Source: Acidobacteriota bacterium
GTDB lineage: Bacteria > Acidobacteriota > Vicinamibacteria > Vicinamibacterales > JAKQTR01
Assembly (NCBI GenBank): GCA_026393675.1
Contig: JAPKZQ010000008.1
Coordinates: forward strand, 1 to 53,336
Direction of reading: 5' to 3'
DNA: 53,336 nt
Positions within the stretch are counted from its first letter, which is position 1. Every line of letters starts with the position of its first letter. The translations under genes and the position numbers were made by a program. The notes under the pieces were generated by a model. It made no database searches and was not told where the DNA came from. It saw only the letters and a program-made list of their open reading frames with translations. Shown in pieces: positions 1 through 53,336 of this stretch.

Positions 1-103
1 GGTCTCACGACCTCACGCAGGGGACCGCGCTACCCTACTGCTCAGCGGTTCATAGGGGTGGGCTCCTTTCATCCCACGAGGAACACGCCGCTTCACGGCG
101 CAC
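1..103 (-). mobile_element. Group II intron, 5' end (cut by window edge)
   Basis: Read on the minus strand, a sequence starting GTGCGCC begins at 103 and runs off the left edge. GTGCG matches the GUGYG 5' consensus of group II introns. The boundary is set by comparison with the uninterrupted repeat at 2209-2345: both share the end CAAGGCGCGTTTTG, after which this copy switches to GTGCGCC while the other continues CCGGCTTGCG. The matching 3' end of such an intron, with the same downstream exon, lies at the right edge of the window. The intron-encoded protein is not in view. Confidence 0.75.
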
Positions 104-251
104 CAAAACGCGCCTTGTCGGGAAAAGTCGCCGACCTTACGATGTGGGACCCTCGCCCAGACCCTGTCCTGGCCCTACCGGCACGTTTTGCAAACTGACG
201 CCCTTCGACTTCGCTCAGGACTTCGCTGTCGGCTTGGTTCGAGGGGCCGCT
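104..251 (-). repeat. Dispersed palindromic repeat, copy interrupted by group II intron
   Basis: On the minus strand this segment matches the copy at 2209-2345: a GCGGCCCCTCGAACCAAGCC block, a left arm GCAAAACGTGCCG, a middle containing AAGGTCGGCGAC, and a right arm ending CAAGGCGCGTTTTG. It carries about 26 extra bases (CTGAGCGAAGTCGAAGGGCG and a few more) between the first block and the left arm. The group II intron follows the right arm directly. The rest of the 1-292 stretch holds no gene. Confidence 0.75.
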
Positions 252-292
252 CCGGAATCCGCTCGCCCGCCGGCTCCCCGCCGGACCGACTC

Positions 293-844
293 TTAGTACT
301 TCCGCACGTCGGCGGCGTCGAGGCGAACCTCGACGCCACGATTGATCATCGTGATCGCGACCAGGAGCAGGGTCTTGGGTCCTTTGTGAATCAGCCGCCC
401 AGTCACACCCGTGAGGGGACCGTGGATGACCTCGACCATGTCGCCCTCGTGCAGGAGCGGACATGCATCAAACTGCAGCTCGGACGAGACGACGCGCTGG
501 ATGGCCTCAATCTCGGCGTGGGGAATCGGCGCCAGTGTACCGTCAAACGAGATGATCGTCGCGACGCCCACGCACTTGCGCACATCGAGCGCTACGCGCG
601 GGTCAAAGCGCGCGAAGCAATAGCCAGGAAACAGCGGCCAGTCGATCTTCTTCTTGCGGTCCTTCCAACGGCTCCACCGCTGGATCGTCGGAAGAAACAC
701 CTCGATCCGCTTCCGCTCCAACTGCTCGACGACGGATTTTTCCGCGCGGCTTCGCGTCCAGATGGCGTACCACGGGGATTGGTCGGCGACGACGAACTCG
801 GGAATCAGAATGTCGATCGCGCCGGTGTCCTCGCTTACAGACAT
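293..844 (-). CDS. NusG-family transcription antiterminator (UpxY/RfaH-like)
   Basis: The product is 183 residues. An N-terminal NGN domain opens with WYAIWTRSRAEKSV (about residues 25-38) and includes FPGYCFARFD, and a C-terminal KOW domain reads EGDMVEVIHGPLTGVTG (about 133-149). These are the two domains of NusG paralogues that help RNA polymerase read through long polysaccharide operons. The housekeeping nusG normally sits with secE and rplK, which are absent here, so this is probably a specialised UpxY/RfaH-type paralogue. A Shine-Dalgarno AAGGG six bases upstream of the ATG is supplied by the terminus of the repeat at 848-951. The target operon is unknown; LPS-export genes lie 10 kb away. 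The next sequence downstream is an intron-interrupted repeat. Confidence 0.85.
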   Translation of the reverse strand: MSVSEDTGAIDILIPEFVVADQSPWYAIWTRSRAEKSVVEQLERKRIEVFLPTIQRWSRWKDRKKKIDWPLFPGYCFARFDPRVALDVRKCVGVATIISFDGTLAPIPHAEIEAIQRVVSSELQFDACPLLHEGDMVEVIHGPLTGVTGRLIHKGPKTLLLVAITMINRGVEVRLDAADVRKY

Positions 845-847
845 GGT

Positions 848-951
848 CTACCCTTCGGCTCAGTTGAGTTGAGCACAACGTGGCTTTCTCCAGTGCCGCG
901 AATCCAGCAACCAGCGCTGACTGCGTTCCCAACTCAAGCGAGCTCAGGGTT
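848..951 (-). repeat. Stop-codon-linked palindromic repeat, copy 1
   Basis: It fills nearly the whole gap between the surA-like stop codon and the upxY start. On the minus strand it begins right after TGA with AACCCTGAGCTC, contains GAGTTGGG and CAACTCAACTGAG, and ends CCGAAGGGTAG. It matches copies after atpF' (19725-19829) and galU (50819-50921). Outer ends (CCCTGAGC and CGAAGGG) and an inner CAAC-rich pair are roughly complementary, giving a hairpin. Confidence 0.7.
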
Positions 952-2088
952 TCACACGCCCGGGTTCTTCGGCTCCGTGGGTGGCGCGGAGGTCTTCGCG
1001 ATCCACAGCTTCTGCATCTCCTCGTTCTTCCACTCAATGATGCCTTCGCTGCGGAGTCTCCGGATGTACTTGTCGAATTCGGCCCGCCGTTTCGCGTCGT
1101 AGACCTTGTTGCCCACCTCTTCGCGCGCCTGCTCGAACGGCTTGACATCGGCCTTGGTCGCCGTCTCAAGTTTCAGAATGCCGTAACCTTTCGGCGTGCG
1201 ATATACGGCTGTGGTCTGGCCAGGCTTGAGCGGATCAACCAGTTTCTTGATGTCTGGCGCCAGTTCCTCCGGCTGGATCGGCCCCACCAGGCCGCCGTTC
1301 GCCTTGGACGGCGAATCGGACAACTCTGCGACGAGCTTCTCGAAGGCCTCGCCCGCCTTCAGGCGCGCGAGCACGCCTTCGGCCTTTCGCTTGGTTTCCT
1401 CATCTCTGGCGACGTTGACGTTCTTGCCATCAGTGGGCACGTTCACAACAAGTTCGCGAAGCGTGATCGCCGCCGGCGTCGTGAAGTCACTCTTGTGCTC
1501 GTCGTAGTAGCGCCGGGCTTCCTCTTCGGTCAAACCGAGCTTGCCCATCACCTCAACCTGCTGCACCTGGTTGATGATGAGCTGCCGCTCGAGGTTCTTG
1601 CGCAGCACCGACATGTCGAGCCCTTCCTGTTTGAGGGCCGCCCCGAAGGCCTCGTCCGACTCGAGCTTGTTCTCCTTGCGGATGTTGTCGAGCACGCGCT
1701 TGTACTGGTCCTCGGTCACCTTGTAGCCGAGTTCCTTGCCGCGCTGCATCAGCAACAATTCGTCGACGGCAGCAACGAGGATGTCGGGCGTCAACTCGGC
1801 GATGGCCTTCTTCAGTTGATCGTCGTTGAGTGGCTGGCCGCGACGGCGGAGCTCATCGATCTGCCGCGCCTCGAGATCGGTCTTCGTGATGATGTCGCCA
1901 TTCACTTTGACGAGGATCTGCTCGAGCAGCATGCTCGGCAACGCCGGCGCGACTGCTGGGGTGGCCGGGACCTGCGGCGCCTGCGCGGGCGGCTGCGCCG
2001 GGGGCTGGGGGGGTGCTGTCTGCGCCTGCGCGACGAACGGAAGAACAGCGAAAGCGGCGCCAAGGACGAGGACCTGCAACTTGCTCAT
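952..2088 (-). CDS. SurA/PpiC-type periplasmic peptidyl-prolyl isomerase
   Basis: The product is about 378 residues. An N-terminal signal peptide (LQVLVLGAAFAVLPFVAQAQ) is followed by a Pro/Ala/Gln-rich linker, a SurA_N-like chaperone helix bundle (about 60-190) and a parvulin rotamase domain containing FEKLVAELSDSPSKANGG and GYGILKLE. It should act in the periplasm, folding outer-membrane or secreted proteins. A second ATG six bases after AAGG (2088) is preferred to the ATG at 2094, which abuts the Shine-Dalgarno. One parvulin domain is visible, where E. coli SurA has two. It lies upstream of the antiterminator gene, separated only by a repeat element. Confidence 0.9.
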   Translation of the reverse strand: MSKLQVLVLGAAFAVLPFVAQAQTAPPQPPAQPPAQAPQVPATPAVAPALPSMLLEQILVKVNGDIITKTDLEARQIDELRRRGQPLNDDQLKKAIAELTPDILVAAVDELLLMQRGKELGYKVTEDQYKRVLDNIRKENKLESDEAFGAALKQEGLDMSVLRKNLERQLIINQVQQVEVMGKLGLTEEEARRYYDEHKSDFTTPAAITLRELVVNVPTDGKNVNVARDEETKRKAEGVLARLKAGEAFEKLVAELSDSPSKANGGLVGPIQPEELAPDIKKLVDPLKPGQTTAVYRTPKGYGILKLETATKADVKPFEQAREEVGNKVYDAKRRAEFDKYIRRLRSEGIIEWKNEEMQKLWIAKTSAPPTEPKNPGV

Positions 2089-2208
2089 GAGCATCCTTCT
2101 ATCTTACCAATTCCGACGGGGTTCGGGCGTCGGGGTTCGGGATTCGGAGTTCCCGCTTTCTCACCACCGGCGTCGCTTCCGCTTGGCCGTGGTGCGTTGG
2201 TCCGCAAG

Positions 2209-2345
2209 GCGGCCCCTCGAACCAAGCCGACAGCGAAGTCTGCAAAACGTGCCGAAAGGGCCAAGACGAGCGGCGCGAATAGCGCGACCGTCAGGTCGGC
2301 GACACGTCCCGGCAAGGCGCGTTTTGCCGGCTTGCGTGAGCGGGG
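2209..2345 (+). repeat. Dispersed palindromic repeat, uninterrupted copy
   Basis: This copy lies in the 340-bp gap between mfd and the surA-like gene, where no gene is seen. Arms GCAAAACGTGCCG (2242-2254) and CGGCAAGGCGCGTTTTGC (2310-2327) are nearly complementary. The sequence then continues CCGGCTTGCGTGAGCGGGG (2327-2345). The left window edge carries the portion up to GTTTTG, and the right edge carries the portion from CCGGCTTGCG, each joined to group II intron sequence. This copy therefore shows the empty insertion site, after 2326. Confidence 0.8.
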
Positions 2346-2428
2346 ACGCCCTGCGGACTAACGCGCCACGGGTGCCCATGTCCCACTACCGTCAGGTAAG
2401 ACGATCAGGACGTTCGCGTGGCCGCCGG

Positions 2429-5400
2429 CTACGGCAACAACTGCTTCAAGAGGCCGCCCACGCGGTCGAAAACGCCGCCCTCGGCGCGCGGCTGTTCGCT
2501 CGGCGGCTTCAGAATTTCCTGCTTCGAGAACCCCGACTCAACCGATCCTGCTGTCGCCCGGGCGGTCCACCACGAGGCGGTTGGACTCCTGCCCTCCGCT
2601 GGTCCCCGCCGCTGACCCTCTTCCCGCCCAGGCAGTCTGCCGCCGCGGTCCGGGTGATGAGCAAGGGACTTTGAAGCCGAGATGCCCGCGCGTGGTTGGA
2701 CGCCCCGTTCGCCATGCGCCAGTCGGCCGGCCGACGCACGCGCATCCCCCAGCAAACTGAGGCGGAGAGACGATGGCGGCAGCAGCGTGAGATCCGGACG
2801 ACGCGTCATAAGACCGAGAACGCGCTGGGGATCAGGCGCGCGCGACCCGGCGTTTTCGCGGAACTTGAGGACCACGTGCTCGCCGTGCCTGTCGACCGAC
2901 TCCAATCCCAGTCGATCCGCCATCACCCGAATGCGGCCGTACTCTCCGAGGTTCAGCATCGATTCGGGCAACGGTCCGTAGCGGTCACGAACCTCGTCCA
3001 GGATCTCGTCGACCTCCTGTTCGCTTCGCGCGGCAGCCACCTTGCGATACACGACCAGTCGCTGAGCCATGTCGGGCACATAGCTCGCTTCGATTCGGAT
3101 ATCGATCCCCAGATTCACCGTCGCGCGCACATCGTCATCAATCTCCTCGCCCTTGAGTTCGCGCACGGCCTGTTCGAGCAACTTCATGTACATCTCGAAG
3201 CCCACGGCCTCGATGTGACCGCTCTGCTCGCCGCCCAGCAGGTTGCCCGCGCCGCGAATCTCCAGATCGAGGGCCGCCACGCGAAAGCCGCTGCCCAGGT
3301 CGCTGAACTCGCGTATCGCCGCCAACCGCTTCTTGGCTACCGGCGAGAGCGACATCTCGGGCGGAATCAGCAGATACGCGTACGCGGCGCGATCCGATCG
3401 ACCGACACGGCCCCGCAACTGGTAGAGCTGCGACAGGCCATAGCGGTCGGCGCGGTTGATGATGATGGTGTTGACGTTTGGGATGTCGAGGCCGTTTTCG
3501 ACAATGGTCGTCGCGAGCAGAATGTCGAAGCGTCTGGCGACGAAGTCGATCATCGCCTTTTCGAGTGCGTGCTCGCCCATCTGGCCGTGAGCGACGACGA
3601 CCCTGGCTTCGGGCACGAGTCGCGTGAGCAGATTGCCAATCGAGAAGATCGACTCCACGCGGTTGTGGACGAAATAGACCTGGCCGCCGCGCGCCAATTC
3701 GCTGCGAATGGCCCGGGCAATCACGTGCTGGTCGAACTTGACGACATTGGTCTGAATGGCGAGGCGATCTTTGGGCGGCGTCTCAATGATGGACATGTCG
3801 CGAATGCCCACGAGCGACATGTTCAGCGTGCGCGGGATGGGCGTTGCGGTCATCGTCAGCACATCCACACGCTTGCGGAGTTGCTTGATCTTCTCCTTGT
3901 GCGCCACGCCAAAGCGCTGTTCCTCGTCTACGACCAGAAGACCCAGATCCTTGAAGACGACGTCCTTTGATAACAGCCGGTGCGTACCGACAATGATGTC
4001 GACCTTGCCTTCGGCGAGATCGGTGAGCGTCGCTTTCTGTTCCTGTTTCGTCCGAAAACGGCTGACCATGTCGATGCGGATCGGGAATCCGCCGAATCGT
4101 TCGCCGAGCGTCCTGACGTGCTGGAACGCGAGCACTGTGGTGGGCGCGAGAAACGCGACCTGTTTGCCGTCCATCACGGCCTTGAACGCCGCACGCATCG
4201 CCACTTCGGTCTTGCCGTAACCGACATCGCCGCATAGGAGGCGATCCATGGGCGTCGGCGATTCCATGTCGCGTTTGATGTCCTCGATGGCGGACTGCTG
4301 GTCCGGCGTCAGGACGTAGGGAAACGCGCCCTCGAATTCCTCCTGCCAGTGCGTGTCGGGACTGAAGAGATGGCCGGTGATGGCCTTGCGCGAGGCGTAG
4401 AGCTTGAGCAGTTCCTCGGCCATATCGCGCATGGCCTTCTTGACGCGCGTCTTGGCTTTTTCCCAGCTCGTTCCGCCGAGGCGATCGAGCGATGGGCGAG
4501 ATCCGCCCGTGAACTTCTGAATCAGGTCCAGGCGCGACACCGGCACGAATAGCTTGTCATCGCCCCCATAGCGAAGCTCGAGGTACTCCTCGGCGCCTGC
4601 GGCCGCGGCGGTTCCCGCGCTGGCGAATCCGGAACTGACGTTCAGTTGCTTGAGGCCCACGAACTCGCCGATGCCGTTGTCGACATGGACGACAAGGTCG
4701 CCGACCTTGAGGTCGCGAAGGTCGGAGAGAAACGCCTTTGTCGCGGACCGGCGGGCCCGCTCCTGAGCGTGGTGCTCCTCCTCGAAGAGATCCGTCTCGG
4801 CGTAGATCTGCAGGTTGGCGGCCGGCAGACGGAAGCCGCGAGACAGCACGCCCGTCGTGACGAGAACGGTTGCGGCAAACGTGTCTTCGGCGTGATCAAT
4901 TTGCGCGGCGCGCAACTCGTAGTCCGCGAGCACCTCAACGATGCGTTCGGCGCGTCCTGGGGTGGCAGCCACAAACAGCACCGTGTCGCCGCGTTCGCGG
5001 GCGGTGCGGATCTCGGCAATCCAATCGGCGAGACGCCCGGAAAACGAGAGGGCCGGCTGACACGGGATGTGAGTCGCTTTGTCTTCCGCGGTCACAGCTT
5101 CGAGACCAAGTTCGGCCAGGTGCGTTGCGCTAGCCAGATGCGAATCGACTTCCGACAAGGAAATCAGTAGTTGTTCGGGGGCTGGCGCGTTGTTCGTCTG
5201 GCTGTAACTCTCGGACACCTGTGCGAGCCACCGCTCGATGCGGTCGCGAATTTCATCTCGCTCTGAAACAAGAAAGACCGGGCGCTTGACGGGGTTCAGT
5301 GCTTCGACTCGCGAGTGCGGGCGACTAGCACTTTCGATCGCATGGCCCGCAGCGGCTCGCTCAGCACTAAGTCCCGAAGGCACAAATTCGTTGCCGGATT

Positions 5401-6226
5401 TGTGCGTCGAAGGACTTAGATAGTCGAAGAACGGGACCAGGTTGAGGTGCGAGTCCTGGTTCTCGGGACCTGCGTCGGGACGCTCGCGGAGCGGAACCAC
5501 GCGGAGGCGGTCGATCTCGCCAACCGAGCGTTGTGTGCCCGGGTCGTAGCGTCGGATGGTTTCGACAGTGTCTCCGATGAGTTCGATGCGCGCCGGCTGG
5601 TCGTCTCCGGCCGGGAAGATGTCGATCACGCCGCCACGGATGCAGAACTCGCCGTGCTCGTCGACCGGATCGGTTCGCGTAAAGCCGGCCTCAACCAGCG
5701 TGATCGCCAGTTCTGTGGTGTCGATGTCGTTGCCGGCCTGCAGATCGAGGGCGAGGTTGGTGAGCACCGCCGGGGTACTGACGCGAGGCAGGAGCGCCGT
5801 TGCGGATGCGACGACAACCCGGGCTTCGCCGGTGGCGAGCGCGTACAGCGCGCGGGCGCGGGCCGACGCGATACGGAAGTGTGGTGCCAGCCCGCGGTAT
5901 GGGTCGACCTCTTGCGAGGGGAACGGCAGAACGACGCGATCGAGTTCGTCGACTGAGCTGCCCTCAAGACCACCAAGGAAGAAACGGATGTCGGCGACGG
6001 CCTGATCAACATCGCGATCGGCTGGGACGATGACGATGACGACTTCGTTTCGCGGATCCCGGGTGGCCGCCCCAGCCATCCACAGCGACTTGGCGGCCGC
6101 GGAGAGTCCGCTAATCTCGCGGGGGGTCGCTGCGACTCCGGTCGTGGTGGGCGCTTTCGCCGACAAGGCGAAACCGGCGCGCACAAGTACGCCCCGCAGC
6201 AACTCTTGAAGCTTCAGTGACGGCAT
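2429..6226 (-). CDS. mfd: Transcription-repair coupling factor Mfd
   Basis: This 1265-residue protein displaces RNA polymerase stalled at DNA damage and recruits UvrA. In order: UvrB-like N-terminal region ([16 protein letters not shown] near 101), RNA-polymerase-interaction domain ([17 protein letters not shown]), RecG-like helicase with Walker [13 protein letters not shown] box (VVDEEQRFG) and QLRGRVGRS, and a C-terminal TRCF domain. It is longer than E. coli Mfd (1148). One cause is an in-frame insertion at residues about 270-311 between FFDYL and RPVFLVSE, encoded by palindromic DNA. A second is a poorly conserved Arg/Gly-rich stretch before [16 protein letters not shown]. Because the frame is recovered there, a net frameshift is unlikely. 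No partner gene is adjacent. Confidence 0.97.
5297..5420. repeat. Palindromic element inserted in frame within mfd
   Basis: Arms of 21 and 22 bases (5367-5387 and 5398-5419, outer ends CTAAGTCC and GGACTTAG) form a near-perfect hairpin with a 10-base loop. A second symmetrical part follows at lower coordinates (AGTGCTTCGACTCG near 5299, AGCACT near 5331). The segment encodes about 41 residues that interrupt an otherwise normal Mfd domain boundary, without stop codon or frameshift. Confidence 0.65.
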
Positions 6227-6601
6227 TCGTTGAAATGACTGGAGACGGTTTCAAAACCTGCGTCAGCGGCCCGCTTTTCGGCCGCCTTCGCGTGGGGCTC
6301 CGGCGTGCCAAGGCCGCCAGAACGGGCTTTGAAACCGGTTGCAACCACAATGCCCGCAGTGACGCCTGCGGCGTTCAGTCAGTGTACTGCAGATGCGTCG
6401 TCGCGATCTCTGTCTGATGCCGGCTTCCGACGGTGAGAAGAAGTAGTCGCCGCACAGTGTCGCGTCTTTGATACAGAGTATTTGCGTCAGTCTCCAAATC
6501 AGGAGACCGTGCCCGAGATTGCACAACATTTAATCCGTTGCCATTGGCGCAGCGGAACTACGTGTTAACCTTTCCGCATCGGAGTCTGTCTAAGTCGTAC
6601 G
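6227..6601. repeat. Intergenic region with inverted repeat between divergent genes
   Basis: This 375-bp gap separates mfd (minus) from the glycan block (plus). It contains a perfect 10-bp inverted repeat, CGGTTTCAAA (6246-6255) and TTTGAAACCG (6328-6337), around a GC-rich core, comparable in span to the palindrome at 2242-2327. The rest is more AT-rich and probably holds both promoters. I could not assign a convincing -35/-10 pair, and no ORF is supported. Confidence 0.5.
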
Positions 6602-6841
6602 ATGCGCATGGTTGTGTTACTCGCTATCGCCGTTTTGCTGGTAGTAGCTGTGCCGGGTCTGGCGTGGGCCTATATTGACCCGGGGTCCAGCAGTATGGCG
6701 TACCAAGTGCTGCTCGCTGGTGCGCTGGCGGTCGGGTTTGCGTTAAGACGCGGTTGGCACTGGCTTGGCGACCATTTCGCCGGACGACGATGGTCGGATC
6801 GCAAGGCCACTGGGAATTTCGAGCCGAAGTCAAAGCCTTGA
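6602..6841 (+). CDS. Small membrane protein with AYIDPGS motif
   Basis: The product is 79 residues. A hydrophobic N-terminal segment (about 3-23, VVLLAIAVLLVVAVPGLAWA) looks like a signal peptide. It is followed by AYIDPGSSSMAYQ, a second hydrophobic stretch (VLLAGALAVGFAL) and a basic, soluble tail. Short proteins with a YIDPG motif and two hydrophobic segments occur beside surface-glycan genes, and here the next two genes are a methyltransferase-like and a sulfatase-like protein. The function is unknown. A second in-frame ATG at 6608 is possible. The stop overlaps the upstream part of the next reading frame, which suggests co-translation. Confidence 0.75.
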   Translation: MRMVVLLAIAVLLVVAVPGLAWAYIDPGSSSMAYQVLLAGALAVGFALRRGWHWLGDHFAGRRWSDRKATGNFEPKSKP

Positions 6842-8295
6842 GCCCGGTGCAGAAACTGCCATCTTCATTCCGAGACCCTGCTGGACGGGTGTTCCTGGCT
6901 GGCGATCTCCTGCTTCGCACGGTCTTCGAGTCGGGTCGGCGGGACTACGAGCACCTCATCAGTTCAGGCCTTTACGATAGATTGGTGGGTCGAGGTCTGC
7001 TGATTCCCCATGAAGAAGTTCCGTCTGAAGGACAGGACCGGCTGGGATCGTGGAAAGTCCTCCGGCCCGAACGGATTCCTTTCATCAGTTACGTGCCCGA
7101 GTGGTCGTTCTCCCAACTCAAGGATGCCGCGTCGACAGTGCTGGAAGCCCAGATGGAGGCTCTTGCTCACGGCATGATCTTGAAGGACGCGCCGACAGCC
7201 AACGTGCAATTCCATCACGGGCGGCCCGTCCTGATCGACACGCTCTCGTTTGTGCGCGAGGACACCGCCGCGTGGCCCGCGTATTTCCAATTCTGCAAGC
7301 ATTTCGTCGCGCCGCTGCTGCTCGCGACCTACGGGACCGATCGCGCGCTGAGGTGGTCGGCGGTCGAAACGGACGGCATCCCGTTGGCGGTGGCCGCTCG
7401 GCTACTGCCTCGGCGTTCGTGGTTGCGGCCGTTAGCCCTGTGGCACCTGCACTTGCACGCTCGCGCCAACGCGCATGGGAACAACCGCCTCACACCGCTC
7501 AGGCGAGCCGATGGGAAGGGAAGCGGGGCATACGAGAGGCTCGGCGTCGTGGACGATCGAGTGAATGGGTCGGAGGTGGCTTCGGCTGCGTCGATCGGGC
7601 GAACCCTTGGTCGACAATCCCTGATCATCGACAGTCTTCGGCGCGGCATTGAGAGGCTCTCTTGGACTCCGCCGGACACGCAATGGTCTCGGTACGGCGA
7701 CGCGCGGCCGACCTACTCCGAAGCGGCGTGGAACGCGCGGTTCGCCATCGTTCGCCGGGTGCTGGCACAACTGAAACCCGCCGTCGTCTGGGACTTCGGG
7801 ATGGCGGCGGGTCACTTCTCTCGCGAGGCCACAGCCGCTGGCGCCTTTACTGTTGGGTTTGATGCCGAGTCGTCCTGCGTCGAGAAGGCCTACCGCGGCG
7901 CTCGCGAGCGAGGCGATACCAGATTCCTTCCGCTGGTTCAGGATCTGTTGCGCCCGACGGGCCCGGGTGGTTGGGCAGAAGCGGAGACCCTGAGCCTGTC
8001 GGCCCGAGGACCCGCAGCCCTTCTGCTCGTCCTGGGACTGGCGCACCACCTCGCAGTCCCGGGAGGCGTGCCGCTGGATCACCAACTTGCGCACTTTACG
8101 CGCCTGGGAAAGACGGTGCTGTTTGAGTTGGTGCCGGACACTGATCCCGTGCCGCGCGGATGGGCGTCGAAGTTCGATGTGACAGGCCTGGATCGCGCAG
8201 CGTTCGAGTCGTCCGTGCTTCCTCACTTCAACGTGATTGAAACCGTGCCCCTTCCCTCTTCGGAGCGGGTGCTCTACCTGGTCCAGGCTCGCTGA
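6790..8295 (+). CDS. Class I SAM-methyltransferase-like protein (NoeA-like)
   Basis: The product is about 501 residues. The N-terminal half has the pattern LPSSFRDPAGRVF...YEHLISSGLYDRL. A Rossmann-type SAM-binding motif WDFGMAAGHFSREA lies near residue 334, followed by an acidic strand GFDAES. This resembles nodulation-protein-NoeA-like methyltransferases that modify glycans; the substrate is unknown. The start is uncertain. The ATG at 6790 overlaps the previous gene by 52 bp, TTG at 6838 overlaps its stop as TTGA, and GTG at 6847 is also in frame; alignment favours a start close to LPSSFRDP. Its stop overlaps the ATG of the next gene (TGATG), so the three plus-strand genes probably form one operon. 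Confidence 0.8.
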   Translation: MVGSQGHWEFRAEVKALSPVQKLPSSFRDPAGRVFLAGDLLLRTVFESGRRDYEHLISSGLYDRLVGRGLLIPHEEVPSEGQDRLGSWKVLRPERIPFISYVPEWSFSQLKDAASTVLEAQMEALAHGMILKDAPTANVQFHHGRPVLIDTLSFVREDTAAWPAYFQFCKHFVAPLLLATYGTDRALRWSAVETDGIPLAVAARLLPRRSWLRPLALWHLHLHARANAHGNNRLTPLRRADGKGSGAYERLGVVDDRVNGSEVASAASIGRTLGRQSLIIDSLRRGIERLSWTPPDTQWSRYGDARPTYSEAAWNARFAIVRRVLAQLKPAVVWDFGMAAGHFSREATAAGAFTVGFDAESSCVEKAYRGARERGDTRFLPLVQDLLRPTGPGGWAEAETLSLSARGPAALLLVLGLAHHLAVPGGVPLDHQLAHFTRLGKTVLFELVPDTDPVPRGWASKFDVTGLDRAAFESSVLPHFNVIETVPLPSSERVLYLVQAR

Positions 8296-9683
8296 TGCGC
8301 AGGCACGCGCTCTCGGCGATGGGCGGGATAGGCCTCGCCACCGCCTTCTTCATGCCCATTGCGGCGGCCGGGACGATTGACGCCCCTCTTCTGATGTGGA
8401 CGTCGCTGCACACGATCGAACTGGCTTGTGCGTGGGCTGTGTGTTCAATGATCGGCGCGGCCGGCCTGGCCTGGTTCGGACAGGACCCAAGGCCGCGACG
8501 CGAATCCGTCTTGATTCTGATCCTGTCCGCTCTAAGCATCCTGTCGCTGCTCGCGATCACCGGTCGAAATGCGACAGTCCTGGGCGAGGGCACAGATACC
8601 GTGCGTCTCGTGGCGATCGGCGGCCTCGCCATCGGGCTGATCATTGCGATTGTCCTGTGGCCCCTGAAGCCCCGTCTCCTCGTCAAGACTCTTCGCGGGG
8701 TTCTGCCGTTTGGTTTGATCCTCCTGGTGCCCGGTGTTCAGGCGCTGCTGGTTCTTCCAATGCCCTCTCGCGACGCCCGGCCGGTCGTCGATGCGGGTCT
8801 CACCCGTGTGACGACAGTGGGCGGCCGGTGCAACAACGTCTACGTGCTGCTGTTTGATGAACTCGCCTACGACGCGGTATTTTCTGGTGGCCGCGTCACG
8901 CTGAGCAGTCTGGCGGACAGAATGTCGACGGCGCGGGTCTACCATCGGGCCTTTGCGCCGACCGACTCGACCAACACCTCGATCGCCGTCTATGTCTCGG
9001 CGGAGCCGAAGCACGGGGAGAGTCGGCGCACCGACAAGGCCGGATTGTTTGAGGGGGCGCAGGCAGCCGGCATGGAAACCGAGGTCGTGGGCTGGTACTT
9101 CCCGTACTGCGAGGTTCTGGGGAAGGCCGCCACGCGCTGTCGGTCCTACAGTATGTACAACGCGGCTACGTCATATGACGGGTTCAGCCTGGCCGCGCCT
9201 GTCGAGACGGTGCTGAACATCTGGCCGTACCAGATGCCCACGGGTCTGCTCAAACGACCGTTCGCAGCGCGACTGCATCGGGCGGAACTCGATGCCATCA
9301 CCGCCCTGGCGGCGGCACCCCCGCCGGCTGGCCCGGTGTTCAGGTGGGTCCATTTCAACGTGCCGCATGTCCCCTGGCTCCAGGACACGGGTCCGCTGGC
9401 GTTCCGGGCCTTCGAACAAACGCGCGAGCGCTACTTGCGGCAACTCGATGAAGTGGACCGTGCGCTCAACACGACGCTCGGCGCGCTGGAACAGACAGCG
9501 GCAGGTCGCACCACAACGGTGGTGATCACCGCCGACCACGGCTCGAGACGTGGCCACGCTGGGGATCCGCTCCACGTGCCCCTGATTGTCTGGACGCCAA
9601 GCGGCACTCACCTGGACCTTGCCGAGGATGTCCGCGTCGGCGACGTGCTCAACAGAGTCGTCGCAGGCGCATGCCGTCAATAG
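8295..9683 (+). CDS. Membrane-anchored sulfatase/phosphoethanolamine-transferase-like enzyme
   Basis: The product is 462 residues. Four or five hydrophobic segments (about 8-160) precede an extracytoplasmic domain with alkaline-phosphatase-superfamily motifs: NNVYVLLFDELAYD (about 177-190, metal Asp), an S/T-rich putative nucleophile region (TDSTNTSIAVYVS), HFNVPHVPW and VVITADHGSR (about 410-419). This is the plan of LTA-synthase-like and glycan-modifying membrane sulfatases. The exact reaction cannot be read from sequence. Its start codon overlaps the methyltransferase stop by one base. It converges on hldE-like gene 9685-10149 with essentially no gap. Confidence 0.85.
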   Translation: MRRHALSAMGGIGLATAFFMPIAAAGTIDAPLLMWTSLHTIELACAWAVCSMIGAAGLAWFGQDPRPRRESVLILILSALSILSLLAITGRNATVLGEGTDTVRLVAIGGLAIGLIIAIVLWPLKPRLLVKTLRGVLPFGLILLVPGVQALLVLPMPSRDARPVVDAGLTRVTTVGGRCNNVYVLLFDELAYDAVFSGGRVTLSSLADRMSTARVYHRAFAPTDSTNTSIAVYVSAEPKHGESRRTDKAGLFEGAQAAGMETEVVGWYFPYCEVLGKAATRCRSYSMYNAATSYDGFSLAAPVETVLNIWPYQMPTGLLKRPFAARLHRAELDAITALAAAPPPAGPVFRWVHFNVPHVPWLQDTGPLAFRAFEQTRERYLRQLDEVDRALNTTLGALEQTAAGRTTTVVITADHGSRRGHAGDPLHVPLIVWTPSGTHLDLAEDVRVGDVLNRVVAGACRQ

Positions 9684-9684
9684 G

Positions 9685-10149
9685 CTAATTGCGGAGTTTG
9701 TCGACGATGGCGGTTGTCGAATGGCCTTCTTCGATGCTGACGCGAATGACCACCCCGCCGCGGGCTTCGACGATGTCGCGGCCGACAATCCGGTCGGCGG
9801 CCCAGTCGGCGCCCTTTACGAGGACGTCGGGCTGAATCAGGCTGATGATCTCGTGCGGTGTGTCCTCATCAAATACGACAGTCGCGTCCACACACGCCAG
9901 CGCGGCGACAACCTCGGCGCGCTCCGCCTCGGGATTGACGGGGCGTGTCGGACCCTTGATGGCGCGCACGGACCGGTCGGAGTTGATGGCCACGATCAGC
10001 ACATCCCCGTGGCGCCGAGCTTCCGCGAGGTAGCGAACGTGTCCCGGATGGAGGATGTCGAAGACGCCATTGGTAAAGACGACGCGCTTCTGCTCGCGCC
10101 CTAGCTGCTCACGCCACCGCGCGGCTGCGTCCTGTGTCATGACTGGCAT
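9685..10149 (-). CDS. D-glycero-beta-D-manno-heptose 1-phosphate adenylyltransferase (RfaE2 domain)
   Basis: The product is 154 residues, a stand-alone nucleotidyltransferase of the cytidylyltransferase fold. [17 protein letters not shown] contains the HxGH signature, and [13 protein letters not shown] resembles the C-terminal half of HldE. In that role it adenylylates heptose-1-phosphate to ADP-heptose for LPS inner core. The kinase half (RfaE1) is not fused to it and is not in the window. It is last in a minus-strand run with a DUF218 protein and the Wzm/Wzt exporter, consistent with LPS assembly. Glycerol-3-phosphate cytidylyltransferase-like enzymes share the fold, so the substrate is inferred. 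Confidence 0.88.
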
Positions 10150-10174
10150 GTGGTTGGTCTCGATCCGGCGTTGC

Positions 10175-10870
10175 CTACCAGTACCTCAGGCGGTAGTAGA
10201 TCGTCTTCTGCCACTCAACCAGACCCGCCAGTAGCGTGTTTCGGTCGGTCCACCATGTGTCTGGCTTGTACCGGTCCTGCGCCGCCGGCCGCATGCGGAC
10301 GACAACGCCGGTTCCGCGCAACATCCATTCGAAGATGTAACCAGCCCGGCGCGTGTGGAACGAAGATGACACAATGATGACTTGGCGGATTTGGCGCGTC
10401 TTGATCCACGCTGCGACGATGGACGCCTCTTCGACGGTGGACTTGGCCTGATCTTCCAAGACGACGATGGCTGATTCCGGTACGCCGAGTTCTTTGAGGT
10501 AGCGCCGCTGGCGTTCGACGGCGCGCTCCACTTTCACCTTACGCCGAAGAAGTTCGGGAAGAGCTGCACTGTCGCGCTCCGTGGTCAGGACAATCAGCGG
10601 CGCCGCGTGGGCAGCAAACAGATCCGCAGCTTCGAGTTCCCGGTCGCCTTCACCTCCCGAGAGCACGATGATGGCGTCCGATGATTCCATCGCGTCCGCG
10701 CGCACCAGTTCGCGTCCAATCCACTGGAGGATGGGTGTTCTGGTGGCGTAGAGAACCAGCGCGACAGCGAGAAACGCCCCAAACCAGATCGCGAGACCGC
10801 GCCATGGCCTCTGGGTGCGGCGCTGTGGGCTCCGAGTGGCCCGCTGCTGGCTATGGCTCCTGCGTGTCAT
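10175..10870 (-). CDS. DUF218 (YdcF/SanA/ElyC-like) membrane protein
   Basis: The product is 231 residues. An Arg/Gln-rich cytoplasmic N-terminus is followed by one transmembrane helix (about 24-44, [19 protein letters not shown]) and a DUF218 domain: [18 protein letters not shown], a STVEEA segment and [16 protein letters not shown]218 proteins such as ElyC and SanA affect envelope integrity and glycan precursor metabolism; the biochemical activity is not settled. The start overlaps the 3' end of the Wzt gene by 20 bp, indicating co-expression with the exporter. Confidence 0.88.
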
Positions 10871-12341
10871 TCGTCACCGGAGGGTTGAAGCGCACTCCGC
10901 CGCTGAAGCTCCATGTGTGGCGCGGCCGGTAGATCCCGACGTCCTGCACGCGGGACTTGACGTGGAAGCTGTAGAGCAGGCGGTGATAGTCGTAGGGGTA
11001 GCCGTCGTGCCGATGGAGCGCCACGTCGAGCTTGTAGGTGCCGGCCACCAGGTCGAGTCCATCGATCCGGAAGTTGATCTCGGCCTCGCCCTCGAGGCCC
11101 TCGGCCTCGAACTTCTCATGATCGGTGTTGGTGCCAAAGCAGCAGACGCCGTCCATGTTGAACAGGCCGATCCCGACGACGAAATCCGTCAGCGGGTGCG
11201 CCGCGTGAAGCTTGATGCGGATGTCGACCCGCTCGCCGGCCTGGAACACGTGCGCGGGCTGGCCCTCCTCGCCCACAAGCTGCACGTCGGTAATCTCCGC
11301 CTCGCGCGATCCCCACCGGCCCTCGCCCGCCTGGAACATGTCTGGATGCCCGGCAGGCTCGCCAACAGCGTGTTCAGGTGACTCCTTCTCGGATGCGCCA
11401 TCATCTGGCGCGTCCGGCCCGGATATGTCGTGTCCACCTTCGGTGGCAACTTCGTGCGCCGGTGCAGTTTCTGTCTCGGGAAAAAAGTCACCCAACCCCT
11501 TTTCCCCCAGAGAGTCACCCGCCCCCTTTTCGGCGGCGGTCGCCACGCTCGCCTGCGCCTTCGCATCGGCGGCGGCGATCTGGACCTCTTCCTGGCGGTC
11601 GACATCCGTGATGTATGCCGCCACGACGCGTCTCGGGTCGCCGATGCCGCGCGACCGCCCTTCGTCCAGCCACAGCGCCATGTCGCAGAACCGCTCGACC
11701 AGCGTCAACTGGTGTGTCACCAGGAGAATCGTCTTGCCGCGGCGGCGGAACTCCGCGAACTTGTCGAGGCACTTGTGCGAGAACGCCTCGTCTCCAACCG
11801 CCAGCACTTCGTCGACCAGCAGCACGTCCGGATCCACGTGAATCGCGACGGCGAATCCCAGGCGGACGTACATGCCGGACGAATACGTCTTGACCGGCGC
11901 GTCGATGAAGTCCTGCATCTCGGCGAACTCGACGATCTCGTCGAAGCGACGCGTGATCTCCCGCTTCGACAGGCCCAGCATGATGCCGTTGATGAAGACG
12001 TTTTCGCGCCCGGAGATTTCGGGATGGAACCCCGCCCCGAGCTCAATCAACGCCGAAATGCGACCTGCAACGGTCACGCGGCCGGATGTTGGCTTGGTGA
12101 TACCGGCGACGAGCTTCAGCATCGTGCTCTTGCCGGAACCGTTGCGGCCAACAATGCCAAACGTCGATCCGGCTGGCACCTCAAACGACACGCCATTGAG
12201 CGCGTTGAACGTCTCGGCCGGATTCAGGTCGCCGACCATCGATCCGGACAGAATCGCGCTCTTGAGCGTCGCAAACTGGCGGCGCCGCGAGTACTTCCGG
12301 TAGGTCTTCCGGACGTCGACAACCTCAATGGCGGGTTTCAT
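10851..12341 (-). CDS. wzt: O-antigen/polysaccharide ABC exporter ATPase (Wzt) with C-terminal glycan-binding domain
   Basis: The product is 496 residues. The ATPase domain has Walker A GRNGSGKS (65-72), signature YSSGMYVRLGFA (153-164), Walker B VLLVDE (about 173-178) and a switch His in LLVTHQ. After an acidic, low-complexity linker (about 250-345) comes a beta-sandwich Wzt_C-like domain (VDIRIKLHAAHPLTDFVVG onward), which in characterised systems recognises the chain terminus of the O-polysaccharide. It pairs with the permease encoded just upstream (4-bp overlap). Part of the linker is encoded by two spaced copies of an AGTCACCC-rich repeat (11487-11531). Confidence 0.94.
   Translation of the reverse strand: MKPAIEVVDVRKTYRKYSRRRQFATLKSAILSGSMVGDLNPAETFNALNGVSFEVPAGSTFGIVGRNGSGKSTMLKLVAGITKPTSGRVTVAGRISALIELGAGFHPEISGRENVFINGIMLGLSKREITRRFDEIVEFAEMQDFIDAPVKTYSSGMYVRLGFAVAIHVDPDVLLVDEVLAVGDEAFSHKCLDKFAEFRRRGKTILLVTHQLTLVERFCDMALWLDEGRSRGIGDPRRVVAAYITDVDRQEEVQIAAADAKAQASVATAAEKGAGDSLGEKGLGDFFPETETAPAHEVATEGGHDISGPDAPDDGASEKESPEHAVGEPAGHPDMFQAGEGRWGSREAEITDVQLVGEEGQPAHVFQAGERVDIRIKLHAAHPLTDFVVGIGLFNMDGVCCFGTNTDHEKFEAEGLEGEAEINFRIDGLDLVAGTYKLDVALHRHDGYPYDYHRLLYSFHVKSRVQDVGIYRPRHTWSFSGGVRFNPPVTNDTQEP
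11483..11531. repeat. Two spaced AGTCACCC...CCCCTTTTC repeats in the wzt linker
   Basis: AGTCACCCAACCCCTTTTC (from 11487) is followed 27 bases later by AGTCACCCGCCCCCTTTTC. They differ by two bases and fall in the poorly conserved linker, encoding GDSLGEKGLGDF-type residues. This looks like intergenic-style repeat DNA tolerated inside a flexible linker. Confidence 0.5.
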
Positions 12342-13129
12342 ACTTCTTCGGCGAACGAATCCCTGAGTCGATCAAACATGAAGTAGCCTACAAAGAACAA
12401 CAACACCGACGCCGCGCCCAACGCGAGCAACCACTTCCAGTGGCCGAAATCCCCAGGAAAAAACAGGATTTCCTGGTACGAGACCGCCAGGTGCGTGAAC
12501 GGATTCAGATTCAGCACCGTCTTCATGATCGGCGGCGCGCCGTTCATCGAGTAGATGATGGGCGTCGCGAAGAACCAGAATGTCATCAGGTTCGACAGGA
12601 CGTCCTTGAAGTCGCGAAAGTGCACGGTGAGCGCCGACACGATGAGCGCGAGTCCGAGCGTCAGGATCAACTGCACCAGCACGACGACGGGGAACCACAC
12701 GACCTCCGACCATTGCAGCGGCGCCTGGTAGCAGATCAGGAACACGACGAGGATCGGCAGCGCCAGCAGGAAGTGCACCATGTTCGCCAGAACGGTGACG
12801 ATGGGGAGCACTTCGGCCGGAAACATGACTTTCTTGATGAGGTTCCCGCCAGCGATGAGGACGTTTGAAGACTCCAGAAGAGACGAGGAGAACCACGTCC
12901 ACGGGAGAATGCCGCAGAACAGGAACAACGGGTACGGGTTCATATCCGGTTGCCGCGACACCAGGACGTACGAAAACACGAACGTATAGATGAGCAGCAG
13001 CAGTAAGGGGTTGATAAACGACCAGAAGAAGCCCAGCACCGACGCTCTGTAGCGCGCTTTCAGCTCGCGTGCCACCAGGCTCTGGATGAGCTGCCGATAC
13101 TTCAGCAGGTTTGTGAGGTTTTTCAGCAC
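12338..13129 (-). CDS. wzm: O-antigen/polysaccharide ABC exporter permease (Wzm, ABC-2 type)
   Basis: The product is 263 residues. The typical N-terminus ARELKARYRASVLGFFWSFI precedes about six transmembrane segments (for example INPLLLLLIYTFVFSYVLV and FLLALPILVVFLI) and the conserved end LNPFTHLAVSYQEILFF. It forms the membrane channel that exports lipid-linked polysaccharide to the periplasm with Wzt. The gene is upstream of and overlaps wzt by 4 bp (ATGA type). Homologous permeases also export teichoic acids or capsules; the Wzt_C domain of its partner and the heptose gene nearby favour O-antigen. Confidence 0.94.
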   Translation of the reverse strand: MLKNLTNLLKYRQLIQSLVARELKARYRASVLGFFWSFINPLLLLLIYTFVFSYVLVSRQPDMNPYPLFLFCGILPWTWFSSSLLESSNVLIAGGNLIKKVMFPAEVLPIVTVLANMVHFLLALPILVVFLICYQAPLQWSEVVWFPVVVLVQLILTLGLALIVSALTVHFRDFKDVLSNLMTFWFFATPIIYSMNGAPPIMKTVLNLNPFTHLAVSYQEILFFPGDFGHWKWLLALGAASVLLFFVGYFMFDRLRDSFAEEV

Positions 13130-13142
13130 TACCCTGAACCTG

Positions 13143-13235
13143 TCTGGATGCGGGCTTTCGCCGGCATGACGAAATCAAACCACCAAAACGCGCCTCTACG
13201 ATCTCTGGACGGGCACGGGGGCCCGCCCCTACGGT
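13143..13235. repeat. Palindromic repeats between PP2C gene and wzm
   Basis: CTGGATGCGGGCTTTCGCCGGCATGACG (13144-13171) is one arm of the GGATGCCGG/CCGGCATGACG family seen at 27172, 28864, 29474 and 50231. A GGGCACGGGGGCCCGCCCCTAC hairpin (13211-13232) also occurs at 41620-41642. The latter supplies the TAG stop codon of the PP2C gene on the minus strand. Confidence 0.7.
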
Positions 13236-14032
13236 GCCGTCACATCCACAATCACGACCGTAATGTTGTCGGGGCCGCCGGCGGCGTTGGCTGCCTCGAT
13301 AAGCGTCGAACACAGCGGGCCCGGGTCGCCGTGCGGTGTGCGCGCCATGATGGCGGCGATCGCCGAATCGGGCACGGGCGTCGAGAGGCCGTCGCTGCAG
13401 AGCAGGATTCGATCTCCTGGCTCCAACGCGATCGGCGTGATCTCGACATCTGGATCCTCGGCGCCAGCCAGCGCGCGCGTCACCAGGTTGCGCCACGGAT
13501 GCCGCCGCGCGTCCTCGTCTGTCATCGCTCCCGTCGCGATCTGCTCCTCGACCCAGGAATGATCGCGCGTGATCTGTTCAAGCCGACCCTCGCGCCATAC
13601 GTACGCACGACTATCTCCCACATGCGCCACGAGTGCCGGCAGGATCTGGGCCTCGCCGGACGCCGCTGGTGGTTGCGCGACCAGCAGGGCAACGGCCGTG
13701 GTCGCCATCCCGCGCAGCGCGGCGTCATCTGTTGTCCGTTGCTGGATCTGCCTGTTGGCGAGTCTGAACGCCGACGACAGCCGGTTGCCGTCGATGCCAA
13801 GAGCCGGGTTGTAGCCGAACGGCCACGTGGCCTGATCGCACTGCCCCGCGGTGTGTTCGACATACGCCTCAATCGCGTCAACCGCGATGTGCGACGCCAC
13901 CTCGCCCGCGGCATGGCCACCCATGCCGTCGGCGACGACAAAGAGGCCAAGCGTTGGACGGAGGCTGAAGCTGTCTTCGTTTGATTCGCGACGAAGACCG
14001 GGATCGGTCGAGGCAGCGGACAGAATGTGCAT
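13229..14032 (-). CDS. PP2C-family serine/threonine protein phosphatase
   Basis: The product is 267 residues starting MHILSAASTDPG. PPM/PP2C motifs are complete: RRESNEDSF (metal-site Glu/Asp), VVADGMGGHAAGEVAS, HVGDSRAYVW, LLCSDGLSTPV and GGPDNITVVIV. It is a predicted Mn/Mg-dependent cytoplasmic phosphatase of the PrpC/Stp type, usually paired with an Hanks-type kinase, none of which is in the window. The reading frame extends upstream into atpC, but the start at 14032 is preferred because its ATG overlaps the atpC TGA (ATGA). This couples translation to the ATP synthase operon. The stop codon lies within a dispersed repeat. Confidence 0.95.
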   Translation of the reverse strand: MHILSAASTDPGLRRESNEDSFSLRPTLGLFVVADGMGGHAAGEVASHIAVDAIEAYVEHTAGQCDQATWPFGYNPALGIDGNRLSSAFRLANRQIQQRTTDDAALRGMATTAVALLVAQPPAASGEAQILPALVAHVGDSRAYVWREGRLEQITRDHSWVEEQIATGAMTDEDARRHPWRNLVTRALAGAEDPDVEITPIALEPGDRILLCSDGLSTPVPDSAIAAIMARTPHGDPGPLCSTLIEAANAAGGPDNITVVIVDVTAP

Positions 14033-14462
14033 CAGAACCTGGTTCGTGCCTTTGTCGCCACCTGAAGTCGGCTGATCGCCTTTATCAATGCGACGCGGGC
14101 ACGCTCCATGTCGATATCCGATGCCCCTGTTCGCGCCGCCTGGATTTTGTCTTCGGCCCGGCGCTTCGCCTCTTCGGCTCGCCGCAAGTCGATCTCCTCG
14201 GCGCGCTCCGCGAACTGGGCCAGCAACCTGACGCGGTCGGGCAACACCTCGGCGAACCCGAAGGCAATCGACAGGTAGTGCTTCTCGGTGCCCTTCCGGT
14301 ACCACATCTGACCGACGCGCAGACCCGTCAGCAGCGGTGTGTGGCCCGGGAGAATGCCGAGATAGCCTTCCGTGCCCGGCAACTGCACCTCGTCCACCTC
14401 CTCGTGGGCAATGGCGCGGTCGGGCGTCACGATCTCGAGCGTCAAATGCGAGGGTAACGACA

Positions 14463-14463
<1 letters not shown>
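14032..14463 (-). CDS. atpC: F1Fo ATP synthase subunit epsilon
   Basis: The product is 143 residues. An N-terminal beta-sandwich (LTLEIVTPDRAIAHEEVDEV, GILPGHTPLLTGL) is followed by a helical hairpin with RRAEEAKRRAEDKI. It is part of the central stalk and can inhibit ATP hydrolysis. The start overlaps the atpD stop by one base (TAATG) and the stop overlaps the PP2C start (ATGA). Confidence 0.96.
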
Positions 14464-16786
<2,323 letters not shown>

Positions 16787-16800
16787 CTTTGCTCAACCAT

Positions 16801-18330
16801 CTACGCAACCGCGCTCTTCTTCCCTGCCGCAAACGTCTCGCCGAACTCCTTGAGCGCCGCGCCCATCTCGGCCTTCAGCGCATCGGCCAACTGCTTCTTC
16901 TCGGCAATCGCCCGCAGAATCGCCGGCTTGCGCGAGTCGAAGAAGCGGTAGAGTTCCTGCTCGTACTCGCCGATGTTCTCAACCGGCACGGGATCGAGAT
17001 ACCCGTTGGTGCCCGCGAAGATCAGCAGCACCTGCTTCTCGATCGCCAGCGGCTCATACTGCGGCTGCTTGAGAATTTCGACGAGTCTTTTGCCGCGGTT
17101 TAACTGCGCCTGCGTCGCCTTGTCGAGGTCGCTGCCAAACTGCGCGAATGCCGCCAACTCGCGATACTGGGCCATGTCGAGGCGTAACGTGCCGGCAACC
17201 TGGCGCATGGCTTTCACCTGGGCCGACCCGCCAACGCGCGACACCGAATTGCCGACGTTGATTGCCGGCCGGACGCCCTGGTGGAACAGGTCGGTCTCCA
17301 GGAAGATCTGGCCGTCGGTGATGGAGATGACGTTGGTCGGAATGTACGCCGACAAGTCGCCCGCCTGCGTTTCGATGATCGGCAGCGCGGTCAACGAGCC
17401 ACCGCCCTGCTCCTTGTTCATTTTGGCCGCGCGTTCGAGCAGCCGTGAATGCAGGTAGAAGACGTCGCCCGGGTACGCCTCGCGGCCCGGCGGACGGCGC
17501 AGCAGCAGCGAGATCTCGCGGTACGCCTGCGCGTGCTTCGAGAGGTCGTCGTAGATGCAGAGCGCGTGGTTGCCGTTGTCGCGGAAGTACTCGCCCATCG
17601 AGCAGGCCGAGTACGGGCTGATGTAGAGCATCGCGGCCGGCTCCGACGCGGCAGCGGCCACGACAATGCTGTACTCCATCGCCCCGGCAGCCTCGAGTGT
17701 CTTGACCACCTGCGCGATCGTCGACTGCTTCTGGCCGATCGCGTTGTAGATGCAGATGACGTCCTGGCCCTTCTGGTTGATGATCGTGTCGACGGCAATC
17801 GCCGTCTTGCCGGTCTGGCGGTCGCCGATGATCAACTCGCGCTGACCGCGACCAATCGGCACCATCGAATCGATGGCCTTGAGGCCGGTCTGCAGCGGCT
17901 CGCGCACGGGCTGACGGGCGACAACGCCTGGCGCGATGCGCTCGATGGGCGAGAACTGCTGCGTCGCAATGGGACCCTTGCCGTCGACCGGCTGGCCGAG
18001 CGAGTTCACGACGCGCCCCACCAACTCCTCGCCCACGGGCACGGAGATGATGCGGCCGGTCCGCTTGACCGGGTCGCCTTCCTTGATGGTGTGGTACTCG
18101 CCGAGTAGCACGGTGCCAACGCTGTCTTCCTCGAGGTTCAGCGCGATCCCGAACACGCCATGCGGGAACTCGAGCATCTCGCCGGCCATCGTGTTCTCGA
18201 CGCCATGGACGCGCGCGATGCCATCGCCCACAACGACCACGCTGCCGACTTCGGACACGTCGATATCGATGGCCTGGCTGCCAATCTGGTCGCGGATGAC
18301 TTTGGTGATCTCTTCGGCCTTGATGTTCAT
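16801..18330 (-). CDS. atpA: F1Fo ATP synthase subunit alpha
   Basis: The product is 509 residues. The start [16 protein letters not shown] is chosen by family alignment; the reading frame continues 11 codons upstream into atpH without support. P-loop GDRQTGKT (169-176) and [19 protein letters not shown] identify the non-catalytic nucleotide-binding subunit. The length is normal for bacteria. The Shine-Dalgarno is weak, consistent with coupling to atpH. Confidence 0.97.
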
Positions 18331-18346
18331 AAGCTCGTGTCTAGGG

Positions 18347-18892
18347 TTACGCGGAACGTCCAATTCGCTCCCGCATCTTCTCGAGTTGCCGCTTCACGCT
18401 TCCGTCGTACACCGTGCTGCCGATGCGCGTGACGACGCCGCCCAGCACGGTGGGGTCGGTGGCCGTCGTCATCAGCACCTTTCGGCCCGTGAGCGCGCCC
18501 AGACTGGCTTCCAGTTTCTGAACGCGATCCGGCGGCAATGCTACGGCGGAGGTGACCTGCGCCCGAACAACCTTCTGATGATCCATCAACCGGCTGCGGT
18601 ACGCCTCGATCAAATCCGGAAGCAGCGCGATGCGGTCGCGGCCGGCCATCATCGTCAGCAACTTGTTGAGCACCGGAGTCAGCTCGAGCTTCGGCAGCAT
18701 CGCGGAGACGATGCCCTGCTTCTGCGTGGTGGGCACGGCGGGATTGGTCATCACTTTCCACAGGTCGGCGTGACCGCGGAACAGATCGGCCACCGCGGCG
18801 AGCTGCTGTTCAACCACCTGCGGATCGGCTTCCGCAAGGGCGACATCGAGTAATGCCCGGGCGTATCGTGCTGCGCTGGTTCGTGCTGTCAT
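18347..18892 (-). CDS. atpH: F1Fo ATP synthase subunit delta
   Basis: The product is 181 residues, with the OSCP/delta pattern [16 protein letters not shown] at the N-terminus and [20 protein letters not shown] near the C-terminus. It links the peripheral b/b' stalk to the top of F1. It is separated from atpF by three bases and lies 16 bp from the chosen atpA start. Confidence 0.95.
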
Positions 18893-18895
18893 CGC

Positions 18896-19675
18896 CTACT
18901 TCCCGACCTGCACCAAGTATCTATCCACGAGGCGGATTTGATCCGCATCAGTGATCGTGGTCCTCACTCGTTCTGATGCGACGGCCACGGCCAGATCGGC
19001 GGCCTGCTTCGTCAGTTCGCGTTCGGCGAGTTTGAGCTGGGTGCCGATTTCGCGCCGCGTCACTTCGAGCAGCCGCTCGCGCTCAGACTGGGCGGCCTGC
19101 CGGATGCGCGCTTCCTCGGCGACGACTTCTTCGGCGCCGGCCTTGCGTAGTGCCTCAAGCTCGGCTGGCAGCGACTGCATCTTCTGTGCGATGGCTGCCT
19201 GCTCGGCGGCGGCTCCTGTGCGCATGTCGCTGGCTTTGACGAGACGCTCGCGGATCTGCGTGGAACGGTTCGTCAGATAGACGGCGAGCGGCGAGCGAAG
19301 CAGATAAAAGAGGGTGCCGGCCAGCAGCGCGAAATTGAACAGCCTGGCGATCGTGGCAACCATCGGATTGCCGTGTTCGGCTGCGGCTGCCTCGTTTTCG
19401 GGGCCTGCTGCCGCTGTCTTGTGTTCGCCGGTTGCGGCTGCCTGATGCCCTGCTTCCGCGCCTGCGACCGCGGTGGGTTTGTGTTCGCTGACTGCGGCTG
19501 TTTGATGCTCGCCTGCCGCGCCTCCTGCGGGCGGTGGCTGGGTCGCGTACGCGGTCGGCTGGGTCGTGGTCGCGTGCACAGGCTGGGCCAGCGTGACGGC
19601 CGCGCCGGCGACCGTAATCACCAACGCGGAGACGAGAATGGCGATGGTCCAGGAGTGTCGAACCGGCACGCGCAT
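18896..19675 (-). CDS. atpF: F1Fo ATP synthase subunit b with signal-like N-terminal extension
   Basis: The product is 259 residues, much longer than a typical b subunit (about 156-170). The canonical part begins near IARLFNFALLAGTLFYLL (single membrane segment) and continues as a charged coiled coil. In front lie a hydrophobic segment resembling a signal peptide (about 8-28, WTIAILVSALVITVAGAAV) and about 65 residues of Ala/His/Thr/Glu repeats (AAATGEHKTAAAGPE and similar). The start at 19675 follows this pattern; further upstream codons are in the intergenic repeat. If the signal is real, the extension would be periplasmic before the true b helix returns to the cytoplasm. Confidence 0.9.
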   Translation of the reverse strand: MRVPVRHSWTIAILVSALVITVAGAAVTLAQPVHATTTQPTAYATQPPPAGGAAGEHQTAAVSEHKPTAVAGAEAGHQAAATGEHKTAAAGPENEAAAAEHGNPMVATIARLFNFALLAGTLFYLLRSPLAVYLTNRSTQIRERLVKASDMRTGAAAEQAAIAQKMQSLPAELEALRKAGAEEVVAEEARIRQAAQSERERLLEVTRREIGTQLKLAERELTKQAADLAVAVASERVRTTITDADQIRLVDRYLVQVGK

Positions 19676-19724
19676 GTGGTCTGCCCCGATATCCTCACGG
19701 CGGGCCGGTAATCCGAACCCGATC

Positions 19725-19829
19725 TTACCCTTCGACCCAAGTCGTGTTGGGCGCCGCCTCAACGCTGCGCGCTGGTCGATCGCCGTCGTCTTGGGCCGTC
19801 CTCGATCGCAACACAGGCGGGCTCAGGAT
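19725..19829 (-). repeat. Stop-codon-linked palindromic repeat, copy 2 (between atpF' and atpF)
   Basis: On the minus strand it begins directly after the atpF' TGA: ATCCTGAGCCCGCCTGTGTTG, then a GGCCCAAGACGACGGCGATC core, and CAACACGACTTGGGTCGAAG GGTAA at the far end. It closely matches the copy after galU and, less closely, the copy after the surA-like gene. It is located inside an operon, so it is unlikely to be a strong terminator. Confidence 0.75.
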
Positions 19830-20252
19830 TCAGTTCGTGCGCCCAAGCACCTTGTCTGCGATTTCGCGTCCAAGCTGGTCCGCGTCCCGTTCGAGCGTGG
19901 TCCTGGCCTGGGCCACCTGTGCGTCGAGCTGTGTGCGCGCGTCGGCGAGCGTCTTATCAACCTCGCCCCGCGTTTTCGCTATCAACTCGGTGCGGTAGGC
20001 ATCGCCGGCCTTGCGGCGCTCGTCCAACTGCTTGTAGAGATCGGCCCGTGCCACGCCCATCTTGGCGTCAAATTCGGCGCTCGCGGCTTTCGCTTTTGCG
20101 GTTGCGTCTTCCGCCATCTGCATCGCCGACTGGACAGCCGTCTCGCGCTCACGAATCACGCGCAAAACGGGCTTGAACAGCCAACGGTCGAGAATGACCG
20201 CCAACACCAGGATGGCTGCGATGACCCAGAGGACGGACAAGTCCGGAAGCAC
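19830..20252 (-). CDS. F1Fo ATP synthase subunit b' (second peripheral-stalk subunit)
   Basis: The product is 140 residues, starting with GTG. One N-terminal membrane helix (VLWVIAAILVLAVILDRWLF) is followed by a long charged coiled coil (RERETAVQSAMQMAEDATAK onwards). Presence of two different b-type genes implies a heterodimeric stalk. A GGAGG about seven bases upstream supports the start. It is the first gene of the ATP synthase run: no a (atpB) or c (atpE) gene precedes it. Confidence 0.93.
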   Translation of the reverse strand: MLPDLSVLWVIAAILVLAVILDRWLFKPVLRVIRERETAVQSAMQMAEDATAKAKAASAEFDAKMGVARADLYKQLDERRKAGDAYRTELIAKTRGEVDKTLADARTQLDAQVAQARTTLERDADQLGREIADKVLGRTN

Positions 20253-20300
20253 GCCTTCGCCTCCGCGTACGGCACACGTACGCCTTACGCCAAAACCTAG

Positions 20301-20330
20301 ATTCTACACGGGATCGCGAGCGTTGGTCCA
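20301..20330 (-). promoter_or_regulatory. Candidate sigma-70 promoter of the ATP synthase operon
   Basis: On the minus strand, TGGACC (20325-20330) and TAGAAT (20301-20306) are separated by 18 bp, about 50 bp upstream of the atpF' GTG. Four of six -35 and five of six -10 bases match the consensus. It was found by eye only. Confidence 0.4.
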
Positions 20331-20339
20331 GTGGCTGAC

Positions 20340-20397
20340 GTTGATATCAACGCTCGTGCGCAGGGCTGTTGTCGTTGTGAGAAGCCGATCCGTCTCG
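20340..20397. repeat. Direct repeat A flanking the MNT/HEPN module
   Basis: The repeat starts GTTGATATCAAC, contains GTGCGCAGGGCT and ends CCGTCTCG. It aligns with 21571-21629 at roughly 75 % identity in the same orientation. It lies in the 290-bp gap between the HEPN gene and atpF', which holds no other gene. The gap also contains a GGGTCAGACCC palindrome near 20505. Confidence 0.65.
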
Positions 20398-20542
20398 CGA
20401 TATCGCGGAAGCACGGCCGTGACCAAACGGAAGGTTGGTTCATTGGCAAGCGCTGACCTCGGAAGAGGACTGGGGTCCAGTGAACGATGGAGTCAACGGC
20501 GGGTAATGGGGTCAGACCCTCTTTTTCACCCGTCCGACGCAC

Positions 20543-20959
20543 CTACTGGCTGACCGGCACGTGCGGTCGCACGAGCTTCACGACCAGGCGGGCCGACTCG
20601 CGAGCGTCTGTCGCATCGCCCTTCCGATAGAAATCGGAGGGCGTTAGGTCCTCGGCACCGTAGAAGGCCAGTTCCCGATCGCGGCGTAGGGCGCGCGAGA
20701 CCGCGGCCAGTCGTGGAATGTCCGGCCGGAGCGCCTCTGGAATCCGGTCACGTTCGGCCTCGAGCACGTCGGCGACGTCGTGGATGCGCGGCGGCTCGAC
20801 GCCGGCCGCCCGCAGCAGACCCTTGAGGGCGAGCTCCACCACTTCCTGCGACTCGCGGACGACGTCGGCCCAGCTCTCGGCGTCGAACAACACGTCAAGC
20901 GCGCGCAGCCTGGCTTCCGCCCGGCGCACGTGATCGCTCGCGAGATCTCGATTTCGCAT
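20543..20959 (-). CDS. HEPN-domain protein (putative toxin of MNT/HEPN pair)
   Basis: The product is 138 residues and largely helical. It has the HEPN pattern SDHVRRAEARLRALDVLF, SWADVVRESQEVVELALKG and LRRDRELAFYGAEDLTPSDF. HEPN proteins beside minimal nucleotidyltransferases are ribonuclease-type toxins or non-catalytic partners. The classical Rx4-6H ribonuclease motif is not evident here: the equivalent position reads RELAFYG, so RNase activity is uncertain. Its ATG overlaps the MNT gene TGA (ATGA), so the two are translated together with the nucleotidyltransferase first. Confidence 0.85.
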   Translation of the reverse strand: MRNRDLASDHVRRAEARLRALDVLFDAESWADVVRESQEVVELALKGLLRAAGVEPPRIHDVADVLEAERDRIPEALRPDIPRLAAVSRALRRDRELAFYGAEDLTPSDFYRKGDATDARESARLVVKLVRPHVPVSQ

Positions 20960-21558
20960 CAGGCTGCCACCGTCCAGTAGGGCTGGCCATGGACCGAGCG
21001 CCGCACCAGGCGGCCGGTCGCGATGTCGCCCCGCACCGCGGCCAGGTGGCGCGTCAGTGCGCCATCACGCTCGAACAATACGACGCCGTCGATGGCCGCT
21101 TCGCACCAGGCGCCCGGCATGGTCCGGACATCGGCTGGAATATGGACGAAGTGCGGATCGATACTAAGTGCCCCGATTCCGAAGTACGCCGGCGGATCAG
21201 CGTCCCACTCACGGTACAGGGCTCGCGAAAGCGGAATCGAACTGTCGACGACCACGAGGAGGTCGACATCCGACGTGGCGGCCGCGTTGCCTCTGGCGTA
21301 CGAGCCAAACACGAGAACACCGATAAGTCTCTCGGAAAACTGCGCGAGCGACCACTCAACCGCCGCCCGAGCCCCTTCGTCGATCAACAACGTGGGTCCC
21401 GGCACACTCAAGCGGCGGGCGCAGTATTCGTTCAACGAGATGCCGAGGCCTCGCGCGGTGGCCCGGAGGCGCGCGTGGACCTGTGCCTGTAATCGCAGCA
21501 GGAAACGCCCAGATACCGATTTCGAGGCAGACCGTCGCATGGTTCTGAATGATATCAC
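20959..21558 (-). CDS. Minimal nucleotidyltransferase with N-terminal RHH/HicB-like domain (putative antitoxin)
   Basis: The product is 199 residues from a GTG at 21558 (ATG at 21540 is possible). Residues about 17-50 (SGRFLLRLQAQVHARLRATA, SLNEYCARRL) resemble the ribbon-helix-helix DNA-binding tail of HicB antitoxins. A pol-beta-type domain follows, with GSYARGNAAATSDVDLLVVV (85-104; metal Asp97 and Asp99). MntA-type enzymes inactivate their HEPN partner by AMPylation; an RHH-MNT fusion could also repress its own operon. GATATC-centred palindromes near the start (21551-21556, 21574-21579) are candidate operators. Confidence 0.85.
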   Translation of the reverse strand: MISFRTMRRSASKSVSGRFLLRLQAQVHARLRATARGLGISLNEYCARRLSVPGPTLLIDEGARAAVEWSLAQFSERLIGVLVFGSYARGNAAATSDVDLLVVVDSSIPLSRALYREWDADPPAYFGIGALSIDPHFVHIPADVRTMPGAWCEAAIDGVVLFERDGALTRHLAAVRGDIATGRLVRRSVHGQPYWTVAA

Positions 21559-21570
21559 ATGCGTTGGTGT

Positions 21571-21629
21571 GTCGATATCAGCGCGTGTGCGCAGGGCTAT
21601 CGTCCTGGCGATTAGCCTGCCCCGTCTCG
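21571..21629. repeat. Direct repeat B flanking the MNT/HEPN module
   Basis: The repeat reads GTCGATATCAGCGC, then GTGTGCGCAGGGCT, and ends CCCCGTCTCG. It aligns with direct repeat A at 20340-20397 in the same orientation. It lies just upstream of the MNT gene and so also occupies the place of the module's promoter/operator. Confidence 0.65.
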
Positions 21630-21658
21630 TCTTCAGTCGATGCCCAACAGCTCAGGGT
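21629..21658 (-). repeat. Stop-codon-linked repeat, partial copy after selD
   Basis: On the minus strand the selD stop TAA is followed by ACCCTGAGCTGTTGGGCATCG, matching the start of the copies after the surA-like gene, atpF' and galU. The remainder of that element is missing and direct repeat B follows. Confidence 0.5.
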
Positions 21659-22699
21659 TTAGACGATTTTGAGCAGGCGGTCGCCTTCTGGCAGCGCTTC
21701 CCCGATTCGCATCGCGACGACGCCGGCACGGGTAAGCGCTTTGTCGACCGCGGCGGCGTGTTCGGCGGCGGCGGCAATCAGCAACCCGCCCGATGTCTGC
21801 GGATCGAACAACAACAGGACGAGGTTCGGGTCGAGCCCGTCGGCGATGCGCACGCGCGCCTCGAAGTGGTCGAGGTTGCTGCGCATCCCTCCGGACTTGC
21901 TGTCGGCGGCCAGCGTCAACGCCCCGGTGAGAATCGGCACCTTGCGGGCTTCGAGTCTGAGCGTGACGTGGCTCGCGATCGCGACTTCGCTCGCATGCCC
22001 AATCAGGCCGAAGCCTGTTATGTCCGTACAGGCATGCACCCAGCCAGCGGGCAGCGCGCGGAGTGTGTCCGCGGCATCGCGGTTCAACTGCACCATCGAT
22101 CTGGTCGCAGCCGACACGACGGATTCCGTTGCGCGGCCTGCCTTGATCGCGGTGCCTACGACGCCGGTGCCGATGGCCTTGGTGAGAAAAAGCTTGTCGC
22201 CGGGTCTGGCGCCGGCATTCGACAGCACCCGCGACGGATCAATTTCGCCAGTGACGGCGTAGCCGAACTTGATCTCGTTATCCTGAACCGTGTGGCCGCC
22301 AAGTAGTGCCACGCCCGCCTCGCGAAGCTTGTCGAAGCCTCCCCGAAAGACGGCGCGGATGGTGGCCGCGTCAAAATCCTTCTTCGGGAATCCTGCGATC
22401 GCGAGCGCGGTCAGTGGGCGCCCACCCATCGCATAGATATCGCTCAGCGCGTTGGCGGCGGCAATCTGGCCGTAGGTGTATGGGTCGTCGACGATCGGCG
22501 TGAAGAAATCAACCGTCTGAACCAGCGCAGGGCCAGCAGCCCACTTGTACACACCAGCGTCGTCCGCGGTCCGGAAGTCGATCAGGATGCGGTCATCTTG
22601 CTGCGCGGGAATGTCGCTCAGGACCTGAGCGAGCTCGCCTGCGGCGAGTTTGCTCGCTCAACCCGAGCAGGAGACCATCTCGGTCAGACGCTTTGCCAT
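21659..22699 (-). CDS. selD: Selenide, water dikinase SelD, predicted selenoprotein (UGA = Sec14)
   Basis: The product is 346 residues when the in-frame TGA at 22658-22660 is read as selenocysteine. It makes selenophosphate from selenide and ATP, for tRNA-Sec and selenouridine synthesis. The N-terminus MAKRLTEMVSCSGU ASKL carries the redox motif (Cys11, Sec14, Lys17) that most SelD proteins have as Cys or Sec. The downstream domain has TVDFFTPIVDDPYTYGQIAA, ANALSDIYAMGG and GHTVQDNEIKFGYAVTG. An AAGGA five bases upstream of the ATG (22699) supports this start. Conventional calling would begin at a GTG at 22552, losing 49 residues including the active site. A SECIS-like hairpin follows the UGA. 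It lies downstream of parB. Confidence 0.92.
22626..22660 (-). promoter_or_regulatory. Bacterial SECIS element in selD
   Basis: The hairpin starts at the UGA itself: stem TGAGCGAG with CTCGCTCA (8 bp), a CAAA bulge, stem CTCGCC with GGCGAG (6 bp) and a GCA apical loop, 35 bases in all. Bacterial SECIS hairpins sit immediately 3' of the UGA inside the coding sequence and bind SelB, with the apical loop about 16-37 bases from the UGA, as here. It encodes UASKLAAGELAQ, matching the SelD family, so protein and RNA constraints coincide. Confidence 0.8.
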
Positions 22700-22772
22700 A
22701 TCGATCCTTGTCACGCTTTCCTGTTCATGTGGTCTGTTCTTCGCAAAACGCCGCGCCAGCCAGAGCCCGCCC

Positions 22773-23651
22773 TCAACGCTCCGTCAGTGCCTCGTAAAGG
22801 CGCTGCAGTTCGTCCTCGTTCTTGAACGCGATCCGAATCACGCCGCCCTTTCCGCGGCGGATGATGTCCACGTTTGTGCCAAGCGCCATCCGCATCTTGT
22901 CCTGCGCCGCACGGGTGTGAACGTCGACGCCGCGCACGGCCGCGCCCTTCTTCGCGTCTCCAGCAGGCGTGGTCAGCGCTCGCGTGACCACCTGTTCTGT
23001 TTCCCGCACCGAGAGACTGCGCGCGACAATGTCGCGGGCGAATGTGCGCTGGGCCAACTCTGTTTCGAGCGCGAGCAGCGCCCGCGCGTGACCCATGCTG
23101 AGCCGTCCGGCCGACACGTCGTCCTGCACGTCGGCCGGCAGTTTGAGCAGGCGCAGATAGTTGGCAACCGAGGATCGGTCCTTGCCGACAGCCGCTGCGA
23201 TGTCTTCCTGTTTGAGATGAAACTCGTCGGCCAGTCGCCGATACGCTTTCGCCTCCTCGATGGGATTGAGGTTCTCGCGCTGGATGTTCTCAATGAGCGC
23301 CCACTCGAGCAGTTTCTGATCGTGGTCGTCGGGCACGTCGCGCACCACAACCGGGACCGTCATGAGGCCGGCCCGCTTCGCGGCGCGCCACCGGCGTTCA
23401 CCAGCAATGATCTGGTACGCGCCGCCTGCGCGTCGGACGACGATGGGCTGGATGACGCCGCTGGTTTTGATCGAGCGCGTCAGATCGTCGAGCCCCGCCT
23501 CGTCTGCGCGCGAGCGCGGCTGATACTGGTTTGGCGAGAGTTGGGCGATCTCGACTTCGAACGGCGCGCCGGCCGTCGGTACTGCCAACGAGAGCGGTTC
23601 ACCAATCAGAGCGCCGAGTCCCCTACCGAGCGCGGGTCGTTTCTCTGGCAT
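22773..23651 (-). CDS. parB: Chromosome-partitioning protein ParB (CTPase, parS-binding)
   Basis: The product is 292 residues. N-terminal ALGRGLGALIGEP is the ParA-contacting tail. CTP-binding motifs GGAYQIIAGERRWRAAKRAG (76-95) and ENIQRENLNPIEEA are present. The helix-turn-helix follows (KQEDIAAAVGKDRSSVANYL), and then a C-terminal dimerisation part (GVIRIAFKNEDELQRLYEAL). It loads at parS and spreads on the origin region. It lies 12 bp downstream of parA, with two parS-like sites nearby (24557, 26449). Confidence 0.97.
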   Translation of the reverse strand: MPEKRPALGRGLGALIGEPLSLAVPTAGAPFEVEIAQLSPNQYQPRSRADEAGLDDLTRSIKTSGVIQPIVVRRAGGAYQIIAGERRWRAAKRAGLMTVPVVVRDVPDDHDQKLLEWALIENIQRENLNPIEEAKAYRRLADEFHLKQEDIAAAVGKDRSSVANYLRLLKLPADVQDDVSAGRLSMGHARALLALETELAQRTFARDIVARSLSVRETEQVVTRALTTPAGDAKKGAAVRGVDVHTRAAQDKMRMALGTNVDIIRRGKGGVIRIAFKNEDELQRLYEALTER

Positions 23652-23663
23652 CGTCGTTCCTGA

Positions 23664-24467
23664 CTATTGGCTGGCAGCCGCGGCATGGGGCGCGCGGCCG
23701 TTGCGGGCCAGCATTTCGCGTGCGAGCGAGACGTACGCCTCTGCCCCGCGCGATTTGACGTCGTACAGAATCACGGGCATGCCGTGGCTGGGCGCTTCGC
23801 CGAGCCGCACGTTGCGCGGAATGACTGTGTGGAACACCTTCTCCTTGAAGAACTCGCGCACATCGCGCGAGACCTGCTGTCCCAGATTCGTCCGGTCGTC
23901 GTACATCGTCAACACCACTCCCTCGATGTCGAGCGCGGGATTGAGCACGGCGCGGACGCGCTTGAGCGTGCTGACGAGATCGGCCAGGCCCTCGAGCGCG
24001 AAGTACTCGCAGTGAAGCGGAATGAGCACGGCGTCGCAGGCGACGAGCGCATTGAGCGTCAACAGGCCGAGCGAGGGCGGACAGTCGATCAGGATGTAGT
24101 CGTATTGCTGGCGAAGCGGCTGGACGATACGGCGGAGTCGCGATTCGCGAGCGAGGACGGACACCAGTTCGATTTCGGCGCCAGCGAGATTTCGATCCGC
24201 GGGAATGGCGAAGAGCCCGGTGATACTGGTGGACAGCACAAACGAGGCCGGATTGGTGACTTCGTCTACCAGCATCGCGTCGTAGATGTTGCCGGCCGCT
24301 GTGTGCTGACCTTTGAGGCCGACACCGCTGGTGAGATTGCACTGCGGGTCGGCGTCAACGAGGAGGACGCGCTGGTCGGCGAGGGCAAGCGATGCGCCGA
24401 GGTTGATGGCCGTTGTGGTTTTGCCGACGCCACCCTTCTGGTTAGCGACAGCGAGGATTCTTCCCAT
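23664..24467 (-). CDS. parA: Chromosome-partitioning ATPase ParA (Soj)
   Basis: The product is 267 residues. The start MGRILAVANQKGGVGKTT puts the deviant Walker A (KGGVGKTT, 11-18) in its usual place; the reading frame extends 30 codons upstream without homology. DCPPSLGLLTLNAL is the Walker B region, and DPQCNLTSGVG is a typical ParA segment. It makes nucleotide-dependent gradients that segregate ParB-parS complexes. It is cotranscribed with parB and preceded by a parS site. Confidence 0.97.
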   Translation of the reverse strand: MGRILAVANQKGGVGKTTTAINLGASLALADQRVLLVDADPQCNLTSGVGLKGQHTAAGNIYDAMLVDEVTNPASFVLSTSITGLFAIPADRNLAGAEIELVSVLARESRLRRIVQPLRQQYDYILIDCPPSLGLLTLNALVACDAVLIPLHCEYFALEGLADLVSTLKRVRAVLNPALDIEGVVLTMYDDRTNLGQQVSRDVREFFKEKVFHTVIPRNVRLGEAPSHGMPVILYDVKSRGAEAYVSLAREMLARNGRAPHAAAASQ

Positions 24468-24556
24468 TAGGCTAGTCACCAGAAAACAGTACAATCTGAT
24501 ACGCGGCCACAGGAGAATATCACGAAACGGATGGAAAACGGAACGAAGAGCATACA

Positions 24557-24572
24557 TGTTCCACGTGGAACT
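24557..24572. promoter_or_regulatory. parS-like site 1
   Basis: TGTTCCACGTGGAACT lies between parA and rsmG. It has 15 of 16 bases of the palindrome TGTTCCACGTGGAACA, which differs from the canonical parS TGTTTCACGTGAAACA by one substitution per half. Confidence 0.85.
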
Positions 24573-24580
24573 GTGATGTT

Positions 24581-25270
24581 CTAAAGGACTTTTCGGAGAA
24601 CTACGAGCCGGCTGCGCAGCGATTCGACCAGGGGGAGGGTGGCCTCGTAGGCGAGAGGCGGTGCGACAAGCGGGGGCGCCTCGGTCGCGACGTTACTCCG
24701 AAAGAGCATGATGCGCCCGCCAAGTCTAAGGAACGCCTGGAGCCTGGCGAGAAGCTTCTGTTCGATGCGCACGGCGCGGACGGTGACGGCGTCGTGTGCT
24801 TCGTGCAGCTCGGGCCGGGTAAGGAGATCCTCGGCGCGCGCGGTTTCGACTGCGGCATCGTGGAGATCCAGGTGACGGATGGCTTCACGGAGGAAGGCTG
24901 ATTTCCGCGTCTTCGATTCAACCATCAATAAATGAATCGCGGGCGCCGCAAGCTTGAGCGGAATGGCCGGGGAGCCGCCTCCCGATCCGATGTCGAGCAC
25001 CCGGGGATGCGGCCCAAGTTGCGCTTGGCCGTGTCCGTGGCCGTGCGGGCCATGGAACAGGCGTGCAGCGACCAGTGGCTCGATGAGGAGGCGATCAATG
25101 GCCTCGTCTGGCGCATCGACGAGCGAGAAAGCCGTCAGGTTGATCTTCTGATTCCAGAACTCGAGCAGGCGGTAATAGGCGCCCAAAGCTTCGGCCAAGG
25201 ATGGATCAATCGTGACGCCCGCTCGACGCGCGCGCTTCGTCAACCGATCCGAGAATTCTCGAGGCGTCAT
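24581..25270 (-). CDS. rsmG: 16S rRNA (guanine-527 N7)-methyltransferase RsmG (GidB)
   Basis: The product is 229 residues. The N-terminal helical region has [18 protein letters not shown] and the SAM site [20 protein letters not shown]. It methylates G527 of 16S rRNA; its loss gives streptomycin tolerance in other bacteria. The start overlaps the end of mnmG by 65 bp, a larger overlap than usual. A start inside the frame would shorten the helical part, so the long form is kept. Confidence 0.95.
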
Positions 25271-27116
25271 TGGGCAGCCGTTTCAGAAAAACCACCACAA
25301 GGGCGACCGCGGCGGGCGTGACACCGGGAATGCGCGCCGCCTGCCCAATCGTCAGCGGCTCAACTTCGGTGAGCCGGTGAACGACTTCTCGCGACAACCC
25401 CGGGATTCTCTCATAGAGGAACCCTGCGGGGATAGCACGACCTTCCTCTTCCCTGTTCTTTCCGACCTCCGCCGCCTCCCGCTTCAGGTATCCATCGTAC
25501 TTCACCGTCGCTTCCGCCGTTGCCAGGTCGTGGTGTGCGCTGTCGGGATCGATGTCGAGGTCCACCGCGCCTTCCCGCCAAAGCGATTCCAGCGAAATCC
25601 CGTGTTGGCGCAGGCGCTGGTCGGCGGCCATCTGCCTGCCATTGTCGCACCGGACTGTTGCCGTTGAAATCGACGCCAGATTTCGATCGAGCCTGGTTCT
25701 GCGCCCCTCGAACCTGTTCCATCGGTCGTCAGAGACGAGACCAACCTCGCGGCCCCGCGGCGTCAGTCTGAGATCGGCATTATCGGCCCTGAGCAACAAC
25801 CGGTGTTCGGCTCGCGAGGTGAACATCCGGTACGGTTCGAGGCAGCCCTTTGTCACCAGATCGTCAATCAGGATACCGATGTAAGCCTCATCACGGCCAA
25901 GCGTGAAGGCGGGTCGCCCCTTGACGGCAAGCGCCGCGTTGATGCCGGCCACTATGCCCTGCCCTGCGGCCTCCTCGTACCCTGAGGTTCCGTTGATTTG
26001 GCCCGCCAAGTACAGGCCGCCCACACGCTTTGTTTCGAGCGTGGATCGAAGCTCCGTCGGCAGGACGAAGTCGTACTCGACCGCGTAGGCCGGCCGAAGC
26101 ATCTCGGCGTCTTCCAAGCCAGGCATAGCATTGACGATCCGCTGTTGGATGCCGCGAGGCAGGCTCATGGAGAACCCATTGACGTAGATTTCGTCAGCGT
26201 CCACGCCTTCAGGCTCGAGGATGATCTGGTGCCGCTCTCGATGCGGAAACTTGAGGACTTTGTCTTCCAGCGACGGGCAATAGCGCGGACCGACGCCTGA
26301 GATCTGGCCGTTGTAGAGCGGTGACTCCCCCACATGATCCCGGACAAGTTGGTGCACCGCGTCGTTCGTGAACAACTGGTGGCAGCGCACTTGACTCCGT
26401 TCGATGTGGCCTGTCATGAAGGAAAGTGGAACCGGGCTGGCGTCGCCGTGTTCCACGTGGAACACACCACGAGCGACTCCTTTTTCGAAATCGATGCTTC
26501 GCCGGTGAAGACGCGGGGGCGTGCCGGTCTTGAGTCGTCCCATCCGAAAGCCGAATCCGCGAATGGATTCAGCCAGCGCGGTGGCTGCGGGCTCGCCCGC
26601 CCGCCCGGCGGCCCTCTGCTCTTGGCCAATATGAATCAGCCCATTTAAGAACGTCCCGGTCGTGATGACCACGGCGCGGCAGGAGATGGATTCTTCTTGT
26701 TCTAGGTTAATACACCTAATCATTCCATTCTCAACGGAGATTTTCTCAACTACGCCAAACACCCACTTGATGTTCGGGTGCGCTTCGAGCGCCGTCCTCA
26801 TCCACGCCGCGTACGCCGCCTTGTCGGCCTGCGCCCGCGGCGACCACACAGCCGCGCCCCGGCTCCGATTGAGCATCTTAAACTGTATGCCGGTCGCATC
26901 GATCGCCCGCCCCATCAGCCCGCCGAGCGCATCGACCTCTCGAACCAAATGGCCTTTCGCCGTGCCGCCAATCGCAGGATTGCACGGCATGTGGGCAACG
27001 GTGTCGCGCGACAGCGTACAGATCGCCACCGAACAACCCATCTGTGCGGCTGCCCACGCGGCCTCAACGCCCGCGTGCCCCGCACCAATCACAACGACAT
27101 CAACGCTCGATCGCAT
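25206..27116 (-). CDS. mnmG: tRNA 5-carboxymethylaminomethyluridine synthesis protein MnmG (GidA)
   Basis: The product is 636 residues. The FAD-binding GAGHAG (11-16) follows the start MRSSVDVVV, chosen over an upstream in-frame codon. [11 protein letters not shown] and [16 protein letters not shown] are conserved MnmG blocks. With MnmE it modifies U34 of certain tRNAs. Residues near 218-222 read FHVEH because a parS site lies within the gene (26449-26464). The gene order mnmE-mnmG-rsmG-parA-parB is the classical origin-proximal set. Confidence 0.97.
26449..26464. promoter_or_regulatory. parS site 2, inside mnmG
   Basis: TGTTCCACGTGGAACA is a perfect 16-bp palindrome, extendable by G/C to 18 bp, within the mnmG coding sequence. 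The encoded peptide VFHVEH also meets coding constraints. Confidence 0.88.
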
Positions 27117-27171
27117 TGTCAGATTCACCTGTCTCGCTGTGCGCATTCAATCGCGCATCCCGCTCGGTCCG

Positions 27172-27279
27172 CGTCATGCCGGCGAACGCCGGAATCCAGT
27201 CTGTGTGCTCCTCTGGATGCCGGCTGCCACCCCAACGCGGTTGCCGCGTCGGGGACCCCGGCTTCCGCCGGCATGACGA
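27172..27279. repeat. 108-bp composite palindromic repeat, copy 1
   Basis: Outer arms CGTCATGCCGGCGAACGCCG and CGGCTTCCGCCGGCATGACG flank a core with CTGCCACCCCAACGCGGTTG. A nearly identical 108-bp copy lies at 29474-29581. This copy fills most of the gap between mnmG and mnmE. Confidence 0.85.
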
Positions 27280-27301
27280 ATCACACCTGTCAATCGCGCC
27301 T

Positions 27302-28813
27302 CTACTTCCCGATACAGAAGCGCTCGAAGATCGCGCGGAGAATGTCTTCGCTTGTTCGCTTCCCCACGACTTCGTCAAACGCGCGGCGCGCGGCCGCCAG
27401 ATCCGCGAGCACCAATTCCTCGTTGAGACGCTCCCCCATCGCTTCAAGACCCAACAGTGCGCGGTCGATTGACTCGCGCGCGTCGCGCAGAAGCGCTTCG
27501 TGGCGGATGTTGGTGACGAGAGGCGCTTCAACGCGCGGTTCGGCGACTTCCAGCGCGCGCCCGATCGCGTCGCGCAGCGTGGAGAGACCGGCGCCCGTCT
27601 TCAAAGAGATCTCAACAGGAACGTCGACGAGTTCGACGGTGGTCCATGCGCGCGGCAAGTCGACCTTGTTCACAATCACCAACCGTGGCGCCTTCGCCGT
27701 ACGCGCAAGAACCTCTTCGTCGTCTGCCTCCAGCGGCCGCGATGCATCCAATATCGCGAACACGAGGTCCGCCACGCTGTGGACTCGGCGGGCTCTCGCC
27801 ACGCCCTCGCGCTCGATCTCGTCCTGAACGTCACGAATGCCCGCCGTGTCGACAAGGCTCAACCGCACGCCCTCGAAATCGACGGTCTCGCGCAGCAGGT
27901 CCCTCGTTGTCCCTGGAATGTCCGTCACGATCGCGCGTTCCGCACCGACGAGCCAATTGAAGAGGCTCGACTTCCCCACGTTTGGCTTGCCGACGATCGC
28001 AATCTGGCGGCCTTCCCGGATAATCCGCCCCAGACGTGCGCCGCCAAGCAACCGATCGATTCCGCCACCAACATCTCGCAGCGTCGCCGTCACTGTGGGC
28101 GGATCGACGAAGTGGTAACCCTCGTCTGGAAAATCAATCGACGCTTCGAGTTTCGCCACCAGATCAAACAACGGCGCGTCCAACGCCGCGATTGACCGCG
28201 TGAGCGTGCCCTCAAGTTGGTCGAACGCCACGCGCGCCTGCAACGGCGTCACGGCATCGACAAGATCGCCCACCGCCTCCGCCTGCACCAGGTCGATGCG
28301 GCCGCCCAGGTATGCGCGAAACGTAAACTCGCCGCGCTCAGCCAGCCGCGCACCCGCACCGATCGCGGCGCGCACAATCTCGCGCAGCACCGCTGGACTC
28401 CCGTGCGCACTGATTTCGACGACGTCTTCTGTCGTGTACGAGTGCGGCGCGGGAAAAAACGTCGCGACGACCTCGTCTATCCTCTGCGCGGGGCCGGAAC
28501 CTGGCGCTCTTTCAGACGCGGCCGGCACGGCGGGGAAGTTGTGCGCCGCAATGAGATCCGGCGAGGCGCTAGCTTGCGCAACATCCTTGGTCGGTCGGAG
28601 CACGCCTCCACGCGGCGTTTCTGTTGCGGCGAGTGGCGCTGACCAGGGCCTGACAAACGTGTGTGTGGCATAACGCGGCTGGAGCGGATGCGGCGTCGCG
28701 AGAATGGCGCGGGAGACGTCTGCCGTGAGAGGTCCGCTGATGCGCACCACACCGATGCCCCCACGCCCGCTCGGCGTTGCGATGGCCACGATGGTGTCGG
28801 TGGGGGAGAACAC
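27302..28813 (-). CDS. mnmE: tRNA modification GTPase MnmE (TrmE)
   Basis: The product is 503 residues from a GTG at 28813 (VFSPTDTIVAIATPSGRGGI). The frame continues upstream only through a palindromic repeat translated as HAGESRHPE. The G domain has GKPNVGKSS (about 275-283) and DIPGTTRD; the C-terminus is the conserved FCIGK with the zinc-free Cys used in catalysis. It is about 50 residues longer than E. coli MnmE. The extra residues (about 64-108, from ETPRGGVLRPTK to APGSGP) are in the N-terminal tetrahydrofolate-binding domain, encoded by DNA with palindromic symmetry (hairpin 28543-28569). Confidence 0.96.
   Translation of the reverse strand: MFSPTDTIVAIATPSGRGGIGVVRISGPLTADVSRAILATPHPLQPRYATHTFVRPWSAPLAATETPRGGVLRPTKDVAQASASPDLIAAHNFPAVPAASERAPGSGPAQRIDEVVATFFPAPHSYTTEDVVEISAHGSPAVLREIVRAAIGAGARLAERGEFTFRAYLGGRIDLVQAEAVGDLVDAVTPLQARVAFDQLEGTLTRSIAALDAPLFDLVAKLEASIDFPDEGYHFVDPPTVTATLRDVGGGIDRLLGGARLGRIIREGRQIAIVGKPNVGKSSLFNWLVGAERAIVTDIPGTTRDLLRETVDFEGVRLSLVDTAGIRDVQDEIEREGVARARRVHSVADLVFAILDASRPLEADDEEVLARTAKAPRLVIVNKVDLPRAWTTVELVDVPVEISLKTGAGLSTLRDAIGRALEVAEPRVEAPLVTNIRHEALLRDARESIDRALLGLEAMGERLNEELVLADLAAARRAFDEVVGKRTSEDILRAIFERFCIGK
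28543..28569. repeat. Palindrome within the mnmE insertion
   Basis: GCGCCG and CGGCGAGGCGC-type arms pair around CAATGAGATC. Looser outer pairing is seen between GTTGTG and GCGCAAC. It lies in the segment encoding residues absent from typical MnmE. Confidence 0.4.
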
Positions 28814-28863
28814 GATGTCGAACGCGATCCTACACCGACAGACGTGCGAGGAAGATCCGAACC

Positions 28864-28894
28864 TCTCTGGATGCCGGCTTTCGCCGGCATGACG
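28864..28894. repeat. Single palindromic repeat unit upstream of mnmE
   Basis: TCTGGATGCCGGCTTTCGCC and GGCATGACG belong to the same family as the copies at 27172, 29474 and 50231. The remaining gap (28814-28988) holds no gene. Confidence 0.75.
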
Positions 28895-28988
28895 ATTCAC
28901 CAACAGGGGAGCCACGCGTGATTCGAGCGGGAACGGCCGCCTTCGCCTACGGCTACGTCGTGCCGAAGAGATCCGCCCCTACGGATTA

Positions 28989-29441
28989 TTACCGACGGGC
29001 GGTGATGATCACGGTCTTCATGAAGGCGTCGCCGATCGATTCGGATGTCGCATTCGGCAATTCAGTGATCGCCATGTGGACGATGCGGCGTTCGTACGGG
29101 TTGAGGGGGCCCATTTCCTGCGACGCGCCGGTCGATACGGCCTTCTCCGCGAGAAACTTCGCCATCTTGTGCAACTCGGCGTCTTTGTCCTGCTGGAAGC
29201 CCAGGCAATCAACCGCCAGCCGTTGCCCCTCGGGAAGGTCGTCGCGGAAGATGCTCGACGCGATGTGCTGCAGCGCACTCAGGGCCTCGCCGCGCCGCCG
29301 CACAAGCAAATCGCCGCCTTCGCCATTCAGATTGACCCGCGGCCCGTCCGCCGTCTCTTCCATCGTCGCCGTCAGCGACAACCCCATGGCCGTCGTCACC
29401 GCCGTCACGAATTCCACAATGCGAGTATTCAGATCAGACAT
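28989..29441 (-). CDS. jag: KH/R3H RNA-binding protein Jag (SpoIIIJ-associated)
   Basis: The product is 150 residues starting MSDLNTRIVEFV (an ATG at 29456 is also possible; the longer frame upstream runs through a repeat). A KH-like domain (VNLNGEGGDLLVRRRGEALS ALQHI) is followed by an R3H domain (MGPLNPYERRIVHMAI). The usual N-terminal Jag-N domain is missing, so this is a short form. Jag proteins bind RNA and associate with envelope growth. It is between yidC and mnmE, its standard position. Confidence 0.9.
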   Translation of the reverse strand: MSDLNTRIVEFVTAVTTAMGLSLTATMEETADGPRVNLNGEGGDLLVRRRGEALSALQHIASSIFRDDLPEGQRLAVDCLGFQQDKDAELHKMAKFLAEKAVSTGASQEMGPLNPYERRIVHMAITELPNATSESIGDAFMKTVIITARR

Positions 29442-29473
29442 GGCTGCAACACCCATCACCTGACGAAAGCGTC

Positions 29474-29581
29474 CGTCATTCCGGCGAACGCCGAAATCCA
29501 GCCAGAGTGCCTCTCTGGATGCCAGCTGCCACCCCAACGCGGTTGCCGCGTCGGGGACCCCGGCTTCCGCCGGCATGACGA
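29474..29581. repeat. 108-bp composite palindromic repeat, copy 2
   Basis: This copy matches 27172-27279 over its full length with few differences, including the CACCCCAACGCGGTTGCCGC core. It fills part of the 298-bp gap between jag and yidC. The remaining sequence contains further GTCCCTACGGC-like repeat fragments and no ORF I can support. Confidence 0.85.
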
Positions 29582-29739
29582 TTCTCTGCTCGCGCGCGGC
29601 GTGCCGCGCCCCAACGGGAGATCGCCGGGTCTGAAGACCCGGCCTCCAGTGACGAAACACCCACCTCTGCCGCACGGCTTCGGCTGCGCGCGTCCCTACG
29701 GCAAATACCACCAGCGCTGGCGCAAGTCCGTGCGCGTCC

Positions 29740-31521
29740 CTACGAGACGCCGTTGGTCTTGCCTCCGCCGACCCTCTTAAGCTTCCGCTCCGCGGCCGGC
29801 CGCACCACGTGCACCACCTGCGGTCCGATAATCCGGTTGGTGATGACCTGCTGCAGAATCGCCAGCAGGTTACTGAAGAACCAGTAGATCACCAGGCCAC
29901 TCGGCGCCCACAGGAACATGCCGGTGAACACAATCGGCATGAACATGAACATCTTCTGCTGCACCGGGTCCGCGGTCGATGGCGTCATCTTCTGCTGCAC
30001 GACCATCGTGATGCCCATCAGCACCGGCGTCACGTAGAGCGGATCCTGCAGCGAGAGGTCTTTGATCCAGAACGCGAACGGCGCCCCGCGCAGCTCAATG
30101 GCCTGCGACAGCAAGTTGTAGAAGGCGAAGAGCACCGGCATCGTCAGGAGCATGGGCAGGCAGCCGCTTGCCGGGTTTACGCCGCGCTGCTTGTAGAGCT
30201 CCATCAGCTCAGTGTTCATCTTCTGCTTCTCGGGATCGGTCGCCTTCAGCTTGCCGTAGCGATCCTGAATGGCCTTGATCTCGGGCTGCAGCCCCTGCAT
30301 CTTGCGCATCGACACCACGCTCTTGTGGCGCAGCGGGAAGATGACGAGGTTGATGAACAACGTGAGCGCGATGATCGACCACCCGTAGTTGTGCAGGTAG
30401 TCGTTGATCCCGTTGAGCATGCGCAGCAGCGGGACGGAAATGAACGCAAACCACCCGAAATCAACCGCGCGGACCAGTTCCTGATCAATGCCCTGCAGCA
30501 GATCGAACTGCTTCGGCCCGATGAAGAACCTGATGGTCGCATTCGAGCCCGCTGGCGGCTTCACGGTGTAGGAGACGTAGTCGCGTGTCGTCTTTCCATC
30601 AGCGTTCGGCACCGAAGTCGTGTCGTACACGAGGCGTGCGCCTGGAACCGCGAACAGTGCCGCCGACATGAAGTAGTGATCGTCAACGCCGCCCCAGCGC
30701 ACGTCGCCTTCGTAGGTCGGTTGCGTCACAATCGCTTTCGCGTCGTGACGCTCGATGCTGCCCGCGCGGAACAGGATGCCTGCTGGCTTTTTGGAATACT
30801 GGCTTGTTGCGGCCGCCCCGACGTCACCAAGCCCGTAGCCCATCTTGAGCGCGAGGTTGGCGACCTCAACACCGGACGTAGTGCCGAGGCTTGCCTCGAT
30901 GGTGTAGTTCTTCGGATTGATCGCAAACGTCTTGCGCGCGCGGAGGCCACTCGCTTCCCGGTATTCGAACGCGACGAGCGCGACGCCGGTCTTCGGGTCG
31001 GTGCTCGGTCCGTCACCTTCAACGCGAAACAGAGCGCTGTTCAGCCGATCGTCAACGCTGGCATTCCCGGTGTCGATGGAGAACGGCCGAACGTTGCGCG
31101 GGACATCTTGAGGTACGAGATCGAGGGGTTTGCCAGCCTTATCGGTGTAGCGCTTCAGGCTCCAGTTCTTCAGCGTGGCGCCTTGGTTCGTGAACGTCGC
31201 GCGAATCGTCTCGGTGTCGACGAGCACGTCTCGCGCGTCGGTGTCACCAATCAGCACGTCGACCTTCGCCCCGACAGGCGCCTGGACGCCGGCCGGACTG
31301 GCCACGGTCGATGGGGCAGTGGCTGTGGCCGCGCCGGCCGGTTGGGCCGTTGCGGTCTGGCTGCCAGCGGCCGCCGCGCTGATAGCGCCCGTGCCGGTTG
31401 CAGCCTGGGACTGTGCCGTGCGGGCCGGAGGTTTCGCGACCGGCTTCGGCATGAATAGCGACTGGTAGGCGTAAAGCACCAGGAACGACAGGACAACGGC
31501 AATGAGGACGCGTTTTTCCAT
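29740..31521 (-). CDS. yidC: Membrane protein insertase YidC
   Basis: The product is 593 residues. An N-terminal transmembrane anchor (MEKRVLIAVVLSFLVLYAYQ) is followed by an Ala/Thr/Pro-rich linker and a large periplasmic domain typical of Gram-negative YidC. The conserved five-helix insertase core follows (SIIALTLFINLVIFPLRHKS, KMQGLQPEIKAIQDRYGKLK, GVNPASGCLPMLLTMPVLFA). It inserts and folds inner-membrane proteins. It lies directly after yidD (8-bp gap) in the rpmH-rnpA-yidD-yidC order. Confidence 0.97.
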   Translation of the reverse strand: MEKRVLIAVVLSFLVLYAYQSLFMPKPVAKPPARTAQSQAATGTGAISAAAAGSQTATAQPAGAATATAPSTVASPAGVQAPVGAKVDVLIGDTDARDVLVDTETIRATFTNQGATLKNWSLKRYTDKAGKPLDLVPQDVPRNVRPFSIDTGNASVDDRLNSALFRVEGDGPSTDPKTGVALVAFEYREASGLRARKTFAINPKNYTIEASLGTTSGVEVANLALKMGYGLGDVGAAATSQYSKKPAGILFRAGSIERHDAKAIVTQPTYEGDVRWGGVDDHYFMSAALFAVPGARLVYDTTSVPNADGKTTRDYVSYTVKPPAGSNATIRFFIGPKQFDLLQGIDQELVRAVDFGWFAFISVPLLRMLNGINDYLHNYGWSIIALTLFINLVIFPLRHKSVVSMRKMQGLQPEIKAIQDRYGKLKATDPEKQKMNTELMELYKQRGVNPASGCLPMLLTMPVLFAFYNLLSQAIELRGAPFAFWIKDLSLQDPLYVTPVLMGITMVVQQKMTPSTADPVQQKMFMFMPIVFTGMFLWAPSGLVIYWFFSNLLAILQQVITNRIIGPQVVHVVRPAAERKLKRVGGGKTNGVS

Positions 31522-31529
31522 GGATTCGA

Positions 31530-31796
31530 TCAGGCCTCTCGTCGCGAATGGCTACCTGAACAACTTCGCCTGTGGGGCACGGGGTCGAGGCCGGAACCGC
31601 CAAAAGGATGACACTTTCCCAGCCTGGCGAGACCGAGACCGATTCCGACGATGGCGCCATGGCGCTCGACGGCCTCAGCCATGTAGTCGCTGCAGGAGGG
31701 AAGGAACCGACACGAACCTCTAAACAACGGTGAAATAAGCCGCTTGTACGACTTTATCAGGTAAAGAACAACGCGCGCGGTCAGGCTACGCTTCAC
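31530..31796 (-). CDS. yidD: Membrane protein insertion efficiency factor YidD
   Basis: The product is 88 residues from a GTG at 31796. The motif IKSYKRLISPLFRGSCRFLP, SCSDYMAEAVERHG and LGKCHPFGGSGLDPVP is diagnostic. It is a small membrane-associated helper of YidC. An ATG at 31844 would force a 59-bp overlap with rnpA, so the GTG, overlapping the rnpA end by 11 bp, is preferred. Confidence 0.93.
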   Translation of the reverse strand: MKRSLTARVVLYLIKSYKRLISPLFRGSCRFLPSCSDYMAEAVERHGAIVGIGLGLARLGKCHPFGGSGLDPVPHRRSCSGSHSRREA

Positions 31797-32178
31797 GGAT
31801 TCTATGCCGGCGCCGCATGATGATGGCGCAGTAATCGGCTTCAACGGTCCGGTAGTCAGCCACGAGCATCTCCCGCTTAGGGATCACGATGATGTCGAGC
31901 CCGACGTGGGGCTTGTGGCGCCTGAACGCCTCGCGAACGAAACGTTTGGCGCGGTTGCGCTGGATGGCGTTGCCCAGCTTCCGCGTGGCGGCGATGCCCA
32001 GTCGGGCCGTCGTACCGCCGTTGGCCAGCACGAAGATCGTCATCAGGCGACTCGAACTGCGGCTCCCGCGTTCGTAGCCGGCCAGAAACTCCGGGCGTCG
32101 GCGCACCCGCTCGCCCCGTGACAGACCGGTGTCGACGGGCGGTTCGGCGCGATGTCCACAGAATGGCTCGGACGTCAC
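31786..32178 (-). CDS. rnpA: Ribonuclease P protein component
   Basis: The product is 130 residues from GTG at 32178. The signature RNRAKRFVREAFRRHK (RNR motif) and RLGIAATRKLGNAI identify the RNase P protein that matures tRNA 5' ends with the RNA subunit. The N-terminus is somewhat extended (TSEPFCGHRAEPPVDTGLSR). It is separated from rpmH by 19 bp. Confidence 0.95.
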   Translation of the reverse strand: MTSEPFCGHRAEPPVDTGLSRGERVRRRPEFLAGYERGSRSSSRLMTIFVLANGGTTARLGIAATRKLGNAIQRNRAKRFVREAFRRHKPHVGLDIIVIPKREMLVADYRTVEADYCAIIMRRRHRIREA

Positions 32179-32197
32179 GGCTGACCCGTTTTCCGCA

Positions 32198-32341
32198 CTA
32201 TTCGGACGAAACCGTGAGCTTCTTGCGCCCCTTGGCGCGCCGGCGCTTCAGGACCTGCTGGCCGTCTTTGGTGGCCACCCGGACGAGAAAGCCGTGTGTG
32301 CGTTTACGATGACGAATATTGGGCTGAAACGTGCGCTTCAT
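32198..32341 (-). CDS. rpmH: 50S ribosomal protein L34
   Basis: This is a 47-residue gene. It reads [20 protein letters not shown], then [20 protein letters not shown] and KLTVSSE, an unmistakable L34. AAGGTG five bases upstream gives a good ribosome binding site. It is the first gene of the minus-strand operon that diverges from dnaA across the origin region. Confidence 0.97.
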
Positions 32342-32377
32342 GCTGGCACCTTGTTTTCGCGAAAGATAGAACCATTT

Positions 32378-32407
32378 ATACTATCGGGCCGCAGCCCTGG
32401 TCGTCAA
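32378..32407 (-). promoter_or_regulatory. Promoter of the rpmH-rnpA-yidD-yidC operon
   Basis: On the minus strand, TTGACG (32402-32407), an 18-bp spacer and TAGTAT (32378-32383) lie about 37 bp upstream of the rpmH ATG. Confidence 0.55.
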
Positions 32408-32490
32408 CCAATTGGAAGGCGGGGTTGGGTTTTTCTGGCTTCCAATCACCCCGAAAATTCGTCCCGCCCCGGCGCCGCCTGTGGTACATT

Positions 32491-32595
32491 CCAGAGCCTC
32501 GCTCTGGCCCTTCGACAAGCTCCCTTCGACTACGCTCGTGGAGCCCCCCGAGCAGGGTCGTGGGGCTCAGGGCCAGCCCTCAGCGAAGGCTCTGA
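32491..32595. repeat. Large imperfect palindrome beside oriC
   Basis: Outer arms CAGAGCCTCGCTCTGGCCC and GGGCCAGCCCTCAGCGAAGG CTCTG pair with small gaps, with inner CCTTCGAC and TCGTGGAGC elements. It belongs to the CCTTCGACAAGCTC-type dispersed repeats common in such genomes. Confidence 0.6.
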
Positions 32596-32662
32596 TTTTG
32601 GCCTGAGTCGAAGCCCGAAGGGCGGCCGATCCGGGCCTTTGTAAATAGGCCGGGCTGGGGAC

Positions 32663-32734
32663 TTTTCAACAGATGTGGAAAAAGTTGTGGAAAACCCCAG
32701 AGGCGAAAGGTGGGCGCAGCCCGGGTTTTCCACA
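32663..32734. other. Predicted oriC core with DnaA boxes
   Basis: The 504-bp gap between divergent rpmH and dnaA contains three exact TTTTCCACA boxes: two on the minus strand (32674-32682 and 32686-32694, four bases apart) and one on the plus strand (32726-32734). A TTTTCAACA near-match lies at 32663-32671. The position, next to dnaA and with gene orientation diverging on both sides, supports an origin. A clear AT-rich unwinding element was not identified here. Confidence 0.75.
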
Positions 32735-32845
32735 TGTTTTTTGGGGTCCCTGGCGGTCGAAACCCGCTTCTGCAAGATTCCCCGGGGGCGAAAGCCCCGA
32801 TAAGCCAGACCGGACGTCGCTTCCGGCTGGGTTCTGAGGCGTCTC

Positions 32846-34210
32846 ATGGAAAGCCACAACGTCTGGGACGACATCCTCGCCCGCATCGAAACGAAGATCA
32901 ACCGGCATAGTTTCTATACCTGGTTCAAGCCAACCACGTTCGTGTCCCTGGTCGGCGATGCGGTGACGATCAGAGTTCCAAACCCGCTGTTTCGCGACTG
33001 GCTGACCAAGCACTACTCAGGACTCATCAACGAAGCGCTAGGCGAGATCGACCGCCCGATGCTGGCGATCACGTTTGCGACGGACCCGCGTGCGGATGCG
33101 CCGTTGTCGGCCGAAGCCGCCCCGCCCATCGCTCCCGAAGAAGAGGAAGAGGCGTCGTCCTCTTACAGTGGTGTCGCCTACGAAGGCAGTCCGTCGGTAG
33201 GCCTCAATCCGCGGTACCTGTTTGACACGTTTGTGGTCGGACAGTCGAATCAATTTGCCGAAGCGGCCTGCCGCGCCGTCTCGGAGGCTCCGGGGCGATC
33301 GTATAACCCGCTCTATATCTACGGCGGGGTGGGCCTCGGGAAGACGCACCTCATGCATGCGATTGGGCACTATGTGCTCAAGCACAATCCGCTCTACAAA
33401 CTGACGTACATCTCGACCGAGCGTTTCATGAACGAGATGATCAACGCGGTGAAGAACGATGGCGTGCTGAATTTCCGCGAGCGCTATCGGTCGGTCGACG
33501 TGCTGCTGGTTGACGACATCCAGTTCCTGTCCGGCCGTGAGGGCACGCAGAACGAGTTCTTCCACACGTTCAATGCGCTCTACGATTCACAGAAACAGAT
33601 TGTGCTCAGCAGCGATTGTCCGCCCAACGAGATCACGTCGCTCGAGGAGCGCCTGCGCTCGCGTTTCGAGTGGGGGCTGATCGCCGACATCCAGCCGCCG
33701 GATCTCGAAACAAAAGTTGCCATTCTCAAGAAGAAAGCGGATGCCGAGAGCGTGCCGTTGCCCGACAACGTCGCCATGTACATCGCCGAAAAGATCAAAT
33801 CTAACATCCGCGAACTCGAGGGATCGCTCATCCGGCTGCTGGCGTTTGCGTCGTTGTCGGGACGCGAGATCTCCATCAGCCTGGCGCAGGAAGTTCTGAA
33901 GAACGTCATCGGGCACGACGACCGCGCGATGACGATCGACATGATCCAGAAGGCTGTCGCGGATCACTACCAGCTCAAGGTGGTGGAGCTGCGTTCGCGC
34001 AATAACTCAAAATCGATCGCCCTGCCACGGCAGATCGCGATGTATCTCTGCAAGGCGTTGACGACCGCGTCGTTGCCGGAGATCGGCCGCGGCTTCGGCG
34101 GGAAACACCACTCGACGGTGATCCATTCGATTCGCAAGATCGAAACCCTCCGGAAGAAGGACCGGGATTTCAACAGCGTTATCAACAGGTTGATCGAGGC
34201 GATGCATTGA
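32846..34210 (+). CDS. dnaA: Chromosomal replication initiator DnaA
   Basis: The product is 454 residues. Domain I starts NVWDDILARIETKINRHSFY, followed by an acidic linker (EEEEEASSS near 98-107). The AAA+ domain has Walker A GGVGLGKTH (about 160-168) and Walker B VLLVDDIQF (about 219-227). The DNA-binding domain has GRGFGGKHHSTVIHSI. The length is typical. It binds the TTTTCCACA boxes on either side of the gene. GAGG six bases before the ATG is the ribosome binding site. Confidence 0.98.
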   Translation: MESHNVWDDILARIETKINRHSFYTWFKPTTFVSLVGDAVTIRVPNPLFRDWLTKHYSGLINEALGEIDRPMLAITFATDPRADAPLSAEAAPPIAPEEEEEASSSYSGVAYEGSPSVGLNPRYLFDTFVVGQSNQFAEAACRAVSEAPGRSYNPLYIYGGVGLGKTHLMHAIGHYVLKHNPLYKLTYISTERFMNEMINAVKNDGVLNFRERYRSVDVLLVDDIQFLSGREGTQNEFFHTFNALYDSQKQIVLSSDCPPNEITSLEERLRSRFEWGLIADIQPPDLETKVAILKKKADAESVPLPDNVAMYIAEKIKSNIRELEGSLIRLLAFASLSGREISISLAQEVLKNVIGHDDRAMTIDMIQKAVADHYQLKVVELRSRNNSKSIALPRQIAMYLCKALTTASLPEIGRGFGGKHHSTVIHSIRKIETLRKKDRDFNSVINRLIEAMH

Positions 34211-34500
34211 TGATTGACGCCCACGCGGGCGTTTTCCACACCCCGTCGGCGCACGATGGTGTGGAGCATCTGTGGACGGGCGAAACCTTCAACAGGGTGC
34301 AGCCGAACCGATTCTTGATCTGCACGGAAAGTCAACAGGAATCGTGCCGCTCAAGTTCTTGTTTGACAATCACTTAACGCCTGTTTCTGTGCTTTTCAAC
34401 ACGCTTCTTTTTCAGTATAATTTCTTGTTCTCTGGATCTTCTCCTCTGGGTTACAGAAAGACCCGGCAGAATTGACTCGCTCCTCCAAGGACTGGACATC
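34211..34500 (+). promoter_or_regulatory. dnaA-dnaN intergenic region: DnaA box, AT-rich tract and dnaN promoter
   Basis: A TTTTCCACA box lies at 34232-34240 and a TTTTCAACA near-match at 34393-34401. TTTTCA (34393-34398), a 17-bp spacer and TATAAT (34416-34421) form a good promoter for dnaN-gyrB. This promoter overlaps the near-match box, so DnaA could regulate it. The 34395-34435 stretch is the most AT-rich part of the neighbourhood and could assist unwinding. Confidence 0.6.
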
Positions 34501-38258
<3,758 letters not shown>

Positions 38259-38286
38259 CGCAGGGAATAAGCACGTAGCAAGAAGC

Positions 38287-38314
38287 GTAGGGGCGCGATT
38301 CGTCGCGCCCGGAC
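38287..38314. repeat. GTAGGGGCGCGA hairpin repeat
   Basis: GTAGGGGCGCGATTCGTCGCG and CCCGGAC form a small hairpin in the gyrB-gyrA gap. It belongs to the GTAGGGGC family also seen at 41583-41642 and 13211-13232. Confidence 0.65.
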
Positions 38315-38362
38315 AGAAGCAAGAAGTTAAGAACGCAGACGTAGAGGACCCCGCACCGCATC

Positions 38363-40825
<2,463 letters not shown>

Positions 40826-40836
40826 AGGAGGCAAGT

Positions 40837-41562
40837 ATGTCTCGGCCCAACACGTTCCGGGTCCTCACTGTCCCCGTCCTAATGCTGATCGTTGTGATCA
40901 TGACCGCCTGTGGCGGAAATGCTGAGGAGCAGACGCTCTTCAACAAGTACTTCCAGTCGTCGAAGATGGCTGACAATCTCACGCTCGCCAACATTGCGAC
41001 CGTGGCGTTCGACCCGGCCATCGACGGCCAGATGCAGTCACACAGCATCACGCTGGTGGGCGAGGAGAAGACGGCTCCGCTGACGCTCAAGACCGGCGCC
41101 GAAGAGGTCCGCAAGGCCGTGGCTGCGGAGAGCGGGTTCACCAAGAGCAAGAAGGCGTTCCAGGACGCCAACGATGCCGCGATCGAGCGGATCGTCAAGG
41201 CCGAGGGCAAGAACCAGAAACTGACCGGCAAGGACCTTGAGATCCAGAGAACCTGGACGAAGTGGCGCGACGATGCCAAGGCGATGTCGCAGAAGGTCTC
41301 GGACGTCAAGAAGCGGGGGAACAATCGCCAGGTCGTGGAGATCAGCATCCTCGATCAGCGCAACCCGATCGACGTGACGGCCTATGACGGCGAGATGGCG
41401 ACGAAGGAAGTCACCATCCATGGCACGGTCAAGACGCCGGCGGGCGAGACCGTGACGAAGGACTACGTCTTCACGATGCAGCGCGCGACGCTGAAGAACG
41501 TCAACGGGAAAGACCAGGTCGGCCGCTGGGTGATTACGGGACGCAGGGAAGCGGCGAAGTAG
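40837..41562 (+). CDS. Putative lipoprotein of unknown function
   Basis: The product is 241 residues. The N-terminal hydrophobic segment ends in a lipobox-like IMTACGG (Cys25), predicting lipid attachment and export. The rest is charged and repeatedly Lys-rich (KSKKAFQDANDAAIERIVKA), with a beta-rich end (ATKEVTIHGTVKTPAG, DYVFTMQRATLKNVNGKDQ). No family was recognised. A strong GAGGAGG Shine-Dalgarno precedes the ATG, and the 11-bp gap from gyrA suggests readthrough expression. Confidence 0.8.
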   Translation: MSRPNTFRVLTVPVLMLIVVIMTACGGNAEEQTLFNKYFQSSKMADNLTLANIATVAFDPAIDGQMQSHSITLVGEEKTAPLTLKTGAEEVRKAVAAESGFTKSKKAFQDANDAAIERIVKAEGKNQKLTGKDLEIQRTWTKWRDDAKAMSQKVSDVKKRGNNRQVVEISILDQRNPIDVTAYDGEMATKEVTIHGTVKTPAGETVTKDYVFTMQRATLKNVNGKDQVGRWVITGRREAAK

Positions 41563-41582
41563 CGCAGAGAATTTCTGGTGGT

Positions 41583-41645
41583 GTAGGGGCAACCCCCTGT
41601 GGTTGCCCCACGTGACTCGGGCGGGCACGGGGGCCCGCCCCTACG
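41583..41645. repeat. Double hairpin repeat (GTAGGGGC...GCCCCTAC)
   Basis: Two hairpins, GTAGGGGCAACC with GGTTGCCCC and GGGCGGGC with GCCCGCCCC, are bounded by GTAGGGGC and GCCCCTAC. It lies between the convergent lipoprotein and pcrA genes and could act as a bidirectional termination structure, though it lacks a T-run. Confidence 0.7.
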
Positions 41646-41665
41646 CTTTCCTACCGACCGCTGTC

Positions 41666-44017
41666 TTACGCCTTCTCCAGCTTCGCGTAGCGCGCCAGCA
41701 GGCGCTTGGATCCCACCGTCGCGAAGCGGACCGTCACTTTTACATCATCGTTGTGGTCCTCGACGCCGATGACGGTGCCCAGGCCAAACTGCGAATGCTT
41801 GACGCGTTGTCCCAGGCGGAAGCCCGACGCGGAACCCGACTGATCCTCGTCCTCGGGGGCGTAGGTCTGCTCGGATTCACGCACGCAGCGGCGGCCGTAG
41901 GCGCCGCGGTCGCCGGAGTCTCGATCGCCAGAGCGAAACCCGCTGCGGTTTCCATACCCTGCGCCGCGCACGCTGGAGTTGTAGCCTGTGTAGCCGACGA
42001 AATCGTAGCGCTGCACGAGTTCCGGCGGCACTTCGTCGATGAAGCGGGAGGGTTCAGTCGCGCGGTACTCGCCGAACACGCGGCGCCGGCTGGCGCTCGT
42101 GAGGAACAGCCGCAGCCGCGCGCGCGTCATGCCGACGTAGCACAACCGCCGCTCTTCCTCGAGATCGTCATCACTGTCTGACACCCGCGAGTGCGGGAAC
42201 AGGCCCTCCTCGAGTCCGGTGATAATGACCGTCGGGAATTCGAGCCCCTTTGCCGCATGCATCGTCATCAGGAGAATGCGCGCGTTCTCGGCGCCCTGGC
42301 TTTCGTCGGCCTCCGACAGCAGCGACAACCGATCCACAAAACCGGAAAGAGAAGGTTCAGCCTCACGCGTCTCATATTCCCTGGCGGCCGACACGAGTTC
42401 GGCGAGGTTCTCGATCCGGCCCTGCGCTTCTTCGCTGCGCTCGTCCTTGAGATCCTGCAGGTATCCCGACTGGTCGAGCACTTTGGCGATCGTGACAGAC
42501 ACCGTCTCTCGATGGGCCATTTCCGTGAGCGAGAGCACGAGGTCGCGAAACGCCGTGAGCGAGGCCGCGGCCCGATTCGAAAAGCGTCGTCGGTCGAGCC
42601 CGGTCACCAGAGCCGTCCAGAGCGAACGGGGCGGAGGTGGCGCGGTCGGGTCGCCGGCAAGCAGCGGCATGTTATTCGCGTTCTGGTCTCTAACTTCTGG
42701 CGTCTGATTCCCGCCTTCAGCAGGCTCGTCGTCTTTGCCCGCCGCTTCAAGGCTGTCCATCACGCCTTTGCCGATGCCTCGCGCCGGAACGTTGATGACC
42801 CGTCTGAGGCTGACGCTGTCGTGCGGATTCAACAGGAGTTTCAGGTAGGCAAGAGCGTCCTTGACCTCTTTGCGCTCATAGAACCGGACGCTGCCGATGA
42901 TCCGGTAGACCAGGTTCTCCCGGCGCATGGCATCTTCAACCACGCGCGACTGGGCGTTGGTGCGGTAGAGCACGGCCACCATGTCGTCGACGTTCTCGCC
43001 ACGCGCGCTGCGCGCCGTTTTTGCGACGAAATCCGCTTCCTCGAGTTCGTCACCGCAGCGGGCATAGACAATGAGGTCTCCACCCTTCAGGTCGGTCCAG
43101 AGGCGCTTTTCCTTGCGATTGCGGTTGTTCGCGATGACGGCCGACGCCGCATCGAGGATCACCTGCGTGGACCGGTAGTTGCGCTCGAGACGAACGACCT
43201 TCGCCTCCGGAAAGTCGTGCTCGAAGTCGAGGATGTTGCGGATGTCGGCGCCGCGCCACCCGTAGATCGACTGATCGGGATCGCCGACCACGGTCAGGTT
43301 GCGATGGATCTCCGCGAATCGCCGCATCAGCAGGTACTGCGGCCGGTTGGTGTCCTGGTATTCGTCGACCATCACGAAGCGGAAACGCTGCGCGTAGTGT
43401 CGCCGAACCACCTCGGCCTTCTCGAACAGCTCTACCGTGCGCACCAGCAGATCGTCGAAATCCAGTGCACCGCTGGCTTCGAGCGTCTTTGTGTATTCGA
43501 GATACACGCGCGCGATTTGGTCCTCGCGATAGCCCGATCGCTCCGCCGCCATGGCGGCCGGCGATTGCATGCTGTTTTTTGCCCGGCTGATAGCCGAAAG
43601 CGCCGCTCGCGGCTGGATGAAGCTCTCTTCGATCTGGAGTGTCTTCAACACCTGCTTGACGGCCGACAGTTGGTCTGAGGTGTCGTAGATCACGAAGTCG
43701 GGCGGAAGGCCGACGTGGGTGGCCTCGCGCCTGAGCAGCCGGGCACAGAGCGCATGGAAGGTCGATATCCAGAGGCCCCGGTAGGCGCTGCCGAGCAGTA
43801 GTTCGACGCGCTGCCGCATCTCTTCGGCCGCTTTGTTGGTGAAGGTGACCGCCAGCACCTCGTGTGCCTCGGCCAGGCCGCTCCCGACAAGGTACGCCAC
43901 GCGGTACGCAATGACGCGAGTCTTGCCCGAACCCGCTCCGGCAAGAATCAGCAGCGGCCCATCAGTATAGAGAACGGCTTCGCGCTGTTCTGGGTTGAGG
44001 GAATTCAGAAAGTCCAT
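41666..44017 (-). CDS. UvrD/PcrA-type superfamily I DNA helicase
   Basis: The product is 783 residues. Helicase motifs: LAGAGSGKTRVIAYRVAYL (Walker A), VDEYQDTNRPQY (motif II), GDPDQSIYGWRGAD (motif III) and TMHAAKGLEFPTVIITGLEE. The C-terminal end GQRVKHSQFGLGTVIGVE is the Tudor-like tail of PcrA/UvrD that binds RNA polymerase. It is a 3'-5' helicase in nucleotide excision and mismatch repair. UvrD and PcrA cannot be told apart by eye; the tail suits PcrA. It lies 54 bp downstream of glmS on the same strand. Confidence 0.95.
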   Translation of the reverse strand: MDFLNSLNPEQREAVLYTDGPLLILAGAGSGKTRVIAYRVAYLVGSGLAEAHEVLAVTFTNKAAEEMRQRVELLLGSAYRGLWISTFHALCARLLRREATHVGLPPDFVIYDTSDQLSAVKQVLKTLQIEESFIQPRAALSAISRAKNSMQSPAAMAAERSGYREDQIARVYLEYTKTLEASGALDFDDLLVRTVELFEKAEVVRRHYAQRFRFVMVDEYQDTNRPQYLLMRRFAEIHRNLTVVGDPDQSIYGWRGADIRNILDFEHDFPEAKVVRLERNYRSTQVILDAASAVIANNRNRKEKRLWTDLKGGDLIVYARCGDELEEADFVAKTARSARGENVDDMVAVLYRTNAQSRVVEDAMRRENLVYRIIGSVRFYERKEVKDALAYLKLLLNPHDSVSLRRVINVPARGIGKGVMDSLEAAGKDDEPAEGGNQTPEVRDQNANNMPLLAGDPTAPPPPRSLWTALVTGLDRRRFSNRAAASLTAFRDLVLSLTEMAHRETVSVTIAKVLDQSGYLQDLKDERSEEAQGRIENLAELVSAAREYETREAEPSLSGFVDRLSLLSEADESQGAENARILLMTMHAAKGLEFPTVIITGLEEGLFPHSRVSDSDDDLEEERRLCYVGMTRARLRLFLTSASRRRVFGEYRATEPSRFIDEVPPELVQRYDFVGYTGYNSSVRGAGYGNRSGFRSGDRDSGDRGAYGRRCVRESEQTYAPEDEDQSGSASGFRLGQRVKHSQFGLGTVIGVEDHNDDVKVTVRFATVGSKRLLARYAKLEKA

Positions 44018-44071
44018 GCAGTCTTCGGCAAACAGTCGGAAGAACCAGGCCGCCCGAGCGGGACGCGACGA

Positions 44072-45919
44072 TCACTCCACCGTCACACTTTTTGCGAGGT
44101 TCCTCGGTTGGTCCACGTCCGCGCCGCGACGCACGGCCATGTGATAGGCGAGTAATTGCAGAGGGAGCACGAAGAGCACCGGCGACAGCAGCCGGTGCGT
44201 CGTCGGCAGCACGACGATCGAGTCGGTCGCCGGGTCAACAACGTCCGCCAGTCCCGCGTCGTTCTCGTTGGTGATGGCGACAATCGAGCCACCGCGGGCC
44301 TTCACTTCCTGGATGTTGCCCAGCATCTTCTCGAAGACGTGATCCCGGGGCGCGAGGGCAACGACGGGAAGATCTTCGTCAATGAGGGCGATCGGGCCGT
44401 GCTTCATCTCGCCGGCAGGATAGCCTTCCGCGTGAATGTACGAAATCTCCTTCAGCTTCAGCGCGCCTTCGAGCGCAATGGGATAGTTGATCCCGCGGCC
44501 AAGGTACAGGAAGTCGCGACTGTGCTGGAACCGTTTGGCGATGGCTTCGACCGGCGCTGATGCCTTCAACGCTTGCTCAATCTGGGTTGGAAGGTGCAGC
44601 AGCGCCTCGATGTGCGGGCGCGCCTGGTCCGGCCCCATTGTTCCGCGCGCCTGGGCCAGATTCAGCGCGAGCAGGTGGAGCGCCACCAGTTGCGACGTGA
44701 ATGCCTTGGTGGACGCGACACCAATCTCCGGGCCCGCGTGCGTGTAGATCGTGCCGTCACATTCCCGCGTCGCCATGCTACCGACGACGTTGCAGATCGC
44801 GAGGCTGCGGGCGCCCTTCCGTTTCGCCTCACGCAGCGCGGCGAGGGTATCGGCGGTCTCGCCCGACTGCGTAATCACGACGGCCAGCGCGTGATCGTCG
44901 ACCACCGGGCTGCGATAGCGATACTCCGACCCGTAATCCACTTCGACAGGCAGTTGGGCCAACTCTTCAATCAGGAACTTGCCGACAAGAGCCGCATGCC
45001 ACGACGTGCCGCACGCCAGCAGGACCACCTTGCGCACGCTGGCCAATTGCCCGTCCGACAGATTGATCTCGTTCAAGAACACGCGGCCCGAGTCGAGCGA
45101 CACCCGTCCAAGAACCGTGTCACGGGCGGCTGCCGGCTGCTCGAAGATTTCCTTGAGCATGAAGTGTTTGTAGCCGGCTTTCTCGGCCTGGATCGGGTCC
45201 CACAGCACACGTTGTGACGGGCGGATGAGCGGAGTTCCGTCGAATGTTGAGAACGTGGCGCCCGCGCGTGTCGCGACGGCCATTTCTCCGTCACCAAGGA
45301 AGACGACATCGCGGGTGTGATTCAGGATCGCCGGGATGTCCGACGCGATGAAGCACTCGCCCGAGCCAAGTCCCACCACAAGCGGCGGACCATTGCGGGC
45401 CGCGACCAGCTTGTCGGGATCATCGGCTGAGAGCAGCACCAGCGCGTACATGCCTCGCAGATGCGGCAACGCCCGGCGGACGGCCTCTTCCAGCGGGCCT
45501 CCGGCCGCCATCTCGCGTTCGACCAGGTGCGCCACGACCTCGGTGTCCGTCTCGGTCGCGAAGCGATGACCCTGCGCCTGCAGCTCGTGCTTGAGTTCGA
45601 GGTAGTTCTCGATGATGCCGTTGTGGACCACCACCAGGCGCCCGCTGCAATCGCGGTGGGGATGGGCGTTCTCCTCGGTGGGGCGGCCGTGTGTGGCCCA
45701 GCGCGTGTGGCCGAAGCCGTAGTCGCCATCGACAGGGTCCGCCGCAATCGCGGCCTCGAGCCTGGCGAGTTTTCCCGCGCTGCGCCGGACGATCACCTGG
45801 CCATGGCGCACGAGCGCGATCCCGGCCGAATCGTAGCCGCGATACTCGAGTCGCCGCAGCCCTTCAATCAGGACGGGGAGGACCGGTTTGGGACCAAGGT
45901 AGCCGACAATGCCGCACAT
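44072..45919 (-). CDS. glmS: Glutamine-fructose-6-phosphate aminotransferase GlmS
   Basis: The product is 615 residues. The start [10 protein letters not shown] places the catalytic Cys2 at the processed N-terminus; the frame extends 16 codons upstream without support. The glutaminase domain has [20 protein letters not shown] and two SIS domains follow ([40 protein letters not shown]-like). The C-terminal NLAKSVTVE is conserved. It makes glucosamine-6-phosphate, the entry to UDP-GlcNAc. No glmS ribozyme was looked for beyond the 14-bp upstream gap, which is too short for one. Confidence 0.97.
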
Positions 45920-45933
45920 GGCGAGGGACCTCT

Positions 45934-46599
45934 CTACTGCTTCTTGTTCTTTTTCCTCTTCACCCATCCCTCGATATTCGTCTGCTTCGCGCGGGCGACG
46001 CCGAGCGCGCCGGCAGGCACGTCCTGCGTGATCGAGGAACCTGCCGCGACGTACGCGCCAGCGCCCACGGTGACAGGCGCAATCAGTTGCGTGTCGCTGC
46101 CGATGAACGCACCATCTTCAATGATGGTCAGGTGCTTGTGCACACCATCGTAGTTGCAGGTGATGGTGCCAGCCCCGATATTCGCGCCAGCGCCAATCGT
46201 CGCGTCGCCCAGATACGACAGGTGATTCGCCTTCGAGCCCTCGCCGAGCACGGTCTTCTTCAGCTCAACAAAGTTGCCCACGTGCGCGTTGCGCTTGACG
46301 TGAGACGCGGGACGGATGTGCACGAACGGTCCAACGCGCGCCCCAGCGTCGACGCGGGACTCAACGATGATGCAACTATCGTTGATGACGACGTTGTCGC
46401 CGATGGTCGAGTCGGTGATGCGGACCCACGAGCGGACGCGGCAGTTGACACCGATTGTGGTCTTTCCCTCCAGCGTGACGCCGGGATGGAGCACCGTCCC
46501 CGCGCCAATCGTCACCGTATCGTCAACATAGGTCGTCGCGGGGTCGAGCAGCGTGACGCCGGCCGCGACCAAGGCGTCGTGCGTGGCGGTCTTCAGCAT
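45934..46599 (-). CDS. Stand-alone GlmU-type glucosamine-1-phosphate acetyltransferase domain
   Basis: The product is 221 residues and consists almost wholly of left-handed beta-helix hexapeptide repeats. It aligns with the C-terminal half of GlmU. The equivalents of its active-site residues are visible: Arg97 (HIRPAS), Lys114/115 (VELKK), His126 and Tyr129 (NHLSY), Asn140 (ANIGAG) and Asn149/Tyr150 (NYDG). The N-terminal uridylyltransferase of bifunctional GlmU is missing; no such domain is in the window. The gene lies 14 bp upstream of glmS, in the same pathway. Another sugar-N-acetyltransferase role is possible but less likely. Confidence 0.87.
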
Positions 46600-46616
46600 G
46601 ATGGTGATCCAAAACA

Positions 46617-46654
46617 GAAAAAAGGGTCAGGCCCGTTTCATCAAGCCTGACCCT
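46617..46654 (-). terminator. Intrinsic terminator after the TPR gene
   Basis: On the minus strand AGGGTCAGGC (46654 to 46645) pairs perfectly with GCCTGACCCT (46632 to 46623) across a 12-base loop and runs into TTTTTT. It separates the TPR gene (stop at 46673) from glmU-like/glmS. Confidence 0.75.
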
Positions 46655-46672
46655 GTCGATGACATGTTCCTG

Positions 46673-47500
46673 CTACCGTGCCGCCCCCCGGGCGCGCCGA
46701 GTGGGCCGCCGATCCTTGTCTTTGCGTGGCTGAACCGGCGGTGGAGGAGCCGACAGCAACGCGACGATCGCGGCGGTGTGGCGCAGCGCCTCGAGATCGG
46801 CTTCCTTGATGATCAGGTTCCGGGTCTCCGGATTCAGCGCCACGGCGCGTTCCAGATGCGTGATGGCGGCCTCGTGGTTGCCCCGAATCGCCAGCGCGAC
46901 GCCCAGCATGTACTCGGCGTGATCGTTGGCCGAGTCCTGGGCGAGCGCGGATGTGAGCAGCGCCACGGCACGTTCGGTGTCGCCCGCATTGATGGCCAGC
47001 GTCGCGGCATAGACGCGCTCTTCTGGCGTGCTCGGCGTGGCGTCGAGCGGCGCGAGATGCCGCTCACACACGCGCAGGTAGAGTTGCCCGCGCTCGAGGA
47101 GTTCCTTTTCCTCGGGATAGGTCGTGATCACCGTTTTCAGCAGATGTGCCGCATCGCGGTACCGTTTGGCCTGCAACGCCTGCATGGCGCGCTCGTAGGT
47201 CAGAACGGCCTGCGCGTAGGTGCTCCGCGCTGGCGGTTTGGGCGGCGTCACCATTTTGGCCGGTCGCGCACGCCCGAGTGTCGGCTTTGCCGCGCCTGGT
47301 TTCTGTTTGTGCCTGGACGACGGATGCACTGCCCGCCGGGCGACCGGTTTGACCCGCGCCTTGAGGCGTGGGGCGGACCTGGGTTTCGCGGCCGGGGTTT
47401 TCTTGACGGCCTTTGCCGCCAGTTTGGCCTTCGTGGCTGGTTTGGCCGCCGCCTTCTTCGCTGGCGCGGGCCGACCGATGGTGCGCCGAAGCTTCGCCAT
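46673..47500 (-). CDS. TPR protein with histone-H1-like Lys/Ala/Pro N-terminus
   Basis: The product is 275 residues from the ATG at 47500, with AGGAG eight bases upstream. Residues about 1-95 are rich in Lys, Ala, Pro and Arg (PAPAKKAAAKPATKAKLAAK, KPVARRAVHPSSRHKQKPGA), similar to bacterial H1-like tails. Two or three tetratricopeptide repeats follow (AVLTYERAMQALQAKRYRDA, AEYMLGVALAIRGNHEAAIT, HLERAVALNPETRNLII). The basic tail suggests nucleic-acid or acidic-polymer binding, while TPRs imply protein contacts. The function is not known. The C-terminus is also basic (RKDKDRRPTRRARG). Confidence 0.82.
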   Translation of the reverse strand: MAKLRRTIGRPAPAKKAAAKPATKAKLAAKAVKKTPAAKPRSAPRLKARVKPVARRAVHPSSRHKQKPGAAKPTLGRARPAKMVTPPKPPARSTYAQAVLTYERAMQALQAKRYRDAAHLLKTVITTYPEEKELLERGQLYLRVCERHLAPLDATPSTPEERVYAATLAINAGDTERAVALLTSALAQDSANDHAEYMLGVALAIRGNHEAAITHLERAVALNPETRNLIIKEADLEALRHTAAIVALLSAPPPPVQPRKDKDRRPTRRARGAAR

Positions 47501-47583
47501 GAGCCAGACTCCTGTAACGGGTGAACACAAACACGTCGACGTGTGGCGAGCGGCGCTACGTTAACAAAATGGGTGGGATGCGG

Positions 47584-48438
47584 TCAAGAATTCCGGACGC
47601 GCTCGATGACGGCATAGGCATCGCGCGAGCGCAGACCGTACTTTGATGCGACACCTGAAAGAGCGGCTCTCCGCCCCAGCCCAGATTCTGTCAAACGACA
47701 GAATTCTGCGTAAACGTCTGTTTCATTTACACTTGTTACATCGACATTAGCTTCTACTTCCCGTCGTCCAGCCATGACGATCGTGAATTCTCCGCGCAAT
47801 TCTGTCAAACGACCCAACACGTCAGAAATAGGTCCTCTGACCAATTCCTCGTGAAGCTTCGTCAACTCGCGACCAACCGCCACCTGCCTATCACCAATCA
47901 CGCGCAGCGCGTCGTTCAAGGTGTCCACGATTCGGTGGGGCGCCTCGAAGAACACGACCGTGCGGGTTTCGGCGCGCAGGATCTCCAACCAGGTCGCGCG
48001 AGCTTTGGCCCTGACTGGCGGAAAACCCACGAAGACGAAGGCATCGGTCGGCAGCCCTGATGACACAAGGGCTGTCAACACCGCGCTGGGACCCGGAATC
48101 GCCTCGACGCGGATCCCGGCCGCAATGGCGGCCTGGACCAGTCGAAACCCCGGATCCGAAACTGCGGGCGTGCCCGCATCCGATACCAGGGCGATGCAGT
48201 GGCCCTGTTGAAGTTTCTCAACAAGCGCCCCGGCCTTCACGTGTTCGTTGTGTTCGTGCACACTGGTGGTGGGCGTCCGGATGTCGAAGTGGTGCAGGAG
48301 TTTTGCGGTGTGGCGGGTGTCCTCGGCGGCGACGAGGTCGCACTCGCGCAGCACGCGCAATGCACGTAGTGTGATGTCCTCGAGGTTGCCAATGGGCGTG
48401 GCGACCAGATAGAGGATTCCAGCAGTGTTGAGAACCAT
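47584..48438 (-). CDS. rsmI: 16S rRNA (cytidine-1402 2'-O)-methyltransferase RsmI
   Basis: The product is 284 residues of the tetrapyrrole-methylase fold: LYLVATPIGNLEDITLRALR, ALVSDAGTPAVSDPGF, VEAIPGPSAVLTAL and VVFFEAPHRI. It methylates the ribose of C1402 in 16S rRNA. The C-terminal part, before SVNETDVYAEFCRLTESGLG, is slightly less conserved. It is divergent from the DUF885 gene. Confidence 0.95.
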   Translation of the reverse strand: MVLNTAGILYLVATPIGNLEDITLRALRVLRECDLVAAEDTRHTAKLLHHFDIRTPTTSVHEHNEHVKAGALVEKLQQGHCIALVSDAGTPAVSDPGFRLVQAAIAAGIRVEAIPGPSAVLTALVSSGLPTDAFVFVGFPPVRAKARATWLEILRAETRTVVFFEAPHRIVDTLNDALRVIGDRQVAVGRELTKLHEELVRGPISDVLGRLTELRGEFTIVMAGRREVEANVDVTSVNETDVYAEFCRLTESGLGRRAALSGVASKYGLRSRDAYAVIERVRNS

Positions 48439-48548
48439 AGGCGGCCGCGTTCCAGCAAAGTTATTGTACCATTACAGACTTATTGGCTTTGCCGGCCCAC
48501 GGTGAAGCCGCGTCCTGGTTTTCAACTTCGTCGCCGGCGAGCGTGTTC

Positions 48549-50207
48549 ATGATTGCTTCGGAACCACTGCACCAATTCGTCGACGATTACCTCTACAGCC
48601 TGCGCGAGTCGAATCCGACGGCTGCCACCTTTGACGGCATCCACGAGTTCGACGACCTGCTGGACGATTTCAGCCGGACGGGCATCGACTCTCAGACCCA
48701 GGCGCTCGCCGGCTTCGCGCGGCGCCTGGCGTCGATCTCCAACGACTCGCTAACGGCCATCGAGCGGATCGAGCGCCCAATGGTGGCGGCACACATCCAG
48801 TCGAAGCTGCACGATCTCGAGCAGGTGCGCGGATGGGAGCGAAACCCGCAGATCTACGGCGAGATGCTTGGCGCCAGCCTGGCCGGCCAGGCGCTGTTTG
48901 AGTACGCGCCGGCCGAGGAGCGCGCGCGCCGGGTGCTGTCGAAGCTGCGCCAGACACCGAAGCTGGTCCAGGCCGCCCGAGACAACATCAAGGAGCCGCC
49001 CGGGATCTTCGTCAAGAAGGGGCTCCAGACGCTGCGCGGCGCGCTGCGCTTCATTGATGTCGATCTCCCAAAGGCGTTCGCGGATGTCGACGACCTCGGC
49101 CTGTTGAGCGATCTCGCCGACGCGCAGACCGAAGCGAGCGATGCGATCAAGGGCTACGTCGACTACCTCGAGAACGACCTTGGTCCGAAGTCGCGCGCGT
49201 CGTTCCGCCTGGGACCCGAGCGTCTTGCGAAGAAGTTTCGGCTCGAAGAAGGGCTCGAGTTGCCGCTCGGGCGGTTGCTCGACATCGGACTCAGAGAACT
49301 CGGCGTGGTCCAGGAGGAATTCCGGCGCGCAGCGTCGAAGATCGAACGTGGCGATCCGGTCGACGTCTGGCGGCGCGTCAAAGAGACACGGCTGGCCACC
49401 GACGGCATCGTGAACGCGGCGCAGCGGCAGGTGAGCGCGCTGGCCACGTTCATCGAGCGAAAAGACCTCGTGTCGCTGCCCTCCGGTGAACCCGTCATCG
49501 CGGCACCCACCCCCGAGTTCTTCCGGTGGACCGGCGCCAGCATGTGGACTCCCGGGCCGTTCGAACCGCGTCCGACCCGTGCGTACTACTACCTGACAGA
49601 GGCGGATCCGGCGTGGTCGGACGAGCAGAAGGCGGAGCACTACAAGGACCTGAATCTCCCGACGCTGTGGTCCATTTCCATCCACGAGGTCTACCCGGGA
49701 CACTTCCTGCACTTTCAGCACCTGCGCCATGTCGAATCACGGGCGCGCAAGTCGTTGCTGATGGCCTCGTGCGCGATGGTGGAGGGCTGGGCCCACTACT
49801 GCGAGCACATGATGATCGAGGCGGGGTTCGAGAAACAGGACCCGGCGGTTCACCTGGGCCAGCTTGCCGAATCGCTCATCCGCATCGCCCGCCTGATTGT
49901 CGCGATTCGCCTGCACGCCGAGGACCTGTCGGTGGAGCAGGGCGTCCGGTTCTTCCGAGACGAGGCGTTTGTCGAAGAGAGCACGGCCCGCCGCGAGGCC
50001 GAGCGGGGGACATTCGACCCTGGCTACGGCGTGTACACGCTCGGCAAACTCATGCTGCTGAAACTGCGCGAGGACTACAAGGCGCACGTTGGCGACACGT
50101 TCTCGTTACGGTCCTTCCACGACACACTGCTGCGCAATGGCGTCGCAACCATTCCCGTGCACCGGCAACTGCTGCTCGGCGAGCATGCAGGGGCGGCTAT
50201 CGAGTAG
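48549..50207 (+). CDS. DUF885 family protein (putative metallopeptidase)
   Basis: The product is 552 residues from the ATG at 48549. TTG at 48483 is an upstream alternative. The family hallmark is SIHEVYPGHFLHFQHL (zinc-binding HExxxxxH-like), followed by MVEGWAHYCEHMMIEAGF. No signal peptide is evident. DUF885 proteins resemble M32-type metallopeptidases; substrates are unknown. The gene is monocistronic, followed by palindromic repeats. Confidence 0.9.
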   Translation: MIASEPLHQFVDDYLYSLRESNPTAATFDGIHEFDDLLDDFSRTGIDSQTQALAGFARRLASISNDSLTAIERIERPMVAAHIQSKLHDLEQVRGWERNPQIYGEMLGASLAGQALFEYAPAEERARRVLSKLRQTPKLVQAARDNIKEPPGIFVKKGLQTLRGALRFIDVDLPKAFADVDDLGLLSDLADAQTEASDAIKGYVDYLENDLGPKSRASFRLGPERLAKKFRLEEGLELPLGRLLDIGLRELGVVQEEFRRAASKIERGDPVDVWRRVKETRLATDGIVNAAQRQVSALATFIERKDLVSLPSGEPVIAAPTPEFFRWTGASMWTPGPFEPRPTRAYYYLTEADPAWSDEQKAEHYKDLNLPTLWSISIHEVYPGHFLHFQHLRHVESRARKSLLMASCAMVEGWAHYCEHMMIEAGFEKQDPAVHLGQLAESLIRIARLIVAIRLHAEDLSVEQGVRFFRDEAFVEESTARREAERGTFDPGYGVYTLGKLMLLKLREDYKAHVGDTFSLRSFHDTLLRNGVATIPVHRQLLLGEHAGAAIE

Positions 50208-50230
50208 ACGGAGTGCAGCGCGCGAGGCTG

Positions 50231-50299
50231 GGCTGGATGCCGGCTTCCGCCGGCATGACGCTATCAACTCGTCATTCCGGCGAACGCCGGAATCCAGCC
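50231..50299. repeat. Perfectly paired inverted palindromic repeat (GGATGCCGG family)
   Basis: Two 30-base arms in opposite orientation (GGCTGGATGCCGGCTTCCGC... and CGTCATTCCGGCGAACGCCG...) flank CTATCAACT. They belong to the family seen at 13143, 27172, 28864 and 29474. Only this copy has the plain back-to-back arrangement with a 9-bp centre. Confidence 0.8.
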
Positions 50300-50393
50300 A
50301 CGCGATACTCGAGCCGTGTGTACGCGGCCAGACCCGGCGCAACGTGCTCTGGGCGAGGTTTGCCCGCGAGTGTTATAGACTGGTATTAGCACC

Positions 50394-50801
50394 ATGCCAC
50401 TGTACGAGTACGAATGCGGCGCCTGCGGCCACCGGTTTGAGGTAATCCAGAAGTTTTCGGATTCCCCGATCGAGCGATGCCCGTTGTGCAGCGAACCGGT
50501 CCACAAACTGCTGTCCGCGCCCGCGATCCAGTTCAAGGGCACCGGCTGGTACGTCACTGATTACGCAAGCAAGAGAAACACCGAAGCCGCCGCCGACAAG
50601 GCATCCTCGTCATCAGCCAGCGCGTCCGGCAGCAGCAAGACCACATCGCCCGAGGAGTCGGGCGGCAGCAAGACCACCTCGTCCAGCGAGTCCGATAGCA
50701 GCAAGACCACATCGACGAGCGAGTCCGGCAGTAGCAAGACCACGTCGACGAGCGATTCCAGCGCGGCGAAACCCGACACCAAGCCATCGAAATCCGACTA
50801 G
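50394..50801 (+). CDS. FmdB-family zinc-ribbon protein with Ser/Thr-rich repeat tail
   Basis: The product is 135 residues. The N-terminal zinc ribbon has CxxC pairs at Cys8/Cys11 and Cys29/Cys32 (YECGACGHRFEV, RCPLCSEPV) and the family end KGTGWYVTDY. FmdB-type proteins are presumed regulators, but the role is unproven. The last 60 residues are low complexity: four 11-residue units of the type GSSKTTSTSES encoded by 33-bp tandem repeats, ending in a Lys/Ser tail. The tail length probably varies between strains. Confidence 0.88.
   Translation: MPLYEYECGACGHRFEVIQKFSDSPIERCPLCSEPVHKLLSAPAIQFKGTGWYVTDYASKRNTEAAADKASSSSASASGSSKTTSPEESGGSKTTSSSESDSSKTTSTSESGSSKTTSTSDSSAAKPDTKPSKSD
50628..50759 (+). 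repeat. Four 33-bp tandem repeats in fmdB-like gene
   Basis: Four consecutive 33-bp units, each of the form GGCAGCAGCAAGACCAC followed by a TCG-rich remainder, encode GSSKTTSPEES, GGSKTTSSSES, DSSKTTSTSES and GSSKTTSTSDS. They are in frame and contiguous, unlike a CRISPR array. Confidence 0.85.
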
Positions 50802-50818
50802 CCCGGCCGCCAACCTCC

Positions 50819-50921
50819 TTACCCTTCGACCCGAGTTGTGTTGCACATCGCCTCGACCACACGCCCGTCCAGCGCCGTTGCCTTGGGCCGGCCGCGATGG
50901 CAACACACGTGAGCTCAGGGC
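50819..50921 (-). repeat. Stop-codon-linked palindromic repeat, copy 3 (after galU)
   Basis: On the minus strand the galU stop TAA is followed by GCCCTGAGCTCACGTGTGTTG, then a GGCCGGCCCAAGGCAACGGC core, CAACACAACTCGGGTCGAAG and GGTAAGG. TGTGTTGC...ATCGC and GCGAT...GCAACACA pair as a hairpin. It is the best match to the copy between atpF' and atpF. Confidence 0.75.
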
Positions 50922-51788
50922 TTACAGCTTGAGCGAGCGCAGGTACTCGGCAAACGGTTCCGCCAGGCCTTCACGCTGCAGCGCAAAGTACACGACCGCC
51001 TTCAGGTAACCGAGTTTGTTGCCCGTATCGTGGCGGACGCCCTTGATCTCGTACGCGTAGATCGGGCGCTTCTTCAGGAGTCGACGCAGGCCGTTGGTGA
51101 GCTGGATTTCGCCCGATCGATCCGCGGCTGTCGCCTCGAGTTCTTCGAAGATGTCGGGCGTCAGGATGTAGCGGCCGATGATGGCGAGGTCCGAGGGCGC
51201 ATCGGCGCGCTGCGGTTTTTCCACCAGGTCGCGGACCTTGTAGATCCCGTCGGATTCGCTCTCGATGTCGACGATGCCGTAGGACGAGACACGGTCCCAC
51301 CCCACGCGCTCGACGGCCAGCACGGGGCCCTGAACTTTCTCGAAGACTTCGACCATCTGCTTGAGTCCCGCCGGCTGTGCGTCAATCACATCGTCGGCCA
51401 GCACGACCGCGAACGGCTCAGGACCGACCAGGTCGCGCGTGACCAGGACGGCATGGCCCAGCCCAAGCGGCTCTCCCTGCCGGACATAGGCGACATGGAT
51501 GAGGTTTGAGATCTCGCGGATTTCGGCGAGCAGATCGGTCTTGTGTCGAGCTTCCAGGTAGGACTCGAGCTCGACGGCGACATCGAAATGATCCTCGATC
51601 GCGTTCTTGCCGCGACCCGTGACAATAATGAGGTTGTCGATGCCTGAGGCCACGGCTTCTTCAACGCCGTACTGAATGATGGGCTTGTCGACCAACGGCA
51701 GCATCTCTTTGGGCTGGGCTTTGGTCACGGGCAGGAACCGCGTGCCGAGCCCCGCTGCCGGAAAGACCGCCTTCCGAACTCTCGCCAT
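50922..51788 (-). CDS. galU: UTP-glucose-1-phosphate uridylyltransferase GalU
   Basis: The product is 288 residues. The start [20 protein letters not shown] has AAGGAG seven bases upstream. The nucleotide-binding motif is followed by [20 protein letters not shown] and the metal-site region VVLADDVID. It makes UDP-glucose for glycan and LPS synthesis. It diverges from serS with a gap of 65 bp. The stop is followed directly by a dispersed repeat. Confidence 0.96.
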
Positions 51789-51853
51789 TCTCACGCTCCT
51801 TGGAGAAGCGATCGTATCGCAGCCCAACCGACTTTGGATATACGATCTTGGCC

Positions 51854-53146
51854 ATGCTCGACGCAACGTTCGTCCGTGACCACCTCGACATTGTTCGCGA
51901 GAAGCTCACCCAGCGCGGGATCCGCATGGATGCCGAACTCGACGCACTGGCGCGACTCGATGCCGAACGACGCCTGAAGATTCCCGAAGTCGAGGAGTTG
52001 AAGCGCCAGCAGAACGCGTCGGCCGAGCAGATCGCGCGGGCCAAGAAGGCCGGACAGGACGTCGCGCACTATTTTGCCTCCAACAAGGCGCGGGGTCAGC
52101 AGATCAAGGAACTCGAGGCCCAGCTCGATCAACTCGAGGAGCGGCGCAGGGCCATTCTGCTCACCATTCCCAACCTGCCACACGAATCGGTGCCGGTTGG
52201 CGCAAGCGCCGCCGACAACAGGGAAGTGCGTCGCTGGGGCGATCCGCCGCGATTCGACTTCACGCCGAAACCGCACTGGGACCTCGGCGCCATGCTGGGG
52301 ATCCTCGATTTCGAACGGGCCGCGCGTATGTCGGGTGCGCGGTTCGCGGTGCTGATGGGCGCGGGTGCGCGGCTGAGTCGGGCACTGGTCGACTTCATGC
52401 TCGACCTGCATACGCGCGAGCACGGCTTTACGGAAATCGATCCGCCGTTTCTCGTCAATGCGGCCGCGCTGGTCGGCACCGGCAACCTGCCGAAGTTCGA
52501 GGCGGACCTGTTCAAGATTGCCGGCGACTGGGACCTGTACCTGGTGCCCACCGCCGAGGTGCCGCTGACCAACCTCCATCGCGGCGAAATCCTCGATGGC
52601 CGCAAGTTGCCGATCCGCTACACCGCCTACACCCCGTGCTTCCGCAGCGAAGCCGGGTCGCATGGCCAGGATGTGCGCGGCCTCATCCGCCAGCATCAGT
52701 TCCACAAAGTCGAGATGGTGAAGTTCGCCACGCCGGAGCAGTCGTTTGACGAGCTCGAGAGCATGGTCGCGAGCGGCGAAGAAGTGCTGAAGCGACTCGG
52801 GTTGCCGTTTCGCACCATGCTGCTGTGCACGGGCGACATGGGGTTCGCGTCCGCCAAGACCTACGACATCGAAGTGTGGCTACCGAGCCAGGACACCTAC
52901 CGCGAGATTTCGTCGTGCAGCAACACCATGGCGTTCCAGGCGCGCCGGGCAAACATCAAGTACCGGCCGGACGGCACGGGCAAGGTCGAATTGGTGCACA
53001 CGCTCAACGGGTCCGGGCTTGCGGTCGGCCGAACGCTCATCGCGATCCTTGAGAACTACCAGCAGCGCGATGGGTCGGTCGTGATTCCGGAAGCGTTGCG
53101 CCCCTACATGCGCGGGCTCTCGGTCATCGAGCCGAGTCATCCGTAG
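51854..53146 (+). CDS. serS: Seryl-tRNA synthetase
   Basis: The product is 430 residues. A long N-terminal coiled coil ([20 protein letters not shown] region) contacts tRNA. The class II catalytic core has [35 protein letters not shown] (motif 2), [20 protein letters not shown] and [20 protein letters not shown] (motif 3). The start [14 protein letters not shown] is set by homology; the frame runs 18 codons upstream. The Shine-Dalgarno is weak. It is immediately followed by group II intron sequence. Confidence 0.97.
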
Positions 53147-53215
53147 AAGGGCGATTCTTCACGCGCGTGGCTGCGGGCCGACGTTTCCCTCCGCGGCCCC
53201 GCTCACGCAAGCCGG
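53147..53215 (-). repeat. 3' exon flank of the right-hand group II intron (repeat remnant)
   Basis: On the minus strand, CCGGCTTGCGTGAGCGGGG (53215 to 53197) matches the sequence following the junction in the uninterrupted repeat (2327-2345). The next bases diverge. This marks a third copy of the repeat that serves as the intron target. Confidence 0.65.
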
Positions 53216-53336
53216 GTGGAGTAGGCCCCAGTCCGCCGTGGAATCACGCACGGACCAGCAACCCCTCGTCAAACCGTACGTGCGGATTTCCCGCATACGG
53301 CTTCCCTCGACGTTCACCGAGTATGCCTTGCGTCGA
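53216..53336 (-). mobile_element. Group II intron, 3' end with domain V and VI (cut by window edge)
   Basis: On the minus strand, a 34-base hairpin at 53271-53304 (GAAGCCGTATGCGGG, AAATCCGCACGTACGGTTT) has the domain V form: AGC triad, paired stem with internal bulge and GAAA-like loop. A domain VI-like stem (GGTCCGTGCGTG with CACGGCGGACT around ATTC) follows, and CCTACTCCAC ends the intron with AC at 53216, the usual AY 3' end. The exon starts CCGGCTTGCG. The intron body and its reverse transcriptase lie outside the window. Confidence 0.8.

Follow-up and report, generated by a model that had tools for sequence, protein, structure and literature searches.

Both edges of an Acidobacteriota contig are very probably opposite ends of a single multicopy group II intron at home in a dispersed palindromic repeat

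The two contig edges and their splice junctions

The window analysed here, a stretch of 53,336 nucleotides, is the entire contig C8 of a Vicinamibacterales genome (Acidobacteriota) that comprises 46 contigs and 3,252,245 bases. At its left edge, read on the minus strand, an exon ending in ...CGACAAGGCGCGTTTTG (...CAAGGCGCGTTTTG in a longer reading) meets an intron that begins with GTGCGCCGTGAAGCGG..., with the junction between positions 104 and 103. Positions 1..103 (minus strand) carry the 5' end of a group II intron, the start of domain I with the sequence GTGCGCC..., which continues beyond the contig and is assigned from its identical copies in the genome, from its match to the intron of a Luteitalea sp. 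MAG described below and from a fold of five sequences. The 5' exon at 104..250 (minus strand) is the 5' half of a dispersed palindromic repeat and matches positions 10-127 of our repeat query, which was taken from positions 2200-2360 of the window. Its last seven nucleotides, CGTTTTG at 104..110 (minus strand), are the putative IBS1, a position equivalent to that of exon bases that covary with the intron in three relatives.

The right edge, again on the minus strand, shows an intron ending in ...GGCCTACTCCAC (longer reading ...CCTACTCCAC) at position 53216 that is joined to the exon CCGGCTTGCGTGAGCGGGG from position 53215 onward. The intron 3' end at 53216..53336 likewise runs off the contig; it is recognised by the Rfam model of the group II catalytic intron (RF00029; 53305-53216, minus strand, 50.6 bits at a cut-off of 40 bits, E 4.7e-7), by its copies elsewhere in the genome and by the 3' end of the Luteitalea intron. 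Domain V lies at 53271..53303 (minus strand) according to both the Rfam match and the fold, within one base of the 53271-53304 given in the initial annotation, and is followed by domain VI at 53219..53267 (minus strand), which is placed by the Rfam alignment and by a consensus fold of three sequences in which three pairs of domain VI have changed on both sides while domain V is unchanged. Domain VI carries a bulged A at 53222, the seventh base from the intron 3' end and the predicted branch point, so that the pair of domains has the form expected of a group II intron. The termini GTGCGCC...CTACTCCAC follow the group II pattern, in which the intron starts with GTGYG and finishes with AY, and the GTGCG...AC splice ends that had been proposed are indeed present at both junctions. 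Downstream, the 3' half of the repeat (3' exon) starts with CCGGCTTGCG and occupies 53173..53215 (minus strand) with an approximate outer limit, as positions 53193-53215 correspond to query positions 128-150 and the remainder was set by comparison with other copies.

An empty copy of the repeat at 2209..2350 (plus strand) served as the reference, with the insertion point between 2326 and 2327. As had been read from the stretch near 2209-2345, this copy is uninterrupted: the joined site CGCGTTTTGCCGGCTTG is found at 2318-2334, with 0.03 chance matches expected when two mismatches are allowed. The junction falls at positions 127|128 of the repeat query, and because the intron ends of the window abut exactly these two positions, its edges represent both exon junctions of one insertion point.

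Copy number and the broken assembly

The 103-nt intron 5' end is present in eight genome copies with 100% identity, all of them at contig ends and on contigs that stop 103-136 nt into the intron, and the 3' end has seven matching copies that are likewise confined to contig ends. All eight 5' junctions and all seven 3' junctions fall at one and the same base of the repeat (...CGTTTTG|CCGGCTTG...), with the 5' ends following ...TTTG and the 3' ends preceding CCGGCTTG[C/T]GTGAGCGG. Together with the RF00029 match, this bears out the original reading that both edges are group II introns inserted at the same point of one repeat and that the intron is multicopy, with a copy number that is to be read as a lower bound of at least eight. 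The intron body was not found in the assembled genome, in a search of its readable contigs (five small ones read as N), and the sole reverse transcriptase detected belongs to a different intron (on contig C37). With 15 of 15 intron edges at contig ends and the body absent, the suggestion that the assembly had stopped at identical intron copies also holds: the contigs end within about 136 nt of intron sequence and the body is missing because short reads cannot cross identical copies. When contig ends were grouped by shared sequence (82 readable ends; 10 read as N), intron edges made up 33 of the 82. Pairing of contig ends across the intron via synteny with the same-genus genome G004 found no partner. 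Two further sets of contig ends that are identical within each set resemble insertion-sequence termini, one at C1s, C21e, C28e, C38s and C43s and another at C6e, C17e, C34s and C40s.

The dispersed palindromic repeat

Around 25 uninterrupted copies of the repeat are scattered across the genome. The repeat forms an extended, imperfect palindrome (as DNA, its fold has z -4.3, and 0 of 200 shuffles fold as well) with conserved ends and variable cores and has no family match in Rfam. In 31 copies, the last 11 nt before the insertion point can pair with the upstream left arm. Variable arm positions match in 150 of 186 cases, whereas 5,000 partner shuffles averaged 125 matches and reached 144 at most; as the observed matches exceed all of these shuffles, the arms have preserved their pairing. 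The right arm ends exactly at the insertion point, just as the initial annotation had it for a palindromic arm. The left-arm end at 2242..2249, GCAAAACG on the plus strand, offers the same 8-mer CGTTTTGC on the other strand and is free of insertions in the copies seen. Within the repeat copies of the source genome, IBS1 sits in the arm and the local hairpin varies; a hairpin ending exactly before IBS1 in all copies was considered and rejected as inconsistent among them. An attC array was ruled out as the identity of the repeat, given that its copies are scattered singly and that the insertion-point sequence differs. On contig C17 (57840-58244), three to four units of the repeat's 3' part follow one another in tandem with a 73-nt period.

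Relatives of the intron

With a query joined from the two intron termini, we identified in a Luteitalea sp. MAG (G191) an intron that matches the 5' part with 93% and the 3' part with 88%, in the correct order and orientation on one 1,900-nt element. This arrangement in a relative supports the view that the two edges of the window belong to one element. The G191 intron has domains I-III, an open reading frame in domain IV and domains V and VI; the encoded 450-aa protein is a group II reverse transcriptase/maturase (325.8 bits against TIGR04416, cut-off 300) that matches Pfam RVT_1 and GIIM only (GIIM at 348-414) and has no endonuclease domain. Its reverse transcriptase active-site motif reads YADE instead of the usual YADD, and this particular copy may be inactive.

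Further partial copies are held by another Acidobacteriota MAG (G112), in which contig C86 carries a relative without reverse transcriptase whose domain V seems to be disrupted or joined to the beginning of another intron. Among 84,980 species genomes scanned by pattern, these two MAGs were the only ones with close relatives of the intron, and both belong to the same order as the source genome; the intron 5' end had zero matches in a plasmid collection. The 5' ends of five sequences share a consensus fold with compensatory changes, for example from CCCTA/TAGGG to TTCCA/TGGAA, and domains I-III of three relatives adopt a fold in which 28 pairs have changed on both sides.

Target site recognition

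Every 7-mer within the final 25 bases of the exon was tried at every position of the domain I-III alignment of three relatives. Of these 9,424 placements a single one stood out, pairing exon positions -7 to -1 with one intron loop at 95% Watson-Crick pairs. The last seven exon bases differ completely across the three relatives and the domain I loop changes in step (exon/loop ACTTTGT/ACAAAGT, GATTACG/CGTAATC and AATTTGA/TCAAATC, pairing over 7, 7 and 6 bp). In the consensus fold, this loop caps a domain-I hairpin. Covariation in the three relatives thus supports an IBS1-EBS1 pairing of which the source genome shows the IBS1 side alone. There, the occupied repeats carry CGTTTTG five times, CATTTTG twice and CGCTTTG once as IBS1, from which an EBS1 near CAAAACG is predicted, possibly with U or G facing the variable exon bases. 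For exon positions -8 to -14, the same scan of all placements gave no candidate IBS2-EBS2 pairing in the three relatives. Because the assembled genome contains 116 CRTTTTGC sites, those of the left arms on the other strand included, and each of the eight insertions nevertheless lies in a right arm, the reading of the site must extend past IBS1 and the first base of the 3' exon.

Intron class

Group IIC introns are described as lacking EBS2, pairing over three to four bases and using an upstream stem-loop (PMC7923331; PMC10190682), and the initial annotation had likened the intron to class C introns that target hairpins. Part of this comparison stands. The systematic scan of three relatives gave no EBS2, the G191 intron-encoded protein (IEP) has reverse transcriptase and maturase domains only, and a minimum free energy fold of 60 nt of 5' exon leaves exactly 7 or 8 unpaired bases before the insertion in three of four relatives, a pattern with a chance of 6-7% per relative. 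The best-scoring solved chain in the PDB for the relative's IEP is, in addition, the GsI-IIC enzyme. What does not agree is the pairing of 6-7 bp in three relatives instead of the 3-4 bp of group IIC (PMC7923331). The hairpin call varies with the length folded as well, with the same unpaired pattern in only two of four relatives when 40 nt are folded, and a hairpin upstream of IBS1 is inconsistent among the repeat copies. The structural scores, too, are close for the IIC enzyme and the T. elongatus type 6me0 (168.9 versus 152.6 bits). Because the missing EBS2 fits group IIC but the pairing length does not and the stem-loop evidence is mixed, we do not file the intron, as judged through its relatives, under IIC; it may still work like one, and a genuine class C intron, with recognition of a DNA stem-loop and the IBS1 behind it as in terminator and attC introns, comes close to an even proposition.

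Somewhat more doubtful is a group IIB-type intron that homes to linear sequence and for which the palindrome is merely the sequence that happens to be repeated. A 6-bp IBS1-EBS1 pairing has the length given for IIA and IIB introns (PMC7923331), and the exclusive use of the right arm despite the same 8-mer on the other strand of the left arm would be natural for a linear target, but the missing IBS2-EBS2 pairing in the three relatives speaks against this type of intron. Moreover, occupation of only the right-arm kind among the CRTTTTGC sites calls for context beyond IBS1 and IBS3, and no further pairing accounts for this restriction. With the same reserve, we can imagine a small subfamily, known from three Vicinamibacterales genomes, in which a 7-base EBS1 that works without EBS2 replaces the IIC rule of a hairpin plus three to four paired bases and which is fixed on one palindrome in the source lineage, with a second intron family (see below) on another, so that harmless landing sites would be shared out between them. 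The subfamily may lie between the short-EBS1 IIC introns and the longer-EBS1 IIB introns.

Origin and spread

The same-genus genome G004 contains 27 matches to the repeat and zero copies of the intron 5' end. Because of this, the simplest reading is that the repeat predates the intron, which probably reached the source lineage later. One complete empty repeat of G004 (C28:359363-359503) lies beside the same NusG-like gene as positions 104-250 of the window in opposite orientation, and this inversion ruled it out as a strict empty-site counterpart. The eight occupied repeats differ in their cores and in the seven bases touching the intron, and these differences in the flanking bases favour separate insertions over co-conversion of repeat and intron. 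Joint spread of both by duplication, or gene conversion between repeats without separate retrotransposition, would suit occupied sites that all lie in one homologous repeat family and visible intron ends that are identical, but conversion tracts would be expected to carry the differing bases along and the introns of two relatives occupy other sites with matching, different EBS1 loops, which leaves this scenario very improbable.

Other introns in the same genome

A second group II intron family is represented by 11 contig ends with its presumed 5' part (C1e, C4s, C11s, C12e, C15e, C19e, C27e, C29e, C33s, C39e and C46e) and seven with a 3' part in which Rfam detects domain V (C3e, C9e, C11e, C18e, C20e, C30e and C42e), and we infer that these two sets of ends form one family. 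All 11 of the 5' parts follow GATCC, mostly directly after a hairpin such as GCCACGCTGGAGCGTGGC, and in one copy the stem differs in sequence but still pairs (GCCGGGCTGGAGCCCGGC). This arrangement fits the pattern described for class C introns, on a palindrome that differs from that of the window's intron.

On contig C37 (2350-4330; L025), a methyltransferase-like gene is interrupted by a group II intron that is assembled in full and encodes a 440-aa reverse transcriptase. This enzyme is the closest to the G191 protein outside the subfamily among the loci compared (46% identity), but the C37 intron differs from the window's intron in being single-copy, located inside a gene and fully assembled. 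A short group II intron-like stretch without reverse transcriptase reading frame is found on contig C12 at about 900-1350 (L016; Rfam, 45 bits).

Comparison with known systems

The intron shares the lack of EBS2, the lack of an endonuclease domain (in the relative's IEP) and insertion at a palindrome edge with group IIC introns found after terminators or attC sites and with the intron-maturase of E. rectale seen bound to a DNA stem-loop (PMC10190682). However, these systems use an IBS1-EBS1 pairing of 3-5 bp instead of 6-7 bp, and their target is a stem followed by IBS1, whereas the target here is a long dispersed repeat with IBS1 inside the arm. Group IIC-attC introns (PMC7923331) are similar in that their target is an imperfect palindrome with conserved ends, a variable core and IBS1 in the arm and is entered at one fixed position and orientation, but it sits in a cassette array instead of being dispersed and reads TTGT|T at the insertion instead of CGTTTTG|C. 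Dispersed extragenic palindromes also harbour a group II intron of Pseudomonas putida KT2440, of which two of nine copies lie in REP sequences (PMC1525189); this is a minority of the copies, unlike the present case in which every copy seen (eight of eight 5' and seven of seven 3' junctions) is in the repeat. In the open-licence literature searched, we found no precedent for one dispersed palindrome that is used exclusively by all copies of an intron.

Proposed mechanism and implications

Taken together, the two edges of the window very probably represent the opposite termini of a single group II intron retroelement that is present in multiple copies and homes to the repeat. Judging from the established pathway and from the relatives, the intron RNA, in complex with the reverse transcriptase that it encodes, would reverse-splice into one DNA strand, at a site that would be chosen by pairing of the 7-nt domain I loop (EBS1) with the last seven nucleotides of the right arm (IBS1, CGTTTTG). 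Features of the surrounding palindrome would also guide this choice, and the inserted intron RNA would then be copied into DNA. The intron probably does little harm to its host, since its landing site is a dispersed repeat and it should be able to leave transcripts by splicing.

The intron edges show why genomes of this kind fragment under short-read assembly. Beyond this, the way in which group II introns select structured DNA targets can be studied in this genome as a natural experiment, with two intron families side by side, each on a single kind of palindrome in every copy seen (8 or 11), and with many empty copies of the first repeat as internal controls for target choice.
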